A stretch of DNA of 54,305 nucleotides, from NCBI GenBank assembly GCA_021787595.1, contig JAJYLQ010000024.1, positions 1 to 54,305 on the forward strand. Reading direction: 5' to 3'. A model generated the notes under the pieces. That model was not told where the DNA came from. It ran no database searches and worked only from the letters and a program-made list of their open reading frames with translations. This DNA is from Chloroflexota bacterium. Lineage in GTDB: Bacteria; Chloroflexota; Anaerolineae; Anaerolineales; Villigracilaceae. The stretch's first letter is position 1. Every line of letters begins with the position of its first letter. The translations under genes were made by a program, and so were the position numbers. Positions 1 through 54,305 of this stretch are shown one piece after another.

Positions 1-3
1 TCG

Positions 4-83
4 CCCTCATCCCCAACCCTTCCCCCGAATGGGGAAGGGAGTCTCCTCTCCCTTTGGGAGAGGGAAAGGGTGAGGGAGAATTG
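4..83. repeat. Palindromic dispersed repeat (C-rich/G-rich hairpin)
   Basis: CCCTCATCCCC on the left is answered by GGTGAGGG on the right, with two internal hairpins (CTTCCCC/GGGGAAG and CTCTCCC/GGGAGAG). The same family recurs at 11539-11590, 14146-14222, 29691-29731 and 30113-30193. It is REP/BIME-like. Apart from the next palindrome I see nothing else in the gene-free first 418 bases. Confidence 0.75.
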
Positions 84-155
84 GCAGGGAACGATTGCTC
101 GACCTTGCGCTGTAATGTTAGAAAGTGTATTTGAAATTCATGAATAGATTAGGCA

Positions 156-194
156 TGTCATTCTGAGTGGCGCTTGGCGCCACTCAGAATGACA
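156..194. repeat. Perfect 18-bp inverted repeat
   Basis: Arms 156-173 (begins TGTCATTCTGAGTGG) and 177-194 are perfect reverse complements around a 3-base loop. The outer sequence TGTCATT resembles the ends of the repeats at 28909-28984 and 44520-44604, so it is probably a short member of the same dispersed family. No T-run follows, so a terminator role is not supported. Confidence 0.75.
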
Positions 195-418
195 AGTTGA
201 AACCATGATTTTGATTTTTAAAACACTCTCTGAGCGGATTCCGCACAAGTGATTGACGCGTCGGGAAAGCTGATCCGGCGGCCGCTTTGATCCATAAAGA
301 AGATAACTGGTTCGTGGCAGATTGAGTTGGGCGGAGGTGAGACCATTGTCGCCAAACGGGGTAGAATTGCGCCAATGGATGTTCCGGATTGTGATTGGAT
401 TTGTTGACAGGAGCCGGA

Positions 419-1417
419 TTGCCGTCTAAGACCAAAGCTGCAAAAGAATTATTCGCGCTGGTCGCTCGATACGGCCTCGAGCCGTTCCTCGAATCGACGC
501 GGACGTTGGCCGGCGTATTGAATTCAGACGGCCGGCTGACTTCCTCGAATGCGGCCCTCGAGGCCCTCCGGCGGACTCTGTCCGACGCGGCGGAGCTTCG
601 AGAATTTGTCGCGCCCGCCTCACGTCCGGACTTCGAGCGGCTGCTGGCCGACGCACACCAGACCCGCGAGCAGGTCCAGGGCCAGCTCGATTTCGGTCTC
701 GAGACTCAACCGCGCCGCTATGCGTGTTTGCTTGTCCCGCTTTCGGATGGACGCCTCCTGTTCTTCGGCGAGCCGGTCTTTACCGCGTTCGACCTGCCGG
801 AAAAATATCAGCGCCTGATCGAGAATTTTCATCACGTCAACGATGAACTGCGCGGGACTCTGCGCGAATTGGAGAGAAAGGAAACGGAACTTAAGGCGGT
901 CATCGCGCAGGCGGACGAAGTCTCCCACACTGACGCGTTGACATTTTTGCCAAACCGCAAGCAGGTCATCGCAGACTTGCAGCGCCAGGTCACGTTCTCG
1001 GATCGTTATGGCACCCCGCTTTCCATCTCGATGCTGGACTTCGATAACTTCAAGCTCGTCAACGACAAATACGGTCATGCGGTCGGCGATGACGTGTTGA
1101 GATTCGTAGCGATGCAATTGCGGGAACACATCCGCCTGCCCGATATGGTTGGACGTTACGGCGGCGAGGAGTTTCTGGTGCTGTTGCCCAACAGCACGCT
1201 CAAGGCTGCAAGCGAACAGGCCGCCCGCCTGTGTGAGCAGGTTCGGATAACGCCGATCATCTCTGGCAGCCACGCCATCCGCATAACAATCAGCATTGGC
1301 ATTGCCCAGTATCGAATCCACGAGGAGGATTGGGAACAGTTGCTTCGCCGGTCTGATCAGGCCCTTTACCAGGCCAAGAAGAATGGGCGCGACCAATGGG
1401 CTGTCATTGAGGCTTAG
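419..1417 (+). CDS. Diguanylate cyclase (GGDEF domain)
   Basis: Makes the second messenger cyclic di-GMP from two GTP. The C-terminal half is a complete GGDEF domain with the active-site signature GGEEF at about residues 248-252. An RLPD motif five residues upstream matches the RxxD inhibitory I-site, so product inhibition is likely. The N-terminal ~130 residues look like a degenerate PAS-type sensor, followed by a short coiled coil (about 130-165) that would dimerise the cyclase. No membrane segment is visible, so it should be cytosolic. I chose TTG at 419 because AGGAG (409-413) lies 5 bases upstream; TTG at 395 would add 8 residues but has no ribosome binding site. No EAL domain is present. 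The input signal is unknown. Confidence 0.88.
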   Translation: MPSKTKAAKELFALVARYGLEPFLESTRTLAGVLNSDGRLTSSNAALEALRRTLSDAAELREFVAPASRPDFERLLADAHQTREQVQGQLDFGLETQPRRYACLLVPLSDGRLLFFGEPVFTAFDLPEKYQRLIENFHHVNDELRGTLRELERKETELKAVIAQADEVSHTDALTFLPNRKQVIADLQRQVTFSDRYGTPLSISMLDFDNFKLVNDKYGHAVGDDVLRFVAMQLREHIRLPDMVGRYGGEEFLVLLPNSTLKAASEQAARLCEQVRITPIISGSHAIRITISIGIAQYRIHEEDWEQLLRRSDQALYQAKKNGRDQWAVIEA

Positions 1418-1587
1418 CGTTTGCGATGTCATTGCCGCGGCAGCCTTGGTCCCGACCCTGAACCCTCGCAGAGCAAAGGGCTTAGGGTGCAGGGCGTTAC
1501 GTGGCGCCACTACTCGACCGGCAGCCTCCTCGCAAAGACATCTGAAATGGTTGTCTTTTGGGAAGGGACACAAGAAAGGAGAATCTC

Positions 1588-2082
1588 ATGTCCAAAGTGG
1601 AACCTCTCGTAAAAGATTTTCTTGCACAGAAGAAGATCGCGGTCGTCGGAGTTTCGGATAAACGCGAAACAGGATGTAACTCGAACTATAAAAAGTTCAA
1701 GGCGGCGGGCTATCGGGTCTTTGCGGTCAATCCGCACATCACGACCTATGATGGCACGCCGTGTTACCCGGACCTCAAATCCATTCCAGAAAAGCCCGAT
1801 GCGGTTTTCATCCTCGCCAGCCCCCAAGTGACGGATGAAATCGTCCGTCAGTGCGCGGACCTGGGCATCCGGCATGTTTGGATGCACTGCATGATGGGCA
1901 CCAAGCCCGGTTTGGCGGCAGGCACGACCAGCGTCTCGCCGGACGCGGTGGCGTTGTGCCGCGCCAATGGCATCAGTGTCATCCCCGGCTCGTGTCCGAA
2001 CCAATTCCTGAAACCCGATTTCGGTCACGGCATGATGCGCGGGTTGTGGGGCCTGCTCGGATTCATGTCCGTCGAGGGTTGA
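1588..2082 (+). CDS. CoA-binding domain protein (YccU family)
   Basis: A 164-residue single-domain Rossmann protein of the CoA_binding/YccU family. Residues 17-30 (IAVVGVSDKRETGC) carry the nucleotide-binding loop, and a second conserved block (KPDAVFILASP) follows. These stand-alone domains resemble the N-terminal part of succinyl-CoA synthetase alpha but lack its catalytic domain; their cellular role is not established. The start is ATG 1588, preceded by AAAGGAG at 1575-1581; an upstream in-frame ATG (1558) lacks a ribosome binding site. It is short, cytosolic and apparently monocistronic, 170 bases after the cyclase. The family call is secure, the function is not. Confidence 0.85.
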   Translation: MSKVEPLVKDFLAQKKIAVVGVSDKRETGCNSNYKKFKAAGYRVFAVNPHITTYDGTPCYPDLKSIPEKPDAVFILASPQVTDEIVRQCADLGIRHVWMHCMMGTKPGLAAGTTSVSPDAVALCRANGISVIPGSCPNQFLKPDFGHGMMRGLWGLLGFMSVEG

Positions 2083-2223
2083 TTGAAGGGAAGGTCTATG
2101 TCTCAGCCGCGCCGTGATGATCGAAACGACTGCGGGGACGCCGTCACGCTGAATGGACTTCTTCGGAGACGCGTCGCGCCTCCTGCAGAATGTTACAATT
2201 TTGCCGAAGGAGTTTAACGGGAC

Positions 2224-2919
2224 GTGCTTCCTCTCGTCGCAACCAATCGTATGGCCCAATGGATTCTCGATCTCGGTTATGTAATCTGGATCCTTCCAGA
2301 AGTGTACCTGTCAACCCGCCGAAGAAGTCCTGCAGGCGCGCAGACCAATGACCGCCGTTCTGGCCTGGTGCTGACAATCGGCATCTGGTTTGGTATTTTT
2401 GCCGGATACTTTTTTGCGTTTGGCGCGCCGGCATTCGCCATTCCGTGGCATCACACTTTGCTTTTTGCGCTTGGCATCGCGTTGATGCTTGTGGGCATTA
2501 TCTTTCGACAATATTCGATCCGCGTGCTGGGAAAATATTTCACCACGCGCGTCGCTGTCCAGCCGGGACAGACCGTTGTTGAGTCCGGGCCGTATCGCTG
2601 GATCCGTCATCCGTCCTATTCCGGCTCGCTCATCACGGTTTTGGGAGTGGCGCTGTCATTTGCGAATTGGCTGAGCCTGATCTTCGTTTTGCTCGTTCCA
2701 TTCCTTGGATACAGCTACCGGGTCTGGGTCGAGGAGAATACACTGGTCAAATCTCTCGGCCAGCCGTACCGGGATTACATGAAGCGCACCAAGCGTTTCA
2801 TTCCATATATTTATCATATATTTATTAGATACAATACCTTCGCCAATGCGGTATCGGGAGCGGCGAACGTAGGGACAATTTGGCAAATTGTCCCACAAAT
2901 GGCGAAGGTATTGAGATAA
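2224..2919 (+). CDS. Isoprenylcysteine carboxyl methyltransferase family membrane protein, C-terminally extended by a repeat
   Basis: A multi-pass membrane protein with the ICMT/PEMT signature (GPYRWIRHPSYSGSL around residues 120-134 and an RVWVEENTL segment later). These bind S-adenosylmethionine and methylate lipid-like or prenylated substrates at the membrane; the bacterial substrate is unknown. About five hydrophobic segments are visible. The start is GTG 2224 with GAAGGAG at 2205-2211. The family core ends near residue 200. The original stop was probably the TAA now at 2917-2919, directly after codons for IYHIFIR. Insertion of an 82-bp element plus a 5-bp target duplication (87 bp, exactly 29 codons) adds a 29-residue tail in frame and regenerates the same stop. 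Confidence 0.82.
   Translation: MLPLVATNRMAQWILDLGYVIWILPEVYLSTRRRSPAGAQTNDRRSGLVLTIGIWFGIFAGYFFAFGAPAFAIPWHHTLLFALGIALMLVGIIFRQYSIRVLGKYFTTRVAVQPGQTVVESGPYRWIRHPSYSGSLITVLGVALSFANWLSLIFVLLVPFLGYSYRVWVEENTLVKSLGQPYRDYMKRTKRFIPYIYHIFIRYNTFANAVSGAANVGTIWQIVPQMAKVLR
2832..2913. mobile_element. MITE-like element, copy 1, with 5-bp target duplication
   Basis: 82 bp with perfect 14-bp terminal inverted repeats (CAATACCTTCGCCA / TGGCGAAGGTATTG) and an inner palindrome GGGACAATTTG-G-CAAATTGTCCC. AGATA flanks it directly on both sides (2827-2831 and 2914-2918), a clean 5-bp target-site duplication. It carries no gene, so a transposase would have to act in trans. A second copy lies at 23105-23190. It is inserted at the stop codon of the methyltransferase-like gene. 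Confidence 0.88.
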
Positions 2920-3060
2920 TGACTTTGTCGAAAAAACCTTTTAAACACGAAGGACACGCTTCTAAACGCGGCGCTTAAGCGCCATGCTTCGCGAAGGAAC
3001 ACGAAGGAAAAACGTTTTTCTTTGTGCGCTTCGTGGTTAAGGTCTTTGCAAGGTGCTGAT

Positions 3061-3960
3061 TTGAAAAAACGATTCCCATTTCATGGCTGGTTTGGGCTGG
3101 CGCTTGCCATCCTCTTTTGGATCATCAATTGGACGTGGGACGGCTTGCGTACCTATTGGGCTTTCTTCCCGATGTGGCTGGGCTACTGCCTGACGGTTGA
3201 CGCGCTCGTTTATTACCGAACCGGCACATCGTTATGGACGCGCAGTCCGCGAAAATATGGCAGCCTGTTCCTGATCTCCGCGCCGGTGTGGTGGATGTTC
3301 GAGGCGCTCGACCTCCGCACACAAAATTGGGTCTATCTTGGCGCGCAGGATTTTTCCTCCCTCTCGTACGCCTTTTGGACAACGTTGAGTTTTACCACGG
3401 TCATCCCGGCGGTCTTTGGCAGTGCGGAGCTGATCGCCAGTTTCGATTTCATCAGCCGCCTCGGACGCGGCCCCGTCATTCGCAAGGATAAAGTCACGAC
3501 GATCGGTTTCTTTTTGTTGGGCTGGATCACGCTGGCGTTGATGCTCGTCTGGCCGCAGATCTTTTTTCCTTTCATTTGGGTCTCGCCTTATTTCATCCTG
3601 GAACCGGTCAACATCTGGCTCGGCCATCGTTCGCTCGCCGATTGGACTCAGAATGGTGATTGGCGTCCGGTCATCTCGCTGTGGCTTGGCGTTTTGCTCA
3701 CCGCGCTCTTCTGGGAGATGTGGAATTTTTATTCATTCCCGAAATGGGTGTATCACGTCGCGTGGGGAGGCTGGCTGCACATCTTCGAAATGCCTTTGCT
3801 TGGTTATGGCGGTTATCTTCCATTCTCGCTCGAACTTTACGCGATCTATCAATTGATTTCCGGCTTCTTTCGGCAGAAGGCAGAGTATGTCCGCATCATG
3901 CCGGGCGCAGTTCTTGATTCGGAACGCGCGACAATGGACAAGGCCCTGGGGGTTGATTAG
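3061..3960 (+). CDS. Multi-pass membrane protein of unknown function
   Basis: About 299 residues, very rich in Trp, Phe and Leu, with roughly seven to eight predicted membrane spans. Segments are visible near the N-terminus (LALAILFWIINWTW), in the middle (TIGFFLLGWITLALMLVWP) and late (LGVLLTALFWEMWNFYSF). I do not recognise a catalytic motif. I place the start at TTG 3061, because AAGGTG lies 6 bases upstream and the residues encoded before it are not hydrophobic; GTG/ATG-type starts from 3022 would add 13 residues. It is followed after 3 bases by the CYTH gene, so the two are probably co-transcribed. The upstream gap 2920-3060 contains degenerate CTTCGTG-type repeats seen elsewhere in the window. 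Confidence 0.65.
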   Translation: MKKRFPFHGWFGLALAILFWIINWTWDGLRTYWAFFPMWLGYCLTVDALVYYRTGTSLWTRSPRKYGSLFLISAPVWWMFEALDLRTQNWVYLGAQDFSSLSYAFWTTLSFTTVIPAVFGSAELIASFDFISRLGRGPVIRKDKVTTIGFFLLGWITLALMLVWPQIFFPFIWVSPYFILEPVNIWLGHRSLADWTQNGDWRPVISLWLGVLLTALFWEMWNFYSFPKWVYHVAWGGWLHIFEMPLLGYGGYLPFSLELYAIYQLISGFFRQKAEYVRIMPGAVLDSERATMDKALGVD

Positions 3961-3963
3961 CGG

Positions 3964-4500
3964 ATGCCGTCCAACATCGAGATCAAAGCCCGCGTTCGCG
4001 ACTTCCCGGACTTGAAGCGGCGCGCCGAGTCCTTGAGCGATTTGCCCGTTCAGGTGATTCCGCAGGAAGATACGTTTTTCATCACGCCGCGTGGACGGCT
4101 CAAACTGCGCGTCCTCGCGCCTGATCGCGGTCAACTGATTTATTACACGCGTCCGAATCAAAACGGCCCCAAACGTTCGGACTATCACATCTCCGAAACA
4201 AATGAGCCTGCGAATTTAAAGGAAACGCTTGCGCTGGCTTGCGGCGTGCGCGGCGTTGTCCGCAAGACGCGCTATCTTTACATGGCTGGACAAACCCGCA
4301 TTCACCTGGATGACGTGGAAGGCCTCGGCCAATTCATGGAATTGGAAGTCGTCTTGCGCGCCGATCAATCCGACGCGGACGGTCAGGCCATTGCCAGGGA
4401 ATTGATGGAAAAACTCGGCATCGGACCGAATGATTTGATCGAAGGCGCGTACATGGATTTGATCGAAAGCAGAATGCAGCAATTAGAAAATGGAGATTAG
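3964..4500 (+). CDS. CYTH domain protein (class IV adenylate cyclase / triphosphatase-like)
   Basis: A 178-residue single CYTH domain. The N-terminal NIEIKARV matches the family's ExExK metal/triphosphate-binding strand, although the first Glu is Asn here as in several class IV cyclase-like members. Basic and acidic strands line the tunnel (RLKLRV, QLIYYTRPN, ELEVVLR), consistent with a triphosphate substrate. Family activities include cAMP synthesis and inorganic or thiamine triphosphatase; sequence alone cannot choose. It starts 3 bases after the preceding membrane gene and is probably translated with it. The C-terminal residues QQLENGD and the stop are encoded by sequence that merges into the inverted repeat at 4490-4562. 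Confidence 0.8.
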   Translation: MPSNIEIKARVRDFPDLKRRAESLSDLPVQVIPQEDTFFITPRGRLKLRVLAPDRGQLIYYTRPNQNGPKRSDYHISETNEPANLKETLALACGVRGVVRKTRYLYMAGQTRIHLDDVEGLGQFMELEVVLRADQSDADGQAIARELMEKLGIGPNDLIEGAYMDLIESRMQQLENGD

Positions 4501-4562
4501 AGAATAGAGAGCAGTAAAAAAAACCTTCTACTCACTGCTCACCATTCACTATTCTCTAACAC
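4490..4562. repeat. Imperfect inverted repeat overlapping the CYTH stop codon
   Basis: TTAGAGAATAG on the left pairs with CTATTCTCTAA on the right, with AGCAGT/ACTGCT inside. It may terminate the upstream transcript but has no clear T-run. The stop codon of the CYTH gene lies inside the left arm. Confidence 0.6.
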
Positions 4563-4572
4563 CGGAGTCCTT

Positions 4573-4977
4573 ATGCCAAGAATCAAGGCCATCAATCATA
4601 TTGCCGTTGTCGTGGACGACATGGAAAAATCGCTTGCCTTCTGGCGCGACGCGCTGGGAATCGAAGTCCATGAATTGCACGATGTTCCTGTCGAGAAATC
4701 GCAGGTCGCTTTTCTGCCGCTGGCCGGTTCCGAAGTGGAGTTGGTCAGGCCCACCAGCGAGGATTCGGGCATTGCGAAATATCTTGCCAAACGCGGACCG
4801 GGCATGCACCACATCTGTCTCGAAGTGGATGACATTTCGGCGATGCTTGCCCGGCTCAAATCAATGGGAATCCGTCTTATCAATGAAGAGCCGCGCACAA
4901 CCGCCGATGGCAGGAAATATGCCTTCGTCCATCCCGAATCCACAAGCGGCGTTTTGGTGGAGCTGGTTCAAATTTGA
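4573..4977 (+). CDS. mce: Methylmalonyl-CoA epimerase
   Basis: Interconverts (2R)- and (2S)-methylmalonyl-CoA, linking propionyl-CoA carboxylation to methylmalonyl-CoA mutase. It is a 134-residue vicinal-oxygen-chelate (glyoxalase) fold protein. Metal ligands expected for the family are visible: His in INHIAVVV near residue 9, Gln in KSQVAFL, His in MHHICLEV and Glu in LVELVQI at the end. The length is normal. ATG 4573 is preceded by a GGAG (4563-4566). No mutase or carboxylase gene is in the window, so the pathway partners must lie elsewhere. The other VOC possibility, a generic glyoxalase, is less likely given the close match over the whole chain. Confidence 0.9.
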   Translation: MPRIKAINHIAVVVDDMEKSLAFWRDALGIEVHELHDVPVEKSQVAFLPLAGSEVELVRPTSEDSGIAKYLAKRGPGMHHICLEVDDISAMLARLKSMGIRLINEEPRTTADGRKYAFVHPESTSGVLVELVQI

Positions 4978-5082
4978 TGTCGTGTTTTATCCGCTAATTT
5001 TCGCGAGGACCAATTGAAGAGCATTCCCTTCGTATTCCTTTGTGCCCGAAGCCCTGTGGTCTTTCAGGGTTGTGGTGAAGAC

Positions 5083-5088
5083 TATAAT
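5083..5088 (+). promoter_or_regulatory. Possible -10 box for tilS
   Basis: TATAAT lies 40 bases upstream of the tilS start. The -35 region is weak (TTTCAG at 17-base spacing). The surrounding gap (4978-5127) holds degenerate CTTCGTATTCC-type repeats. Confidence 0.4.
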
Positions 5089-5127
5089 CGGGCAATGAAA
5101 GTTAATTCTCTGTGGTTTAATTGAGCG

Positions 5128-6564
5128 ATGCTCGAAAAAATTCCGTCCATTCTTCGCAATCAATGCAGCCTTGATCCCAGGAAGCCGATCATCGTCGGCG
5201 TTTCGGGCGGGCCGGATAGCCTGTGCCTCATGGACGTTCTGCGTACCGCAGACTATCACATCATCGTTGCCCATTTCAATCACAAATTAAGGGCGGAGTC
5301 CGACGTTGAAGCCAACGCGGTCGAGAAGATGGCCTCGCGTTTGATGATCCCTTGTGTGGTTGGCAGCGAAGATGTCCGCTCGCATGCCCATACAGGCGGC
5401 CTTTCCATCGAGGAAGCCGCGCGCAATCTTCGCTATGGATTCCTGTTCAATCAGGCGCACCGGCTCGACGCTCAAGCTGTGGCAGTCGCGCATACCGCTG
5501 ACGACCAGGTCGAGACGGTGTTGATGCACTTTATCCGCGGCGCGGGCCTGACCGGACTCAAAGGCATGGCGTATCGCACGCTGCTCTCCACATTTGATTC
5601 TGATGTGCCGGTTATTCGTCCGCTGCTGGATGTCTGGCGCGAAGAAACCGTCATTTATTGCGCGTCCCACGGCCTGAGTCCGCATTACGATCCAAGCAAC
5701 GATTCGTTCAACTTCCTCCGCAACCGTCTGCGTCATGCGCTGATCCCAACCATCGAGACCTACAATCCGCGTTTCCGCGAGGCGGTCTGGCGTTCCGTTC
5801 AATCGCTGTCGTCCGATCATGCCGTGCTGACCGAAACGCTCGAAGCATGGTGGAAGAAGTGTGTCATTCAGGAGACGGACGATTACATCATGCTGGATCT
5901 GTCTTTTCTTTCGACGCGTTCATCCGGGCTTCAGCGGAATCTGATTCGCCGCGCGGTGGAGCGCCTCATTCCCGGACAGGAAACGGTGTACGCCGTCCTC
6001 GAGCGCGCCGCGGCCTTTATCGCGGATACCGCGCGCGTGCGCATGGATTTGACCGGCGGCCTGGTACTTTTCCGCGAAGGCGACGCGTTATATATCGCCA
6101 AACCCGATGCCCAACTCCCGTTCGATCGCTGGCCGCAGATGCCCGCGCGGCAGGATTCGATTGAGCTTTCGTTACCCGGTCATGTGGATATTTCCGGTGG
6201 CTGGCGTTTCTCATCGGAGAAATGGCGGCTTCCGGCTTTGGCGTGGGAACAATCCGCCCGGAACGATGACCGCTTCCAGGTCTGGTTGGATGCGGAGGGC
6301 CTGCCCGAACGATTGGAATTGCGCGTGAAGCAGCCCGGCGATCTTTTTGAACCGCTTGGCATGAAAGGTCACTCGCAGAAATTATCCGATTTCTTTACCA
6401 ATGCCAAATTGCCGAGGCGCGCGCGTGACCGCTGGCCGTTATTGTGTTCGGGCGATCTGGTGATTTGGATACCCGGCTACCGCCCGGCTGATGACTTCAA
6501 GTTGAATCAGACTTCGAAGCGAATTGTCTATTTTGCGCTGACACCGCCGCAGGAAAATGCATAA
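5128..6564 (+). CDS. tilS: tRNA(Ile)-lysidine synthase
   Basis: Modifies C34 of the CAU-anticodon tRNA-Ile to lysidine using ATP and lysine, which converts a Met-reading tRNA into one reading AUA. The PP-loop SGGPDS is at residues 26-31, followed by the HFNHKLR block and the long helical domain. The C-terminal part (KQPGDLFEPLGMKGHSQKLSDFF and following) is the TilS C-terminal tRNA-binding domain. At 478 residues it is the full-length form. This is an essential housekeeping gene. It starts at ATG 5128 after a weak GAGCG. A strong hairpin terminator follows directly at 6569. Confidence 0.94.
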   Translation: MLEKIPSILRNQCSLDPRKPIIVGVSGGPDSLCLMDVLRTADYHIIVAHFNHKLRAESDVEANAVEKMASRLMIPCVVGSEDVRSHAHTGGLSIEEAARNLRYGFLFNQAHRLDAQAVAVAHTADDQVETVLMHFIRGAGLTGLKGMAYRTLLSTFDSDVPVIRPLLDVWREETVIYCASHGLSPHYDPSNDSFNFLRNRLRHALIPTIETYNPRFREAVWRSVQSLSSDHAVLTETLEAWWKKCVIQETDDYIMLDLSFLSTRSSGLQRNLIRRAVERLIPGQETVYAVLERAAAFIADTARVRMDLTGGLVLFREGDALYIAKPDAQLPFDRWPQMPARQDSIELSLPGHVDISGGWRFSSEKWRLPALAWEQSARNDDRFQVWLDAEGLPERLELRVKQPGDLFEPLGMKGHSQKLSDFFTNAKLPRRARDRWPLLCSGDLVIWIPGYRPADDFKLNQTSKRIVYFALTPPQENA

Positions 6565-6568
6565 ACAA

Positions 6569-6603
6569 AAACATCGTCTCGAATTTCGAGGCGATGTTTC
6601 GTT
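6569..6603 (+). terminator. Intrinsic terminator after tilS
   Basis: AAACATCGTCTCGAA pairs with TTCGAGGCGATGTTT, one G-U pair in 15, directly after the tilS stop, followed by CGTTT. The T-run is short but the stem is strong. Confidence 0.7.
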
Positions 6604-6627
6604 TAAATCAAATGCAAAAATATCTAT

Positions 6628-6718
6628 GTCGTTGCGAGGAAGGCGTTCTTCCTGACGAAGCAATCTCCTCGCTCAAATTAGGAGACTGCTTCGGGCAAAG
6701 CACCCTCGCAGCGACATA
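6628..6718. repeat. Dispersed inverted repeat of the GTCATTGCGAG family
   Basis: The outer arms TATGTCGTTGCGAGG and CCTCGCAGCGACATA differ at one position. The inner part carries GAAGCAATCTCCT and AGGAGACTGCTTC. Related copies are at 28909-28984 and 44520-44604. It lies between the convergent tilS and recombinase-like genes. Confidence 0.75.
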
Positions 6719-6740
6719 TTCGTCTGAGTTTGTTCGCGTG

Positions 6741-7631
6741 CTAACCTTCGCTGAGCTGCCGCAGCTTGAAATGAATTTCGCGCCACTGGATTTTCGAGAC
6801 GCCCATTTTTTGTCGAACCTTGTCAGTCTCCATGCCTGCTCGAAAATCGCGCAGGATGCACGTCCAGCGGCACATGTCGAATGAAAGATGCTTATTCAAG
6901 CCTGCTTCTTCGCCGATGTCTTCGAGCAGATATTCCAACCGGCGCGGCGACCATGGAAAGAGCTGGTCCGCGGGCTGGTATTGCGCCAAATACTCTTTAT
7001 ATGCCGGGAGCCAATCTTCGGTTAACAGAAGTTTGCGTTCCTTGTAGCGATTGGCCGGGCTGGCGTAACGGATGAAAACATACGCGCCCTCGGGCGCGTC
7101 GAGGTCAACGTGATTCAGATGAATGCCGAGACATTCGCTTTTCTTGATTCCGGTGGTCAGCAGAAGATGCAAAAGCGCAAACGGACGCGCGTCCGGTTTT
7201 TGCGCGCGGCGATGGCGGTCAGCGGCGGTCAGCGCGTCGTTGACTTCGTCCTCGGTCAGCACCTGCGGCAATGGGCTGATCGCAGAACGCTGCAAAACTT
7301 TTTCCGCCGGGTCGGTCACGAGAACGCCGTATTGGCTGAGCCAGCGAAAGAAGGATTTGATGGCGGTGATGCGCCGCGCCAGCGTCTTCGGACTGCACGG
7401 GATGCCGCGCTCCTTTTCCATCCATTCGAAAAAGCGGTTGAGGTCTTTGGTGGTGATGGCGCCGATCACGCGGTCGGGAGGCAGGAATTGGGTCAGCAAA
7501 CGCGCATCGGATAAGAACGCTTTGACCGTGTTGGGTGAGCGTCCCTGGTCGTACAGGAATGATTCCCAGGCTTTGAGCGCAGGCGTGAGCGCGGTTTGGG
7601 CGGTAATGTGGGCCAAATCTTTTGAAGGCAT
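6741..7631 (-). CDS. Tyrosine-recombinase-fold protein, catalytically degenerate
   Basis: The 296-residue chain has the XerC/D-like layout: a SAM-like core-binding domain (about 15-105, GRSPNTVKAFLSDARLL) and a C-terminal catalytic-fold domain (about 120-290). Aligning by eye to the XerC/D signatures, Arg I in TTGLR-SE is Lys163 (TTGIKKSE). The HxLRH block is D252-M-C-R255-W256, so only the second Arg survives. The LGH histidine is Val278 and the tyrosine position is His287. Strand transfer should therefore be impossible. The reading frame is intact, AAGGAGG stands upstream of the start and a plausible TTGACA/TAAACT promoter exists, so it looks expressed rather than decayed. It may be a DNA-binding pseudoenzyme. 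Confidence 0.8.
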   Translation of the reverse strand: MPSKDLAHITAQTALTPALKAWESFLYDQGRSPNTVKAFLSDARLLTQFLPPDRVIGAITTKDLNRFFEWMEKERGIPCSPKTLARRITAIKSFFRWLSQYGVLVTDPAEKVLQRSAISPLPQVLTEDEVNDALTAADRHRRAQKPDARPFALLHLLLTTGIKKSECLGIHLNHVDLDAPEGAYVFIRYASPANRYKERKLLLTEDWLPAYKEYLAQYQPADQLFPWSPRRLEYLLEDIGEEAGLNKHLSFDMCRWTCILRDFRAGMETDKVRQKMGVSKIQWREIHFKLRQLSEG

Positions 7632-7676
7632 GATGCCTCCTTGAGTGCAAAATTAAGGCGTGTAGCCTTTGCGTAT

Positions 7677-7706
7677 AGTTTAGCAGAAAAGCAGGTGCGA
7701 TGTCAA
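7677..7706 (-). promoter_or_regulatory. Putative promoter of the recombinase-like gene
   Basis: On the minus strand, TTGACA (7701-7706) and TAAACT (7677-7682) are separated by 18 bases. The leader to the ATG at 7631 is about 40 bases and contains AAGGAGG. Confidence 0.5.
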
Positions 7707-7929
7707 TCACCGATTTGCAGTGGAACAAGCCGAGAAGGTCCCGTCATCATCACACGCAATGGAAAGGCCGTGGCGGTGCTCATTGCGCCACAAAATGATT
7801 GGAGGGATTGATCCTATCGCGGTCGCCGCGTTCTCAGGCTTTGCTCGAACGCTCGCGCGAGAGTCTCAAGGCTGGCAAGGGATTATCGAGCGATCAATTT
7901 TGGAAAGCGGCGAATGAACGACGATAGGC
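7700..7929 (+). pseudogene. Phd/YefM-type antitoxin remnant, frameshifted
   Basis: Three reading-frame pieces together resemble a Phd/YefM antitoxin. VEQAEK (from 7720) belongs before GPVIITRNGKAVAVLIAP (from 7737, another frame), the family's hallmark strand pair. The C-terminal piece SRESLKAGKGLSSDQFWKAA follows in a third frame and ends at TAG 7926. At least two indels separate them, so no functional protein can be made. No toxin gene follows. The rest of this gap (7930-8116) contains one hairpin. Confidence 0.7.
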
Positions 7930-7983
7930 ATAAACGATCTCTTGACTCGCATTGCTCAGTGCGTCGCACCATACAGGCAGGCT

Positions 7984-8018
7984 GATCCGCAAGAGTAGAC
8001 GAATCTACTCTTTGGATC
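7984..8018. other. Strong hairpin between converging/diverging remnants
   Basis: AGAGTAGA-CGAA-TCTACTCT (7992-8011) is a perfect stem, bracketed by GATCC and GGATC that extend it. It lies downstream of the antitoxin remnant and beyond the end of the xylanase gene. A terminator or a relic of an element end are both possible. Confidence 0.45.
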
Positions 8019-8116
8019 TGTCTCGTTAATGAAGGTGCGACGCACTTTTTATTCGTCCGCGCTTTTTTTTGAGCGAGGAACATGCCGGAAGATGGATGGT
8101 GAGGGTAGCAAGCATT

Positions 8117-10099
8117 TTATGGCGTTGGCGTTGATTCAATGTTCGGATAATTCGCCAGTACATCTTGCACAGCAAAATATGCGGGTTTCGGATCATAATT
8201 ATTATCGAACATCAAAGGCTCGCCATCGGCATCCTTAACACAACCTTGTTGTTGGCAGGTGATCCATGAGTTCGCGTCGGAAACCCCCCAAGTCTCGAAG
8301 CCATCGCATACTTTTGATTCAAGACACGCACTCAACATATCTTTGTAAAGCTGCGCTTGGAAGTTCAGCTTTTGCGTTTCTGTACCAGATTCTCTCTGGA
8401 GATCCACATCCATCTCGGTAATGTCAATCCGCACACCCAGCGCGGCAAATTTTTGCATGGTGGCTATTACATCTTCCTTCTTGGGAGGAATCTTGCTGTT
8501 CCACGGCAGGAACAAATGCATTTGCATCCCAACTATATCAATAGGAGCGCCATCATCTTTTAGCTTCTTGACCATTGCATACATTTTATCGATGGTGCGA
8601 CTCGTATCATAATCGCGTGGGCTCTCGTTATTGTCCTGATTGAAAATCAAAACACCATTGGGATCTGCTTCTCTCGCCCAGCGAAATGCCATCTCCACAT
8701 AGCCAGGACCAATCTTATCATTCCAAAAATCTGCACCGGGAGTAAACGAACGCGCCGGAGCTTCATTGGCAATACTCCACTCTTGAACACGGCCTTTGTA
8801 TCTTTCCACTAACGTTGTAATGTGCTGGTGCAGAATCTGTATATATTGATCGCGCGTAAAATGACCGTTCAGAAGCCAATCAGGAATAGCATCTGACTCC
8901 ACCGCGCCCCAAACCAAATGCATAGCGCGTACCCGCCATCCCATCTGATTAGCGTAAGCTATTTCATTATCCAATACGCTAAAGTCATATTGATCGGGTC
9001 CGAGCCAGTAGCCTTTATAGGAAAAGTCGCCAATCGAAACCAGATCGAAATCTTTTTTCATAATCCTGCAACCCTTAAGATTCATCATGTCCCCATTGGA
9101 AAAAACTGTCCCAATAGTTATATTGTTCTTCTTTGTCAGGTCAGCCAAACCGAGACCATTGTCCCGCTGATCAACCCATTTTCCATCTGAAGTTGCTCCC
9201 ACACTTAAACCAGTAACTAATGAAGAAGAATGAGGTGCTGTGCTAGTCCCAATATAAAGGTTGCCTTGAGGAAATAATCCATTGGGTAGTTTCAATTGCG
9301 GTTGTTGGGTTAGATCAATATGTTGTACTTGGTTGCCATCCTTATCGAAAACAGTAAAGCTTTTTCCGTTTACCTGATCAAAAATGATTTGAATAGGTTG
9401 GGAAGAACTGATCGATAAATTCCACTGCTTATTGTAGCTCTCCGTTGTGCCATCACGAACACCGAGTTGGTAATAGCCTCCATTGTTTGAAATATCCATT
9501 CTGGTTATTCCCTGCCACCACGGATTTGGCGCTTCTGGAATCCCAAGTATTTTTACGATGACATAAGATGTTCCTATAGCGGACAATTTTTCAATCTTTA
9601 ATTTTAGTGGTGAAGTCAGCGGAATAGCCTGTGTCTCTGGATCATAATAGCCATCTCCATTGTTGGTAAATGTAGTAGTATTGGTCTTGGGATCATATGA
9701 ACCCGGCGTGCAGGAAGGAATGTACAAAGGTTTCCAAGGAACTTGATCGGAACTCAGCGCAGGGACGTTCTCGAGTAAATTACTAAGTGCATTTTTATAA
9801 ACAAAGCCGGTTACATTATTTTCATTGATAATTGCATCAACTTGAACAAAATCGCCATATGTTCCAAGTGGGTATACTTCATCTCCTGCTTTCAACGTGC
9901 CGATACTATCAAAATCAACATTGCTTGGACCATTGTATAGAAACGAATCGGAAATCAGCTTTGCATTGGGTCTCTCGGTCGCTGTTGCAGCGGGTGACAA
10001 AGTACTCGTTGGAAAAATGGTTGGCGTGGGAGTCTTGCTAGGCGCGCAAGAGAAAAGGAAAAAGACAAACAGGAAAACGATTGAAAGAAGTTTCTTCAT
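8117..10099 (-). CDS. Endo-1,4-beta-xylanase, GH10, lipoprotein
   Basis: Predicted secreted or surface-anchored xylan-degrading enzyme. The N-terminus is a lipoprotein signal with a Cys at residue 18 (LFSCAPS), followed by a Pro/Thr-rich linker. Then come an SH3b-like segment (LKAGDEVYPLGTYGDFVQV), a beta-rich region that may bind carbohydrate, and a complete GH10 barrel. The acid/base Glu is in WSIANEAPA and the nucleophile Glu in IDITEMDVDL, the two GH10 catalytic signatures. The start is ATG at 10099 with GGAGG 9 bases upstream; upstream codons run into repeat DNA and are not coding. It is A+T-richer than its neighbours and isolated, which fits acquisition by transfer. It ends in a short TPTP tail. 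Confidence 0.9.
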   Translation of the reverse strand: MKKLLSIVFLFVFFLFSCAPSKTPTPTIFPTSTLSPAATATERPNAKLISDSFLYNGPSNVDFDSIGTLKAGDEVYPLGTYGDFVQVDAIINENNVTGFVYKNALSNLLENVPALSSDQVPWKPLYIPSCTPGSYDPKTNTTTFTNNGDGYYDPETQAIPLTSPLKLKIEKLSAIGTSYVIVKILGIPEAPNPWWQGITRMDISNNGGYYQLGVRDGTTESYNKQWNLSISSSQPIQIIFDQVNGKSFTVFDKDGNQVQHIDLTQQPQLKLPNGLFPQGNLYIGTSTAPHSSSLVTGLSVGATSDGKWVDQRDNGLGLADLTKKNNITIGTVFSNGDMMNLKGCRIMKKDFDLVSIGDFSYKGYWLGPDQYDFSVLDNEIAYANQMGWRVRAMHLVWGAVESDAIPDWLLNGHFTRDQYIQILHQHITTLVERYKGRVQEWSIANEAPARSFTPGADFWNDKIGPGYVEMAFRWAREADPNGVLIFNQDNNESPRDYDTSRTIDKMYAMVKKLKDDGAPIDIVGMQMHLFLPWNSKIPPKKEDVIATMQKFAALGVRIDITEMDVDLQRESGTETQKLNFQAQLYKDMLSACLESKVCDGFETWGVSDANSWITCQQQGCVKDADGEPLMFDNNYDPKPAYFAVQDVLANYPNIESTPTP

Positions 10100-10115
10100 G
10101 GCATAATCCTCCAAT

Positions 10116-10187
10116 TGCAAATTACCGTTTACGAATTGCGTTTTGCGAATTGCGTTTTGCGATTTACGTTTTGCCAATTCCGCTTTA
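10116..10187. repeat. Short tandem/degenerate repeats in the xylanase-folC gap
   Basis: Units such as CGAATTGCGTTTTG and CGATTTACGTTTTG repeat four to five times in tandem with slight changes. They lie between the divergent xylanase and folC starts and leave little room for conventional promoters. Confidence 0.6.
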
Positions 10188-10198
10188 CAATCCCTCGC

Positions 10199-11584
10199 AT
10201 GATTGACCTCGAAACCGCCTACAACTCGGCCCTCGATTACCTCTACTCTTTCGTAGATTATAGCCTCAAACATTCATCCGAACTTGCCAAAGCCGATTTC
10301 AACCTTGACCGGATGCACGCCTTGTTGGTCGAACTTGGCGATCCGCAGGATCAGTATCCGATCATTCACGTGGCGGGGACAAAGGGCAAAGGCTCGGTCT
10401 GCGCGTTATGCGCCTCAGCGCTGCAGGCCGCGGGATACAAAACCGGGCTTTATACGTCGCCGCATCTGTTGGATTACACCGAACGGATTCAGATAAACGG
10501 TCAGCCAGTCTCACATGTCGAATTGGCCCAACTGGTCGAACAAGTCAAACCGGCGGTGGCGAAGATTCCAAAGCTCACGACGTTCGAGATTACGACCGCG
10601 ATTGGCTTTTTATACTTTGCCCAGCAAAAAGTGGACGCGGCGGTCATCGAAGTTGGTCTCGGCGGGCGATTGGATGCAACCAATGTAGTCATGCCAAAAG
10701 TTGCGGTCATCACCTCGCTCTCGTATGATCACATGGCAGTGTTGGGAAATACACTAACACTGATTGCGGGGGAGAAGGCTGGAATTATCAAGCCGGGCGT
10801 GCCGTTGGTGTCCGCGCCGCAAAAGGATGAAGCGCTCGAAGTGCTGGTAAAGATTGTGAAGGAGCGCAACGCGCCAATGACGCTTGTCGGACGAGATGTT
10901 ACATTCAAATCGTTAAATCATTCGTTGGATGGTCAGTCTCTCCAGTTATCGGTTATCAGTGATCAGCATTCATCTTTCATCCTTCGTCCTTCATCTTTGC
11001 AGTTGAAACTTCCTCTACTGGGCATTCATCAGGTGGATAACGCTGCCACCGCTTACGCCGCCTTAAAAGCCGGCGGCTTTGAAATGTCAGACCGCGATAT
11101 TCAAAAAGGATTTGCTGAAGTAAAATGGCCTGCCCGCTTCGAAGTCGTCCGGCGCGAGCCGCCCGTGATTTTCGACTCGGCGCACAATCAGGATTCGTTT
11201 GCGCGGCTTCGCCAGGCGCTGGATGACTATTTCCCGGGCAAATCCGTTTATCTGATCTTCGGCGCGTCGGAGGATAAAAACATTCCGGGGATGTTCGAGG
11301 AGATCAGGCCAAAGGTCAAGGGTATGTTCGTGACAAAGGCAAACCATCCGCGCGCGTTGGAGCCGGAAAAAATTCAAGAGTTGGCGCGGCAGGCCGAAAT
11401 CCCGAATGAGGCGGCAGAGTCAGTGGAGTCCGCGTTTGGCCGCGCGCTGGCTTTGTCCGAAAAAGATGGTAGCATTGTCCTATCCGCTGGTTCGATGTTC
11501 GTCACCGCAGAAGCGATGGCGGCGTGGAATAAAAATCATCCCTCACCCCAGCCCCTCTCCCAGCGGGAGAGGGGAAAGGGGTGA
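10199..11584 (+). CDS. folC: Folylpolyglutamate synthase / dihydrofolate synthase
   Basis: Adds glutamate to dihydropteroate and folates using ATP (Mur-ligase superfamily). The P-loop GTKGKGS is at residues 60-66 and the FolC block GLGGRLDATNV follows; the C-terminal ligase part contains FDSAHNQDS. Start ATG 10199 fits the family N-terminus (YNSALDYLYSF). Two parts look like repeat DNA captured in frame. An internal stretch at about 10933-11000 (LSVISDQHSSFILRPSSL) sits between conserved strands. The last ~14 residues (PSPQPLSQRERGKG) and the stop come from the palindrome at 11539-11590. Both should be on the surface or at the end, so activity may survive. It directly precedes lon. Confidence 0.92.
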   Translation: MIDLETAYNSALDYLYSFVDYSLKHSSELAKADFNLDRMHALLVELGDPQDQYPIIHVAGTKGKGSVCALCASALQAAGYKTGLYTSPHLLDYTERIQINGQPVSHVELAQLVEQVKPAVAKIPKLTTFEITTAIGFLYFAQQKVDAAVIEVGLGGRLDATNVVMPKVAVITSLSYDHMAVLGNTLTLIAGEKAGIIKPGVPLVSAPQKDEALEVLVKIVKERNAPMTLVGRDVTFKSLNHSLDGQSLQLSVISDQHSSFILRPSSLQLKLPLLGIHQVDNAATAYAALKAGGFEMSDRDIQKGFAEVKWPARFEVVRREPPVIFDSAHNQDSFARLRQALDDYFPGKSVYLIFGASEDKNIPGMFEEIRPKVKGMFVTKANHPRALEPEKIQELARQAEIPNEAAESVESAFGRALALSEKDGSIVLSAGSMFVTAEAMAAWNKNHPSPQPLSQRERGKG

Positions 11585-11590
11585 GGGGAG
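11539..11590. repeat. Palindromic repeat forming the folC 3' end
   Basis: CCCTCACCCCAGCCCC pairs with GGGGAAAGGGGTGAGGG around a CTCCCAGCGGGAG hairpin. It encodes the last residues and stop of folC and supplies GGGAGG, which serves as the lon ribosome binding site. Confidence 0.8.
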
Positions 11591-11595
11591 GAAAC

Positions 11596-14079
11596 ATGAA
11601 CAACGATTGGAACGAAGAAGAAGATAATTTCAATTTAGCATTATCGCAGCGCACCGAAGAATTGTACCGGGTGCAAAATCAAGAGCCGAACGAGGAGGGT
11701 TTGATCGAAGCGGCGGTGATGCCGCTGCGCGATCTGGTGGTGTTCCCGCGCATGGTCTCGCCGATCTTTGTCGGGCGCGAATCGTCGCTGCTTGCGGTGC
11801 AGGAAGCGCAAGCCAAAAATGAAACCGTGATCGGCCTCGTGCAAAAGGACCCGGAGATGGACGATCCCAAGCCGCCTGACTTTTTGACGATCGGTGTCGA
11901 GATGGCGGTGGGACGTTTGCTTTCGATGCCCGACGGTTCTTCGTCCGCGCTGGTGCAGGGACGCCGGCGCGTCGAGATCGTGGACTTTGTGCGGACGCGG
12001 CCTTACCTGAAAGTTCGTGCCCGTGTCATCTTCGAGCCGACAACGGCGGACCGTCAAACGCAGGCGCTCATGCGCTCGGTGCTCGATCTGTTCGACCGCT
12101 GCGTGCAGCTGGATCGTTCGATCCCCGAAGAAGCGCATGTCTTCGCGATGAACATTGCGGAACCGGGCTGGCTGGCGGATATGATCGCCACGTCGCTGGC
12201 GTTGAATTATGAAGCCAAACAAAGCCTTCTGACCCTGCTCGACCCGCGCGGACGCTTGCAGGCCGTCCACAAAATCCTGGCGCAGGAAGTGGATGTGCTC
12301 GAACTTGAAGATGAAATCCATTCGCGTGTTCAAGATGAAGTGGACAAGAGTCAGCGCGAGTTTTATCTGCGCGAGCAAATGCGCCAGATTCAAAATGAAC
12401 TCGGCGAAGGCGATATCTTCACACGCGACGCGGCGGAACTGAAGAAAAAGATCGAAGCCGCGAATTTGCCCGATGAGCCGAAAGACGTCGCGCTCAAAGA
12501 ACTCGAGCGGCTCAATCAGATGCCGCCGATGGCACCCGAAGTTGGAATCATCCGCACCTACATTGATTGGATTCTCGATCTGCCGTGGACGAAATCCACG
12601 CCCGATAATTTGGATGTCAAGCACGCGGCGAAGATTTTGGACCGCGATCATTATGGTTTGAAGAAAGCCAAGGAACGCATCCTTGAATATATCGCGGTGC
12701 GTTCGCTCAAGCCGAAAAAAGAACGCCAGCCGATTTTGTGTTTCGTCGGTCCGCCCGGAACCGGTAAAACGTCGTTGGGCCGTTCGATTGCCGAGGCGCT
12801 TGGACGAAAATTTGTGCGCGTCTCGCTAGGCGGCGTGCGCGATGAAGCCGAAATCCGCGGGCATCGCCGGACGTACATCGGCGCATTGCCGGGACGGATT
12901 CTCCAAACCATGAAGCGCGCCGGGACGGCCAATCCGCTTTTCATGCTGGACGAGATTGACAAGCTCTATTCCGATTTCCGCGGCGACCCGGCTTCGGCCA
13001 TGCTCGAAGTCCTCGATCCCGAACAGAATAATTCATTCAGCGATCACTACCTTGAAATGCCGTTTGATCTCTCGAAAGTCATGTTCATTACCACGGCGAA
13101 TTATCTGGGTTCGATTCCGTCGCCGCTGCTCGACCGTATGGAAGTCATCGAGTTTCCCGGCTACATCGAAGAAGAAAAAATCGAGATCGCGAACCGGTAT
13201 CTCATCCCGCGCCAGATCGAAGAGAACGGCGTCGCCGATATCGGCTTGACGTTTGAAACCGGCGCGCTCCAGCGCATCATCCGCGAATATACCTTCGAAG
13301 CGGGCGTCCGCAATCTCGAACGCGAGATCGGCCGCATCGCGCGCAAGGTGGCGCGGCTCAAGGCCGAGGAAAAGAAATATCCGACCGCCATCAGCGCGGA
13401 GATGATCGAGAAGTTCCTCGATCCGCCGCAATACATCCCGCCCGAAATGGAAAAGGCAGACGAAGTCGGCGTGGTGCAGTCGCTGGCGTGGACGGAAAAC
13501 GGCGGCGAGATCATGCCCGTCGAAGTTGCGGTGTTGGAAGGAAAAGGCTCGCTGCAGATGACCGGCCAATTGGGCGAGATCATGCAAGAGTCCGGGCAGG
13601 CCGCGCTGACGTACATCAAATCGCGCGCCTCGCTGCTTGGCGTGGATATGGAAGTCTTCGAGCGCATGGACATTCATCTTCACATGCCGGAAGGCGCAAT
13701 TCCGAAAGATGGCCCGTCGGCTGGCATCACGATTGCCACCGCGATGATTTCCGCGTTGACGGGCCGGCCCGTTTATCGTTATGTTGGGATGACGGGCGAG
13801 ATCACGCTGCGCGGACGAATCCTGCCGATTGGCGGCGTGCGCGAAAAAGTTTTGGCGGCGCATCGCGCGGGACTGAAAGTGGTTCTGCTGCCCGAAAAGA
13901 ATCTCAAGGATTTGCATGACGTGCCGAAGACAGCCCGCTCTGAATTGAAGATCGTCCCGGTCACGCACATGGATCAGGTGATTGATGTGGCCCTCGCGCC
14001 GGAACCGGTCATCGAACCGCCGCGGCCGAGAAAACGTCCGAGCGAAGAACATGAAGAACAAGAGGAAGAGCAGAGTTAG
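11596..14079 (+). CDS. lon: ATP-dependent Lon protease
   Basis: Cytosolic AAA+ protease that degrades damaged and regulatory proteins. The domain order is complete: Lon substrate-binding domain (about 30-230, AAVMPLRDLVVFPRM), long helical region, and AAA+ module with Walker A GPPGTGKT from residue 385 and Walker B (FMLDEIDK). The protease domain has the catalytic dyad Ser708 (KDGPSAG) and Lys751 (VREKVLAA), 43 residues apart as in well-studied Lon. The start is ATG 11596 with GGGAGG upstream; the in-frame GTG at 11581 lies in the repeat. The acidic C-terminal tail (EEHEEQEEEQS) is unusual and lies next to repeat DNA. LonA type, soluble. Confidence 0.95.
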   Translation: MNNDWNEEEDNFNLALSQRTEELYRVQNQEPNEEGLIEAAVMPLRDLVVFPRMVSPIFVGRESSLLAVQEAQAKNETVIGLVQKDPEMDDPKPPDFLTIGVEMAVGRLLSMPDGSSSALVQGRRRVEIVDFVRTRPYLKVRARVIFEPTTADRQTQALMRSVLDLFDRCVQLDRSIPEEAHVFAMNIAEPGWLADMIATSLALNYEAKQSLLTLLDPRGRLQAVHKILAQEVDVLELEDEIHSRVQDEVDKSQREFYLREQMRQIQNELGEGDIFTRDAAELKKKIEAANLPDEPKDVALKELERLNQMPPMAPEVGIIRTYIDWILDLPWTKSTPDNLDVKHAAKILDRDHYGLKKAKERILEYIAVRSLKPKKERQPILCFVGPPGTGKTSLGRSIAEALGRKFVRVSLGGVRDEAEIRGHRRTYIGALPGRILQTMKRAGTANPLFMLDEIDKLYSDFRGDPASAMLEVLDPEQNNSFSDHYLEMPFDLSKVMFITTANYLGSIPSPLLDRMEVIEFPGYIEEEKIEIANRYLIPRQIEENGVADIGLTFETGALQRIIREYTFEAGVRNLEREIGRIARKVARLKAEEKKYPTAISAEMIEKFLDPPQYIPPEMEKADEVGVVQSLAWTENGGEIMPVEVAVLEGKGSLQMTGQLGEIMQESGQAALTYIKSRASLLGVDMEVFERMDIHLHMPEGAIPKDGPSAGITIATAMISALTGRPVYRYVGMTGEITLRGRILPIGGVREKVLAAHRAGLKVVLLPEKNLKDLHDVPKTARSELKIVPVTHMDQVIDVALAPEPVIEPPRPRKRPSEEHEEQEEEQS

Positions 14080-14128
14080 CGAAGAGTGAGAAGTAAGAAG
14101 TAAAAGGCTTCAGCTTCTCACTTATATC

Positions 14129-14261
14129 CTGATGTTACGCAAACTTCTCCCTCATCCCCCAACCCTTCCCCCGAAAAGGGAAGGGAGTCCCCTCTCCCCG
14201 CGGGAGAGGGCCGGGGTGAGGGTGTATAAGATGAAAAAATTATTGGATTGCGTAACATCAG
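14129..14261. mobile_element. 133-bp element with 14-bp terminal inverted repeats and 7-bp target duplication
   Basis: The ends CTGATGTTACGCAA (14129-14142) and TTGCGTAACATCAG (14248-14261) are perfect inverted repeats. TTATATC abuts both ends (14122-14128, 14262-14268). The interior contains a full copy of the C-rich palindrome (14146-14222). No ORF of its own; probably moved by a transposase encoded elsewhere. Confidence 0.75.
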
Positions 14262-14293
14262 TTATATCTTCTCACTTCTTACTTTGGAAAACA

Positions 14294-15115
14294 ATGACAT
14301 CACTCAAAGATAAAGTCGTTCTCATCACCGGCGCCTCTTCCGGCTTCGGCGAAGACGCGGCGCGGCTGTTTGCAAAAGAAGGATGCAAGGTTGTGCTCGC
14401 CGCGCGCCGCCTGGATCGTTTGCAGGCGCTCGCTGAAAAGATCGAGCAGGACGGCGGCGAGGCGACTGCTGTTCCTGTAGATGTAGCCGAGCGCGATGAA
14501 ATCGAACTCATGGTTCAGTCCGCGCTGGATGTTTACGGGCAAATTGATATTCTATTTAATAACGCCGGCTTTGGCCGCCTCGATTGGCTGGAGAATCTCG
14601 ATCCGGCGCGCGATATCGAAACGCAAATCGAAGTCAATTTGCTCGGTGTCATTCAAGTCACGCGTGCTGTTTTGCCGCACATGTTGAAACAGCGCAGCGG
14701 GCACATCATCAATATGTCATCCGTCGCGGGTCTGATCGCCGTGCCAACCTATGCGATCTATGCCTCGACCAAATTCGGCGTGCGCGGATTCACCGATGCT
14801 TTGCGCCGCGAGCTTTTACCGTTGGGAGTTAAAGTTTCGGGAATTTATCCAGCCTTTGCCCGGACCGAATTCAGCCAACACAGCCGACCCGCAAGCAGCA
14901 ATCGTCCGCGGCTTGGATCTCTGCGGCGCTTTACCATGTCTTCGGAATATGTGGCGCAGCAAGTGGTCAAGCTGGCAAAACATCCACGCCGCATGGTGGT
15001 CGTTCCATGGTGGTATCGCATCTTCATTGGATTCGACGCATTCCTCCCCGGCGTTGTGGATTGGTTCCTGAAGGCCGGTTTCAGCAAACCTTATCACCAA
15101 CCAAAAGATCAGTGA
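14294..15115 (+). CDS. Short-chain dehydrogenase/reductase
   Basis: NAD(P)-dependent oxidoreductase of the classical SDR family, 273 residues. The cofactor loop TGASSGFG is at 12-19, NNAG near 89, and the catalytic Ser-Tyr-Lys is present (NMSSVAG, then YAIYASTK). The C-terminal ~60 residues carry a hydrophobic segment (VVVPWWYRIFIGFDAFLPGVVDWFLKAGF) typical of membrane-associated SDRs of this size. The substrate cannot be read from sequence. ATG 14294 is the natural family start; the frame upstream of it is the repeat element. The ribosome binding site is weak (TTGGAAA), and no obvious promoter is left between lon and this gene because of the insertion. Confidence 0.88.
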   Translation: MTSLKDKVVLITGASSGFGEDAARLFAKEGCKVVLAARRLDRLQALAEKIEQDGGEATAVPVDVAERDEIELMVQSALDVYGQIDILFNNAGFGRLDWLENLDPARDIETQIEVNLLGVIQVTRAVLPHMLKQRSGHIINMSSVAGLIAVPTYAIYASTKFGVRGFTDALRRELLPLGVKVSGIYPAFARTEFSQHSRPASSNRPRLGSLRRFTMSSEYVAQQVVKLAKHPRRMVVVPWWYRIFIGFDAFLPGVVDWFLKAGFSKPYHQPKDQ

Positions 15116-15126
15116 TCGCTGCGCTT

Positions 15127-17127
15127 TCATTGATGGGGGATGATATATAAAACATACGATCCGTTGCCGGTTTGGCCAACTTCAACGAGCAGGCTTTTCA
15201 AATTGTCGAAACGGGAAATGAAATCGGATGTGTTCGAGGCGGCTGCCGCCTCGATGGCTTTTTCTGAGATCAGGATGTGTGTATATCCGATTTTTTTCCA
15301 GGCCGCGATTAAATCGTTATTGGTTGGGTAGAGATAAAAATCGTGGGGCAGATTGTCATTGATCGGGTCCGGCTGGACGCGGCGGTTCATTCCATAACTG
15401 CGCGGCTCATCAATCAAATAAATATACGCGTCGTTCGCAGTCTGGTTGACGAGTTCCACTGCGGCGGTATAGTCGGGTTGTTCGCGGGCGGAATAACTCT
15501 GGCGCGATTCGATTCCAGCCGCGACTGCCAATGGATTGCGGCTGATAACTTGCAAACCGAAATCCAAAAGAAAGACGAAGATCATCAAGGCGGTCAGCGT
15601 CGAGAAGATGAAGCTGATGCGCAGGCGTCTGGTATCCAGCTTTTTCAATTCTAAAATCCCAGCCGACATCGGCAGGATCAATGGAATAAGGCCGGGCCAA
15701 AGTAATCGGGCTTGGAAAAGGTGATCGGTTTGGATCACGCCATAAGTCCAAAAAAGAACGCTGATGATCGAAAAGAGCAGGATGGTCGTTAACGCCTCGC
15801 GTCGATTTGATTCATCGTTCCGTGACTTCCACAATATCCACAACACTGCTGGAAACAGAATCAAGAACAATGGGCCGAATCTTCCATCGAAATAATTGGC
15901 GTCGCGATAACCGAGAGTTGTGACAAACGGAAGAGAAAGAATGCCGAGGACATTCCAGCCAATCCCTGTGCCTGCGCCCGCGTACCAGTTTGCGCGGAAC
16001 GCATCCCAATAAGGTCCGCCGAAGATAAAGGGATAAAAAGGATTGCCCGTCCAAATCCAATTTCTCAAATACCAGGGCGATGCAGCCAATATGCCAATTC
16101 CGCCAACCATGCCAATCGGTTTGATCGCATCGAGAATCTTTTTTCGATTCCACCAAACAATTACAACGAATACTGCAACTGGCAAAATGAAACTTGTGTA
16201 TTTGATGCCCATCGCGAAGCCGATCATCACGCCGCAGAGGATCAGCCAGCGTTGGTCGGAAGTCGTTTTCCATTTCCATAACGCGTATAACACAGCGAGA
16301 GAATAGAACGTCAACGCGAGATCGGTGTAGGCCCACGCCGCCAACCATGTGAGTGATGGCATGCTGAGGAAGATCGCCATCGTCCACCAGGATGCTTTTG
16401 GATTCCAAAGCTTTCGCGTCCAATCCCATGCCATCAACATCGTGAGTAACGCAAAAACAAAATGGATCAATTGCGGAACGGAGTCCTTTCCAAATGCCAA
16501 AGGAAAGAGGAACATGCCTTCCGCGAGCGACGGAAACCAGTAATGCGGCATGTTGACGAGCCGCAGACCGCCATCTTTCAGCCACCACGTTGGCAGGACG
16601 AGATGATAAAACAACGCGTCGAATGCCTCGACCGGCGGCGCGAGCGCAAGAAAAAAAGTCAACATCCCGGCGAGGAGCGCGAACCACGTGATCCATGCGG
16701 GCGCGGACTTCGCGGAATCTTTCAAATCTAAAATCATCTGGCGAAAATCATTGCGCGCTGAAGACAGCGAACGATTGATAAGAGCGAACAGCGGTGCTGC
16801 AATCAATAAGATCAGGAGAAATATCGGGCGCGCTTGGCCGATGACCGCGAATCCGAAACCAAGCACTCCAAGAATCCCCATGCCGATGCCGGTGGAGATC
16901 AAGAGCCTCGGCGTTGATTCGATTTGCAGTGATGATTGGGCAAAGATAAGGTATCCGATGGATGTCCCGGCAAGCGTAAAGAGAAACACCAACCCAATCG
17001 TTTCGATCAACGAAGCAATGCCGTTCGCAACCATCATCGCATCTGGCTTTTGAACGATGAAGAATGCCGCCAGCAATGATCCCATCCAAAGAATGAATAC
17101 AAACGAGAGAGCTATCCTCGGTTTCAT
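15127..17127 (-). CDS. Multi-pass membrane glycosyltransferase (GT39/ArnT-like, GT-C fold)
   Basis: About 666 residues with a dozen or so hydrophobic segments and a soluble C-terminal part. The first large loop has an acidic/aromatic motif (EAFDALFYHLVLPTWW) matching the GT-C arrangement, in which an Asp in loop 1 binds a lipid-phosphate sugar donor. PHYWFPSLAEGMF follows. It probably moves a sugar from a polyprenyl-phosphate carrier to protein or glycan outside the membrane; donor and acceptor are unknown. The start is ATG 17127 (MKPRIALSF), with a second ATG at 17136. On the minus strand a TATAAT lies only about 7 bases upstream of 17127, so the transcript may be leaderless. It ends 11 bases from the convergent SDR gene. 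Confidence 0.75.
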   Translation of the reverse strand: MKPRIALSFVFILWMGSLLAAFFIVQKPDAMMVANGIASLIETIGLVFLFTLAGTSIGYLIFAQSSLQIESTPRLLISTGIGMGILGVLGFGFAVIGQARPIFLLILLIAAPLFALINRSLSSARNDFRQMILDLKDSAKSAPAWITWFALLAGMLTFFLALAPPVEAFDALFYHLVLPTWWLKDGGLRLVNMPHYWFPSLAEGMFLFPLAFGKDSVPQLIHFVFALLTMLMAWDWTRKLWNPKASWWTMAIFLSMPSLTWLAAWAYTDLALTFYSLAVLYALWKWKTTSDQRWLILCGVMIGFAMGIKYTSFILPVAVFVVIVWWNRKKILDAIKPIGMVGGIGILAASPWYLRNWIWTGNPFYPFIFGGPYWDAFRANWYAGAGTGIGWNVLGILSLPFVTTLGYRDANYFDGRFGPLFLILFPAVLWILWKSRNDESNRREALTTILLFSIISVLFWTYGVIQTDHLFQARLLWPGLIPLILPMSAGILELKKLDTRRLRISFIFSTLTALMIFVFLLDFGLQVISRNPLAVAAGIESRQSYSAREQPDYTAAVELVNQTANDAYIYLIDEPRSYGMNRRVQPDPINDNLPHDFYLYPTNNDLIAAWKKIGYTHILISEKAIEAAAASNTSDFISRFDNLKSLLVEVGQTGNGSYVLYIIPHQ

Positions 17128-17179
17128 GCACGCCATTATATCCAAAGTGGAATGTATAATAGGGTAGAATTTATCGCCC

Positions 17180-17335
17180 TGCCGTCTCGTGGCGCCATGG
17201 CGCCACCGCCGTTGCTCGCGGCACGAACGGTGAGCGAAGCGTGGCGCAGTCGAAGGGCGAGTAAACATATCAATTACGCTTCGACTACGTGACATCAAAG
17301 ATGTCACTCCGCTCAGCGCGATGATGAACATGGAT
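17180..17335. repeat. REP-like GAGCGAAGTCGAAGG family sequence
   Basis: Contains GGCGCCATGGCGCC, GGTGAGCGAAGCGTGGCGCAGTC-type and CGCTTCGACTACG / CGCTCAGCG motifs plus a small hairpin GACATCAAAGATGTC. Related fragments lie in the amidase gene (24462-24480), at 40787-40930 and near 52652. Confidence 0.55.
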
Positions 17336-17356
17336 TAAATAAATAAAGGAGATACC

Positions 17357-18463
17357 ATGTCAACTCGCCTCGAAAGGCTTCATACTGCTCTCGCTCGATC
17401 TGGACTGGATGCGGTGACGCTCAACCCCGGGCCGACTCTCACCTATTTAACGGGTTTGAAATTCCATCTCATGGAGCGGCCAGTCGTGTTCCTGGTCGCA
17501 CAGGGAAAAGAACCTGTGATCGTCCTGCCAGAACTGGAGATTCCAAAAGTGAATCTCTTTCCTTATAAAGTAAACGCGTTTGCGTACGGCGAGAATCCGT
17601 CGGATTGGGATGCGGTTTTTCGAAAAGCTGTTCAATCGCTTGGGCTCGACGGAAAACGAATCGGCGTCGAGCCGCGGCAATTGCGTCTGCTGGAATTTCA
17701 ATACGTCCGCGCCGCCGCGCCCGAAGCGGATTTCCCGGACGCGTCCGAGGCGCTGGCGTCGCTTCGCTTATGCAAAGACCAGGCCGAAATCCAGGCGATG
17801 AAGCGGGCCGTTAAAGCCGCACAGGACGCTCTCGAAGCGACCATCCCCTCCGTCAAAATCGGGATGACCGAGAAAGAGATTGCATCGGAATTGACGCTGC
17901 AATTGTTGAAGCATGGCTCCGAGTCCGAATTGCCGTTCGCGCCGATCGTTTCTTCCGGGCCAAATTCCGCGAATCCGCATGCCTCGCCCTCGGACCGAAA
18001 ACTTCAGCGCGGCGATTTGCTCGTCGTGGATTGGGGCGCGACGGTGGATGGATATATTTCCGATTTGACGCGCACGTTCGCGACCGGCGAAGTCGAGCCG
18101 GAGTTCAGGAAGATTGCCGAGATCGTTCTCAAGGCCAATGAAGCGGGTCGCGCGGCGGGCAAACCCGATGTCCCGTGTGCGAACGTGGACCAAGCCGCGC
18201 GCGCGGTGATCGAGCAGGCTGGTTATGGAAAATATTTCACGCACCGGACGGGGCACGGCATTGGCATGGAAGGGCATGAAGAGCCGTACATGCGCGGCGA
18301 TAACATGCAGAAGCTCGAGCCGGGAATGGCCTACACCGTTGAACCGGGAATTTATCTTCCAGGCCGCGGCGGTGTGCGGATCGAAGATAATGTGGTCGTT
18401 ACGAAAGACGGCGTCGAGGTTTTGAGCGATATGCCGCGTGAGTTGCAAATGATCGGACAATGA
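17357..18463 (+). CDS. Xaa-Pro aminopeptidase-type M24 metallopeptidase
   Basis: 368-residue pita-bread-fold dipeptidase/aminopeptidase that cleaves Xaa-Pro bonds. The N-terminal creatinase-like domain (about 1-130) is followed by the metal-binding domain. Its five ligands are visible: Asp225 (VVDWGA), Asp236 (SDLTRT), His300 (RTGHGIG), Glu in TVEPGIY and Glu in RIEDNVVV. The GMEGHEEP motif between them is the substrate His region. Length and spacing are normal, so it should be active with two Mn/Co ions. Start ATG 17357 has AAAGGAG 6 bases upstream. The next gene begins 8 bases after its stop, so they are probably co-transcribed. Confidence 0.92.
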   Translation: MSTRLERLHTALARSGLDAVTLNPGPTLTYLTGLKFHLMERPVVFLVAQGKEPVIVLPELEIPKVNLFPYKVNAFAYGENPSDWDAVFRKAVQSLGLDGKRIGVEPRQLRLLEFQYVRAAAPEADFPDASEALASLRLCKDQAEIQAMKRAVKAAQDALEATIPSVKIGMTEKEIASELTLQLLKHGSESELPFAPIVSSGPNSANPHASPSDRKLQRGDLLVVDWGATVDGYISDLTRTFATGEVEPEFRKIAEIVLKANEAGRAAGKPDVPCANVDQAARAVIEQAGYGKYFTHRTGHGIGMEGHEEPYMRGDNMQKLEPGMAYTVEPGIYLPGRGGVRIEDNVVVTKDGVEVLSDMPRELQMIGQ

Positions 18464-18470
18464 GGAAGAA

Positions 18471-20054
18471 GTGGCCGAACCCAAACAGTCAAATGGCGGC
18501 TTCATTCTTAAGGCCGGAGTTGCAAAGGAAAAATGGGCATTGCTTTTCTTCATGGTCGTTGGCGCCGGCATTTTGGGGTTATTGTTTCACTTCTACGGCT
18601 ATCTTAATACATGGCATTTATGGAATATCCCGGCCTATACCTCGCCCTTCCTGGATTTGCGTTCGATTCTAAGCGCAGCCGAATCCTATGCTGCCGGGTA
18701 TGACCCTGCCATAGCGAATCCTTTCGACCCCTTCCAAAGAAATTTTAATTATCCAAAAATTTGGTATTTGATTCTTGCAGCCGGGATGAATCAAAGTTGG
18801 ACTTTTCCGCTGGGCATCGCGATCGTTGGTTCGTTCCTGGCCGGCATCCTTGTATTTCCTGAAAGGCTCGATAAACTCTCTGTATTTCTCCTGATGCTTG
18901 GATTGTTTTCCTCAGCCACCCTGCTCGGAATCGAAAGGGGAAATATCGATCTCTTTTTTTTCTTCCTGGCCGCAGTGGGACTGGTGCTTTTAGACCACTC
19001 GATATATGGCTCATTCGGTGTCTCCATGTTGGGAATGTTATTCAAGATATACCCGGTATTTGGCGTTGGATATTTCCTTCAACCGGATGACCGGCGTTCG
19101 TATAAATATATACTGGCAGGCGCATTATTTACGCTGCTGTATTTATTGATCGATCTGAAGCAAATGCTCCTCGTCTATGAGAATACACAAAAAGCAGGCG
19201 ACTGGTCGTATGGCGTCTCCGCATTCCCCGGTTACATCTCCTACCTGGTTACCAAAAGCGTTGTGCAAAGCCGCATGCCGTATTTCTATACATTTGCATC
19301 CCATCTTAATAATGTATTCGGTCAATTTCCCCTGTTATTCTACCTTCCCGCTTTTTTGGTCTTGATTGTATTTGCCGGCCTGGGAATCAGGCAGCATTCG
19401 TTTCTTCGTTATGACAGTTTGCGGAATCTCAGGGCGTTTTGGCTTGGCGCGGGCATTTATATAGGTTCTTTTTTTCTTGGCAGCAATTTCGATTACCGGA
19501 TGATCTTCCTGCTCTTTGCAATTCCCCAAATCACTTTTTGGATTCGGGATAGGAATCCCGGATTTGTCCTGGCGGTCCCCGCGACCCTCGCGGCGCTTTT
19601 CGTGTCGCTATGGTATACGGTGATAAGACAGGTTGCTGCCGCTGCGGATCCGCCTCTTTTATGGATTTATCCATTCGTAGATCAGGCTGCCAAATGGTCC
19701 CTGTTCGCTGGATTGACCTATTTATATGCCGCGTCCGTGCCGCAATGGATTCCAGATGATATTCGGACATTGTCGTCGAAATTGCTGCAGTGGTTCAAGC
19801 CTCATAAACAAGTAGGACGAGACCAAAGCCTTTTGCAAGCCATACAACGGTGGGCAGTGGAGACAGGAGGGCTGTTACACTGTACGAAAACTTTAGGAAT
19901 AACAAGCGAGCGAAGGTTGATCCTGTTTGATTCGATTCCCCCGCGCAGGAAACTAAGCGCCGGATCAATGCCGGGCGGCAGAATCATGGGCTTGTACGAA
20001 GCGAGGCTGAGACAGTCCGTGTTGAGGTCCGCGTTCGAAGGAAGGTTGAAATGA
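18471..20054 (+). CDS. GT87-like polytopic glycosyltransferase (DUF2029 type)
   Basis: 527 residues with about ten membrane spans. The motif IERGNIDLFFFFL near residue 160 is typical of the GT87/DUF2029 family of polyprenyl-phosphate-dependent mannosyl- or arabinosyltransferases; an N-terminal periplasmic loop carries DLRSILSAAESYAAGYDP. The start is GTG 18471 with TGAGGAAG before it, 8 bases after the peptidase stop. The last ~75 residues (after LQWFKPHKQVG) are hydrophilic, lack family features and are encoded by sequence of different character. They may be non-coding DNA read through after loss of the original stop. Sugar and acceptor unknown. Confidence 0.7.
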   Translation: MAEPKQSNGGFILKAGVAKEKWALLFFMVVGAGILGLLFHFYGYLNTWHLWNIPAYTSPFLDLRSILSAAESYAAGYDPAIANPFDPFQRNFNYPKIWYLILAAGMNQSWTFPLGIAIVGSFLAGILVFPERLDKLSVFLLMLGLFSSATLLGIERGNIDLFFFFLAAVGLVLLDHSIYGSFGVSMLGMLFKIYPVFGVGYFLQPDDRRSYKYILAGALFTLLYLLIDLKQMLLVYENTQKAGDWSYGVSAFPGYISYLVTKSVVQSRMPYFYTFASHLNNVFGQFPLLFYLPAFLVLIVFAGLGIRQHSFLRYDSLRNLRAFWLGAGIYIGSFFLGSNFDYRMIFLLFAIPQITFWIRDRNPGFVLAVPATLAALFVSLWYTVIRQVAAAADPPLLWIYPFVDQAAKWSLFAGLTYLYAASVPQWIPDDIRTLSSKLLQWFKPHKQVGRDQSLLQAIQRWAVETGGLLHCTKTLGITSERRLILFDSIPPRRKLSAGSMPGGRIMGLYEARLRQSVLRSAFEGRLK

Positions 20055-20253
20055 CATATTCTTTTCCAAAGGATTTTTCCGATCCCGTTTTGGCCCTTAT
20101 CACGCTTGGCGAAAAAAGCTTTTAAAAAATCCGCGTTCGTCCGTGTACGAAAGTTCTTAATCACGGCGATTCCCAGAGAGCTTTTTTCCTTCGTGTCTGC
20201 CTGCCCTTTGTTCTTTGAGGGTTGTGTCCTTTGTGTTAAGAAATGAACCTCTC

Positions 20254-20282
20254 TTGACTTCATCTATCGGCGGGAGTATAAA
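20254..20282 (+). promoter_or_regulatory. Promoter of the metal-transport operon leader
   Basis: TTGACT (20254-20259) and TATAAA (20277-20282) are 17 bases apart, a near-consensus sigma-70-type promoter. Transcription from about 20289 would give a leader of about 264 nt before the first large gene. A small hairpin (TGCGCG/CGCGCA, 20299-20315) follows. The gap 20055-20253 holds only degenerate repeat-like sequence. Confidence 0.65.
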
Positions 20283-20337
20283 CGCGATGATAATTATGTG
20301 CGCGCATTCCGCGCAATCTGAAAAGGAGGTGGTCGTT

Positions 20338-20469
20338 ATGGACGCCGACGGAAGTAAGTCGAGCGATGATTCTATTCCACTTGGATTCTCCGAGCCGCGA
20401 TTGGTTTTGGATGATGGGTTACGCGTCCGTTTCTGCGATCACCTGCGCAGTTCCCTGTTTTGCAGATAG
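20338..20469 (+). CDS. 43-residue leader peptide upstream of the Mg/Mn-type transporter
   Basis: ATG 20338 is preceded by an almost perfect Shine-Dalgarno AAAGGAGGT at 7-base spacing, the strongest in this part of the window. The peptide is acidic at its start (MDADGSKSSDDSIP) and Arg/Cys-rich at its end. It resembles no enzyme and has no membrane segment. Its position between a good promoter and an intrinsic terminator, 84 bases before the transporter gate gene, is that of a regulatory leader peptide. Known Mg2+ leaders such as MgtL begin with acidic/proline codons that destabilise ribosomes when Mg2+ is low; the first 14 codons here have that character. Function is inferred. Confidence 0.6.
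   Translation: MDADGSKSSDDSIPLGFSEPRLVLDDGLRVRFCDHLRSSLFCR
20384..20393 (+). promoter_or_regulatory. Candidate antiterminator strand inside the leader ORF
   Basis: GATTCTCCGA, covering codons 16-19 of the leader peptide, is perfectly complementary over 10 bases to TCGGAGAATC (20507-20516). That target is the inner half of the 5' arm and loop of the downstream terminator. Pairing would break the terminator stem. A ribosome sitting on these codons would prevent it. No folding program was run. Confidence 0.5.
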
Positions 20470-20500
20470 ATCGAACGCGTCGTCTGTCCCCGGCCAATTG

Positions 20501-20537
20501 CCACCTTCGGAGAATCGTCGAAGGTGGTTTTATTTTC
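20501..20537 (+). terminator. Intrinsic terminator in the transporter leader
   Basis: CCACCTTCG (20501-20509) and CGAAGGTGG (20519-20527) form a perfect 9-bp stem with a 9-base loop, followed by TTTTATTTTC. It lies upstream of, not after, the gate gene and 31 bases after the leader ORF, so it is placed for attenuation. Confidence 0.85.
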
Positions 20538-20552
20538 TTAATGGAGGTTCAC

Positions 20553-21818
20553 ATGGCTTTTGTCAGCGAATTGGCTGGGCGCCCGGTGACAGATTACGAT
20601 GGCACGCCGGTTGGCGTTGTAAAAGACCTGGTGGCGCGGCAATACAAGGAATTTTCGCATCCCATCGTGGACGCGATCGTCGTGAAAACCGGGAAGGGGG
20701 AGCGCACCTTCCCGTATGCCGATTTGGCGGCGTTGTTATCCGCAGCGATTCCTTTGAAGCGCCCTGCGGATGAGATTCCAGGTTACGAGATTCGCGACGA
20801 TGATATCCGGCTTGTGGAGGATGTCCTCGACCAGCAGATCCTCGATATGGATGGCGGGCGTGTTGTGCGCGTGAATGACATCGAAATTTTGCGGGCCAAT
20901 GGCAACGTGGTCGTCAGCAATGTGGATATTGGCATGCTTGGGATCCTGCGCCGGCTTGGGCTCGAAAAGCCGGGGCGCTGGGCCGCCCGGCGCCTCAACG
21001 CCGACCTTTCAGCGGGTTCCATTTCGTGGGATTTCGTCGAACCCCTTTTGCGCGACAAATCCATGCGCTTGAAAGTGCCGGTCGAAAAACTAAAGGATTT
21101 GCATCCGTCCGATCTGGCTGAGATCATTTCCGATCTCAGCCGCGCCGAACACAGCGACCTGCTGCATCAACTGGATATAAAGCAACTGGCCGATACGCTC
21201 GAAGAAGTCGAACCGGATTTCCAGGCGAATCTGATCGAGCATTTTCCAGACGAAAAAGTGGCCGATGTGCTCGAAGAAATGTCGCCAGATGAAGCCACTG
21301 ACTTGTTGGCTGAACTTCCCGATGAGCGCCGTCAGGGTTTGCTCCAACTCATGGAAACTGAGGAGGCGGATGAAGTCCGGGAGTTGCTGCGCTACGACGA
21401 AGATTCAGCCGGCGGCTTGATGACGACTGAATATGTCACGGTTTCGCCCGATATGACCGCCGCGCAGGCCATCGAACACTTGCGTAAAGTCGGCGAAGAT
21501 GCCGAATTGATCTATTATGTTTATGTGACGGATCCCGAAGAACATTTATTGGGAGTCTTTTCGCTGAGCGATTTGATTGTTGCGCAGCCGGATACGCCGG
21601 TCACGGATTTTATGCACAAGCGGCTGGTCAGCGTGGAACTTGAGACCGAGCAAAATGAAATTGCCCAGATCGTTGCCAAATATAACCTGATGGCTGTGCC
21701 GGTGGTTGACGCTGATAATCGCATGCATGGAATCGTCACAGCCGATGATGCGCTCGATAAGATCCTGCCAACCGCCTGGAAGAAACGCCTTCCGCATTTC
21801 TTCGGGGCGCTCCAATGA
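20553..21818 (+). CDS. PRC-barrel / MgtE-N / CBS-pair protein, probable cytosolic gate of the transporter
   Basis: 421 residues without membrane segments. Domains in order: two PRC-barrel-like modules (about 1-80 and 85-150), an MgtE N-terminal helical superhelix (about 175-280, with repeated DLAEII, LLHQL and VADVLEEM helices) and two CBS motifs (about 285-405). In MgtE channels the same N and CBS domains bind Mg2+ in acidic pockets and close the pore when cell Mg2+ is high. Here the MgtE pore is absent. The next gene, overlapping by 4 bases (ATGA), encodes an Nramp-fold transporter, so this protein most likely gates it. GGAGG lies 5 bases before ATG 20553. Expression is probably controlled by the leader upstream. 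Confidence 0.85.
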   Translation: MAFVSELAGRPVTDYDGTPVGVVKDLVARQYKEFSHPIVDAIVVKTGKGERTFPYADLAALLSAAIPLKRPADEIPGYEIRDDDIRLVEDVLDQQILDMDGGRVVRVNDIEILRANGNVVVSNVDIGMLGILRRLGLEKPGRWAARRLNADLSAGSISWDFVEPLLRDKSMRLKVPVEKLKDLHPSDLAEIISDLSRAEHSDLLHQLDIKQLADTLEEVEPDFQANLIEHFPDEKVADVLEEMSPDEATDLLAELPDERRQGLLQLMETEEADEVRELLRYDEDSAGGLMTTEYVTVSPDMTAAQAIEHLRKVGEDAELIYYVYVTDPEEHLLGVFSLSDLIVAQPDTPVTDFMHKRLVSVELETEQNEIAQIVAKYNLMAVPVVDADNRMHGIVTADDALDKILPTAWKKRLPHFFGALQ

Positions 21819-23104
21819 GCGGCATCCTTGCCATGCTTCGCGAGAAGTGGATGACCCATCCATGGCTGCGGCAGATCATCATTTTTCTTTCGGTGTTTGG
21901 CCCGGCGACGATTGCCGCGATGGCAGATAACGACGCGGGCGGCGTTGCAACGTATTCGCTCGCCGGCGCGACGCTCGGTTATCCCATCCTGTTCTTGCTT
22001 TTCATCATCACGCCTCTGCTTGGCATCACGCAGGAAATGGGGATGCGCCTCACCCTTGTGACGCGCCGCGGCCTGGCCGATTTAATTCGTGAGAAATATG
22101 GCGTTAAGATTTCGCTGTTCATTTTCCTCGGACTGTTTATTGCAAATTTGGGAACCATCACGACCGAAGTCTCGGCCATCAAAACGGTCAGCGGGATGCT
22201 GCATATTCCGGCCGCGCCTTTCGTAATCGGGATTTTGCTCGTTGCCTTCCTGTTCATTACCAAAGGGAATTACAAACTGACGCAAACCATCATGCTGGTT
22301 GTGTCGCTGTTCTATTTGACTTACATCATCTCGGCGGTCAAGGCCAACCCGGATTGGGAAACGGCTCTGAGCAGCCTTGTTTATCCTCACGGCGTTGCCT
22401 GGACGGGCGGGTACATTCGCAGCTACCTCATTATCGGCATGGGCGTGCTGGGAACGACCATCACGCCCTGGGGACAATTTTTTATCAGCAGTTTTGCGTT
22501 CGACAAAAAGATGGATAAAGACACCCTCAGATATTCCCAGTTTGAAACATACTGGGGCGCCTTTCTCACCGACTTTTTCTCGTTCTTCATGATCGTGGCA
22601 ACGGCCTCGACGCTTTTCGTGCGCGGCATCCTCCTGACTTCGGGCGAGCAGGCGGCGGAAGCCATCCGCCCCTTCGCGGGAGATTTGGCCGGGACCCTTT
22701 TTGCGGTTGGAATTCTGGCCGCGGCTTTTATGGGACTGGTCATTGTTCCGCTCTCGACAGCGTACGCGTTCTCTGAATTTTTCGGCTTATCCGGCAGCCT
22801 CGACAGCGATTACCAGAAGAGCAAAACCTTCTATATTTTGTTCATTGTCCAATTGCTGCTGGCGGCGCTGATCGTCACGATCCCCGGAATTTCGCTTTTT
22901 GGCATCGCGATTGCATCCCAAACGCTGAACGCGATGATTCTGCCACTGGTCTTCTACTACCTGATCAAATTGACAAGCAGCGGAGAGTTGATGGGGCTTT
23001 ACGCAAATAATGGTTTCCAGAAATATTTCACGATCATTTCTTCGATTGTTATCTTCATTGCGTCGGTCCTGACGGTCGGCGCGGTTATTTTCGGATGGCA
23101 TTGA
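21815..23104 (+). CDS. Nramp-family (SLC11) divalent metal transporter with non-canonical metal site
   Basis: 429 residues and about eleven membrane spans of the LeuT/Nramp fold. The TM1 signature DPGN of Mn/Fe transporters is replaced by DNDAGG (residues 38-43). In TM6 the MPH motif is replaced by TPWGQ (217-221), so the sulfur-bearing methionine that selects against Mg/Ca is gone. Known Nramp-related magnesium transporters lack this methionine, so hydrated Mg2+ (or broad divalent) transport is the best inference. Translation is coupled to the gate protein by an ATGA overlap. The stop codon TGA (23102-23104) lies in the target duplication of the MITE that follows directly. Confidence 0.85.
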   Translation: MSGILAMLREKWMTHPWLRQIIIFLSVFGPATIAAMADNDAGGVATYSLAGATLGYPILFLLFIITPLLGITQEMGMRLTLVTRRGLADLIREKYGVKISLFIFLGLFIANLGTITTEVSAIKTVSGMLHIPAAPFVIGILLVAFLFITKGNYKLTQTIMLVVSLFYLTYIISAVKANPDWETALSSLVYPHGVAWTGGYIRSYLIIGMGVLGTTITPWGQFFISSFAFDKKMDKDTLRYSQFETYWGAFLTDFFSFFMIVATASTLFVRGILLTSGEQAAEAIRPFAGDLAGTLFAVGILAAAFMGLVIVPLSTAYAFSEFFGLSGSLDSDYQKSKTFYILFIVQLLLAALIVTIPGISLFGIAIASQTLNAMILPLVFYYLIKLTSSGELMGLYANNGFQKYFTIISSIVIFIASVLTVGAVIFGWH

Positions 23105-23190
23105 CAATACCTTCGCCAATGCGGTGTCGGGAGCGGCGAACGAACGTAGGGACAATTTGCCAAATTGTCCCACAAATGGCGAAGGTATTG
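23105..23190. mobile_element. MITE-like element, copy 2, with 5-bp target duplication
   Basis: 86 bp, same 14-bp inverted ends as copy 1 (2832-2913) and the same inner palindrome with one change; it differs mainly by an extra 4-base CGAA unit. ATTGA flanks both sides (23100-23104, 23191-23195). The left ATTGA contains the transporter's stop codon. Confidence 0.88.
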
Positions 23191-23214
23191 ATTGATGCTT
23201 TGACGTCGTGCCGC

Positions 23215-23243
23215 TTGCCAGCTTGCCCATTTGAGTCTATACT
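23215..23243 (+). promoter_or_regulatory. Promoter of the CBS-pair gene
   Basis: TTGCCA (23215-23220), 17 bases, TATACT (23238-23243). The same hexamers and spacing occur before the formate dehydrogenase operon (27021-27049). It shows the CBS gene can be transcribed separately from the transporter operon. Confidence 0.65.
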
Positions 23244-23275
23244 TCGCAAAACCCTCAGCCAAAGGAGATGCAGGC

Positions 23276-23710
23276 ATGATCAACGTTCGAGATTTGATCC
23301 GCAAGAAAGGCAGCCAGATCTTCAGCCTTGGCCCGGAAGCGACCGTCTTCGACGCGATGAAACTCATGGCGGATAAGAATATCGGCGCGGTCCTGGTGAT
23401 GGACGGCGGTAAAGTCGCCGGCATCCTTTCCGAACGCGACTGCGTCCGCAAGGTGGAACTGGCTGGCAAATCCGCGAAGAGTACCAAAGTCAGTGAGATC
23501 ATGACCAGCAAGGTTCTTTACATGGAAGCGAGTCAATCCGTCGAAGAATGTATGGCGGTCATGATTGACAAGAACATCCGCCATCTGCCGGTCTATGAAA
23601 ATGGAATACTGCTGGGCGTCATCTCTGTGCGCGATGCCCTGAAGGAAGTTGTGGATTACCAGAAATTCATGATCTCTCAACTGGAACATTATATTGCCGG
23701 GAGCCGCTGA
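23276..23710 (+). CDS. CBS-domain-pair protein
   Basis: 144 residues made of two CBS motifs (about 8-62 and 72-128), a stand-alone Bateman module. Such modules bind adenosyl nucleotides and regulate partner proteins; no catalytic domain is fused here. Motifs include GAVLVMDGGKVAGILSERD and IRHLPVYENGILLGVISVRD, the canonical CBS strand-helix endings. ATG 23276 has AAAGGAG 8 bases upstream; TTG at 23231 lies inside the promoter and is rejected. The amidase gene begins 2 bases after its stop. The partner is unknown; closeness to the transporter genes is suggestive only. Confidence 0.88.
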   Translation: MINVRDLIRKKGSQIFSLGPEATVFDAMKLMADKNIGAVLVMDGGKVAGILSERDCVRKVELAGKSAKSTKVSEIMTSKVLYMEASQSVEECMAVMIDKNIRHLPVYENGILLGVISVRDALKEVVDYQKFMISQLEHYIAGSR

Positions 23711-23712
23711 GG

Positions 23713-25248
23713 ATGCTGCAGGAATGGAGCATTTCGGAATTGCAAAGCAAAATGGAATCCGGCGAGTTGACAGCGCGTCAGCTCGCCGGATTGTATCTGG
23801 AGCGAATCGAATCTCTGGACAAAAACGGGCCGCGCCTGAACGCGGTGATCGAACTCAACCCGGACGCGCCCGCCATTGCCGACGCTCTGGATGTGGAGCG
23901 CCGCGCTGGGAAGACGCGCGGCCCGCTGCATGGAATTCCCATACTCATCAAGGATAATATGGATACGCACGACCGTATGCAAACGACCGCCGGTTCGCTC
24001 GCGCTCGAAGGCAGCCTCGCACCCCGCGACGCGTTCATCGTGAAGCGATTGCGTTCGGCTGGCGCGCTGATTTTGGGAAAGACCAACTTGAGCGAATGGG
24101 CGAACTTCCGCGGGAAACATTCCGTGAGCGGATGGTCGAGCCGCGGCGGATTGACGCATAACCCGTACGCTCTCGACCGTTCGGCGTGCGGCTCATCGTC
24201 CGGATCGGGAGCGGCGGTGGCAGCGAATCTGTGTGCGGCAGCGATTGGCACCGAGACCGACGGTTCGATCATTTGCCCATCGCAGACGAATGGCATTGTT
24301 GGCATCAAACCAACTCTTGGTTTATTGAGCCGAAGCGGGATCATCCCGATTGCGCACAGTCAGGACACGGCTGGTCCGATGGCGCGCACGGTTGCAGACG
24401 CGGCGATTTTGCTCGGGGCGTTGACGGGGCTTGATGAACGCGACCCCGCCACAAAGCGCCGCCCTGAGCGTGTCGAAGGGTCCAGTAAGAAGCGTGCGCT
24501 TCATGATTACACTCGATATCTCGATCCAAACGGACTCAAAGGCGCGCGCATCGGCGTCGCGCGGAATATGGCCGGCACGGATCCGCGCATCCTCAGGATT
24601 TTCGAATCCTGCATGGATGTCATGAAGAAGTTGGGCGCGGTCATTGTTGATCCGGCGGATGTTCCGAACTTCAATAAGTTTGGAAAGACGGAGCTTGAAG
24701 TCCTGCATTTCGAGTTCAAAGCTGGACTCAATCAATATCTCGCGTCGCTTGGGGAAAAGTCGCGCCTGCGAAGCATTGCGGATGTGATCAAGTTCAATGA
24801 AGAAAACAAAGCGCGGGTGATGCCGTACTTTGGTCAGGAACACATGATCGCCGCGCAGGAAAAGGATTCTTTGTCGAGCAAAAAGTATCGGGACGCGCTT
24901 GCAAAGAATCATAGATTGACACGCAAGGAAGGCATTGACGCGGCCATGAGGAAACATCGGCTCGATGCGATCGTGGTTCCGTCCGGCGGCCCGTCGTGGA
25001 TGATTGATTTGGTTAACGGCGACGCGATCAATTGGGACATGGAAAGCACGTCGCCGGCCGCTGTGGCGGGGTATCCGCACATCACGGTTCCGGCGGGTTA
25101 TATTTTTGGTTTGCCTGTGGGAATTTCTTTCTTCGCCGGCGCGTGGCAGGAACCAATGCTCATCAAATTGGCATACGCATTCGAGCAGGCAGCGAAGATT
25201 CGCAAGCCGCCGCAATTTTTGCAAACGGCAGATTTAACAGCGGCATAA
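23713..25248 (+). CDS. Amidase signature family hydrolase
   Basis: 511-residue amidase with the complete Ser-cisSer-Lys triad: Lys in ILIKDNMD, cis-Ser in ACGSSSGSGAAV and nucleophile Ser in GTETDGSI. It cleaves carbon-nitrogen amide bonds; the substrate cannot be inferred. It lacks the GatB/GatC neighbours expected of a tRNA amidotransferase subunit and is longer than GatA, so a stand-alone amidase is likely. A REP-like sequence, CCCTGAGCGTGTCGAAGGG (24462-24480), lies in frame and encodes part of RRPERVEGSSKK, a probable repeat insertion in a surface loop. ATG 23713 follows the CBS gene by 2 bases with TGAGG as binding site. Confidence 0.9.
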   Translation: MLQEWSISELQSKMESGELTARQLAGLYLERIESLDKNGPRLNAVIELNPDAPAIADALDVERRAGKTRGPLHGIPILIKDNMDTHDRMQTTAGSLALEGSLAPRDAFIVKRLRSAGALILGKTNLSEWANFRGKHSVSGWSSRGGLTHNPYALDRSACGSSSGSGAAVAANLCAAAIGTETDGSIICPSQTNGIVGIKPTLGLLSRSGIIPIAHSQDTAGPMARTVADAAILLGALTGLDERDPATKRRPERVEGSSKKRALHDYTRYLDPNGLKGARIGVARNMAGTDPRILRIFESCMDVMKKLGAVIVDPADVPNFNKFGKTELEVLHFEFKAGLNQYLASLGEKSRLRSIADVIKFNEENKARVMPYFGQEHMIAAQEKDSLSSKKYRDALAKNHRLTRKEGIDAAMRKHRLDAIVVPSGGPSWMIDLVNGDAINWDMESTSPAAVAGYPHITVPAGYIFGLPVGISFFAGAWQEPMLIKLAYAFEQAAKIRKPPQFLQTADLTAA

Positions 25249-25270
25249 AATAAGCCGATGTGGGACGCGG

Positions 25271-25333
25271 CTCGGCGAGTCAAATTATCAGTTTGAAGTT
25301 GGATGATGTCAGCGAGGAGATGTTGGGAATGGG
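25271..25333. repeat. 63-bp direct repeat, left copy (gene 3'-tail like)
   Basis: About 92% identical to 25980-26042 (five mismatches). In one frame both copies read IISLKLD(D/E)VSEEMLG then a stop shortly after, with conservative changes, so they look like diverged 3' ends of one gene family. They bracket the antitoxin cassette. Confidence 0.75.
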
Positions 25334-25382
25334 AGGATAAATCTCGCGGGTCATGGTTGAGCGTTGCATAAAGGAATACTGT

Positions 25383-25388
25383 TATAAT
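25383..25388 (+). promoter_or_regulatory. Possible -10 box for the antitoxin gene
   Basis: TATAAT 17 bases before ATG 25406. The best -35 (TTGAGC, 25357-25362) is at a long 20-base spacing. Confidence 0.4.
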
Positions 25389-25405
25389 CAGCTTGCGAGA
25401 GAAAT

Positions 25406-25687
25406 ATGACAATTGCTGATCTCCTCAATTCAGTTAAGTTTGTTGTTGGTCCCGATGGGCGACAATCCGCAGTTGTAGTGGATTGGGACGTCTGGGAACA
25501 AATCGTGACTCTCTTGGAAGATACCGAGGACGCTGAAGAGATCAAGAAGGCGCGCACCGTCAAAGAAGAAACAATCCCATGGAAAGCAGCAAAGAAAGAA
25601 ATCCAAATTCTATCGCCGCGTTTGGTTCATCGTGATGATGCGGCTCGCTTCAAAATGACCGTCACCAAGGAACAGCCTAATGCTTAA
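25406..25687 (+). CDS. Antitoxin-like small protein A
   Basis: 93 residues. The N-terminal half (SVKFVVGPDGRQSAVVVDWDVWEQIVTLLEDTEDAEEI) has the strand-helix pattern of Phd/RelB-like antitoxins. It is clearly related to the next gene (…FVVDANGKQAAVQVSIDDWRKIL…), suggesting tandem duplication and divergence. The C-terminal third is basic and unlike the neighbour. There is no toxin directly behind it, so it is an orphan. Start ATG 25406, weak ribosome binding site. Confidence 0.6.
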   Translation: MTIADLLNSVKFVVGPDGRQSAVVVDWDVWEQIVTLLEDTEDAEEIKKARTVKEETIPWKAAKKEIQILSPRLVHRDDAARFKMTVTKEQPNA

Positions 25688-25706
25688 TACTTGTAGAGAG
25701 GCAAAT

Positions 25707-25925
25707 ATGGTTACCCTTAATGCTCTGAAGAATATTAGTTTCGTAGTGGATGCAAACGGAAAACAAGCCGCCGTTCAAGTCAGCATAGATGACTGGCGTA
25801 AGATACTCGATTATTTTGAAGAGTTGGAAGATCGAGAGAAGGTCAAGGAAATCCTGCATCGCTTGGATGTTCATCCTGAGAAATCAGGCGCGTTGGATTG
25901 GCGTGAGGCGCGCAGTCAATGGTAA
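25707..25925 (+). CDS. Antitoxin-like small protein B (Phd/RelB type)
   Basis: 72 residues, antitoxin fold pattern ISFVVDANGKQAAVQVSIDDW followed by an acidic helix and a C-terminal segment (DWREARSQW) that would wrap a toxin. ATG 25707 has AGAGAGG upstream. Its stop overlaps the ATG of a truncated RelE-like toxin (ATGGTAA), the normal arrangement of a translationally coupled toxin-antitoxin pair. With the toxin broken it is now probably non-essential. Confidence 0.7.
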   Translation: MVTLNALKNISFVVDANGKQAAVQVSIDDWRKILDYFEELEDREKVKEILHRLDVHPEKSGALDWREARSQW

Positions 25926-26005
25926 AGCGGGGAAAGCAATCCGTATATCGGGTTTGGATCGAGCCTGAAGTTCATTCTGCTCGGCAGGTCAAATTATCAG
26001 TTTGA
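25919..26005 (+). pseudogene. Truncated RelE/ParE-type toxin
   Basis: Reads MVKRGKQSVYRVWIEPEVHS then ARQ, the typical N-terminal strand and first helix of RelE/ParE toxins (usual length 80-100). The homology stops where the 63-bp repeat begins at 25980, and a stop codon follows at 26003. Only 28 residues remain, so the toxin is inactive. The start overlaps the antitoxin stop. Confidence 0.7.
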
Positions 26006-26042
26006 AGTTGGATGAAGTCAGCGAGGAGATGCTGGGAACGGG
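25980..26042. repeat. 63-bp direct repeat, right copy
   Basis: Partner of 25271-25333. Its left boundary coincides with the point at which the RelE-like toxin reading is lost. Confidence 0.75.
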
Positions 26043-26121
26043 TAGAACGTAAAACTTATTTCTAAAGCCAACAAATATTGATAGTAAGTTTAATTTCAAA
26101 TTAGCGCGATAAAATAGACCC

Positions 26122-26928
26122 ATGAGTAAATATGATGATAATGTGATCAAACCAGATTGGAAGGGAATTATTTCTGGTGTCTATACTTACTTAATTACTT
26201 ATAATCTTTGGCCTTTCTTGTCTGTGATCTTTGCCTCAGTGGGCGGGTTTATATTTTCGCACTTTGATTTTTTAGATATAGTAATAATGTTTGGAGTTCC
26301 GTTTTCAATTTTAATTTACTTTCTAATAATTCTCGGAACTATAACCCTTCTGTATTTCACTGTAAAAACCTTTCAATATTTTTTCATAAAGACTGTAACG
26401 ATAGAATTTTCTGACAAAGCATTTAATGAAAAGCCATATTTGATGGCAGTCATAACGAACCACACAAAACGTCGTATTGAATGTGTTTGTGTTATCGAAT
26501 CGATTGCTCACAATGGTAAGAATTCGCATCAATTAAAAAATCATATTACAAAATATACCTCTCGGCTATCTTGGTTTGATAAATCAGGCACCGATATTGG
26601 TAGAAAGAAAATAGATTCTAGAGGCGGCACGGGGACGATAAAGATTTCTTCTCTTAATGAAAAAGGACTGTTTATCGCAACTGATAAGGGCGAAAGGAAT
26701 ATTACTGACGTAGAGGAATTTGGAACTGGACAATATAAAATTAATTTGATGTTGTTGCAAAAAATGGGAAATGGAAATTATCGCAAGCTCGAATCTTTTG
26801 GCGTCCCCTTCGAGTATTATTTTGAGGGCACACCCAAAGATCAATTAAAATTTGCAGGCTCAAGATTGATTGGGCCAATAGGAAATGTTGGAATTCGCCT
26901 AATTGAAAATCCGGTACGTAAGAATTAA
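26122..26928 (+). CDS. Orphan membrane protein, A+T-rich
   Basis: 268 residues that I do not recognise. Two or three hydrophobic helices lie in the first ~85 residues (YNLWPFLSVIFASVGGFIFS and IVIMFGVPFSILIYFLIIL). They are followed by a ~180-residue soluble, beta-rich part with Asn/Lys/Ile-rich composition. Base composition and codon use are far more A+T-rich than either neighbour, a sign of recent transfer. The layout (membrane anchor plus soluble domain, next to toxin-antitoxin debris) resembles small membrane effectors of phage defence, but no known effector motif is visible. No Shine-Dalgarno stands out upstream. Confidence 0.6.
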   Translation: MSKYDDNVIKPDWKGIISGVYTYLITYNLWPFLSVIFASVGGFIFSHFDFLDIVIMFGVPFSILIYFLIILGTITLLYFTVKTFQYFFIKTVTIEFSDKAFNEKPYLMAVITNHTKRRIECVCVIESIAHNGKNSHQLKNHITKYTSRLSWFDKSGTDIGRKKIDSRGGTGTIKISSLNEKGLFIATDKGERNITDVEEFGTGQYKINLMLLQKMGNGNYRKLESFGVPFEYYFEGTPKDQLKFAGSRLIGPIGNVGIRLIENPVRKN

Positions 26929-27020
26929 ATATTGCATGGATTTGAGGATTAATTTCTCCGTCAGATCTGTGGTTGCGAAATTTGTTCATCAACGCGATAA
27001 GTAATGATGACATTTTTCGC

Positions 27021-27049
27021 TTGCCATAAAAAATAAATCGTCCTATACT
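27021..27049 (+). promoter_or_regulatory. Promoter of the formate dehydrogenase operon
   Basis: TTGCCA (27021-27026), exactly 17 bases, TATACT (27044-27049). The ATG of the first subunit lies 18 bases after the -10 box, with TTGGAG as ribosome binding site. Confidence 0.7.
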
Positions 27050-27067
27050 CGGCGTATTGGAGTTTTC

Positions 27068-28906
27068 ATGACAGACACTGAACTTGCCTCACTTCAATCT
27101 GCAATCGAACCGTATCTTCCTTTGGGCCGCTCGGGGCTGATGCCAGCCTTGCATGCGGCTCAAAAAATTTATGGGTGGATTTCCGAACCCGTCGCAACCG
27201 AAATCGCCAAATCCCTGCGCGTGCCGCTTGCGGATGTGCACGGCGTCATCGAATTCTATTCGATGTTTTACAACGAACCGGTGGGCAAGAAATTTATCCG
27301 CGTGTGTACGGATCAAGCCTGCGCGCTCAAAGATGCGGATGGACTCCTGAATCATCTTTGCGCTCATCATGGAATCAAGCCGGGTCAAACCACGCCGGAT
27401 GGGGCGACCACAATTGAAGCGAGTCCATGCCTTGGGCTTTGCGAACAAGCTCCGGCAATTTTGTATGGCGATGAAGCCGAAACAAATGTTGATCTGAAAA
27501 CAAACACTTATGATCTTGGCCGTCCACCGTCCATCGTCTACGGTCAGATACGATTGTTGACCGCCAATTGCGGCAATGGATCAACCACATCGCTTGAAGG
27601 ATATGGCGAATATGTCGCCTTGATAAAAGCACGCGGGATGAAACGCGAAGACATCATCAACGAGGTCAAAGCTTCCGGCTTAGTTGGACGCGGCGGCGCA
27701 GCATTTCCGACCGGCGTCAAATGGGAAGGAACGTCAAAGGCGGACGGCTCACCGAAATATATCATCTGCAATGCGGATGAGTCCGAACCGGGAACGTTCA
27801 AAGATCGCATCTTGCTGCTGGATGATCCGCATCGCATCATCGAAGGCATGACGATTGCCGCGTATGCTATCGGCGCAAGCAAAGGTTATATCTATATTCG
27901 CGGTGAATATCCGTATATTGTGCCGGTGCTCGAGAACGCGTTACATGAAGCGCGCGGCGCCGGTTATTTGAACGAAGATTTTGATATCGAAATCCGAGTC
28001 GGCGCGGGCGCCTATTTTTGCGGCGAGGAGACTGCGCTGTTTGAGTCGATTGAGGGAAAGCGCGGCTTCCCACGCGTCAAGCCGCCTTTCCCCACGACGT
28101 TCGGTGTGTTCGGCAAGCCGACTGCCATCAATAACGTCGAGACGTTGTGCAATGTGCCGTTGATCGTTTCGATGGGCGCCGCGGAATATCGCAAAATCGG
28201 CACTGAAAAATCTCCGGGACCAAAACTGTTTTGCGTCTCCGGTGATGTGACCCAGCCCGGAGTCTACGAAGTTCCATTCGGCGTGACTCTGCGCGAACTT
28301 CTTGATATGGCTGGTGGCATTGCCAATCAAAAGAAATTGCAAGCGGTTTTATTCGGCGGAGCGGCGGGCGCATTTGCAACGTCCGCGCATCTCGATGTGA
28401 AGATGACCTTTGAAGATTTGCGCGCGGCGGGCCTGCCATTAGGTTCTGGTGTGGTAATGGTCTTCGACGAGACTCGTGATATGCGTGATGCTTTTGCACG
28501 GCTTGGTCATTTCTTCGCGCACGAATCCTGTGGCAAATGTTATCCATGCCAGATGGGCACGCAGCGACAAATGGAAATCTTGAATCGCATTGCGGCTGGC
28601 AAAATGCAGGAAGGTGATCTGGCGCGCCTGCAAGATGTCGGCTGGACGATGACGGATGCGAGTCTCTGCGGCTTGGGTCAGACGGCGGCGAGCGCGGTGT
28701 TGAGCGCGATCAAGTTGTGGCCAGAGCTTTTCAAAGATGAAAGCGGAAAGATGAAGGATGAAGTAAGAGGGAAGAAGAAAGAAGTAGGAGGAAAGAAGGT
28801 TGTTGCGAAAGCGAAGGCTGTGAAGGCAAAAGCCAAGAAGAGAAGCGCAAAACGAAAAACGCAAACTGTAAAGAAGAAAACGATTGCGAAGAAAAAGAAA
28901 AAATAG
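27068..28906 (+). CDS. NADH-oxidoreductase NuoE-NuoF fusion, diaphorase subunit of formate dehydrogenase
   Basis: 612 residues. Residues 1-150 are a NuoE/FdsG thioredoxin-like [2Fe-2S] domain (Cys80, Cys85, Cys121, Cys125). About 190-560 are NuoF/FdsB with the FMN/NADH loops [10 protein letters not shown] and [13 protein letters not shown], and a [4Fe-4S] motif SCGKCYPC plus a later Cys (SLCGLG). It transfers electrons between FMN/NAD(H) and the iron-sulfur chain of the catalytic subunits encoded downstream. It is soluble, with no membrane parts. The last ~50 residues are a Lys/Ala-rich basic tail absent from the family core; its first part ([13 protein letters not shown]) is encoded by GATGAAGGATGAA-type repeat DNA also seen inside folC in reverse. 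ATG 27068 has TTGGAG upstream. Confidence 0.9.
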
Positions 28907-28908
28907 AA

Positions 28909-28984
28909 TGTCATTGCGAGCGAAGCGAAGCAATCCCCATTTCGCGAGGAGATTGCTTCGGGAAGAACACCCTCGCAACGACAT
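28909..28984. repeat. Dispersed inverted repeat between operon genes
   Basis: The arms TGTCATTGCGAG and CTCGCAACGACA differ at one position; GAAGCAATCCC and GGAGATTGCTTC form the inner stem. Same family as 6628-6718 and 44520-44604. It separates the NuoEF and NuoG-N genes and may trim or stabilise the operon mRNA. Confidence 0.75.
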
Positions 28985-28999
28985 ATGTTTAGAGGCATT

Positions 29000-29695
29000 A
29001 TGGCAAATGAAGTTTCTTTAACGATTGATGGACAACCGCTTGCTGTTGAGCAAGGTACAACATTATTGAAAGCCGCGCAACAAATCGGCGTGGATATTCC
29101 AACGATTTGTTTCCACGAAGCGACAACCTCCAACGCATTGTGCAGGATTTGCGTGGTTGAAGTCGAGGGACAGAGATTGCTTCAACCGGCGTGCATTGTC
29201 AAAGCTGCGCAAGATATGAAAGTCCAAACACGAAGCGAGCGCGTGAAGCGTGCGCGCAAAACAATTCTTGAGATGCTGGCATCCACGATGGACTTGTCCG
29301 ATGCGCCCGCGATTTTGATGATGATGAAAGAATACAACGCGAGCGCGGAACGTTTTCCGGATGCTGAACGCCGCGAATCGGAAATCAAAGATGACAACCC
29401 GATGTACATCCGTGATTATTCCAAATGTTTGTTGTGCTGGCGCTGCGTTCAAGTCTGCGCCGACGACGCGCAATATGTCAATGCCATCAACTTCAACGGT
29501 CGCGGATTCGAAACGCAGATCGGCACGTTCTTCGATAAAACGATTCCCGAAACAACTTGTGTTCTCTGTGGGCAATGCGTCGGCGTTTGTCCGACCGGCG
29601 CGCTAAAACCGAAGCGCGAATATTTATTGGAGCAGGGGATGAAACCGGAAGAGATTGGTGTAATGGACACTGGAAGAAGGAAACGCAGGACCTAA
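29000..29695 (+). CDS. NuoG-N/HydA-type iron-sulfur protein
   Basis: 231 residues, the electron-wire module usually fused to the N-terminus of NuoG, FdsA or [FeFe]-hydrogenase but encoded separately here. A plant-type [2Fe-2S] site (Cys37, Cys48, Cys51, Cys65) is followed by the His/Cys-type region, then two [4Fe-4S] clusters (Cys143-146-149-153 and Cys187-190-193-197). It would pass electrons from the formate dehydrogenase catalytic subunit to the NuoEF fusion. ATG 29000 (AGAGG 5 bases before) is preferred to ATG 28985, which lies at the end of the repeat. Its stop TAA is formed by the first bases of the palindromic repeat that follows. Confidence 0.88.
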
Positions 29696-29731
29696 CCCCC
29701 AACCCCTTCCCTTCAAGGGAAGGGGAGAAAA
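29691..29731. repeat. C-rich palindrome left of the DUF559 gene
   Basis: ACCTAACCCCCAACCCC followed by CTTCCCTTCAAGGGAAG and GGGG. It resembles the left half of the repeat at 30113-30193. It includes the stop of the upstream gene and provides an AGGGGAG-type binding site before the DUF559 start. Confidence 0.75.
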
Positions 29732-29738
29732 GGCGTTC

Positions 29739-30110
29739 ATGCCAATAAAGAATATTGTAAGAGGTCAAAAGGTTTCTTTTGAAATGCGTGAGTGCGCGAA
29801 GCAGTTGCGCCGTGATGCGACGCCCGCTGAAAGGATTCTATGGAAAGAGGTAAGAACCAATAAATTGAACGGCCTTCACTTTCGGAGACAGCAAATTGTT
29901 CACGGTTATTTTGCTGATTTTTATTGTCACCAACGCGAGTTGATTGTAGAGGTGGATGGAGGTATCCATGAATTTCAACAAGAATATGATGCCGAGCGTG
30001 AAGAATATTTGACCGCGCTTGGCTTTCGCATTATTCGTTTTACGAATGAAGAAATACAAAAAGATTTGGAAGGCGTTTTACAGAAGATTGTAAATGCTTG
30101 CAAGAAATGA
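29739..30110 (+). CDS. DUF559 endonuclease-domain protein
   Basis: 123 residues covering a complete DUF559 domain, a PD-(D/E)XK nuclease fold related to very-short-patch repair enzymes. Features are RRDATPAERILWKEVR, then HFRRQQIVHGYFADFYCHQ with the catalytic Asp, and ELIVEVDGGIHE with the Glu-x-Asp/His motif; the end is FRIIRFTNEEIQ. Its DNA target is unknown. It splits the formate dehydrogenase operon, in the same direction, and is bordered on both sides by copies of the C-rich palindrome, which suggests it arrived as a cassette together with these repeats. ATG 29739 lies 8 bases after the left repeat. Confidence 0.88.
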   Translation: MPIKNIVRGQKVSFEMRECAKQLRRDATPAERILWKEVRTNKLNGLHFRRQQIVHGYFADFYCHQRELIVEVDGGIHEFQQEYDAEREEYLTALGFRIIRFTNEEIQKDLEGVLQKIVNACKK

Positions 30111-30112
30111 TA

Positions 30113-30193
30113 ACCTATCCCCCGACCTCTTCCTATTGAAGAGAGGAGAGACTCCCCCTTTCCTTCTAGGAAAGGGGGGCTGGGGGGATAGGT
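30113..30193. repeat. C-rich palindrome right of the DUF559 gene
   Basis: Ends ACCTATCCCCC and GGGGGATAGGT are inverted. The interior holds two hairpins (CCTCTTC…GAAGAGAGG and CCCCCTTTCC…GGAAAGGGGG). It starts 2 bases after the DUF559 stop and ends 13 bases before the next gene. Confidence 0.8.
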
Positions 30194-30206
30194 CCGGAGA
30201 ACCAAA

Positions 30207-32312
30207 ATGATCCAACCTGATCGCATCGTCACCACTACTTGTCCCTATTGCGGCGTGGGATGTAATTTACATCTGCACATCAAGGATGACTTGGTATACA
30301 AAGTCACCTCGCCGTTTGATTCGCCGTCCAATCACGGCAATCTGTGTGTCAAGGGACGGTTTGGCTATGACTTCATCCATTCAATGGATCGTTTGACCAA
30401 GCCTTCGATGCGCAAAGATGACAAGCTTATTCCTGCATCATGGGATAAAGCAATGGGACATGTCGCGGAACGATTACTCGAAATCCGCGAGAAATATGGA
30501 CCCGACTCGATTGGCTTTTTGGTCTCAGCCAAATGTACGAACGAAGAAAACTATCTCATGCAAAAGGTGGCGCGCGGCTTGATCGGCACGAATAACGTGG
30601 ATCACTGCGCGCGGCTCTGACACTCCAGTTCCGTCGCCGGTCTGGCGACCACATTAGGCTCTGGAGCAATGACCAATTCCATCAGCGATATTCATCTGGC
30701 AGATGTATTACTCGTTACCGGAAGCAATACCACCGAAGCGCATCCAGTCATCAGCCTCGAGATGAAGAAGGCGGTTCGTAAACGCGGCGCGAAATTGATT
30801 TTGATTGACCCGCGCGAAATCGAGTTATCCAACTTTGCGGCGATTCATTTGCGTCCGCGTTCGGGCACGGACATTGCCTTGCTCAATGCAATGACACATG
30901 TCATCATCGCGGATGGACTTGCGAAGAAAGATTTCATCGAAGCGCGCACGGAAAACTTCGATGCGCTGGCAGACGCGGTCAAAGATTGCACGCCGCAATG
31001 GGCGGAAGACATCACCGGCATCCCGGCAGAGATGATCGTCGAAGCCGCGCACGTTTACGGTCAGGCAAGAAGCGCTGCCATCTTTTGGGCGATGGGCATC
31101 ACGCAATCGTCGCATGGCACGGACAATGTTCAAGCGTTGGCAAATCTCGCCTTGCTCACCGGAAATTTTGGCAAGCCCGGTTCAGGAGTCAATCCGTTGC
31201 GCGGACAAAACAATGTTCAAGGCGCGTGCGATATGGGCGGACTGCCGAATGTGTTGACCGGTTATCAATCGGTTACTGATGAATCGATTCGCGTAAAATT
31301 TGAAACGGCTTGGAAATCATCGGTGAAGATTCCAGCGAAGCCCGGACTCACGGTGACTGAATTGATGAATGGCGCGTTGAACGGAAGCATCAAGGCGCTT
31401 TACATCATGGGCGAGAATCCGTTCCTCTCCGACCCGAACATGAATCACGTGCGCGAAGCCCTTCACGCGCTGGAGTTCCTTGTGGTGCAGGATATTTTCC
31501 TGAACGAAACGGCGCAGCTTGCGGATGTGGTTTTGCCCGCCACGAGTTTCGCGGAAAAGGAAGGCACGTTCACGAACACCGAGCGGCGCATTCAACGTGT
31601 GCGTGCCGCGCTACCGATTAAAGGCGAGGCGCGCCGCGATCTTGATATCATCTGCGATTTGGGGGAACGGATTGCGAAGCGGATAAACGGATTTGGGAAA
31701 CGGATATATGAAGCCGATGTGATTCATTCCGTGATGGATTGGAATTACACTGACGCCTCCGCGGTGTGGGATGAGATTGCGGCTCTGACTCCGACCATGA
31801 GTGGAATCAGTTACGAGCGGCTTGACCGCGCCGGAATCCAATGGCCCTGTCCGACAGCGAATCATCCCGGCACGCCGATCTTACATAAAGAAAAATTCAC
31901 GCGCGGTCTCGGACGCTTCACGCCATTGATCTTTCGCGAACCAGTTGAGAATCCCGATGATGAATATCCCTTCGTGTTGAATACCGGACGCGTGCTTCAA
32001 CACTGGCATGGCGGCACAATCAGCCGTCGCTCTGCTGGACTGAACTGGGTTGTGCCGGAAGGCGAGATTCAAATCAACGCCGATGATGGCGTAGAACTTG
32101 GTATTGCAACGGGCGATACGATTCGTGTTTCATCTCGCCGCGGCGAAGCAATCGGCAAAGCGCGTCTTACCGATAAATTGCCGCGCGGCATGGTCTTTAT
32201 GAACTTCCATTTTGCCGAAATGCCGACGAACGCGTTGACCAACGACGCGGTTGATCCGGTGGCAAAGATTCCTGAATACAAAGTTGCCGCGGTGAAGATC
32301 GAAAGAGTATAG
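30207..32312 (+). CDS. fdhA: Formate dehydrogenase catalytic subunit, selenocysteine-containing
   Basis: 701-residue molybdo/tungstopterin oxidoreductase that oxidises formate to CO2 (or the reverse). The [4Fe-4S] cluster uses Cys12, Cys15, Cys19 and Cys47, with Lys49 in VKGR. Codon 138 (30618-30620) is TGA in DHCARL-[U]-HSSSVAGL, exactly where formate dehydrogenases have Sec or Cys; the paralogue at 33365 has Cys here. The frame stays open to 32312, and a hairpin with GGUCU loop starts right after the TGA. I therefore read it as selenocysteine, not a stop. The C-terminal cofactor-binding domain (LNTGRVLQHWHGGTISRR) is complete. No sel genes are in the window, so SelA/SelB/SelC must be elsewhere. 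Confidence 0.93.
30621..30668 (+). promoter_or_regulatory. Bacterial SECIS element
   Basis: Upper stem GTCGCC/GGCGAC (30633-30638, 30644-30649) closes a GGTCT loop (30639-30643). Lower stem CTCCAG/CTGGAG (30623-30628, 30661-30666). The loop begins 18 nt after the UGA, the same spacing and loop bases I know from E. coli fdhF. It would bind SelB to recode the UGA. Confidence 0.88.
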
Positions 32313-32343
32313 TTGACTCGTAGAGTGAACGCTCTTGGCTAAT

Positions 32344-33189
32344 ATGAACTCACTTGCGCAACAATTCATTGAAGTAAATGGTGCCACACTTGAGACCTTT
32401 CGCGGCGGTTTAGGTCATCCCATTATATGCTGCCAGCATCCACATACTTCTACCCTTGAGAGATTTCGATGGTACGCAGATAAAACTGAATTCATTTATG
32501 TCGTAGTGCGCGGTTTGGGAAATTCATCGCCGATCCGTAATGCACAGGACTTGACTTGTCTTCAAGCCGCACACGACTTGGAAGCCGTCAGACGTAAACT
32601 TGGCATTGAGCGATGGGTGGTACAAGGATTTTCCGCAGGGTCTCAGGTGGCTCTGTTATATGCTCTAACGTATCCTGATTCGCTTGCCGGGCTCATTAGT
32701 ATTGCCGGTTTTGCTAAGGGTTCCCGTTTGCTCTCGAATCCACATAGTCTGTGCAGTCCTTTGCATCCGAATTATCAGACTGATCTTGAAGCACTGCATA
32801 AGCAAAAGCCCCATCGTACGCCCGCTGTTCTTTCGTCGCCTGACCATTATTGGGCACCAGTCGGCCCACAGGCTTGGGGATTCTTTCGTGGTGATATACC
32901 ACTTTTCATGATGCCGGGCAATCGAATTCATGACAGACGAAAAGCCGCTTTCGAAGAAGGTGTACTCTTTGATGTGGAAGATCGACTAAAGGGGATTCAA
33001 GTTCCCACATTGATTGTAGGTGGGCGAAATGATCCCCTCATACCTGTAGAAGAAAGCATTGCGCTTCATCAAAGTATCCCAAACTCAAGTCTGCTTGTGC
33101 TGGAGAACAGCGGACATGGCGCTGAAGGTGCAGATGAAGACATCTTCAGGGAAACCGTGCTTAGCTTCCTCTCAAAACTTACAACGTAA
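32344..33189 (+). CDS. Alpha/beta-hydrolase
   Basis: 281 residues of the alpha/beta-hydrolase fold. The nucleophile elbow is GFSAGS (Ser in VVQGFSAGSQVALLYA), the acid is probably Asp in VGGRNDPLIP and the base His in ENSGHGAEG near the end. So the triad is complete and an esterase, lipase or related hydrolase is likely; no substrate-specific motif is seen. It lies between the two formate dehydrogenase catalytic genes but has no evident link to formate. It is more A+T-rich than its neighbours, so it may be an insertion. Start ATG 32344 is chosen; TTG 32335 in frame is possible, and neither has a good ribosome binding site. Confidence 0.8.
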   Translation: MNSLAQQFIEVNGATLETFRGGLGHPIICCQHPHTSTLERFRWYADKTEFIYVVVRGLGNSSPIRNAQDLTCLQAAHDLEAVRRKLGIERWVVQGFSAGSQVALLYALTYPDSLAGLISIAGFAKGSRLLSNPHSLCSPLHPNYQTDLEALHKQKPHRTPAVLSSPDHYWAPVGPQAWGFFRGDIPLFMMPGNRIHDRRKAAFEEGVLFDVEDRLKGIQVPTLIVGGRNDPLIPVEESIALHQSIPNSSLLVLENSGHGAEGADEDIFRETVLSFLSKLTT

Positions 33190-33364
33190 TTTATCAGGTA
33201 GATTGCCGAAGATAGATAGGTTGATGATGAATTGCCTAACGCGGCATACACCAGACAAGTGGAGAGTGTATAATTATTTCGTTATAGGTAAACATGTCGT
33301 CCGCAGATTTTTTCCATCTGTGTAATCTGTGGATTGCTTTTAGGATCAACTTGGAGGTAGCTTT

Positions 33365-35608
33365 ATGGTAGCCGAGTTAAAGCTCGACCCAAAAAGGGTG
33401 ATCGAAGATCAGGTGGTTTCGACCACGTGTCCATATTGCGGGGTGGGATGCACGCTTGAATTACACGTCAAAGATGATTTCATTTACAAAGTCACCTCGC
33501 CGTTTGACTCGCCTGTCAATCACGGAAACTTATGCGTCAAAGGACGCTTCGGTTACGATTACATCTATCATCCCAAGCGCGTCACCACGCCATTAGTGCG
33601 GAGGTATTTTCTGGATGGAAAATCGATATTCGATATTCGAGAATCGGGGGATGCACCGCTACGAATATCGAACGCCGAATTATCGAGTAACGGCTCTCCG
33701 TGGGACTGGGTCGAAACTGATTGGGAAACCGCGCTCAATATTACTGCCGACAAACTCGTTGAAATCTATCAGCGCGATGGCTCGGACGCGATGGCGGTCT
33801 ATTGCTGCGCCAAAGCCACCAACGAAGATAATTATCTTTTGCAAAAAATGTTCCGTGCCATCTTCCGCACCAATAATGTGGATCATTGCACGCGTCTGTG
33901 CCATGCCGGTTCAGTGGTCGCGCTTCAACAAGCGGTTGGTTCATCAGCGATGAGCAACACTGCTTCGCAAGTGATGATGAACGATGTGTTCATCGTGACC
34001 GGCTCGAACACGAGCGAGAATCATCCGATCATCGCATTGCAGATGAAAGATGCTGTCAAACAAAATAGCGCGAAGCTGATTGTGATTGATCCGCGTCGAA
34101 TTGATTTGGTGGACTTCGCCGAGTTGTGGCTTCCGCTCAAGCCCGGCACGAACGTTCCGCTATTCAGCGCCATGGCGTATGTGATTGTCAAGGAAGGCTT
34201 GGTCAACAACGAGTTCATTGCGGATCGGACTGAAGGTTATCACGAGTTCGTCGAGTCGCTGGAAAAGTTCACGCCTGAATATGCGGAAGAAATTTGCGGC
34301 GTGCCTGCGGAAGATATTCGCAAAGCCGCGCGCTTGTATGCCAAAGCTAAGAATGGCGCGATCTATTGGGGCATGGGCATTTCTCAGTTATCGCATGGCA
34401 CGGCATCTGCGTTGGCATTGATTCATCTGGCGTTCCTCACGGGTCACATTGGACGCGATGGCACGGGACTCAATCCGTTGCGCGGACAGAACAACGTGCA
34501 AGGCGCCAGCGATATGGGCGCCATGCCGTTCCATTATCCCGGTTACATGCGCGTCGATAACGAAGACAACGCAAACAAATGGGAATCCGCGTGGCACATG
34601 GAACCCGGTGGATTGAGTCGCAAACTCGGATTGACCACCACTGAAATTTTAGGTCACGCACATGAAGGCGGCGTGCGTGCGTTATACATCATGGGCGAGA
34701 ACCCGATGATGTCCGAGCCAAATCTCAACGTCACGCGTGAGCACATGAAGGAGTTGGAGTTTCTCGTCGCGCAGGATATCTTCATCAACGAGTCCGGTGC
34801 ATTTGCGGATGTGTTCCTGCCTGCGACTCCGTTCGCGGAAAAAGAAGGCACGTTCTCGAACACGGATCGACGCGTTCAACGCGTGCGACAAGCTCAGAAG
34901 CCGCGCGGCGAGTCGCGACCGGATTGGCAAATCATCTGCGATTTGGCACTCCGCCTCGAGTCGAGATTGAAGCGGATCACTGTCAAATGGGATTATGCCA
35001 ATCCCGAAGAAATCCTGCGCGAGATGGCAAGCGTCAATTCGGATTACGCGGGCATCACGTATGAACGCATCGAGAAAGTTGGATTGCAATATCCGGTGCC
35101 GAGCATGGATCATCCCGGCACGCCGACGCTCTTCAAAGATTCGTTCCCGCGCGGACGTGGCAAATTCATCCCGTTGGATTTTGTGCCGGTGAAGGAAGAA
35201 CCCGATGACGAGTATCCGTTCATCCTGACGACAGGACGCTTGCTCGAACATTGGCACGGCGGCACGATGACGCGCAACTCGTCGTTGAATGACATCTATC
35301 CCGAAGCGCGCGTGGAGATTCATCCCGCCGATGCCGAGATACATGGCATCGAAAATAACATGCCGGTGCGACTGCAATCGCGGCGCGGCGAAGTGGTGAT
35401 GCGCGCCACCGTGACCGAAAAGACATCGGTGGGCGTGATCTTCATCCCATGGCACTTCGCCGAAGCCGCCGGTAATTTATTGACCAACGATGCGCTCGAT
35501 CCGCAAGCCTTGATTCCCGAATTCAAAGCCTGCGCGGTGCAAGTATTTCCCGCGAGGGAAGATGAGTTGCCAAATCCAAATGTGATGGTGAAGAGAGGAA
35601 GATACTGA
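33365..35608 (+). CDS. fdhA: Formate dehydrogenase catalytic subunit, cysteine form
   Basis: 747 residues, paralogue of the selenoprotein upstream. [4Fe-4S] ligands are Cys22, Cys25, Cys29 and Cys57. The active-site residue is Cys179 in DHCTRL-C-HAGSVVAL, replacing selenocysteine. The molybdopterin-binding blocks (GLNPLRGQNNVQGASDMG, LTTGRLLEHWHGG) are intact. Relative to the paralogue it carries an extra ~25-30 residue segment (about 84-112) encoded by ATATTCGA-type repeat DNA (33621-33690), probably a surface insertion. A Cys enzyme is expected to be slower but independent of selenium, so the two may be used under different selenium supply. Start ATG 33365 with TTGGAGG upstream. Confidence 0.92.
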   Translation: MVAELKLDPKRVIEDQVVSTTCPYCGVGCTLELHVKDDFIYKVTSPFDSPVNHGNLCVKGRFGYDYIYHPKRVTTPLVRRYFLDGKSIFDIRESGDAPLRISNAELSSNGSPWDWVETDWETALNITADKLVEIYQRDGSDAMAVYCCAKATNEDNYLLQKMFRAIFRTNNVDHCTRLCHAGSVVALQQAVGSSAMSNTASQVMMNDVFIVTGSNTSENHPIIALQMKDAVKQNSAKLIVIDPRRIDLVDFAELWLPLKPGTNVPLFSAMAYVIVKEGLVNNEFIADRTEGYHEFVESLEKFTPEYAEEICGVPAEDIRKAARLYAKAKNGAIYWGMGISQLSHGTASALALIHLAFLTGHIGRDGTGLNPLRGQNNVQGASDMGAMPFHYPGYMRVDNEDNANKWESAWHMEPGGLSRKLGLTTTEILGHAHEGGVRALYIMGENPMMSEPNLNVTREHMKELEFLVAQDIFINESGAFADVFLPATPFAEKEGTFSNTDRRVQRVRQAQKPRGESRPDWQIICDLALRLESRLKRITVKWDYANPEEILREMASVNSDYAGITYERIEKVGLQYPVPSMDHPGTPTLFKDSFPRGRGKFIPLDFVPVKEEPDDEYPFILTTGRLLEHWHGGTMTRNSSLNDIYPEARVEIHPADAEIHGIENNMPVRLQSRRGEVVMRATVTEKTSVGVIFIPWHFAEAAGNLLTNDALDPQALIPEFKACAVQVFPAREDELPNPNVMVKRGRY
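35561..35608 (+). repeat. fdhA 3' tail, first copy
   Basis: The last 16 codons of fdhA (DELPNPNVMVKRGRY and stop). A diverged copy is at 36490-36537 (DELPNPNVMLQRGRY and stop), beyond the toxin-antitoxin cassette. Differences are mostly synonymous or conservative. Confidence 0.8.
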
Positions 35609-35614
35609 AAATGA

Positions 35615-35662
35615 GACTTCCGAAGTTTCCGAAACTTTGGAAGTCTTTGATTATGCTATACT
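35615..35662 (+). promoter_or_regulatory. Palindromic operator and extended -10 promoter of the toxin-antitoxin module
   Basis: A 31-bp palindrome (35615-35645) is centred on 35630: arms GACTTCC-GAAGTTTC and GAAACTT-T-GGAAGTC match at 14 of 15 positions. It is followed by an extended -10, TGCTATACT (35654-35662). A repressor on the palindrome would cover the -35 region, as in autoregulated antitoxin operons. The palindrome could also serve as fdhA terminator. Confidence 0.6.
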
Positions 35663-35746
35663 TTGGAAATGAAGAAAGCAAATTCCTTCAAGCCTCGAAA
35701 GGTGCGCGAAGCGAAAACCAAGTATCGCGTTGACAAGGAGTCCGGC

Positions 35747-36007
35747 ATGACTTTAGTCGAGCAAATTCAAAAACATTTATTAAAGTTGTCGCCGGATAAA
35801 CAGCGCGCCGTACTTGATTTTATTGCATCCCTGCAATCGCACTCACTCAAATTGCCTGTATCAACAATGGATGTGAAAAGGGGAAAGCGAATCAAAGAAT
35901 TGTTGACTCGATTAGCGGCAATGAATATCTTTTCTGATATTGTTGATCCCGTGGACTGGCAAAGAAAGATTCGTAGAGACAGACCTTTACCCGGTCGTGT
36001 GGCATGA
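35747..36007 (+). CDS. VapB-like antitoxin
   Basis: 86 residues from ATG 35747, which has AAGGAG 6 bases upstream. Upstream in-frame ATGs at 35663 and 35669 would add a basic tail and would require a nearly leaderless transcript from the promoter just before. The N-terminal helices (LVEQIQKHLLKLSPDKQRAVLDFIASL) match the DUF2281/VapB-like antitoxin pattern. The C-terminal part ends in DWQRKIRRDRPLPGR, a typical toxin-binding tail (DPVDWQR…R.LPGR). Its stop overlaps the PIN toxin start by 4 bases (ATGA). The pair forms a type II module inserted behind fdhA. Confidence 0.75.
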   Translation: MTLVEQIQKHLLKLSPDKQRAVLDFIASLQSHSLKLPVSTMDVKRGKRIKELLTRLAAMNIFSDIVDPVDWQRKIRRDRPLPGRVA

Positions 36008-36378
36008 TCCTTGCCGACAGCAACCTCATCATTTACGCCGCATCAGGAAAATACCCCAAACTGGTTGAATGGTTTGCAGAAAATAAGCCTATTACTTCAG
36101 CGATAAGTCTGGTGGAAGTATTGGGTTATCACAAACTCAAGGCGAATGAAAAGGCGGTGTTGGAAAATCTGTTTGCAGAATTGGGCGTCATCTACCCATC
36201 TGCTGAAGTATTTCGAATGGCAGTTGAATTGAGACAACGACGCGCGGTCTCTGTGAGCGGCGCCTTGATCGCCGCCACAGCATTGTTCCATAATTTGACT
36301 CTTGCCACACATAACACATCTGATTTTGATTGGATCGACTCTTTGCAAATAGTAGACCCGCTTGAAGAAATAGCATAA
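36004..36378 (+). CDS. PIN-domain toxin (VapC-like)
   Basis: 124-residue PIN domain, an RNase fold. Asp5 (LADSNLIIYA) and Glu in ISLVEVLGY are the first two acidic ligands, and Asp in HNTSDFDWI is the last. The third acidic residue, normally Asp before ALIAAT, is Gly (SVSGALIAATAL). One of four metal ligands is therefore missing and activity may be weakened or lost; a neighbouring Ser could not replace it. Translation is coupled to the antitoxin by a 4-base overlap. Confidence 0.82.
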   Translation: MILADSNLIIYAASGKYPKLVEWFAENKPITSAISLVEVLGYHKLKANEKAVLENLFAELGVIYPSAEVFRMAVELRQRRAVSVSGALIAATALFHNLTLATHNTSDFDWIDSLQIVDPLEEIA

Positions 36379-36383
36379 GTGTT

Positions 36384-36486
36384 AGCCCCACCCGACCTTC
36401 GGTCACCCTCCCCAAATCCGATGAGGAAAATTTTGGATGCGCATTCAATTTTTAAATCATCGTATTTGGAGAGGGAAGGGAGGGGC
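36384..36486. repeat. Imperfect inverted repeat after the PIN toxin
   Basis: CCCTCCCCAAATCCGATGA on the left is partly complementary to TCATCGTATTTGGAGAGGG on the right. It separates the toxin gene from the second fdhA tail. Confidence 0.55.
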
Positions 36487-36489
36487 GAA

Positions 36490-36537
36490 GATGAGTTGCC
36501 GAATCCGAATGTGATGTTGCAGAGGGGAAGATATTAA
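36490..36537 (+). pseudogene. Orphan fdhA 3' tail, second copy
   Basis: Sixteen codons matching the end of fdhA (35561-35608) with seven base changes, mainly third-position, ending in TAA instead of TGA. No upstream fdhA sequence accompanies it. It looks like the displaced end of a diverged fdhA and marks the right border of the toxin-antitoxin cassette. Confidence 0.75.
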
Positions 36538-36547
36538 AAGCAACTGG

Positions 36548-36580
36548 GATGGACATTCAAAGTCCATCTCAATTTTTATT
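36548..36580 (+). terminator. Hairpin with T-rich tail
   Basis: GATGGAC-ATTCAAA-GTCCATC (36548-36568) followed by TCAATTTTTATT on the plus strand. It can end plus-strand transcripts from the fdhA/toxin side and lies at the end of the convergent DUF2130 gene. Confidence 0.6.
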
Positions 36581-37769
36581 AGCTTTCAATACCTTCTATT
36601 AGTGGAAAGATTCTTTCTGGAGATGGTAACAACTTCATTTCTTTTTCTCCGGGCAATCCTTGAATTAATTTCCTAAGTCTTCTGTCAATTATGCCAATGT
36701 CTGAGTGCAATGTTTTATATGTGTTATACCGTTTTTCCCAAATCCGCCTGTGAGTAGTAATTTCACCTTTCAAATCTTTCCCAAGTTCGATCAGTTGCAT
36801 CGTCATATCGTTTATCTTGTTTGAGTATTCGTTGCTTGAAAGATAATTATAGACTTTCTGAATTGCTAGAGTCTTAGCTTCGTTTGTCATGCTGAGCATA
36901 GCAATTCTAACCAGACTGTCACGTAAAGTTTGTGTAATAGGCTCTAAGCTTATTGGACTAATTACAAAGACGGTTTTCTCCACAAAGTAATATTGCTTTT
37001 TTGAAGGAAACGCATTTGTAACTAGAATCGCGAAATCGGCTTCGCGAATTCGGCGTGCTTCCTTTGCTTGAACGATATGATCTTTATTAAATGTTTTAAC
37101 TTTTTTGCATTCATAAACAATCCGCCCAATTTGTTTTCCCTCTTCAATCACATTTTGAATAATATCCCCGCCTTTGCCGGGGTGTGAGAATTGGTCATGT
37201 GGAAAAAGTTCTTGAAGCTTTGCTAGAAGAACACCTTCCTCCAGCAGCCCCTCAATTTGTGGGGTAATTCCTTTTTCAATTTGCTTACGCAGTTTTTTGA
37301 TTTCTTCGTTAGCCTGTTCATAATCCTTTGCAGATTTATCCAAGCTTTTCTGAAGTTGCGACATCTTGTTTTTGGTTTTGCTTAATTCTGTAGCTTGCTT
37401 TTTGAGTTCCTTATTTTGTTGTTCGGTGCCTTTCTCAACCCCCTCCTTTATCGCAAGTTTCATTTTTCGCGCAGATTCCTTTTCCTTCAACCTTTGTTGC
37501 CTTTCCATTTGAAGTTTCTGAGCACTCAATTTTCGAGCTAAATCTTTTTGATGTTCTTTATTCCAATTAGCGCGCTGCCTTTTGAATTCTTGCGCTTGTC
37601 TCTTTAGCTTTAGACGTTCTTGTTGCAATGTTTTACGTTCAGCTTCAAGATGTTTTATGTGCTTTTGCTTTTCTTCCCATAGCCCTAATGCTTGCTCATA
37701 TTCAGTGCGAGTAAGCGGTTTTCCACAAACTGGGCATCTCAATGTTTCTTCTGATGACGATTTTGACAT
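36579..37769 (-). CDS. DUF2130 protein: zinc ribbon, coiled coil and PD-(D/E)XK-like nuclease domain
   Basis: 396 residues. An N-terminal CPVCGKPL half zinc ribbon is followed by about 150 residues of Lys/Glu/Gln-rich coiled coil. The DUF2130 core then contains HPGKGGDIIQNVIEEG…RIVYECKKVKTFNKDH: Asp in GGDI and Glu-x-Lys in ECKK form a restriction-nuclease-type catalytic triad. A helical C-terminus follows. The family is often found in variable regions; its biological role is not established, and DNA cleavage or defence is an inference. ATG 37769 has GGAGG 5 bases upstream. The reading frame is A+T-rich relative to the core genes. A 14-codon TIR-gene stub ends 17 bases before its start. Confidence 0.82.
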   Translation of the reverse strand: MSKSSSEETLRCPVCGKPLTRTEYEQALGLWEEKQKHIKHLEAERKTLQQERLKLKRQAQEFKRQRANWNKEHQKDLARKLSAQKLQMERQQRLKEKESARKMKLAIKEGVEKGTEQQNKELKKQATELSKTKNKMSQLQKSLDKSAKDYEQANEEIKKLRKQIEKGITPQIEGLLEEGVLLAKLQELFPHDQFSHPGKGGDIIQNVIEEGKQIGRIVYECKKVKTFNKDHIVQAKEARRIREADFAILVTNAFPSKKQYYFVEKTVFVISPISLEPITQTLRDSLVRIAMLSMTNEAKTLAIQKVYNYLSSNEYSNKINDMTMQLIELGKDLKGEITTHRRIWEKRYNTYKTLHSDIGIIDRRLRKLIQGLPGEKEMKLLPSPERIFPLIEGIES

Positions 37770-37785
37770 GGCTTCCTCCAAATGC

Positions 37786-37830
37786 CTAGCGGCGGTAACT
37801 GATGAAGACGGTCTTTTCGATGCGCCCCAT
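37786..37830 (-). pseudogene. TIR-domain gene 5' stub 1
   Basis: Minus-strand ORF MGRIEKTVFISYRR then stop, preceded by AGGAG. It matches the start of bacterial TIR-domain proteins (KTVFISYRR is the first beta strand of the fold). The remainder of the gene is absent. It sits between the end of one cassette (37855) and the DUF2130 start. Confidence 0.65.
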
Positions 37831-37854
37831 AGAGGCTCCTTGGGTGCGATTACT

Positions 37855-38169
37855 TTATGATTCCTCGATCATCCAAAACTCAACAGGGTCTTTATCCTTG
37901 CCGTGTTCCCACATCAAAGAGAAGAACCAAATCCCGCTTTCGCCGATCCAGAAATCGGCAGGAGTGAAGGTCATGTTTGAGTCAATGGGCTTCTTATCGC
38001 TTTGAGGGGTGTATTTCGCTTGCCAGCCGAAGATTTCTCCCTGCCAATGTTTGCCGAGTGAATGAAGATGATTCGCAAATGACTTTACCTCCTTCAAATC
38101 AGGGACAGCCAGTGGAAGGATGGGTTCGTAATCTGCGTGTGCAGGAATTTTTGCTTTAACCGTTAACAT
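37855..38169 (-). CDS. Small protein of unknown function beside a DUF4160 remnant
   Basis: 104 residues, mixed charge, rich in Trp and Phe (HWQGEIFGWQAKYTP, DFWIGESGIWFFSLMWEHG). I do not recognise a family. Its ATG overlaps the stop region of the DUF4160 pseudogene, so the two were probably translated as a pair. DUF4160 genes commonly occur as two-gene units with a small partner, which may be what this is; a toxin-antitoxin role is speculative. No signal peptide or membrane segment. Confidence 0.55.
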   Translation of the reverse strand: MLTVKAKIPAHADYEPILPLAVPDLKEVKSFANHLHSLGKHWQGEIFGWQAKYTPQSDKKPIDSNMTFTPADFWIGESGIWFFSLMWEHGKDKDPVEFWMIEES

Positions 38170-38408
38170 GTTTGCTCTTCTCCTTTTCCCATGCGTTCAG
38201 CAGAAAATCGTGATTATCTTTGATGATGTGTTCAATGTCGTGTAAATCGTTTTTCCGAAATCCGCCTTCACGTTCAATCTTGATGGGTTTGAGCCAAAAC
38301 TTTGCTTCGTTTCCTTCTTTGGTTACATGAACGTGCGGAGGTTCGTTGGCTACATCTGCTTCATAGAAAAAGAATTTGTAGCCATTTTACGCGAAGGACG
38401 ACAGGCAT
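38156..38408 (-). pseudogene. DUF4160 gene, frameshifted near its start
   Basis: The start ATG (38408) reads MPVVLRV; then one extra A in GTAAAATGG shifts the frame. The rest, GYKFFFYEADVANEPPHVHV…, is a complete DUF4160 domain with the hallmark EPPHVHV and FWLKPIKI motifs, ending at TAA 38156. Removing one A would restore a normal ~84-residue protein. It is either a recent pseudogene or a sequencing error in a homopolymer. Confidence 0.75.
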
Positions 38409-38448
38409 GGGAACTCCAGATGAAGGATGAAAACATTATAGCACTTCC

Positions 38449-38482
38449 GCTTGATGAAGACGGTCTTTTCGATGCGCCCCAT
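38449..38482 (-). pseudogene. TIR-domain gene 5' stub 2
   Basis: Starts at ATG 38482 with AGGAG upstream; reads MGRIEKTVFI, identical to stub 1 over about 31 bases, then loses similarity after TTCATCA. It begins 26 bases after the end of the nucleotidyltransferase gene. A TATAAT follows 11 bases after the stub and could serve the DUF4160 gene. Confidence 0.6.
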
Positions 38483-38507
38483 AGTCGGCTCCTTTGATTG
38501 CTTGTCA

Positions 38508-38954
38508 TCAATCTTTCGATAACAAATCCGCGTCGATCAAATCTTGCGGGCGGCCTGCCGCGCGTTTGGAAACAATCAGATCCTGTTTCGACATGAAGAT
38601 GACTTTCAAGCCCTCGAAATCAACTTCCGTGCGCCTGTTCCAGCACTCTTCAAATTTGATCTCAGGAATTCCCATCAGCACATCCACTCGCACGGGCGGC
38701 ACGCCCATTTGAAAGAAAAAGCCTTCTTCTGAAAAATCTTTTGCCGTGAGTCCGGTCAACGGCGCGCCAAACTCCCGTAAAGCGTTGTACACTGCTTCTG
38801 CGTTGGCGACATCCGTGCTGATCAACACGTCCAGGTCCTTGGTGAAGCGCGGTTCGGCATACTGCACGACCGCATATCCGCCAATCACCATGTACCTAAC
38901 GTGATGATCGTTGAAAATGCGTAACAGATCGCTGAAGTCGGAGTTGACGAACAT
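38508..38954 (-). CDS. Nucleotidyltransferase-fold protein (DUF6036/AbiEii-like)
   Basis: 148 residues. The nucleotidyltransferase signature is visible: IGGYAVVQYAEPRFTKDLDVLI gives the glycine motif followed by the D-x-D metal pair; a third strand RVDVLMG gives the last Asp. Such proteins act in toxin-antitoxin and abortive-infection pairs by transferring NMPs to tRNA or protein. Its 5' end overlaps the small upstream gene by 59 bases in another frame, a tight coupling seen for this type of pair. ATG 38954; the frame is intact. Confidence 0.8.
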   Translation of the reverse strand: MFVNSDFSDLLRIFNDHHVRYMVIGGYAVVQYAEPRFTKDLDVLISTDVANAEAVYNALREFGAPLTGLTAKDFSEEGFFFQMGVPPVRVDVLMGIPEIKFEECWNRRTEVDFEGLKVIFMSKQDLIVSKRAAGRPQDLIDADLLSKD

Positions 38955-39102
38955 CGAGTCCTTTTACCTTCATATAATGGACGATCAGTTCCCACGACGC
39001 GTCGAATCGCGCTTTTGGCGGCTGTGCCTGCCAGAATTTCAGGTCGAATGACCTGTCCATCTGCTCGATCCTTCCGCGCCGTTCAACGAACTTGGTTCTC
39101 AT
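38896..39102 (-). CDS. Small partner of the nucleotidyltransferase
   Basis: 68 residues: MRTKFVERRGRIEQMDRSFD then a stretch with FWQAQPPKARFDASWELIVHY, ending in LRLQRSVTHFQRSSR. Proteins of this pattern (DRSFD.KFWQAQ … LRLQR) commonly precede DUF6036 nucleotidyltransferases, so the two are likely a functional pair with this one as regulator or antitoxin. Role not demonstrated. The first start could also be the internal Met at residue 15. The gap 39103-39433 upstream contains TIR stub 3, an inverted repeat and no gene. Confidence 0.65.
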   Translation of the reverse strand: MRTKFVERRGRIEQMDRSFDLKFWQAQPPKARFDASWELIVHYMKVKGLDVRQLRLQRSVTHFQRSSR

Positions 39103-39246
39103 GATTTACCTCAATTCACGATTCTACTCGCGGCAACTGCACAATCTTGGCAGTCATCGGAACTTCCATCTTGCACACCGCCTTTCTTTTGATTCCTTAA
39201 TATGTAAATTCGTTTTGGCTTTCGTTATTATACCTTCCCGCGTTCT

Positions 39247-39278
39247 CTGATGAAGATGGTTTTCTCGATGCCCCCCAT
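39247..39278 (-). pseudogene. TIR-domain gene 5' stub 3
   Basis: ATG 39278 with AGGAGCCGACT upstream; reads MGGIEKTIFI. It differs from stubs 1 and 2 by four base changes, two of them synonymous and one conservative, and loses similarity at the same TTCATCA point. A TATAAT follows 15 bases after. Confidence 0.55.
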
Positions 39279-39357
39279 AGTCGGCTCCTGGTGTTTATCC
39301 TGAGAGGATTATAGCCCCATCCGTCACTTCCCGCATAGAACAGCGGGTACCGTGACA

Positions 39358-39419
39358 CCCTCGCGAAGCACACTTTAGTGTCCCTCAATACCGCTCCCTT
39401 CGGGAGTGCTTCGCGAGGT
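39358..39419. repeat. Inverted repeat downstream of nth
   Basis: CCTCGCGAAGCAC on the left pairs with GTGCTTCGCGAGG on the right; an inner CCGCTCCCTTCGGGAG hairpin is present. It may act as terminator of the minus-strand endonuclease III gene. Confidence 0.65.
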
Positions 39420-39433
39420 TTTGGCGAGGGTTG

Positions 39434-40093
39434 TTACTGTGCGCGAATTCCTACTTGCTGACACATATCAAGAATCGGGCAGGTTGAGCAATGCGGGCGT
39501 TCGCCAGTACAGATATGTTTGCCGAACGGCACGAGCAGACGATTGATATCAATCCAATGTTTGCGCGGCAATTTGGCTTCGAGAGCTGCCATTGTCTTTT
39601 CAGGTGTGGAGGCTTGCACATAGCCCCAGCGGTTTGTAATACGGTAAACGTGAATGTCCACGCTGATAAAAGGTTGGTTGCAAGCGATTCCCAGAACGAG
39701 GTTAGCACATTTTGGACCGACACCGGGAAAAGATTGCAGCACTTCGGAATCACATGGCAAGTTGCCTTCGTATTCATCTATGATCCGGCGCGCAATCTGC
39801 CGGATTTGCTCCGCTTTGCGCTCGTGGAATGTGCTTGCATTTATCAAGGTGTCAATCTCTTTGATTGTCAATTGGCTGACCTCGGCAGGGGTGCGTGAAC
39901 GCGCAAAAAATTTGCGGGCAGTGGGAAGAGTGACTTCGTCATAGGTGCGGATCGAGATCATGCACGCGACGAGTTGCTCAAACGGAGAATTGAAACCATC
40001 TTCTGCTAACTCAAACATCGCCGCCTTCGGCCACGGACGAACCGCGGCGCTGATGAGCTCTAGTGCGAGGTCAATGTCAAACGGCTTTTTCAT
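39434..40093 (-). CDS. nth: Endonuclease III (DNA glycosylase/AP lyase)
   Basis: Removes oxidised pyrimidines and nicks abasic sites in base-excision repair. 219 residues with the helix-hairpin-helix LQSFPGVGPKCANLVLG containing the catalytic Lys, the catalytic Asp in SVDIHVYRI, and the C-terminal [4Fe-4S] loop C-x6-C-x2-C-x5-C (CTGERPHCSTCPILDMC). Length and motif spacing are normal for Nth. The gene upstream ends 9 bases before its start, so both are probably co-transcribed. Confidence 0.93.
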   Translation of the reverse strand: MKKPFDIDLALELISAAVRPWPKAAMFELAEDGFNSPFEQLVACMISIRTYDEVTLPTARKFFARSRTPAEVSQLTIKEIDTLINASTFHERKAEQIRQIARRIIDEYEGNLPCDSEVLQSFPGVGPKCANLVLGIACNQPFISVDIHVYRITNRWGYVQASTPEKTMAALEAKLPRKHWIDINRLLVPFGKHICTGERPHCSTCPILDMCQQVGIRAQ

Positions 40094-40102
40094 GGAAGGA
40101 CT

Positions 40103-40750
40103 CTAAGCGCGATTCCCAAATGACTCATTCAAATCGGTGTACATGATTTCAGCGGCGTACATGCGGTCGGTGACCATGCTCAATCGCTTGGCGATTTTTT
40201 CCGTGATGAGCGGCACGGGCTTTCGGCTGTAGAACTTTTTGTATAACTTGTTCGCGCTGTCTTCATTCCACGCCCAGTCGGTAAGCGGAAACTTCGACAG
40301 GTCAAACGGGCGCGTGTAGCCGCGCAGGGCTTTGATCTGATGGATCGAGCCGTAATGCTCGAAATACGTCATCGCCAGTTCGCGCAGATTCTTATGGACG
40401 GCTTCACGGAATCCGAGATTGACGTAATTGGACTTCGCCACCGCGCCCCAGAGTCCGTCGGCGCGATAAAGCGCGAGGACGTGATCGTCGTCCAGGCCGG
40501 GAGCCGGCACGAGGTCCAGGACGAGCGGCTTGTGGCCCAATTTCCAAAGCAAGAGCGCAGCGAGGAATCCGCCGTCGAGACAGTGGCATTGTTTGTCCAG
40601 CAGCACATTCAACGGCGATCGGTCGCGTGCTTCGCCTTTGTACGGCATGGTCAGCAAAAATTCCTGCACATCGAATGGCGATTTGATTTGGTCAATGGTT
40701 TGTCGCAAGCCAGATGGAAGATGGGACTCGAATTGTTTCAGCGCATTCAT
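40103..40750 (-). CDS. Transglutaminase-like cysteine protease-fold protein
   Basis: 215 residues. A Cys in CHCLDGGFLAALLLWKLGHKPLVLDLVP and a His in DDDHVLALYR are placed like the Cys and His of transglutaminase-like/papain-fold proteins. The Asp partner is uncertain. No signal peptide is visible. It may process or bind a peptide or cofactor; I do not know its partner. ATG 40750 (MNALKQFESHL) is preferred; further upstream the frame runs into repeat DNA. It lies 9 bases before nth. Confidence 0.65.
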   Translation of the reverse strand: MNALKQFESHLPSGLRQTIDQIKSPFDVQEFLLTMPYKGEARDRSPLNVLLDKQCHCLDGGFLAALLLWKLGHKPLVLDLVPAPGLDDDHVLALYRADGLWGAVAKSNYVNLGFREAVHKNLRELAMTYFEHYGSIHQIKALRGYTRPFDLSKFPLTDWAWNEDSANKLYKKFYSRKPVPLITEKIAKRLSMVTDRMYAAEIMYTDLNESFGNRA

Positions 40751-40786
40751 GCGCCAAGTATACAATGCTCTGGGCGAATCGCGCTG

Positions 40787-40930
40787 AGCGGAGGTCCGAG
40801 TAAGGACGAAGACCACAGTCGAAGCGCTGTACATTTCTTCATTACCCCTCGACTTCGCCGGGTCTCGATACGCGGCATCTCGATGCCGCTGCTCGGCCTG
40901 CGGCTCCGCTCGGTGAAGGTGGACATCAAA
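40787..40930. repeat. REP-like sequence cluster
   Basis: Fragments CGCTGAGCGGAGG, CCTCGACTTCGCCGGG, CGATACGCGGCATCTCGATGCCGCTGC and GCTCCGCTCGGTGAA belong to the GAGCGAAGTCGAAGG family found at 17180-17335. No gene is visible here. Confidence 0.5.
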
Positions 40931-40933
40931 ACA

Positions 40934-40963
40934 ACACGCAGACGAATATTCGTCTGCGTGTTC
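40934..40963 (-). terminator. Terminator of the ABC exporter operon
   Basis: A perfect 15-bp palindrome (AACACGCAGACGAAT / ATTCGTCTGCGTGTT) lies 20 bases after the permease stop on the minus strand, followed by a short T-run (TTTTGATG). Confidence 0.7.
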
Positions 40964-40982
40964 GATCTTCGTGAGCGGGGAC

Positions 40983-43370
40983 CTACTCGTAGGCTAACGT
41001 ATCGCGCACGGTGAGACTCGACGCGCGGTGGGCGGGCAGGGCGCTGGCGATGGTTGCCAGCGCCAGGATGAAGATCAGCCAGGCGATGACGCCGCTCACT
41101 CCGTAGACCGGCGGCATGGGTGATTGCATGATCGCCATGCCCACGCCGAAGGTCAGCACGCCGGTGATGGGGATCGAAAGCACGATGCTGATGATCCAGC
41201 TGATCAAGCCGACGACCAGGCCTTCGACGATGACGATGCTTTGGATATCGCCGTTGGATGCGCCGATGGCGCGCATCACGCCGATCTCGCGCGTGCGCTC
41301 GATCACATTGATGCTCATCGCGCTCATCAAGCCCAGTCCGCCGACGATGGCGATCATGGTCGCCATGACCAGCATGAAATAAACCAGGATATCGGTCTGT
41401 GATTTTTGATCGCGGATGAATTGCGCGCCCAGTTGCGTGCTGCCGACCTGGATTCCACTCGATTTGAACAGCGTCTTCAATTGGTCGTTGACCCGCGTCT
41501 GTGTGGCTTCATCGTGTTGCGTGGTGATCACTCTCAATGAATAAACCTGATCGGGCTGCACCACGAGGCGGCTCAGATATTCATAATTGACATATAACAA
41601 TGGCGGGTTCACGTTACCGGTGATGGTATAAAGGCCGACGATAAGCCACTTCGTTTCCTTGTCGTTGATCTTGACTGTCAGCCAGTCGCCAACTTTCAGG
41701 CTGGGAAACATGCTCAATAGTTGATTGCCGATCACGACCGCATTTTCATCCCCGGTTTTCAACCAGCGCCCGGCGGTGATGACCGGCTTGATCAATGTGG
41801 AAGTGGATGGCGGCGCGACGAACAAAATCTGCGTGCCCGATTCCTTCTTGTCTGTGATGAGTGTTCCGGGAATCTCATCCCAGCCTTCCACACTTGCGAC
41901 GCCCGGAACGGCCTGAGCCAGCGAGGCAACCTGCTCGTAGCGGTAGTAGCGTGAAAAAGAGACGTTGATATCTGCCAGGAAGTAACCTTGAATGTCCTGC
42001 ATCGTTTTGTCGAACGAACCCCACAGATTGTAGACACCGATAAAGATGGCTCCTGCCAATACGAGCGTGAACATGGTCAACGTCATGCGCGCCTTGCGGC
42101 GAAAGGCATTTCGCAGGGATAGACGCATCGGGCGCGGGATCCACAGCGCGCTCCGGCTCACGCTTTTATCCTTCGCTTTGGCATTGCTGCCAATGCCGTA
42201 ATCGCTGACGGCTTCACGCACGGTGACGCGCACGCTGTTATATATCGGCCAGGCAGCCGCCGCCAATGGGATCACCATCGAAACGATGATTTGTTGAATA
42301 AGCGTGGCTGTGTATCCGTTGTAGGGTGCCGGGTCGAAGTTCAGCCAGGCCGCCATGCCGCCGCCGATCCACTGCGCCGCGGCATTCGCCAACGGAACGG
42401 CGATCAGCAGCGCGGCCAATCCAAATGCGAGGATCAAAACCAGATACATTCCGAAGATTTGTCCCGTGCCTCCGCCGATGGCCTTCATGATTCCAATCTG
42501 GCGCGTTTGCTGAGTCATCAGCGCCGTGACGGTGTTGACGATCAGGAATGCGCTCAATAAGACGGTCAGGTAGCCGAGGATGCCCAAGACAAAGAACACG
42601 CCTTGTGTAACGCTCCACGCGAAGTGATGTCCGGGTTGATACACATAAACATAATAGACCGTTGCATCGGCGCGCTTCAAGCGGTCAGCAACGGTCTGTG
42701 CCACTTCGGTTACGTGCGCCGCATCCGTTTGCTTTTCGGTCACGCTGACAGCCAACGCGTTATAGGATAACGATCCGCCGAGCCACTCCATGGTATTGGG
42801 TGTCACGTACGCGTCTACGGTGTTCGCAAGGTTATAGGGAATTCCGGTTACGTCGTGGATATATCCGGCCAGGGTCAGCTCACGGCGTTTGCCGCCGTCG
42901 AGTTCGATGACCAGCGTATCGCCGGGCTTGTAGCCGAGCGAAGCCGCGGCATGATCAATCAACACCTGCTTGTCGCTGAAAGCTGGAATGCTGGCCTGGC
43001 CCATCACCGGCTTGAGCAGGTTGAGCGTCAAATCGTTTGCGTTTTTGATCGCGGTGAATTGAATGGCAATCGGTTCCTTGCCGGGCACGATCCAATGCGC
43101 GCTTGCAGTGGAGCGGCCTTCCACCGCATCCACGCCGGGCACCGTGCGCGCCATCTTCACCGTTTGGTCGTCTATCGGCGACGTGTAAATCGTCGCCTCG
43201 GCTGGGTTGGCTGAGAGATAATCCCGGTCCATACTCTCGTTCATGTACAAGCCCATGTTGTTGGTGAACCCGACGGCGAAGGTGCCGATCATGATGGTCA
43301 TGATCGTGAGCAGGGTGCGCGACTTGTTGCCCCAGAAATCCGCCCAGATTTTTTTCCAGCGGCTGGTCAT
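40983..43370 (-). CDS. ABC transporter permease, FtsX/MacB family
   Basis: 795 residues, a double FtsX-type permease. An N-terminal membrane helix ([16 protein letters not shown]) and a MacB-type periplasmic domain come first. Three membrane helices, a second helix plus soluble domain, and three final helices (ending in [23 protein letters not shown]) follow. That makes it the fused form of two FtsX units. It would work by mechanotransmission, driving the adaptor and substrate outside the membrane rather than forming a through-channel. It overlaps the ATPase gene by 4 bases. Substrate unknown; lipoprotein, peptide or drug export are the options for the family. Confidence 0.88.
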
Positions 43371-44500
43371 GAGGAGCCTCGCTTTTGGAGGTTCTCCGCC
43401 TCATGCTGGTCTGCCATCTGATGCAACGCTTCGCGCGTGACCTCGGACTGGCTCAACAGTTCTTGAAGCTGATCGTAGCTGATTGCCAGCACTTCCACCG
43501 CGCCGTGCTCCGAGGCGCGCACCGAAGCGCGATGTTTCTTCTCGTGGAAAAATTCCATTTCGCCGAACACTTTCCCAGCTCCGAGTTGAACCGCGATCAC
43601 ATCCGATTGATTGGCGCGCGGCAGGATGACTTCCACCGTGCCTTTGGTCACGACGTAGAACGTGTCCGCGTTCGTGCCTTCATCGAGGATCAGCGCGCCG
43701 GCTTCGTAGGTTTGCGCTTTCGCAAGATGCGCGGCTTGCAGGATCTGCTCGCGTGAAAGCGTCGGCATGGCTTTCGCCACGTATTCATTGACAATTTCGC
43801 CGTCTGCGATCAAGGCGGTGCGCTGGGTGCGCTTGGCAAGCGCGCTGTCATGCGTGACGATGATGATGGTCTTGCCTTTGGCTGCCAGATCGTTGAACAG
43901 GGCAAAGACAGCCTCGGCAGTTTTGGAGTCAAGATTGCCTGTCGGTTCGTCTGCGATGATAATGGGCGGATCGTTGGCGAGGGCGCGTGCAATGGCCACG
44001 CGCTGCTGCTGCCCGCCGGAGAGCGCGGTGGGAAGTTTGTAAGCATGGTCGGCCAATTCGACCGTCTCAAGCAAATCCAGCGCACGCTTTTCGCGTTCAC
44101 GTATTGGAACTGTGCGGCAGAAATCCATCGGCAGCATGATGTTCTCGATGACCGAGATGGTCGGCAGGAGTTGAAAAAACTGGAATACGATGCCAAGGGT
44201 CTTGCCGCGCCAGCGCGCCATGCGGTTCTCGTTCAACTCATGCACGGCTGCATCGTTGACGAACACCTCGCCGGAGGTGGGGCGGTCAATGCCGGTGATC
44301 ATGTTCAATAATGTGGATTTGCCGCTTCCCGATTTGCCGATGATGCTGACGAATTCACCGGCGTTGATCTGCAGGTCAATGCTATTGAGGGCGTGGTAAT
44401 CGCCGACGGCAGTTTTGTAATACTTGTGCACGCCGCGCAGGTCAATCATTGCGTGATTGCCGCTGCCGTTTCCATTTTTTTGTTTGGTAAAGAGGGACAT
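43367..44500 (-). CDS. ABC transporter ATPase fused to a cyclic-nucleotide-binding domain
   Basis: 377 residues. Residues 18-240 form a MacB/LolD-type ATPase: Walker [10 protein letters not shown] (55-63), Q-loop FQFFQLLP, signature LSGGQQQR, Walker [13 protein letters not shown] and H-loop THD. About residues 265-350 form a cNMP-binding (CAP-like) domain with GTVEVILPR and [10 protein letters not shown] blocks. The phosphate-binding cassette is only partly conserved ([17 protein letters not shown]), so ligand binding is uncertain. Such a fusion is unusual and suggests nucleotide-controlled transport. Overlaps the permease start (ATGA). Start ATG 44500 with AAGG; an internal ATG at 44449 is possible. 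Confidence 0.85.
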
Positions 44501-44519
44501 AAGGACCTTGTCATTCTCC

Positions 44520-44604
44520 TGTCATTGCGAGGGCGCAAGCCCGAAGCAATCCCCAGCTTTACAGGAGATTGCTTCGCGGCGTCAATGCGCCACTCGCAAT
44601 GACA
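44520..44604. repeat. Dispersed inverted repeat inside the exporter operon
   Basis: Ends TGTCATTGCGAG and CTCGCAATGACA are perfect inverted repeats; GAAGCAATCCCC and GGAGATTGCTTC form the inner stem. It fills the gap between adaptor and ATPase genes. Confidence 0.8.
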
Positions 44605-44606
44605 TG

Positions 44607-45626
44607 CTACTTCACAAACGTCACCGCGGAGGTCATACCCCAGCGCATGGCGGGATTCTGATCCGTCAGGAGAACCGTGACCTCGTACACAATGTCGCCC
44701 TGGTTCTTGGAATAATTTTGCCCAACGGAAAGGACATTCCCTTTGAATTTCACGCCTGGGATGGCGTCCAACGTGACGGTTGCCGGCTCGCCTTCTTTAA
44801 CGTTGACCACGTCAATCTCGGTCAGGTCCGTGGTTTTCACGACCCAGCTTGATAAATCCGCGATGGTTACAACAGCCTGGCCCGCTGCGGCGTATTCGCC
44901 GACCTTGAGTCCCAATTTCGTGACCATGCCCGCAAACGGAGCGCGGACTTCTGCGTTCGCCAAAGCTGCGCGGATGCCGGCCGTGTCCAGCGCAAAGTTT
45001 GGATCTTGCAGAGCGTTGGAATCTTTCTGCGCCTGATCCACGCGCGCCTGGGCATTGTCAACATTCGACTGGAGCTGCATCCATTGAATGGCCCGGCGAT
45101 ATTTTGCCCAGGCATCATCCAACTGCTTTTTGAAGTTGCGCCCCGTGGAATTCGTATTGGGCGATAAATATTTATACGGTTCATACGCATCACGCGCGGC
45201 ATTTAGATTTTGCAATGTCATGTCCACCGCTTGCTGCGGAGTCATATCTGCGAAGTCGTTGGGAACGTCAAAATTATCCAGGCTGTATTGAGCGTCGCGC
45301 AGATCCTGAAAAGCGCTTGTCAACTCTTTCGACGCACTGGCTTGCGCTTCTTCCAACGTTTGAGCCTGGTCACTTTTCAGTGTGGCAATGACCTGGCCTG
45401 CAGTGACGTGATCGCCTTCTTTAACGAGGACTTCACTGACCAGTCCGCTTGCATTCAATGCGATGTCGGCATAGCGATTTGGTTCCAGCCGTCCCTGGGC
45501 TACGATGATGTCAGGCGCCGTTACGGTGGGGATGGATGTCGGCTCGGCTTGGCCGGAGGCTGCAGCGGAGCAGGCGCTCAACGTCAGGGCCAGCGCGGCG
45601 AGGGCAACGAGCTTAAAAATTTTCAT
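44607..45626 (-). CDS. Periplasmic-adaptor (HlyD/MacA-like) lipoprotein
   Basis: 339 residues. A lipoprotein signal with lipobox LSAC (Cys19) is followed by a lipoyl-like half motif (EVLVKEGDHVTAGQVIATL), a helical hairpin (about 95-210), the second lipoyl half (ALANAEVRAPFAGMVTKLGLKVGEYAAAGQAVVTI) and beta-barrel domains. This is the MacA/HlyD layout. In an organism without a classical outer membrane it would bridge the permease to extracellular partners. It is the first gene of the adaptor-ATPase-permease operon. Confidence 0.88.
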   Translation of the reverse strand: MKIFKLVALAALALTLSACSAAASGQAEPTSIPTVTAPDIIVAQGRLEPNRYADIALNASGLVSEVLVKEGDHVTAGQVIATLKSDQAQTLEEAQASASKELTSAFQDLRDAQYSLDNFDVPNDFADMTPQQAVDMTLQNLNAARDAYEPYKYLSPNTNSTGRNFKKQLDDAWAKYRRAIQWMQLQSNVDNAQARVDQAQKDSNALQDPNFALDTAGIRAALANAEVRAPFAGMVTKLGLKVGEYAAAGQAVVTIADLSSWVVKTTDLTEIDVVNVKEGEPATVTLDAIPGVKFKGNVLSVGQNYSKNQGDIVYEVTVLLTDQNPAMRWGMTSAVTFVK

Positions 45627-45784
45627 GATGCAATTCTCCTCTTGTGCGAATTCTCTAATTCAATACGTGTTCGGGCTGCGGCGGTTGCGTGAAGCCGGTT
45701 CCGGCGATGTGAGTTTTTCGCCTTTATCATGCGGATTTCAATCTCCGCCATCGAATTCAATTCGATTATGGCCGATTAAACATT

Positions 45785-45810
45785 CAGCCCGGCTTTATAA
45801 AGTCGGGCTG
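45785..45810 (-). terminator. Hairpin after zwf
   Basis: CAGCCCGGCTTTATAAAGTCGGGCTG is a near-perfect palindrome 5 bases beyond the zwf stop on the minus strand; the following T-richness (AATGTTTAAT) is modest. Confidence 0.6.
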
Positions 45811-45814
45811 AGAT

Positions 45815-47299
45815 TTACTTCGAGTTCGCATCCCACTTGGACCAGGAGCGGCCCTCGCGGGATAGCAATTCATCGGCTTCGGCCGGCCCCCACGATCCGG
45901 GGTCGTAGAATGCCAGCGCTTGATTCCTTGATTCCCATGTTTCGATGATGGGATCGATCAGCTTCCACGCGGTTTCGACTTCGTCCGCGCGCGTGAACAG
46001 GGACGCGTCGCCCGTCAGAGCGTCGAGCAGCAGGCGTTCGTAAGATTCTGGAATGGCGGTTTGGCCGAATGAATCTGCATATTTGAATTCCATGTCCACC
46101 GAGCGCATGTCCGCGGCGGTATCCGGCACTTTGGCTTCGAAACGCCAGTGGATGCCTTCGTCGGGCTGCAGAAAAAGCACCAGCATATTGGGCGTGATCT
46201 TTCTGTCCGCGTCGGGGAAGAGCAGGTGAGGCGGTTCCTTGAATTGGATCGTGACTTGTGAAATCTTTTGGGCGAGCCGCTTTCCAGAGCGGAGATAGAA
46301 CGGGACTCCCTGCCAGCGCCAGTTGTCAATTTGAAGACGCAGAGCCGCATACGTCGGAGTCGTCGAATCGGGCTTTACGCCGTCCTCGCTGCGGTAACCC
46401 TTGTATTGAGCGCGGACCGTGTTCCGCACGACCGCTTCGTCTTTCAACGGCGGGATAGCGCTCAACACTTTGACCTTTTCATTGCGAAGCGCGGTGGCGT
46501 CGAACGAAGCCGGCGGCTCCATCGCCACCAGCGCGGCAAGCTGGAGCAGATGATTTTGGAACATATCGCGCACCACGCCGACGCTGTCATAATATCCGGC
46601 GCGGTGTTCCACGCCGACCTGTTCGGCAACGGTGATCTCCACATGGTCAATGTAATTGCGGTTCCACAACGGCTCGAAGATGGTGTTGGCAAAACGCATT
46701 ACCAAAATATTTTGCACCGTCTCTTTGCCAAGGTAGTGGTCAATACGATAGATTTGATTTTCGTTCAACGTCTTGTGAATTTGTTCGTTCAAACTATGCG
46801 CCGAAGACCAATCCGTGCCAAAAGGCTTTTCGATCACGACGCGCCGCCAGGCTGAAGATCCCGATTCGGTGGGACTGCCGTTTTCGAGCAGGTGGCCCGT
46901 ATGACCCAGCAATTGAATGATGGAGGGATAGGCGCCAGGCGGAGTAGCCATGTAAAAAAGACGATTTCCGCGCCGGCCTTCCCATTGACTTACGATGTGA
47001 TCCAGCTCCTTATAATCATCCACTTGATCATAATGCCGTGTCAGGTACGTCAGGCGCGAGGCGAAATCGTCCCATTCCTCTGTTGTGAATTCGAAGCCCG
47101 CAAATTTCTTTACGCCATCCAGCAAATGTTGTCTGAATTGATTGTCTGCATAGGCTGTGCCTCCATAGCCGACAATTTGGAAACGTTCAGGCATACGCCC
47201 TTTACGGCACAGGTTGAACAACGAAGGGATCAACTTGCGCTGTGTCAGATCGCCGGATGCGCCAAAGATAACAATGGAAGTCGGTAAATGATTGTTCAT
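45815..47299 (-). CDS. zwf: Glucose-6-phosphate 1-dehydrogenase
   Basis: Oxidises glucose-6-phosphate to 6-phosphogluconolactone with NADP+. 494 residues, normal length. The nucleotide-binding GASGDLTQRKL is near residues 13-23 and the substrate-binding/catalytic signature RIDHYLGKE lies around 180. The C-terminal domain is complete. Start ATG 47299 (MNNHLPTS) is the family-like one; the extra codons upstream are not conserved in character. It is the last gene of a minus-strand run with gnd and pgl, completing the oxidative pentose phosphate branch. The 86-base gap to gnd contains a small hairpin (ACAGAGA…TCTCTGT). Confidence 0.94.
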   Translation of the reverse strand: MNNHLPTSIVIFGASGDLTQRKLIPSLFNLCRKGRMPERFQIVGYGGTAYADNQFRQHLLDGVKKFAGFEFTTEEWDDFASRLTYLTRHYDQVDDYKELDHIVSQWEGRRGNRLFYMATPPGAYPSIIQLLGHTGHLLENGSPTESGSSAWRRVVIEKPFGTDWSSAHSLNEQIHKTLNENQIYRIDHYLGKETVQNILVMRFANTIFEPLWNRNYIDHVEITVAEQVGVEHRAGYYDSVGVVRDMFQNHLLQLAALVAMEPPASFDATALRNEKVKVLSAIPPLKDEAVVRNTVRAQYKGYRSEDGVKPDSTTPTYAALRLQIDNWRWQGVPFYLRSGKRLAQKISQVTIQFKEPPHLLFPDADRKITPNMLVLFLQPDEGIHWRFEAKVPDTAADMRSVDMEFKYADSFGQTAIPESYERLLLDALTGDASLFTRADEVETAWKLIDPIIETWESRNQALAFYDPGSWGPAEADELLSREGRSWSKWDANSK

Positions 47300-47385
47300 A
47301 CTAAAACCTTTTGCTACGGAGTTCACGGGGAACACAGAGAGAATATAAAAAGAATCTCTGTGAGCTTGGCGTTCTCGATGGTGAT

Positions 47386-48294
47386 CTAATCGGCCTTCTT
47401 GACTGCGTGTCCGCCGAATTGATTCCGCATGGCGGCCAGCAGGCGCGCCGTAAAATTCTCGTTGTCGCGGCTCACGAAACGCATCTGCAAAGCGAGCGTA
47501 ATGATCGGCGCGGGGACATCATGCTCGATGGCCTCGGCCACCGTCCAGCGGCCCTCGCCGGAATCGGCGACCCACGGTTCGATGTCGGAAAGGGTCGGAT
47601 CGTCTTTCAATGCGTCGGCGGTCAAATCCAACAGCCACGAGCGGACAACGCTGCCATAGCGCCAGATCTCGGCGATCTCATCCATGTTGAGATCGAACTC
47701 TTTCTTCGACCGCATGATGCTGAAACCTTCGGCCAGCGCCTCCATCATTCCATATTCGATTCCGTTGTGGACCATTTTGACGTAATGTCCCGCGCCGTGC
47801 GGACCGATGCGTCCCCAGCCCTGATCCTTGCCCGGCGCGAGCGTCTCGAAGATTGGGCGCATCTTATCCACGACGTGAACCTCGCCGCCGATCATCAGGC
47901 TGTAGCCTTCGCTGAGACCCCACACGCCTCCGCTCGTGCCGCAGTCGAGGAAGTGGATTCCCTTTTCTTTCAACAACTCCGCGTGGCGAATCGAATCTTT
48001 GTAATTCGAATTCCCGCCGTCAATCACGGTATCGCCTTTTTCGAGCAGGCTGGATAATTTCTCGATCGTTTCGTCCGTGGCTTTGCCGGCGGGAACCATC
48101 ACCCAAACGACGCGCGGCGCTTTCAGCGTTTTGACAACTTCCTCGAGCGAATATGCGCCTTCCGCCCCGGCTTCTTCGGCTGCATGGATCGATTCCCTGC
48201 TGCGTGCGAATCCAACAACGCGATGGCCGCCGCGCACCAAACGCGTGGCCATGTTCAATCCCATCTTGCCCAAACCGATCATTGCAAGTTCCAT
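47386..48294 (-). CDS. gnd: 6-phosphogluconate dehydrogenase, short (NAD-type) form
   Basis: Oxidatively decarboxylates 6-phosphogluconate to ribulose-5-phosphate. 302 residues, the shorter GntZ/YqeC-like class rather than the ~470-residue enterobacterial form. Rossmann loop MIGLGKMGLN at the N-terminus, substrate loop CGTSGGVWG, catalytic Lys in HYVKMVHNGIEYG. Short forms generally prefer NAD+, an inference that would give a mixed NADPH/NADH yield. It lies between pgl and zwf in the same direction, 71 bases after pgl. Confidence 0.93.
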   Translation of the reverse strand: MELAMIGLGKMGLNMATRLVRGGHRVVGFARSRESIHAAEEAGAEGAYSLEEVVKTLKAPRVVWVMVPAGKATDETIEKLSSLLEKGDTVIDGGNSNYKDSIRHAELLKEKGIHFLDCGTSGGVWGLSEGYSLMIGGEVHVVDKMRPIFETLAPGKDQGWGRIGPHGAGHYVKMVHNGIEYGMMEALAEGFSIMRSKKEFDLNMDEIAEIWRYGSVVRSWLLDLTADALKDDPTLSDIEPWVADSGEGRWTVAEAIEHDVPAPIITLALQMRFVSRDNENFTARLLAAMRNQFGGHAVKKAD

Positions 48295-48365
48295 GACTCT
48301 CTACCTCCAGGATTTTTTGATGTCACTTTGTTGCACAACAGCGTAAGTCGAATTGCCAATTCGAC

Positions 48366-49118
48366 TTACAATTTGCCCGCCGCGGCTCTATCAACGAGCC
48401 AGATCACTTCGCCATCTTTCGGCTCGATGCGCTGCGCGGGCAGTAGTTTTGGATCGCGTGCTTCACCAAGCACGCGGCTCAATGTTTCGGCTTTACTTTC
48501 TCCGGTGACCATGAAGAGAATCGTTCTTGCGGAGTTCAACGCCAGCGGAGTCAATGTGACGCGGTTTGCGGGGCGGCCCTGGTAATGTCCGGTGACGGCG
48601 GTAACGGGTTCGGTCGAGTCCACGGACGAGCCGGGAAACAACGATGCGGTGTGCCCGTCTTCGCCCATGCCGAGCAGCACAATGTCGAAGCGCGGCCATT
48701 CGATCGGAAGGTCCGCCGCACTCTGCGGAGGGGAGGCGAAGCGCTTCAGGACGAGGGAATACTCCCTCGCGGCCTCCGCCGGCTCCAGTTCCGTTTTGAC
48801 GCGGTGGACGTTCGGCTCTGGAATGCCAACGCGATTCAAAAACATCTCGCGCGCCTGCCCATAATTTGATTCTTCGTCGTCAGGCGGCACGCAGCGTTCG
48901 TCGCCCCAAAAGACGTGAGTCCTGCTCCAATCCATTTGGCCGCGGAAATCCGAGCCGAGCAATTCGAAGAGTCGTCTCGGGGTGCCGCCGCCGTTGAGCG
49001 CCAGCAGAAAACGGCCGCGCGTTGAAATCGAAGCGCGGGATGCCTCGACGATTTTTCGAGCAGCCCATTGACTCAGCGGTTCGATGTCGGCAAATGTTTT
49101 CAGGACCGGGTTGTTCAC
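48366..49118 (-). CDS. pgl: 6-phosphogluconolactonase
   Basis: Hydrolyses 6-phosphogluconolactone to 6-phosphogluconate. 250 residues of the DevB/SOL type (glucosamine-6-phosphate isomerase fold): LALNGGGTPRRLFELL is the phosphate loop, HVFWGDERCVPPDDEESNY is the family signature, and LLGMGEDGHTASLFPG carries the catalytic His. It sits between the CBM48 gene and gnd, all minus strand, fitting a metabolic operon. Confidence 0.94.
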   Translation of the reverse strand: MNNPVLKTFADIEPLSQWAARKIVEASRASISTRGRFLLALNGGGTPRRLFELLGSDFRGQMDWSRTHVFWGDERCVPPDDEESNYGQAREMFLNRVGIPEPNVHRVKTELEPAEAAREYSLVLKRFASPPQSAADLPIEWPRFDIVLLGMGEDGHTASLFPGSSVDSTEPVTAVTGHYQGRPANRVTLTPLALNSARTILFMVTGESKAETLSRVLGEARDPKLLPAQRIEPKDGEVIWLVDRAAAGKL

Positions 49119-49150
49119 AATGATTTTTATTTTACTGCCGCAAACGCCTA

Positions 49151-49441
49151 CTAAACCTTAACAATCGAATCTTCCGTGCCGAACGGATTGGCGCGGTATT
49201 CGTCGGCTTCCCAATCGTTTTCCCAATGGTGGTCGTCGAGATAATAACGGAAGCGATATTCGCCGGGCGGAAGCGTGATCGTGATGGAAAACATGCCGTT
49301 CTTCAACCGTTTCATGGGATGCGCGTTCTTGTCCCATTTGTTGAATGCGCCGCAAAGGCTGGCGGACTCCGCGTCCACTTTTGCGGGCAGCGAGAACGTC
49401 ACGCGGCAGTTGCCGTTTTTCAAATAAGATTTTTTCAGCAT
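49151..49441 (-). CDS. Stand-alone CBM48 / AMPK-like glycogen-binding protein
   Basis: 96 residues comprising a single isoamylase-early-set domain: VTFSLPAKVDAESASLCGAFNKWDKNAHPMKRL, then GMFSITITLPPGEYRFRYYLDDHHWENDWEADEY. Aromatic residues (Trp in NKW and HHWEND) are those that bind alpha-glucan in the family. There is no enzyme domain. It is 1 base from the GH15 gene and probably helps target that enzyme or senses glycogen. Confidence 0.88.
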   Translation of the reverse strand: MLKKSYLKNGNCRVTFSLPAKVDAESASLCGAFNKWDKNAHPMKRLKNGMFSITITLPPGEYRFRYYLDDHHWENDWEADEYRANPFGTEDSIVKV

Positions 49442-49442
49442 T

Positions 49443-51488
49443 TCAATCTCCTTCCAGCGCGCCGGATTCCTGCAGGCGGCTCCTTGCGTTCAAATATGCG
49501 CGGACGGTCGCGACGAATGCGGCGTGGCTCCACGTCAGCGGGCTGACCGAAAGCGGTTCGTCAGTGAACGGGTTGACTTGTTCCGCGAGAATTCCGCTCG
49601 GCAGCGCGTGATCAACGACCCAGTGAATCAAATCCAATGATTTTTGCAAATCGTCTTTTGTGCGCGCCGTGGCCGCGTACCATTCCGAAAGCCAGAGCGT
49701 GCAGATGAACCAGGGATTGCCGGGAACGTTTTGAATATCCTGGCTGACCTGATGATACTGGTCATTCTCGTAACGCGCCACGCCGCCGACATTCGTCCTG
49801 ACCCACAAGCGGCCGCGGATGGCTTCCATCGTTTGAACGATCCTCGGGTCGTCCGGCGCGTACATGCCAAATTGCCACAGACCGGCGAGAGACGAATCGA
49901 TGACCGGATCGAATTCATATTTTCCGTCCGCGGTTGGATTGATCATGCGGACGAAGCGCTTCAAATCGGGACGCCAAAGCTGCGCGTCGGCCCCGGCTTT
50001 GATCTCCTCTGCAGCCTGGCGGTAGCGCCGCGCAAGCTCGTCGTCGCCGAACGATTCGGTGAAACGCGCGGCCGCATCCAGTCCGGCCCACGTCGCGGCG
50101 ACTGTCCAACTCAAAATGCCGTGCCGCTCCTCCCACAAATCATAGCTTGGAATCGGCAGGCCCGTTTGCGCATCGCGGTGCAGAAATAGAAAATCGCCCA
50201 TCGAACGAATCAGAGTCCGGTACAACGGCTTGATGAATTCAACGTCGCCGAACCGCTCGAAGTGTTTCCACAGAACCCAAAGCACGAGCGCGGTTTCGTC
50301 TTCCTGGATAGGGATTTCTTTTTTGCCGCCGCGGTACCACGGATGCCACGAAGATGCCAGCGTGCCATCGGGATTGTACTTATGCAGGAGATAACCTTCG
50401 CGCGTAAGAACCTTCGCACAAAAATCGAAGAACTTGCGTGAGAGATCCATGCCGTTCGATAAGATCATGGCGTTCGTCACCAGCGAGCCATCGCGCGGCC
50501 ACATGTAACTGTACGTGTCGCGCACGTCGGACGAAACGTCCGAATCGTTGGCAGCGATGACCGCACCGCCGTCATCAATCTGCGTGCGGACGACCAGCAG
50601 GCTGATGGCGTACTGGCGCAAAACTTCGTGCGGAATATCGGTTTCGTCGAAGATATGTTTTTTGAGCCACAGATTCCAGTACGCGGCAGTGCGATCCAGA
50701 TACCTCTGCGGCCCGCGTTCGCGAACGCTGCGATTGAGGCGCGCCACCGATTCGAAATCCGGGCCGACAGCCATCCAGTAATACAGTGCGCGCGAGCTGC
50801 GCGCGGGAATCTTCAGCTCGAAGCCGACGGTCGAATCAACGGAGCCGTGTGCGACCGCGTTTCCTGAAAGTTGTCCGTCTTCCGCGTCGCGCCACGTCCC
50901 TTCGAGATTGCGGATTTCTTTTAGTCCGCACGCCCATTGGTGGACACCGACGATCAAGCCTGCTTTTGTGTCAACGGTTGGCGCCCAGCCCGGACCCGCA
51001 TCGCCATCCGCCAAAACGATTCCGCCATTGATGAGGAACCAATTGTCGTCTTTATAATGAATGACTGCGCGGCGATCCGGCTCGTAATAAGCCGTGTCGC
51101 CGAATTCGTTGCCGAGAATGTGAAAATCCTGGTGGAAGAACAAACGGATCGTCCGCCCATTGTTCGAATCGTTGGTGACATTCAATCGCCTGACCAGCAA
51201 ATCTTCGTGAAAGTCCGCCGCGTCATGGAATTCGAGCGTGATGTTCAGATCGGGATGGTGAAGCTTGACATCCGTGACGAGCGTGTCGCGGCCATAACGA
51301 AGCTGTCGCTGCCATTTGTCATCGTCCAGCCATCGGAATTGATTCTCCGCCCAAACGCCCACGCGGAAGGGATGTCCCATCGCGTGATTTTCCTGGCCCA
51401 CGTGCGGCCAGTACAAATCGCGGATTTGATACCGGTCATCGAAGGCTACCAATAAACTGCCATTTCCCAACGGTACGTCGCGCGGCAT
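49443..51488 (-). CDS. Glycoside hydrolase family 15 (glucoamylase/alpha,alpha-trehalase type)
   Basis: 681 residues. An N-terminal beta-sandwich (about 1-260) precedes the (alpha/alpha)6 barrel. The barrel contains YMWPRDGS, the general-acid Glu in YDLWEERHGILSW and the general-base Glu in PSGILAEQVNP, the GH15 pair. No signal peptide, so it is intracellular. It would release glucose from glycogen/maltodextrin or split trehalose; sequence alone does not separate these. It heads the operon leading to glucose-6-phosphate oxidation; a glucokinase would be needed elsewhere. Confidence 0.9.
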   Translation of the reverse strand: MPRDVPLGNGSLLVAFDDRYQIRDLYWPHVGQENHAMGHPFRVGVWAENQFRWLDDDKWQRQLRYGRDTLVTDVKLHHPDLNITLEFHDAADFHEDLLVRRLNVTNDSNNGRTIRLFFHQDFHILGNEFGDTAYYEPDRRAVIHYKDDNWFLINGGIVLADGDAGPGWAPTVDTKAGLIVGVHQWACGLKEIRNLEGTWRDAEDGQLSGNAVAHGSVDSTVGFELKIPARSSRALYYWMAVGPDFESVARLNRSVRERGPQRYLDRTAAYWNLWLKKHIFDETDIPHEVLRQYAISLLVVRTQIDDGGAVIAANDSDVSSDVRDTYSYMWPRDGSLVTNAMILSNGMDLSRKFFDFCAKVLTREGYLLHKYNPDGTLASSWHPWYRGGKKEIPIQEDETALVLWVLWKHFERFGDVEFIKPLYRTLIRSMGDFLFLHRDAQTGLPIPSYDLWEERHGILSWTVAATWAGLDAAARFTESFGDDELARRYRQAAEEIKAGADAQLWRPDLKRFVRMINPTADGKYEFDPVIDSSLAGLWQFGMYAPDDPRIVQTMEAIRGRLWVRTNVGGVARYENDQYHQVSQDIQNVPGNPWFICTLWLSEWYAATARTKDDLQKSLDLIHWVVDHALPSGILAEQVNPFTDEPLSVSPLTWSHAAFVATVRAYLNARSRLQESGALEGD

Positions 51489-51519
51489 ATCTGACTCCTT
51501 GTTTCCGCTGCTGCCGTTC

Positions 51520-51669
51520 TTATGATGGTTTCAAAACATTCATTCTTACAGTTGGCGCGGTCAAGCAATGGGCGCAGGGTTCGCCGATCCAACTGTCAAT
51601 CGGCAGGCCCATTGCCTGAATAATCTCATTCTCGATCGATCGTGTGAGCATTGAAACTTCGACGGACAT
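51520..51669 (-). CDS. Small ORF, 49 residues, possible gene fragment
   Basis: Starts at ATG 51669 with GAGAGG 4 bases upstream and ends at TAA 51520. It reads MSVEVSMLTRSIENEIIQAM then GLPIDSWIGEPCAHCLTAPT and a short end. A CxxC pair is present. It may be the N-terminal piece of a longer gene or a small metal-binding protein. I do not recognise it with certainty. The rest of the gap 51489-51787 shows nothing else. Confidence 0.35.
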   Translation of the reverse strand: MSVEVSMLTRSIENEIIQAMGLPIDSWIGEPCAHCLTAPTVRMNVLKPS

Positions 51670-51787
51670 ATCGCCTCTCGAAAATTATACGTCTGTTTGC
51701 CGGACCTGACAGGCTTTCAAAACCTGCCAGGTGTTTGAATCTTATCGAGTTGACGCGTCCGATGTAAAATGGTGCGGCGCATTAATC

Positions 51788-52642
51788 ATGACCAGCATTG
51801 ACATCGAACGGCTCGAAACGCATCGCGCCCGGACTTTTCACTTTTCTCCCAAACCGATTTCATCTCCGTCCCAGGCCCTGAAATTCGTCAACGCGCGCGG
51901 CTTCGTGTACTTTTGGCCGATCAATGGAATTGACCTGCCAAGCCTGTGGGCCGCGGTCGCGGGCGACCGGCCGGTTCCCAACGAACATGACGATCCCGGC
52001 CACGTCACCTGGGGTTGGAAAGATAACGCGCTCCCCAAACGCATTTGGTATTATGCCAAAATCCTTCGGCGCAAAGCGACGATGGTTTCGCTGGAAGTCG
52101 CTCCGTATTTTTACGCGTTGTCGGAAAATTATGGCTCGCCCGAAGAAGATTACTTGATCGAATATGAGGATGGCCGTCTCACGCAGGCTGCGAAGAATAT
52201 CTATGAAGCATTGCTGAAAGAAGGTGCGTTGGATTCGATCTCGCTTCGCAAAGCTTCCCGTCTGACCAGCGCCAAAGAATCCGAGTGGAACCGCGCCCTC
52301 GAAGATCTGCAAAAGGATTTCAAGATTCTGCCGGTTGGAATCGCGGAAGCCGGGGCGTGGAAGTACGCGTTTATTTATCAAATTGTTGCGCGTTATTATC
52401 CTGAGCTGCCAGAGAAGGCGCGCGTGATCGGCGAGTCGCAGGCGCGGCAAAAATTGCTGGGGTTGTATTTCGACTCAGTTGGCGCGGCGCAGGCGCGGGA
52501 CGCGAATAAATTATTCGGCTGGGGTGGTGACTTGTGTTCGCGCGCCATCGCAAAGCTGGTAGAAAGTGGAAAGTTGAAACTCGCGGAGCATCCAAAGCAA
52601 AAAGGGGAGTGGCTGGCGCTGGCAGAATTGTGCAGGACGTAA
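51788..52642 (+). CDS. AlkZ-related (winged-helix, YcaQ-like) protein
   Basis: 284 residues resembling the AlkZ/YcaQ family of winged-helix DNA glycosylases that unhook interstrand crosslinks and alkylated bases. The pattern includes ARGFVYFWPINGIDLPSLW, WGWKDNALPKRIWYYAKILRRKATMVSL and a helical domain followed by winged helices. The QxQ/QxD catalytic motif of true AlkZ is not evident here, so I call it AlkZ-related only. Start ATG 51788 (MTSIDIERLETHRA); the ORF upstream is not conserved in style. A DNA-repair role is inferred. Confidence 0.75.
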   Translation: MTSIDIERLETHRARTFHFSPKPISSPSQALKFVNARGFVYFWPINGIDLPSLWAAVAGDRPVPNEHDDPGHVTWGWKDNALPKRIWYYAKILRRKATMVSLEVAPYFYALSENYGSPEEDYLIEYEDGRLTQAAKNIYEALLKEGALDSISLRKASRLTSAKESEWNRALEDLQKDFKILPVGIAEAGAWKYAFIYQIVARYYPELPEKARVIGESQARQKLLGLYFDSVGAAQARDANKLFGWGGDLCSRAIAKLVESGKLKLAEHPKQKGEWLALAELCRT

Positions 52643-52804
52643 TGGAAACTTTTCGTTCTGAGCGGAGCGCAGTCGAAGAATATTTCAGCAACCACGCTTC
52701 GAGGCGTTGCAGCACCACGCGAATCATTCTTCCAAAAGTTTCGACCGGCTCTATAATGAAATAGCGCAACTTTGGGCGAGCATTCTGCGTAAATCAATTC
52801 AGGC

Positions 52805-52833
52805 TTGGACAAAGTCATCATTTGTTGTACACT
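52805..52833 (+). promoter_or_regulatory. Promoter of the LiaF-like pair
   Basis: TTGGAC (52805-52810), 17 bases, TACACT (52828-52833), followed by a 29-base leader with GAAGGAGAG before ATG 52863. Confidence 0.55.
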
Positions 52834-52862
52834 GATTTTGAACTTCATCGAAGGAGAGTGTT

Positions 52863-53396
52863 ATGAGCAAAGGCAATCGAGCGCAGCTTATACTCGGTAT
52901 CCTGTTAATCCTTGCGGGCGTGTGGTTTGTCGCCGCACAGCAAGTGCCGTCATTGAAAGTCTGGACCAATCTTGAATTTTCGTGGCCGTTCTATGTGATC
53001 GGCGCAGGTGCCGTTATCCTCGTCATTGGCCTGGCGACCGGCGAACCGCGCATGGCTATCCCGGCTTGCATCGTGGCTGGCATTGGCGGAATTTTGTATT
53101 ACCAAAATAAATTCAACGATTACCAGTCCTGGTCATTCTTGTGGACGCTGGTTCCCGGCTTCGTCGGCGCCGGAAATATCCTGGCCGGTTTGCTCGGCGA
53201 TGATACGCGTCGCAGCCTGGCGCGCGGCATCAACCTGCTGATTATCAGCGCAGTATTGTTGCTCGTCTTCGCGGCGATTTTCAACCGGCTCAACTTCCTG
53301 GGAAATTATGGCCCGGCAGCCGTGTTGATTTTTCTCGGTCTCTATGTCCTTGGCCGTGGGCTGGTCGGCTGGCGCAGATCTTCGAACGGAGGCTGA
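52863..53396 (+). CDS. Small polytopic membrane protein (LiaI/LiaF transmembrane-type)
   Basis: 177 residues with about six short hydrophobic helices (LILGILLILAGVWFVAA, FYVIGAGAVILVIGLATG, PAAVLIFLGLYVLGRGL). The repeated GxLLILxG…WP..lIGxGxxll pattern is that of the LiaF-TM/DUF5668 family in two copies. No soluble domain. ATG 52863 follows a GAAGGAGAG. The next gene, with the same transmembrane motif plus a soluble domain, starts 1 base after its stop, so they are an operon. Probably part of a cell-envelope stress-sensing pair. Confidence 0.75.
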   Translation: MSKGNRAQLILGILLILAGVWFVAAQQVPSLKVWTNLEFSWPFYVIGAGAVILVIGLATGEPRMAIPACIVAGIGGILYYQNKFNDYQSWSFLWTLVPGFVGAGNILAGLLGDDTRRSLARGINLLIISAVLLLVFAAIFNRLNFLGNYGPAAVLIFLGLYVLGRGLVGWRRSSNGG

Positions 53397-53397
53397 C

Positions 53398-54183
53398 ATG
53401 CGTCGCGGGGAAATCTTCTGGGGAGGCCTGCTGGTTTTACTCGGCGTGCTGTTCTATCTCAAAGCCGCCGGGATTCTTGTTGGCGATGTGTTCGGATGGT
53501 TTTGGCCGATCTTCATCATCGCTGTCGGCGTTTGGATTTTGCTTGGCGGTTTTATGTCCCGCGCCAACTATGACAAGGCTGAAAAGTTTTCCGTGCCGCT
53601 GCAGGGCGCGAAAGAGGCGAGCCTGACGATTGATCACGGTGCGGGACACATTGACCTGAGCGCGGGGGCCAATGCGGGCGACTTCCTGACGGGCATCGTT
53701 GGCTCCGGGATGAATCATTCCGCTCGATTAAACGGCGACAAACTCGAAGTCCGGATCGACGCGGGGCCGAGCTTTATCCCGTTCATTGGACCGGAAGGCG
53801 GCGTCTGGCAGTTTCGCCTCGCGCCGGACGTCCCGTTTTCTCTCAAGATCGAAGCCGGAGCCAGCCGCCTCGACCTTGACCTGACCGACCTGCGCGTGAA
53901 CTATTTTTCGTTCGAAGGCGGAGCGAGCCGCGTGGACCTAACTCTGCCGGCGCGTGTCGAAAATGCGGTGGTGGATGTGGAAGCCGGTGCCGCTCACATT
54001 GAATTGCATGTGCCGCAGGGAGTCGCCATGCGCCTTCGGGCAAAAAGCTTTGGCTCACTGAACATTGACGAAGGCCGCTTCCCCCGCCGGGATGGTTTCT
54101 ATCAATCGGCAGATTATGACTCGGCTCCGTATCATGCCGAAGTGACCATCGAAGGCGGCGCGACCTCCATTCAGGTCAGCTAG
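53398..54183 (+). CDS. LiaF-like envelope protein with beta-helical adhesin-like domain
   Basis: 261 residues. Two N-terminal membrane helices (EIFWGGLLVLLGVLFYLKAAGILVG, WFWPIFIIAVGVWILLGG) form the LiaF-TM module. They are followed by a ~190-residue repetitive 'toastrack' domain with recurring GAGHIDLSAGA, GASRLDLDLTDL, GGASRVDLTLPA and GAAHIELHVPQG strands. LiaF proteins inhibit envelope-stress sensor kinases; no kinase is nearby. ACGGAGG lies 5 bases before ATG 53398. Confidence 0.82.
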   Translation: MRRGEIFWGGLLVLLGVLFYLKAAGILVGDVFGWFWPIFIIAVGVWILLGGFMSRANYDKAEKFSVPLQGAKEASLTIDHGAGHIDLSAGANAGDFLTGIVGSGMNHSARLNGDKLEVRIDAGPSFIPFIGPEGGVWQFRLAPDVPFSLKIEAGASRLDLDLTDLRVNYFSFEGGASRVDLTLPARVENAVVDVEAGAAHIELHVPQGVAMRLRAKSFGSLNIDEGRFPRRDGFYQSADYDSAPYHAEVTIEGGATSIQVS

Positions 54184-54254
54184 CAGGTTGTCGGAGTGAA
54201 TGACGCTGGGGCCGATGATACTTGTACCCGCGCAAGTACTGGTAAACTTCCATT

Positions 54255-54305
54255 ATGAACCGAAAATTTAGGACTGCCCATTACGAAGAGACGCTGAAGC
54301 AAACG
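54255..54305 (+). CDS. Truncated gene at window edge (possible transposase start)
   Basis: ATG 54255 opens a frame reading MNRKFRTAHYEETLKQT to the window end. The wording K(F)RT..YE..L is reminiscent of N-termini of IS1182-type transposases, but 17 residues are too few to be sure. No good ribosome binding site is visible. The gap 54184-54254 shows nothing else. Confidence 0.35.
   Translation, partial: MNRKFRTAHYEETLKQT

Follow-up and report, generated by a model that had tools for sequence, protein, structure and literature searches.

A putative leader-peptide attenuator, probably sensing Mg2+ through ribosome stability, upstream of an NRMT-type transporter operon in Chloroflexota

Introduction

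What governs transcription of a transporter operon whose leader holds a short ORF followed by a terminator, and to which signal would such control respond? The question is raised by a locus in a 54,305-nucleotide stretch of DNA from a Chloroflexota bacterium (the whole stretch is called the window here), which forms contig C61 in a genome of 4.08 Mb and for which the original prediction had proposed an Mg2+-responsive attenuator. For the leader peptide MgtL, full translation in Mg2+-replete cells is reported to expose a Rho-dependent terminator, and drop-off of the ribosome at an acidic motif (Glu2, Asp4) in low Mg2+ to allow transcription of mgtA; the EttA-sensitive signature is given as early acidic residues, adjacent or one apart (PMC11282234). 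High Mg2+ is reported to counteract the destabilization caused by acidic residues (PMC9718836). Here we describe the locus as a likely translation-dependent transcription attenuator that, judged from its sequence and those of its relatives, probably senses Mg2+ via ribosome stability.

Results

The leader and its operon

From 5' to 3' the locus consists of a promoter, a Shine-Dalgarno (SD) sequence, a leader ORF (uORF), a terminator, the gate gene and the Nramp-fold gene (Table 1). The near-consensus promoter of the original prediction is present with a 17-nt spacer; it is missing from the list of the program scan because that scan requires a T at the last -10 base. The element TTGAC...GGGAGTATA was found again in the related loci L004, L005 and L013; L003 has a variant of it with a single difference (AGGAGTATA). 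The 43-codon ORF and its near-perfect SD were found as predicted, and a pattern of SD, start codon and MDAD, devised post hoc and allowing up to two mismatches, matched once in the window and in none of 100 shuffles. An intrinsic terminator had been placed at 20501-20537 with a stem of 9 bp; the terminator exists, but nine pairs are too few.

Table 1 Features of the leader and operon in the window.
Feature	Position	Strand	Basis and remarks
Promoter, TTGACT-17-TATAAA	20254..20282 (-35 20254-20259, -10 20277-20282)	+	10/12 consensus bases
Extended Shine-Dalgarno of the leader ORF, AAAGGAGGTGGTC	20322..20334	+	AGGAGG in 26/26 family leaders
Leader uORF, 43 aa, MDADGSKSSDDSIPLGFSEPRLVLDDGLRVRFCDHLRSSLFCR (peptide begins MDADGSKSSDDSIP)	20338..20469	+	Predicted ORF, SD, conservation
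M-D-A-D, conserved peptide start, proposed ribosome-destabilizing motif	20338..20349	+	MDAD in 20/26 family leaders
Antiterminator strand I, inside uORF, GATTCTCCGA, codons 16-19	20384..20393	+	Complementarity, fold
Antiterminator strand II, inside uORF, GCGATTG	20397..20403	+	Fold
Partner of strand II, overlaps base of terminator 5' arm	20495..20501	+	Fold
Intrinsic terminator	20500..20539	+	11-pair stem 20500-20528, T tract to about 20539; z -2.7
Partner of strand I, inner terminator 5' arm plus loop	20507..20516	+	Complementarity, fold
Gate gene	20553..21818	+	MgtE N domain plus two CBS stretches; Pfam
NRMT-type Nramp-fold transporter gene	21815..23104	+	Overlaps gate gene; Pfam Nramp, best solved relative 7qia

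The beginning of the peptide had been described as acidic with a proline, which holds for M-D-A-D, common to the family, but not for the later acidic residues and Pro14, which are not general. By analogy with the MgtL and MgtQ studies, MDAD may destabilize the translating ribosome. Two traits of MgtL-type leaders recur: the 5' leader of what is probably a Mg2+ transporter operon contains a short ORF, and codons 2 and 4 of this ORF are acidic (D2 and D4; 23 of 26 leaders in the family). The window peptide contains no run of one regulatory codon, as a trp/his-type amino-acid attenuator would, and no EPDP-like proline-interspersed motif, its MDAD being without an early proline. No Rfam family matched the window even at E 10, the M-box aptamer (RF00380) included.

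Compared with solved chains, the Nramp protein matched 7qia best (220 bits; next chain 70), which is the Mg2+ transporter EleNRMT (PMC8806188). Its NDAGG and GTTITPW align with NDAGG and GTTIAPW of EleNRMT, the helix-6 Ala of the latter facing a Thr; by the metal-site description of the same paper (PMC8806188), the Asp-x-x-Gly of helix 1 is present and helix 6 lacks the transition-metal methionine. A gene with an MgtE N domain adjoins the transporter gene, and this neighbourhood of NrmT, under M-box control, is already known (PMC4072509). Mg2+ is from these sequence features the likely rather than the proven substrate, because one NrmT, from Acidobacterium, is reported to have acted as a Mn2+ transporter (PMC4072509). 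The two nearest named relatives of the gate protein, both from Chloroflexi bacterium, share 91% and 81% identity with it and were the only ones given by the locus search. A perfect 14-nt inverted repeat with arms 58 nt apart lies immediately 3' of the transporter gene (23105-23190), and just 3' of the operon a stand-alone protein with two CBS stretches is encoded (23231-23710).

Conservation of the leader ORF

Searching 61 relatives with the gate protein (E 0.001) gave matches in 46, of which 12 were near full-length and the others partial. Of 396 class genomes, 79 gave a match at 1e-80, as did 30 of the 152 family genomes; for the phylum, searched at 1e-60, the figure was 117 of 400. Upstream regions were examined at 114 loci, 107 of which offered 350 nt or more; the family set comprises the 26 of 30 loci with this length, the other four having at most 72 nt upstream or a start inside the gene.

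All 26 family loci carry a uORF behind AGGAGG. The first four residues are MDAD in 20 of them and MDAS, MDTD, MDDD, MDSD, MNAD and MSAD in one each, with GTG (15), ATG (9) or TTG (2) as start codon and all four Ala codons in use at codon 3; beyond the start the peptide varies by group (MDADGSK, MDADDHL, MDADGIPL, MDADSS...). Within the genus, the uORF, SD and terminator are all kept, as the original prediction had called for. Between related pairs, differences at codons 2-10 fall 17, 14 and 50 by codon position (40 synonymous and 25 non-synonymous codons), and at codons 2-15 they fall 55, 39 and 85 (70 non-synonymous vs 46 synonymous). The start-codon swaps, the variety of Ala codons and the differences in codons 2-10 form a pattern as for a translated peptide; judging from these substitutions, the start is constrained as a peptide and the remainder hardly. 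Net acidity in the family is +1.1 for residues 2-16 and -0.8 for residues 17-31; over all 49 leaders the values are +2.2 vs -0.6, inflated by picking for acidity.

In a blind count of ORFs of 15-60 codons in the 350-nt upstream regions, ignoring the SD, a M[DE]x[DE] uORF was found in 34 of 107 regions (23 of the 26 family regions and 11 of the 81 others), compared with 2.6 +/- 1.8 (maximum 8) in 100 shuffle sets and one on the reverse strands. A looser measure, at least two acidic residues among residues 2-6, gave 49 of 107 vs 19.2 +/- 3.6 in shuffles (maximum 29) and 12 on the reverse strands; upstream of 37 large ORFs of the window the two measures gave one and eight. An exact SD-MDAD pattern, whose spacing excludes the window's own leader, matched eight times in eight of the 152 family genomes, its reversed control not at all; seven matches lie at known gate-operon loci, and the eighth (L128) too is followed by a gate gene.

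Outside the family, 23 leaders were chosen by eye for acidity; only the M[DE]x[DE] and looser counts are blind, and the relatives are not independent of one another. These picks are mostly acidic (MDTDSSSSHI..., MEEDDSSNEI..., MNTTTEIPDTYGSETSANTDDADP...); 18 of the 23 have a called terminator downstream, and AGGAGG is present in only one. No acidic uORF was seen in many other orthologues, including L036-L057 except L042 and a weak candidate, L045.

Two further leader types were observed. In 15 of 22 loci elsewhere in the phylum (L131-L134, L136, L137, L140-L142, L144, L146, L147, L149, L150 and L152), a GTG-started ORF beginning ME/MD-x-GPS (GPR in L142) precedes the gate gene; by eye, a GGACC segment there can pair with a later GGTCC, and a CCACC might mask the GAGGTGG of the gene, which would perhaps make this a form of the control that acts on translation. 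Six outside-family leaders (L058, L069, L084, L085, L086 and L088) are acidic and Ser-rich and end in Pro-Pro-stop, perhaps stalling the ribosome at the stop codon; uORF-terminator pairing was absent in all four of these that were tested.

Pairing between the leader ORF and the terminator

The ten-base complementarity between strand I and its partner proved exact (10/10 pairs), and strand II adds a second helix, the antiterminator thus formed and the terminator being mutually exclusive. In the nascent RNA, pairing of the uORF with the terminator 5' arm and loop amounts to 0.71, and to 0.03 +/- 0.08 for dinucleotide-shuffled uORFs. None of the 60 shuffles reached 0.71, and we reject chance as the source of the complementarity here. 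In the minimum-energy prediction the entire leader adopts the antiterminator state with both helices (-86.2 kcal/mol), and it is less stable by only about 1 kcal/mol (-85.0) when the terminator is imposed. In an RNA ending at 20517, where the 3' arm of the terminator is not yet made, the antiterminator has a probability of 0.998.

A whole leader that folds this well in the antiterminator state might also be an RNA-only switch built on an unknown aptamer, with the uORF incidental or merely overlapping. We consider this most improbable, since the fold has a z of only -1.7, 12 of 200 shuffles being equally or more stable, the window has no Rfam match, and among relatives the nucleotides diverge while start, SD and MDAD persist.

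The effect of translation was modelled by equilibrium folding with a ribosome blocking 31 nt. Without a ribosome the window leader is undecided (terminator 0.47 vs antiterminator 0.52). With the ribosome at codons 1 and 3 the antiterminator is predicted at 0.95 and 0.81, at codons 9-27 the terminator at 0.91 or more, and at the end of the ORF (codons 43-44) the terminator at 0.97-0.99, with mixed values at codons 5-7 and 29-39.

For the comparison across leaders, a terminator script found none in 8 of 49 leaders (3/26 family, 5/23 others), and implausible hairpins for L058, L108 and L113 were dropped, leaving 38 (21 family, 17 others). Pairing exceeded that of shuffled uORFs (p 0.05) in 12 of these, namely in 11 of the 21 family leaders and one of the 17 others, with a combined p of 2e-7 over non-independent sequences; L005, of the same genus as the window, reached only p 0.13. 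In the six closest sequences the predicted helix I persists with 8 to 10 of its 10 pairs and an invariant core of six, and CTCCGA keeps a constant distance from the start codon in all six despite differing peptides. Compensatory changes, which the original prediction had asked for in the 10-bp pairing, are scarce: helix II carries a single two-sided one (T-A to C-G) beside several wobbles, its last two pairs are standard in only three of the six, and one such change in six sequences is thin covariation.

In the ribosome model, the mean terminator fraction over 23 leaders is 0.79 without a ribosome, 0.56 with the ribosome at the start codon, 0.73 at codon 4, 0.99 at codon 16 and 0.79 at the stop. 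Nine of the 23 show no equilibrium switch (L042, L109, L111, L119, L121, L012, L106, L009 and L013). L003, of the same genus, runs opposite to the scheme (terminator 0.05 without a ribosome, 0.93 at the start, 0.98 at codon 4 and 0.61 at the stop), L007 remains antiterminated with the ribosome at the stop (terminator 0.00), and L107 loses its terminator only there (0.03). The model over leaders is therefore mixed, with contrary cases, and either kinetics must matter, the antiterminator being made first, or some leaders work otherwise.

The nine leaders in which the predicted terminator dominates at every ribosome position tested would fit a leader that is translated but unregulated, its constitutive terminator merely lowering expression. 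For the locus at hand we regard this as improbable, since in 11 of 21 family leaders the uORF pairs with the terminator more strongly than its shuffled versions do, and CTCCGA lies at a fixed distance from the start codon throughout the six closest sequences. That a real and conserved leader-peptide attenuator is present appears, from the comparative data, very likely. The mechanism as first proposed is partly supported: the uORF frame and pairing are kept in close relatives, although L003 stands against it in the ribosome model.

M-box riboswitches in relatives

An M-box lies upstream of the uORF, within 1.5 kb, in 18 of the 26 family loci by Rfam, namely L006, L007, L008, L012 and 14 of 17 further loci; within the same distance none was found in L002-L005, L010, L103, L104 and L121. 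The window's genus, on its four loci, lacks it and has the leader alone. Between M-box and uORF a terminator was found in 9 of the 18 by a crude script, whose anchor was missing in L006, L007, L008, L042 and L117, and in three more (L007, L008 and L042) on inspection. The converse arrangement, an M-box and the same gate gene with no acidic leader seen, occurs in L011 and in 3 of 20 class loci examined (L041, L054 and L056). In the window's genome a single M-box was matched, which lies on a different contig (G000:C10:37622-37792; L061) and precedes an ORF, 855 aa or longer, that we take, from its DKTGT motif, to resemble a P-type ATPase. In seven loci (L006, L105-L109 and L111) a tRNA gene precedes the M-box on the same strand.

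The M-boxes bear on the nature of the signal. An attenuator of the same layout could respond to another input (tRNA or ATP supply, EF-P or EttA activity, Mn2+) or act by arrest instead of drop-off. Such inputs have precedents in the Salmonella mgtM and mgtP leaders, which respond to ATP and charged tRNA-Pro (PMC8092293), and in the Acidobacterium NrmT that behaved as a Mn2+ transporter (PMC4072509); the Thr of the window transporter at the helix-6 Ala of EleNRMT, and the 6 of 23 outside-family leaders whose Pro-Pro-stop end suggests stalling, point the same way. We nevertheless find another input rather unlikely here, as the window peptide has no run of one regulatory codon, the family leaders have mainly MDAD in common, Pro-Pro-stop ends none of them, and 18 of 26 family loci carry an upstream M-box. 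Sensing of Mg2+ is independently supported by the M-boxes, the EleNRMT-like transporter and the acidic residues at the positions of Glu2 and Asp4 in MgtL.

Discussion

We infer translation of the uORF, ribosome drop-off, a response to Mg2+ and the direction of control as follows. With sufficient Mg2+, the ribosome would clear the early Asp residues and cover 20384-20403, so that the antiterminator would be blocked and transcription would end at the terminator. At low Mg2+ it would be lost at the acidic MDAD start, the strand in the uORF could pair with the 5' arm of the terminator before the 3' arm is synthesized, and the polymerase would read into the gate and NRMT genes. Overall, candidate Mg2+ sensing through ribosome drop-off is the best mechanism for this leader, and we hold it to be reasonably probable.

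The original prediction knew of no such case with an Nramp-fold transporter. Control of Nramp-type transporters by Mg2+ riboswitches is already described (PMC4072509), and the novelty therefore lies in the leader peptide, not in a regulated Nramp; among the matches listed from the open-licence literature, as titles and beginnings of abstracts, no NRMT operon with a leader peptide was described, nor any leader peptide from Chloroflexi. More tentatively, the phylum may have evolved, independently of enterobacteria, MDAD nascent-chain sensors of Mg2+ that gate NRMT operons via an intrinsic terminator, with many species stacking them behind an M-box so that free Mg2+, read by the aptamer, and ribosome stability, read by the leader, would both have to report shortage before the importer is produced. 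If so, ribosome instability would have been adopted as a magnesium gauge at least twice, with the same two early positions acidic and with a second origin in a phylum far from enterobacteria, and a version of the MgtL switch would exist that is built on an intrinsic terminator. The natural series of M-box alone, M-box plus leader and leader alone would make it testable why a transcript has two Mg2+ sensors.

Among known systems, M-box (RF00380) NrmT operons are of the same kind, with an MgtE-N gene, an Nramp-type transporter and Mg2+ control (PMC4072509), but the window has no aptamer, and in 18 of 26 family loci the uORF forms a second module downstream of the M-box. Mycobacterium tuberculosis pe20 resembles these family loci in having an M-box and then a conserved uORF; there, however, the switch controls the uORF itself and termination is Rho-dependent, and neither an acidic start nor an intrinsic terminator is mentioned in the available part of that source (PMC12810186). 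MgtQ of Salmonella mgtCB, whose Asp2 and Glu5 are proposed to destabilize the ribosome and raise the Mg2+ transporter, shares early acidic codons and the kind of target with the window leader, but has 8 codons, is intergenic and acts on mgtB translation (PMC8092293).

The closest comparison is with E. coli MgtL of the enterobacterial mgtA, which is likewise a short leader ORF with acidic residues 2 and 4 and a Mg2+ transporter, a probable one in the window, downstream, and in which full translation favours termination, as would be expected here. The M-D-A-D of the window fits the EttA-sensitive signature (PMC11282234); two Asp residues give a weaker signal than the D/E runs that most studies have used, and the MgtL prolines are absent. 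MgtL works through a Rho-dependent terminator (PMC11282234); in the window an intrinsic terminator stands in this place, with the antiterminator strand in the uORF. The window leader lacks EPDP, is unrelated in sequence and belongs to a different phylum, the nearest named relatives being Chloroflexi. Most likely, the leader in the window arose by convergence as an analogue of MgtL that employs an intrinsic terminator.
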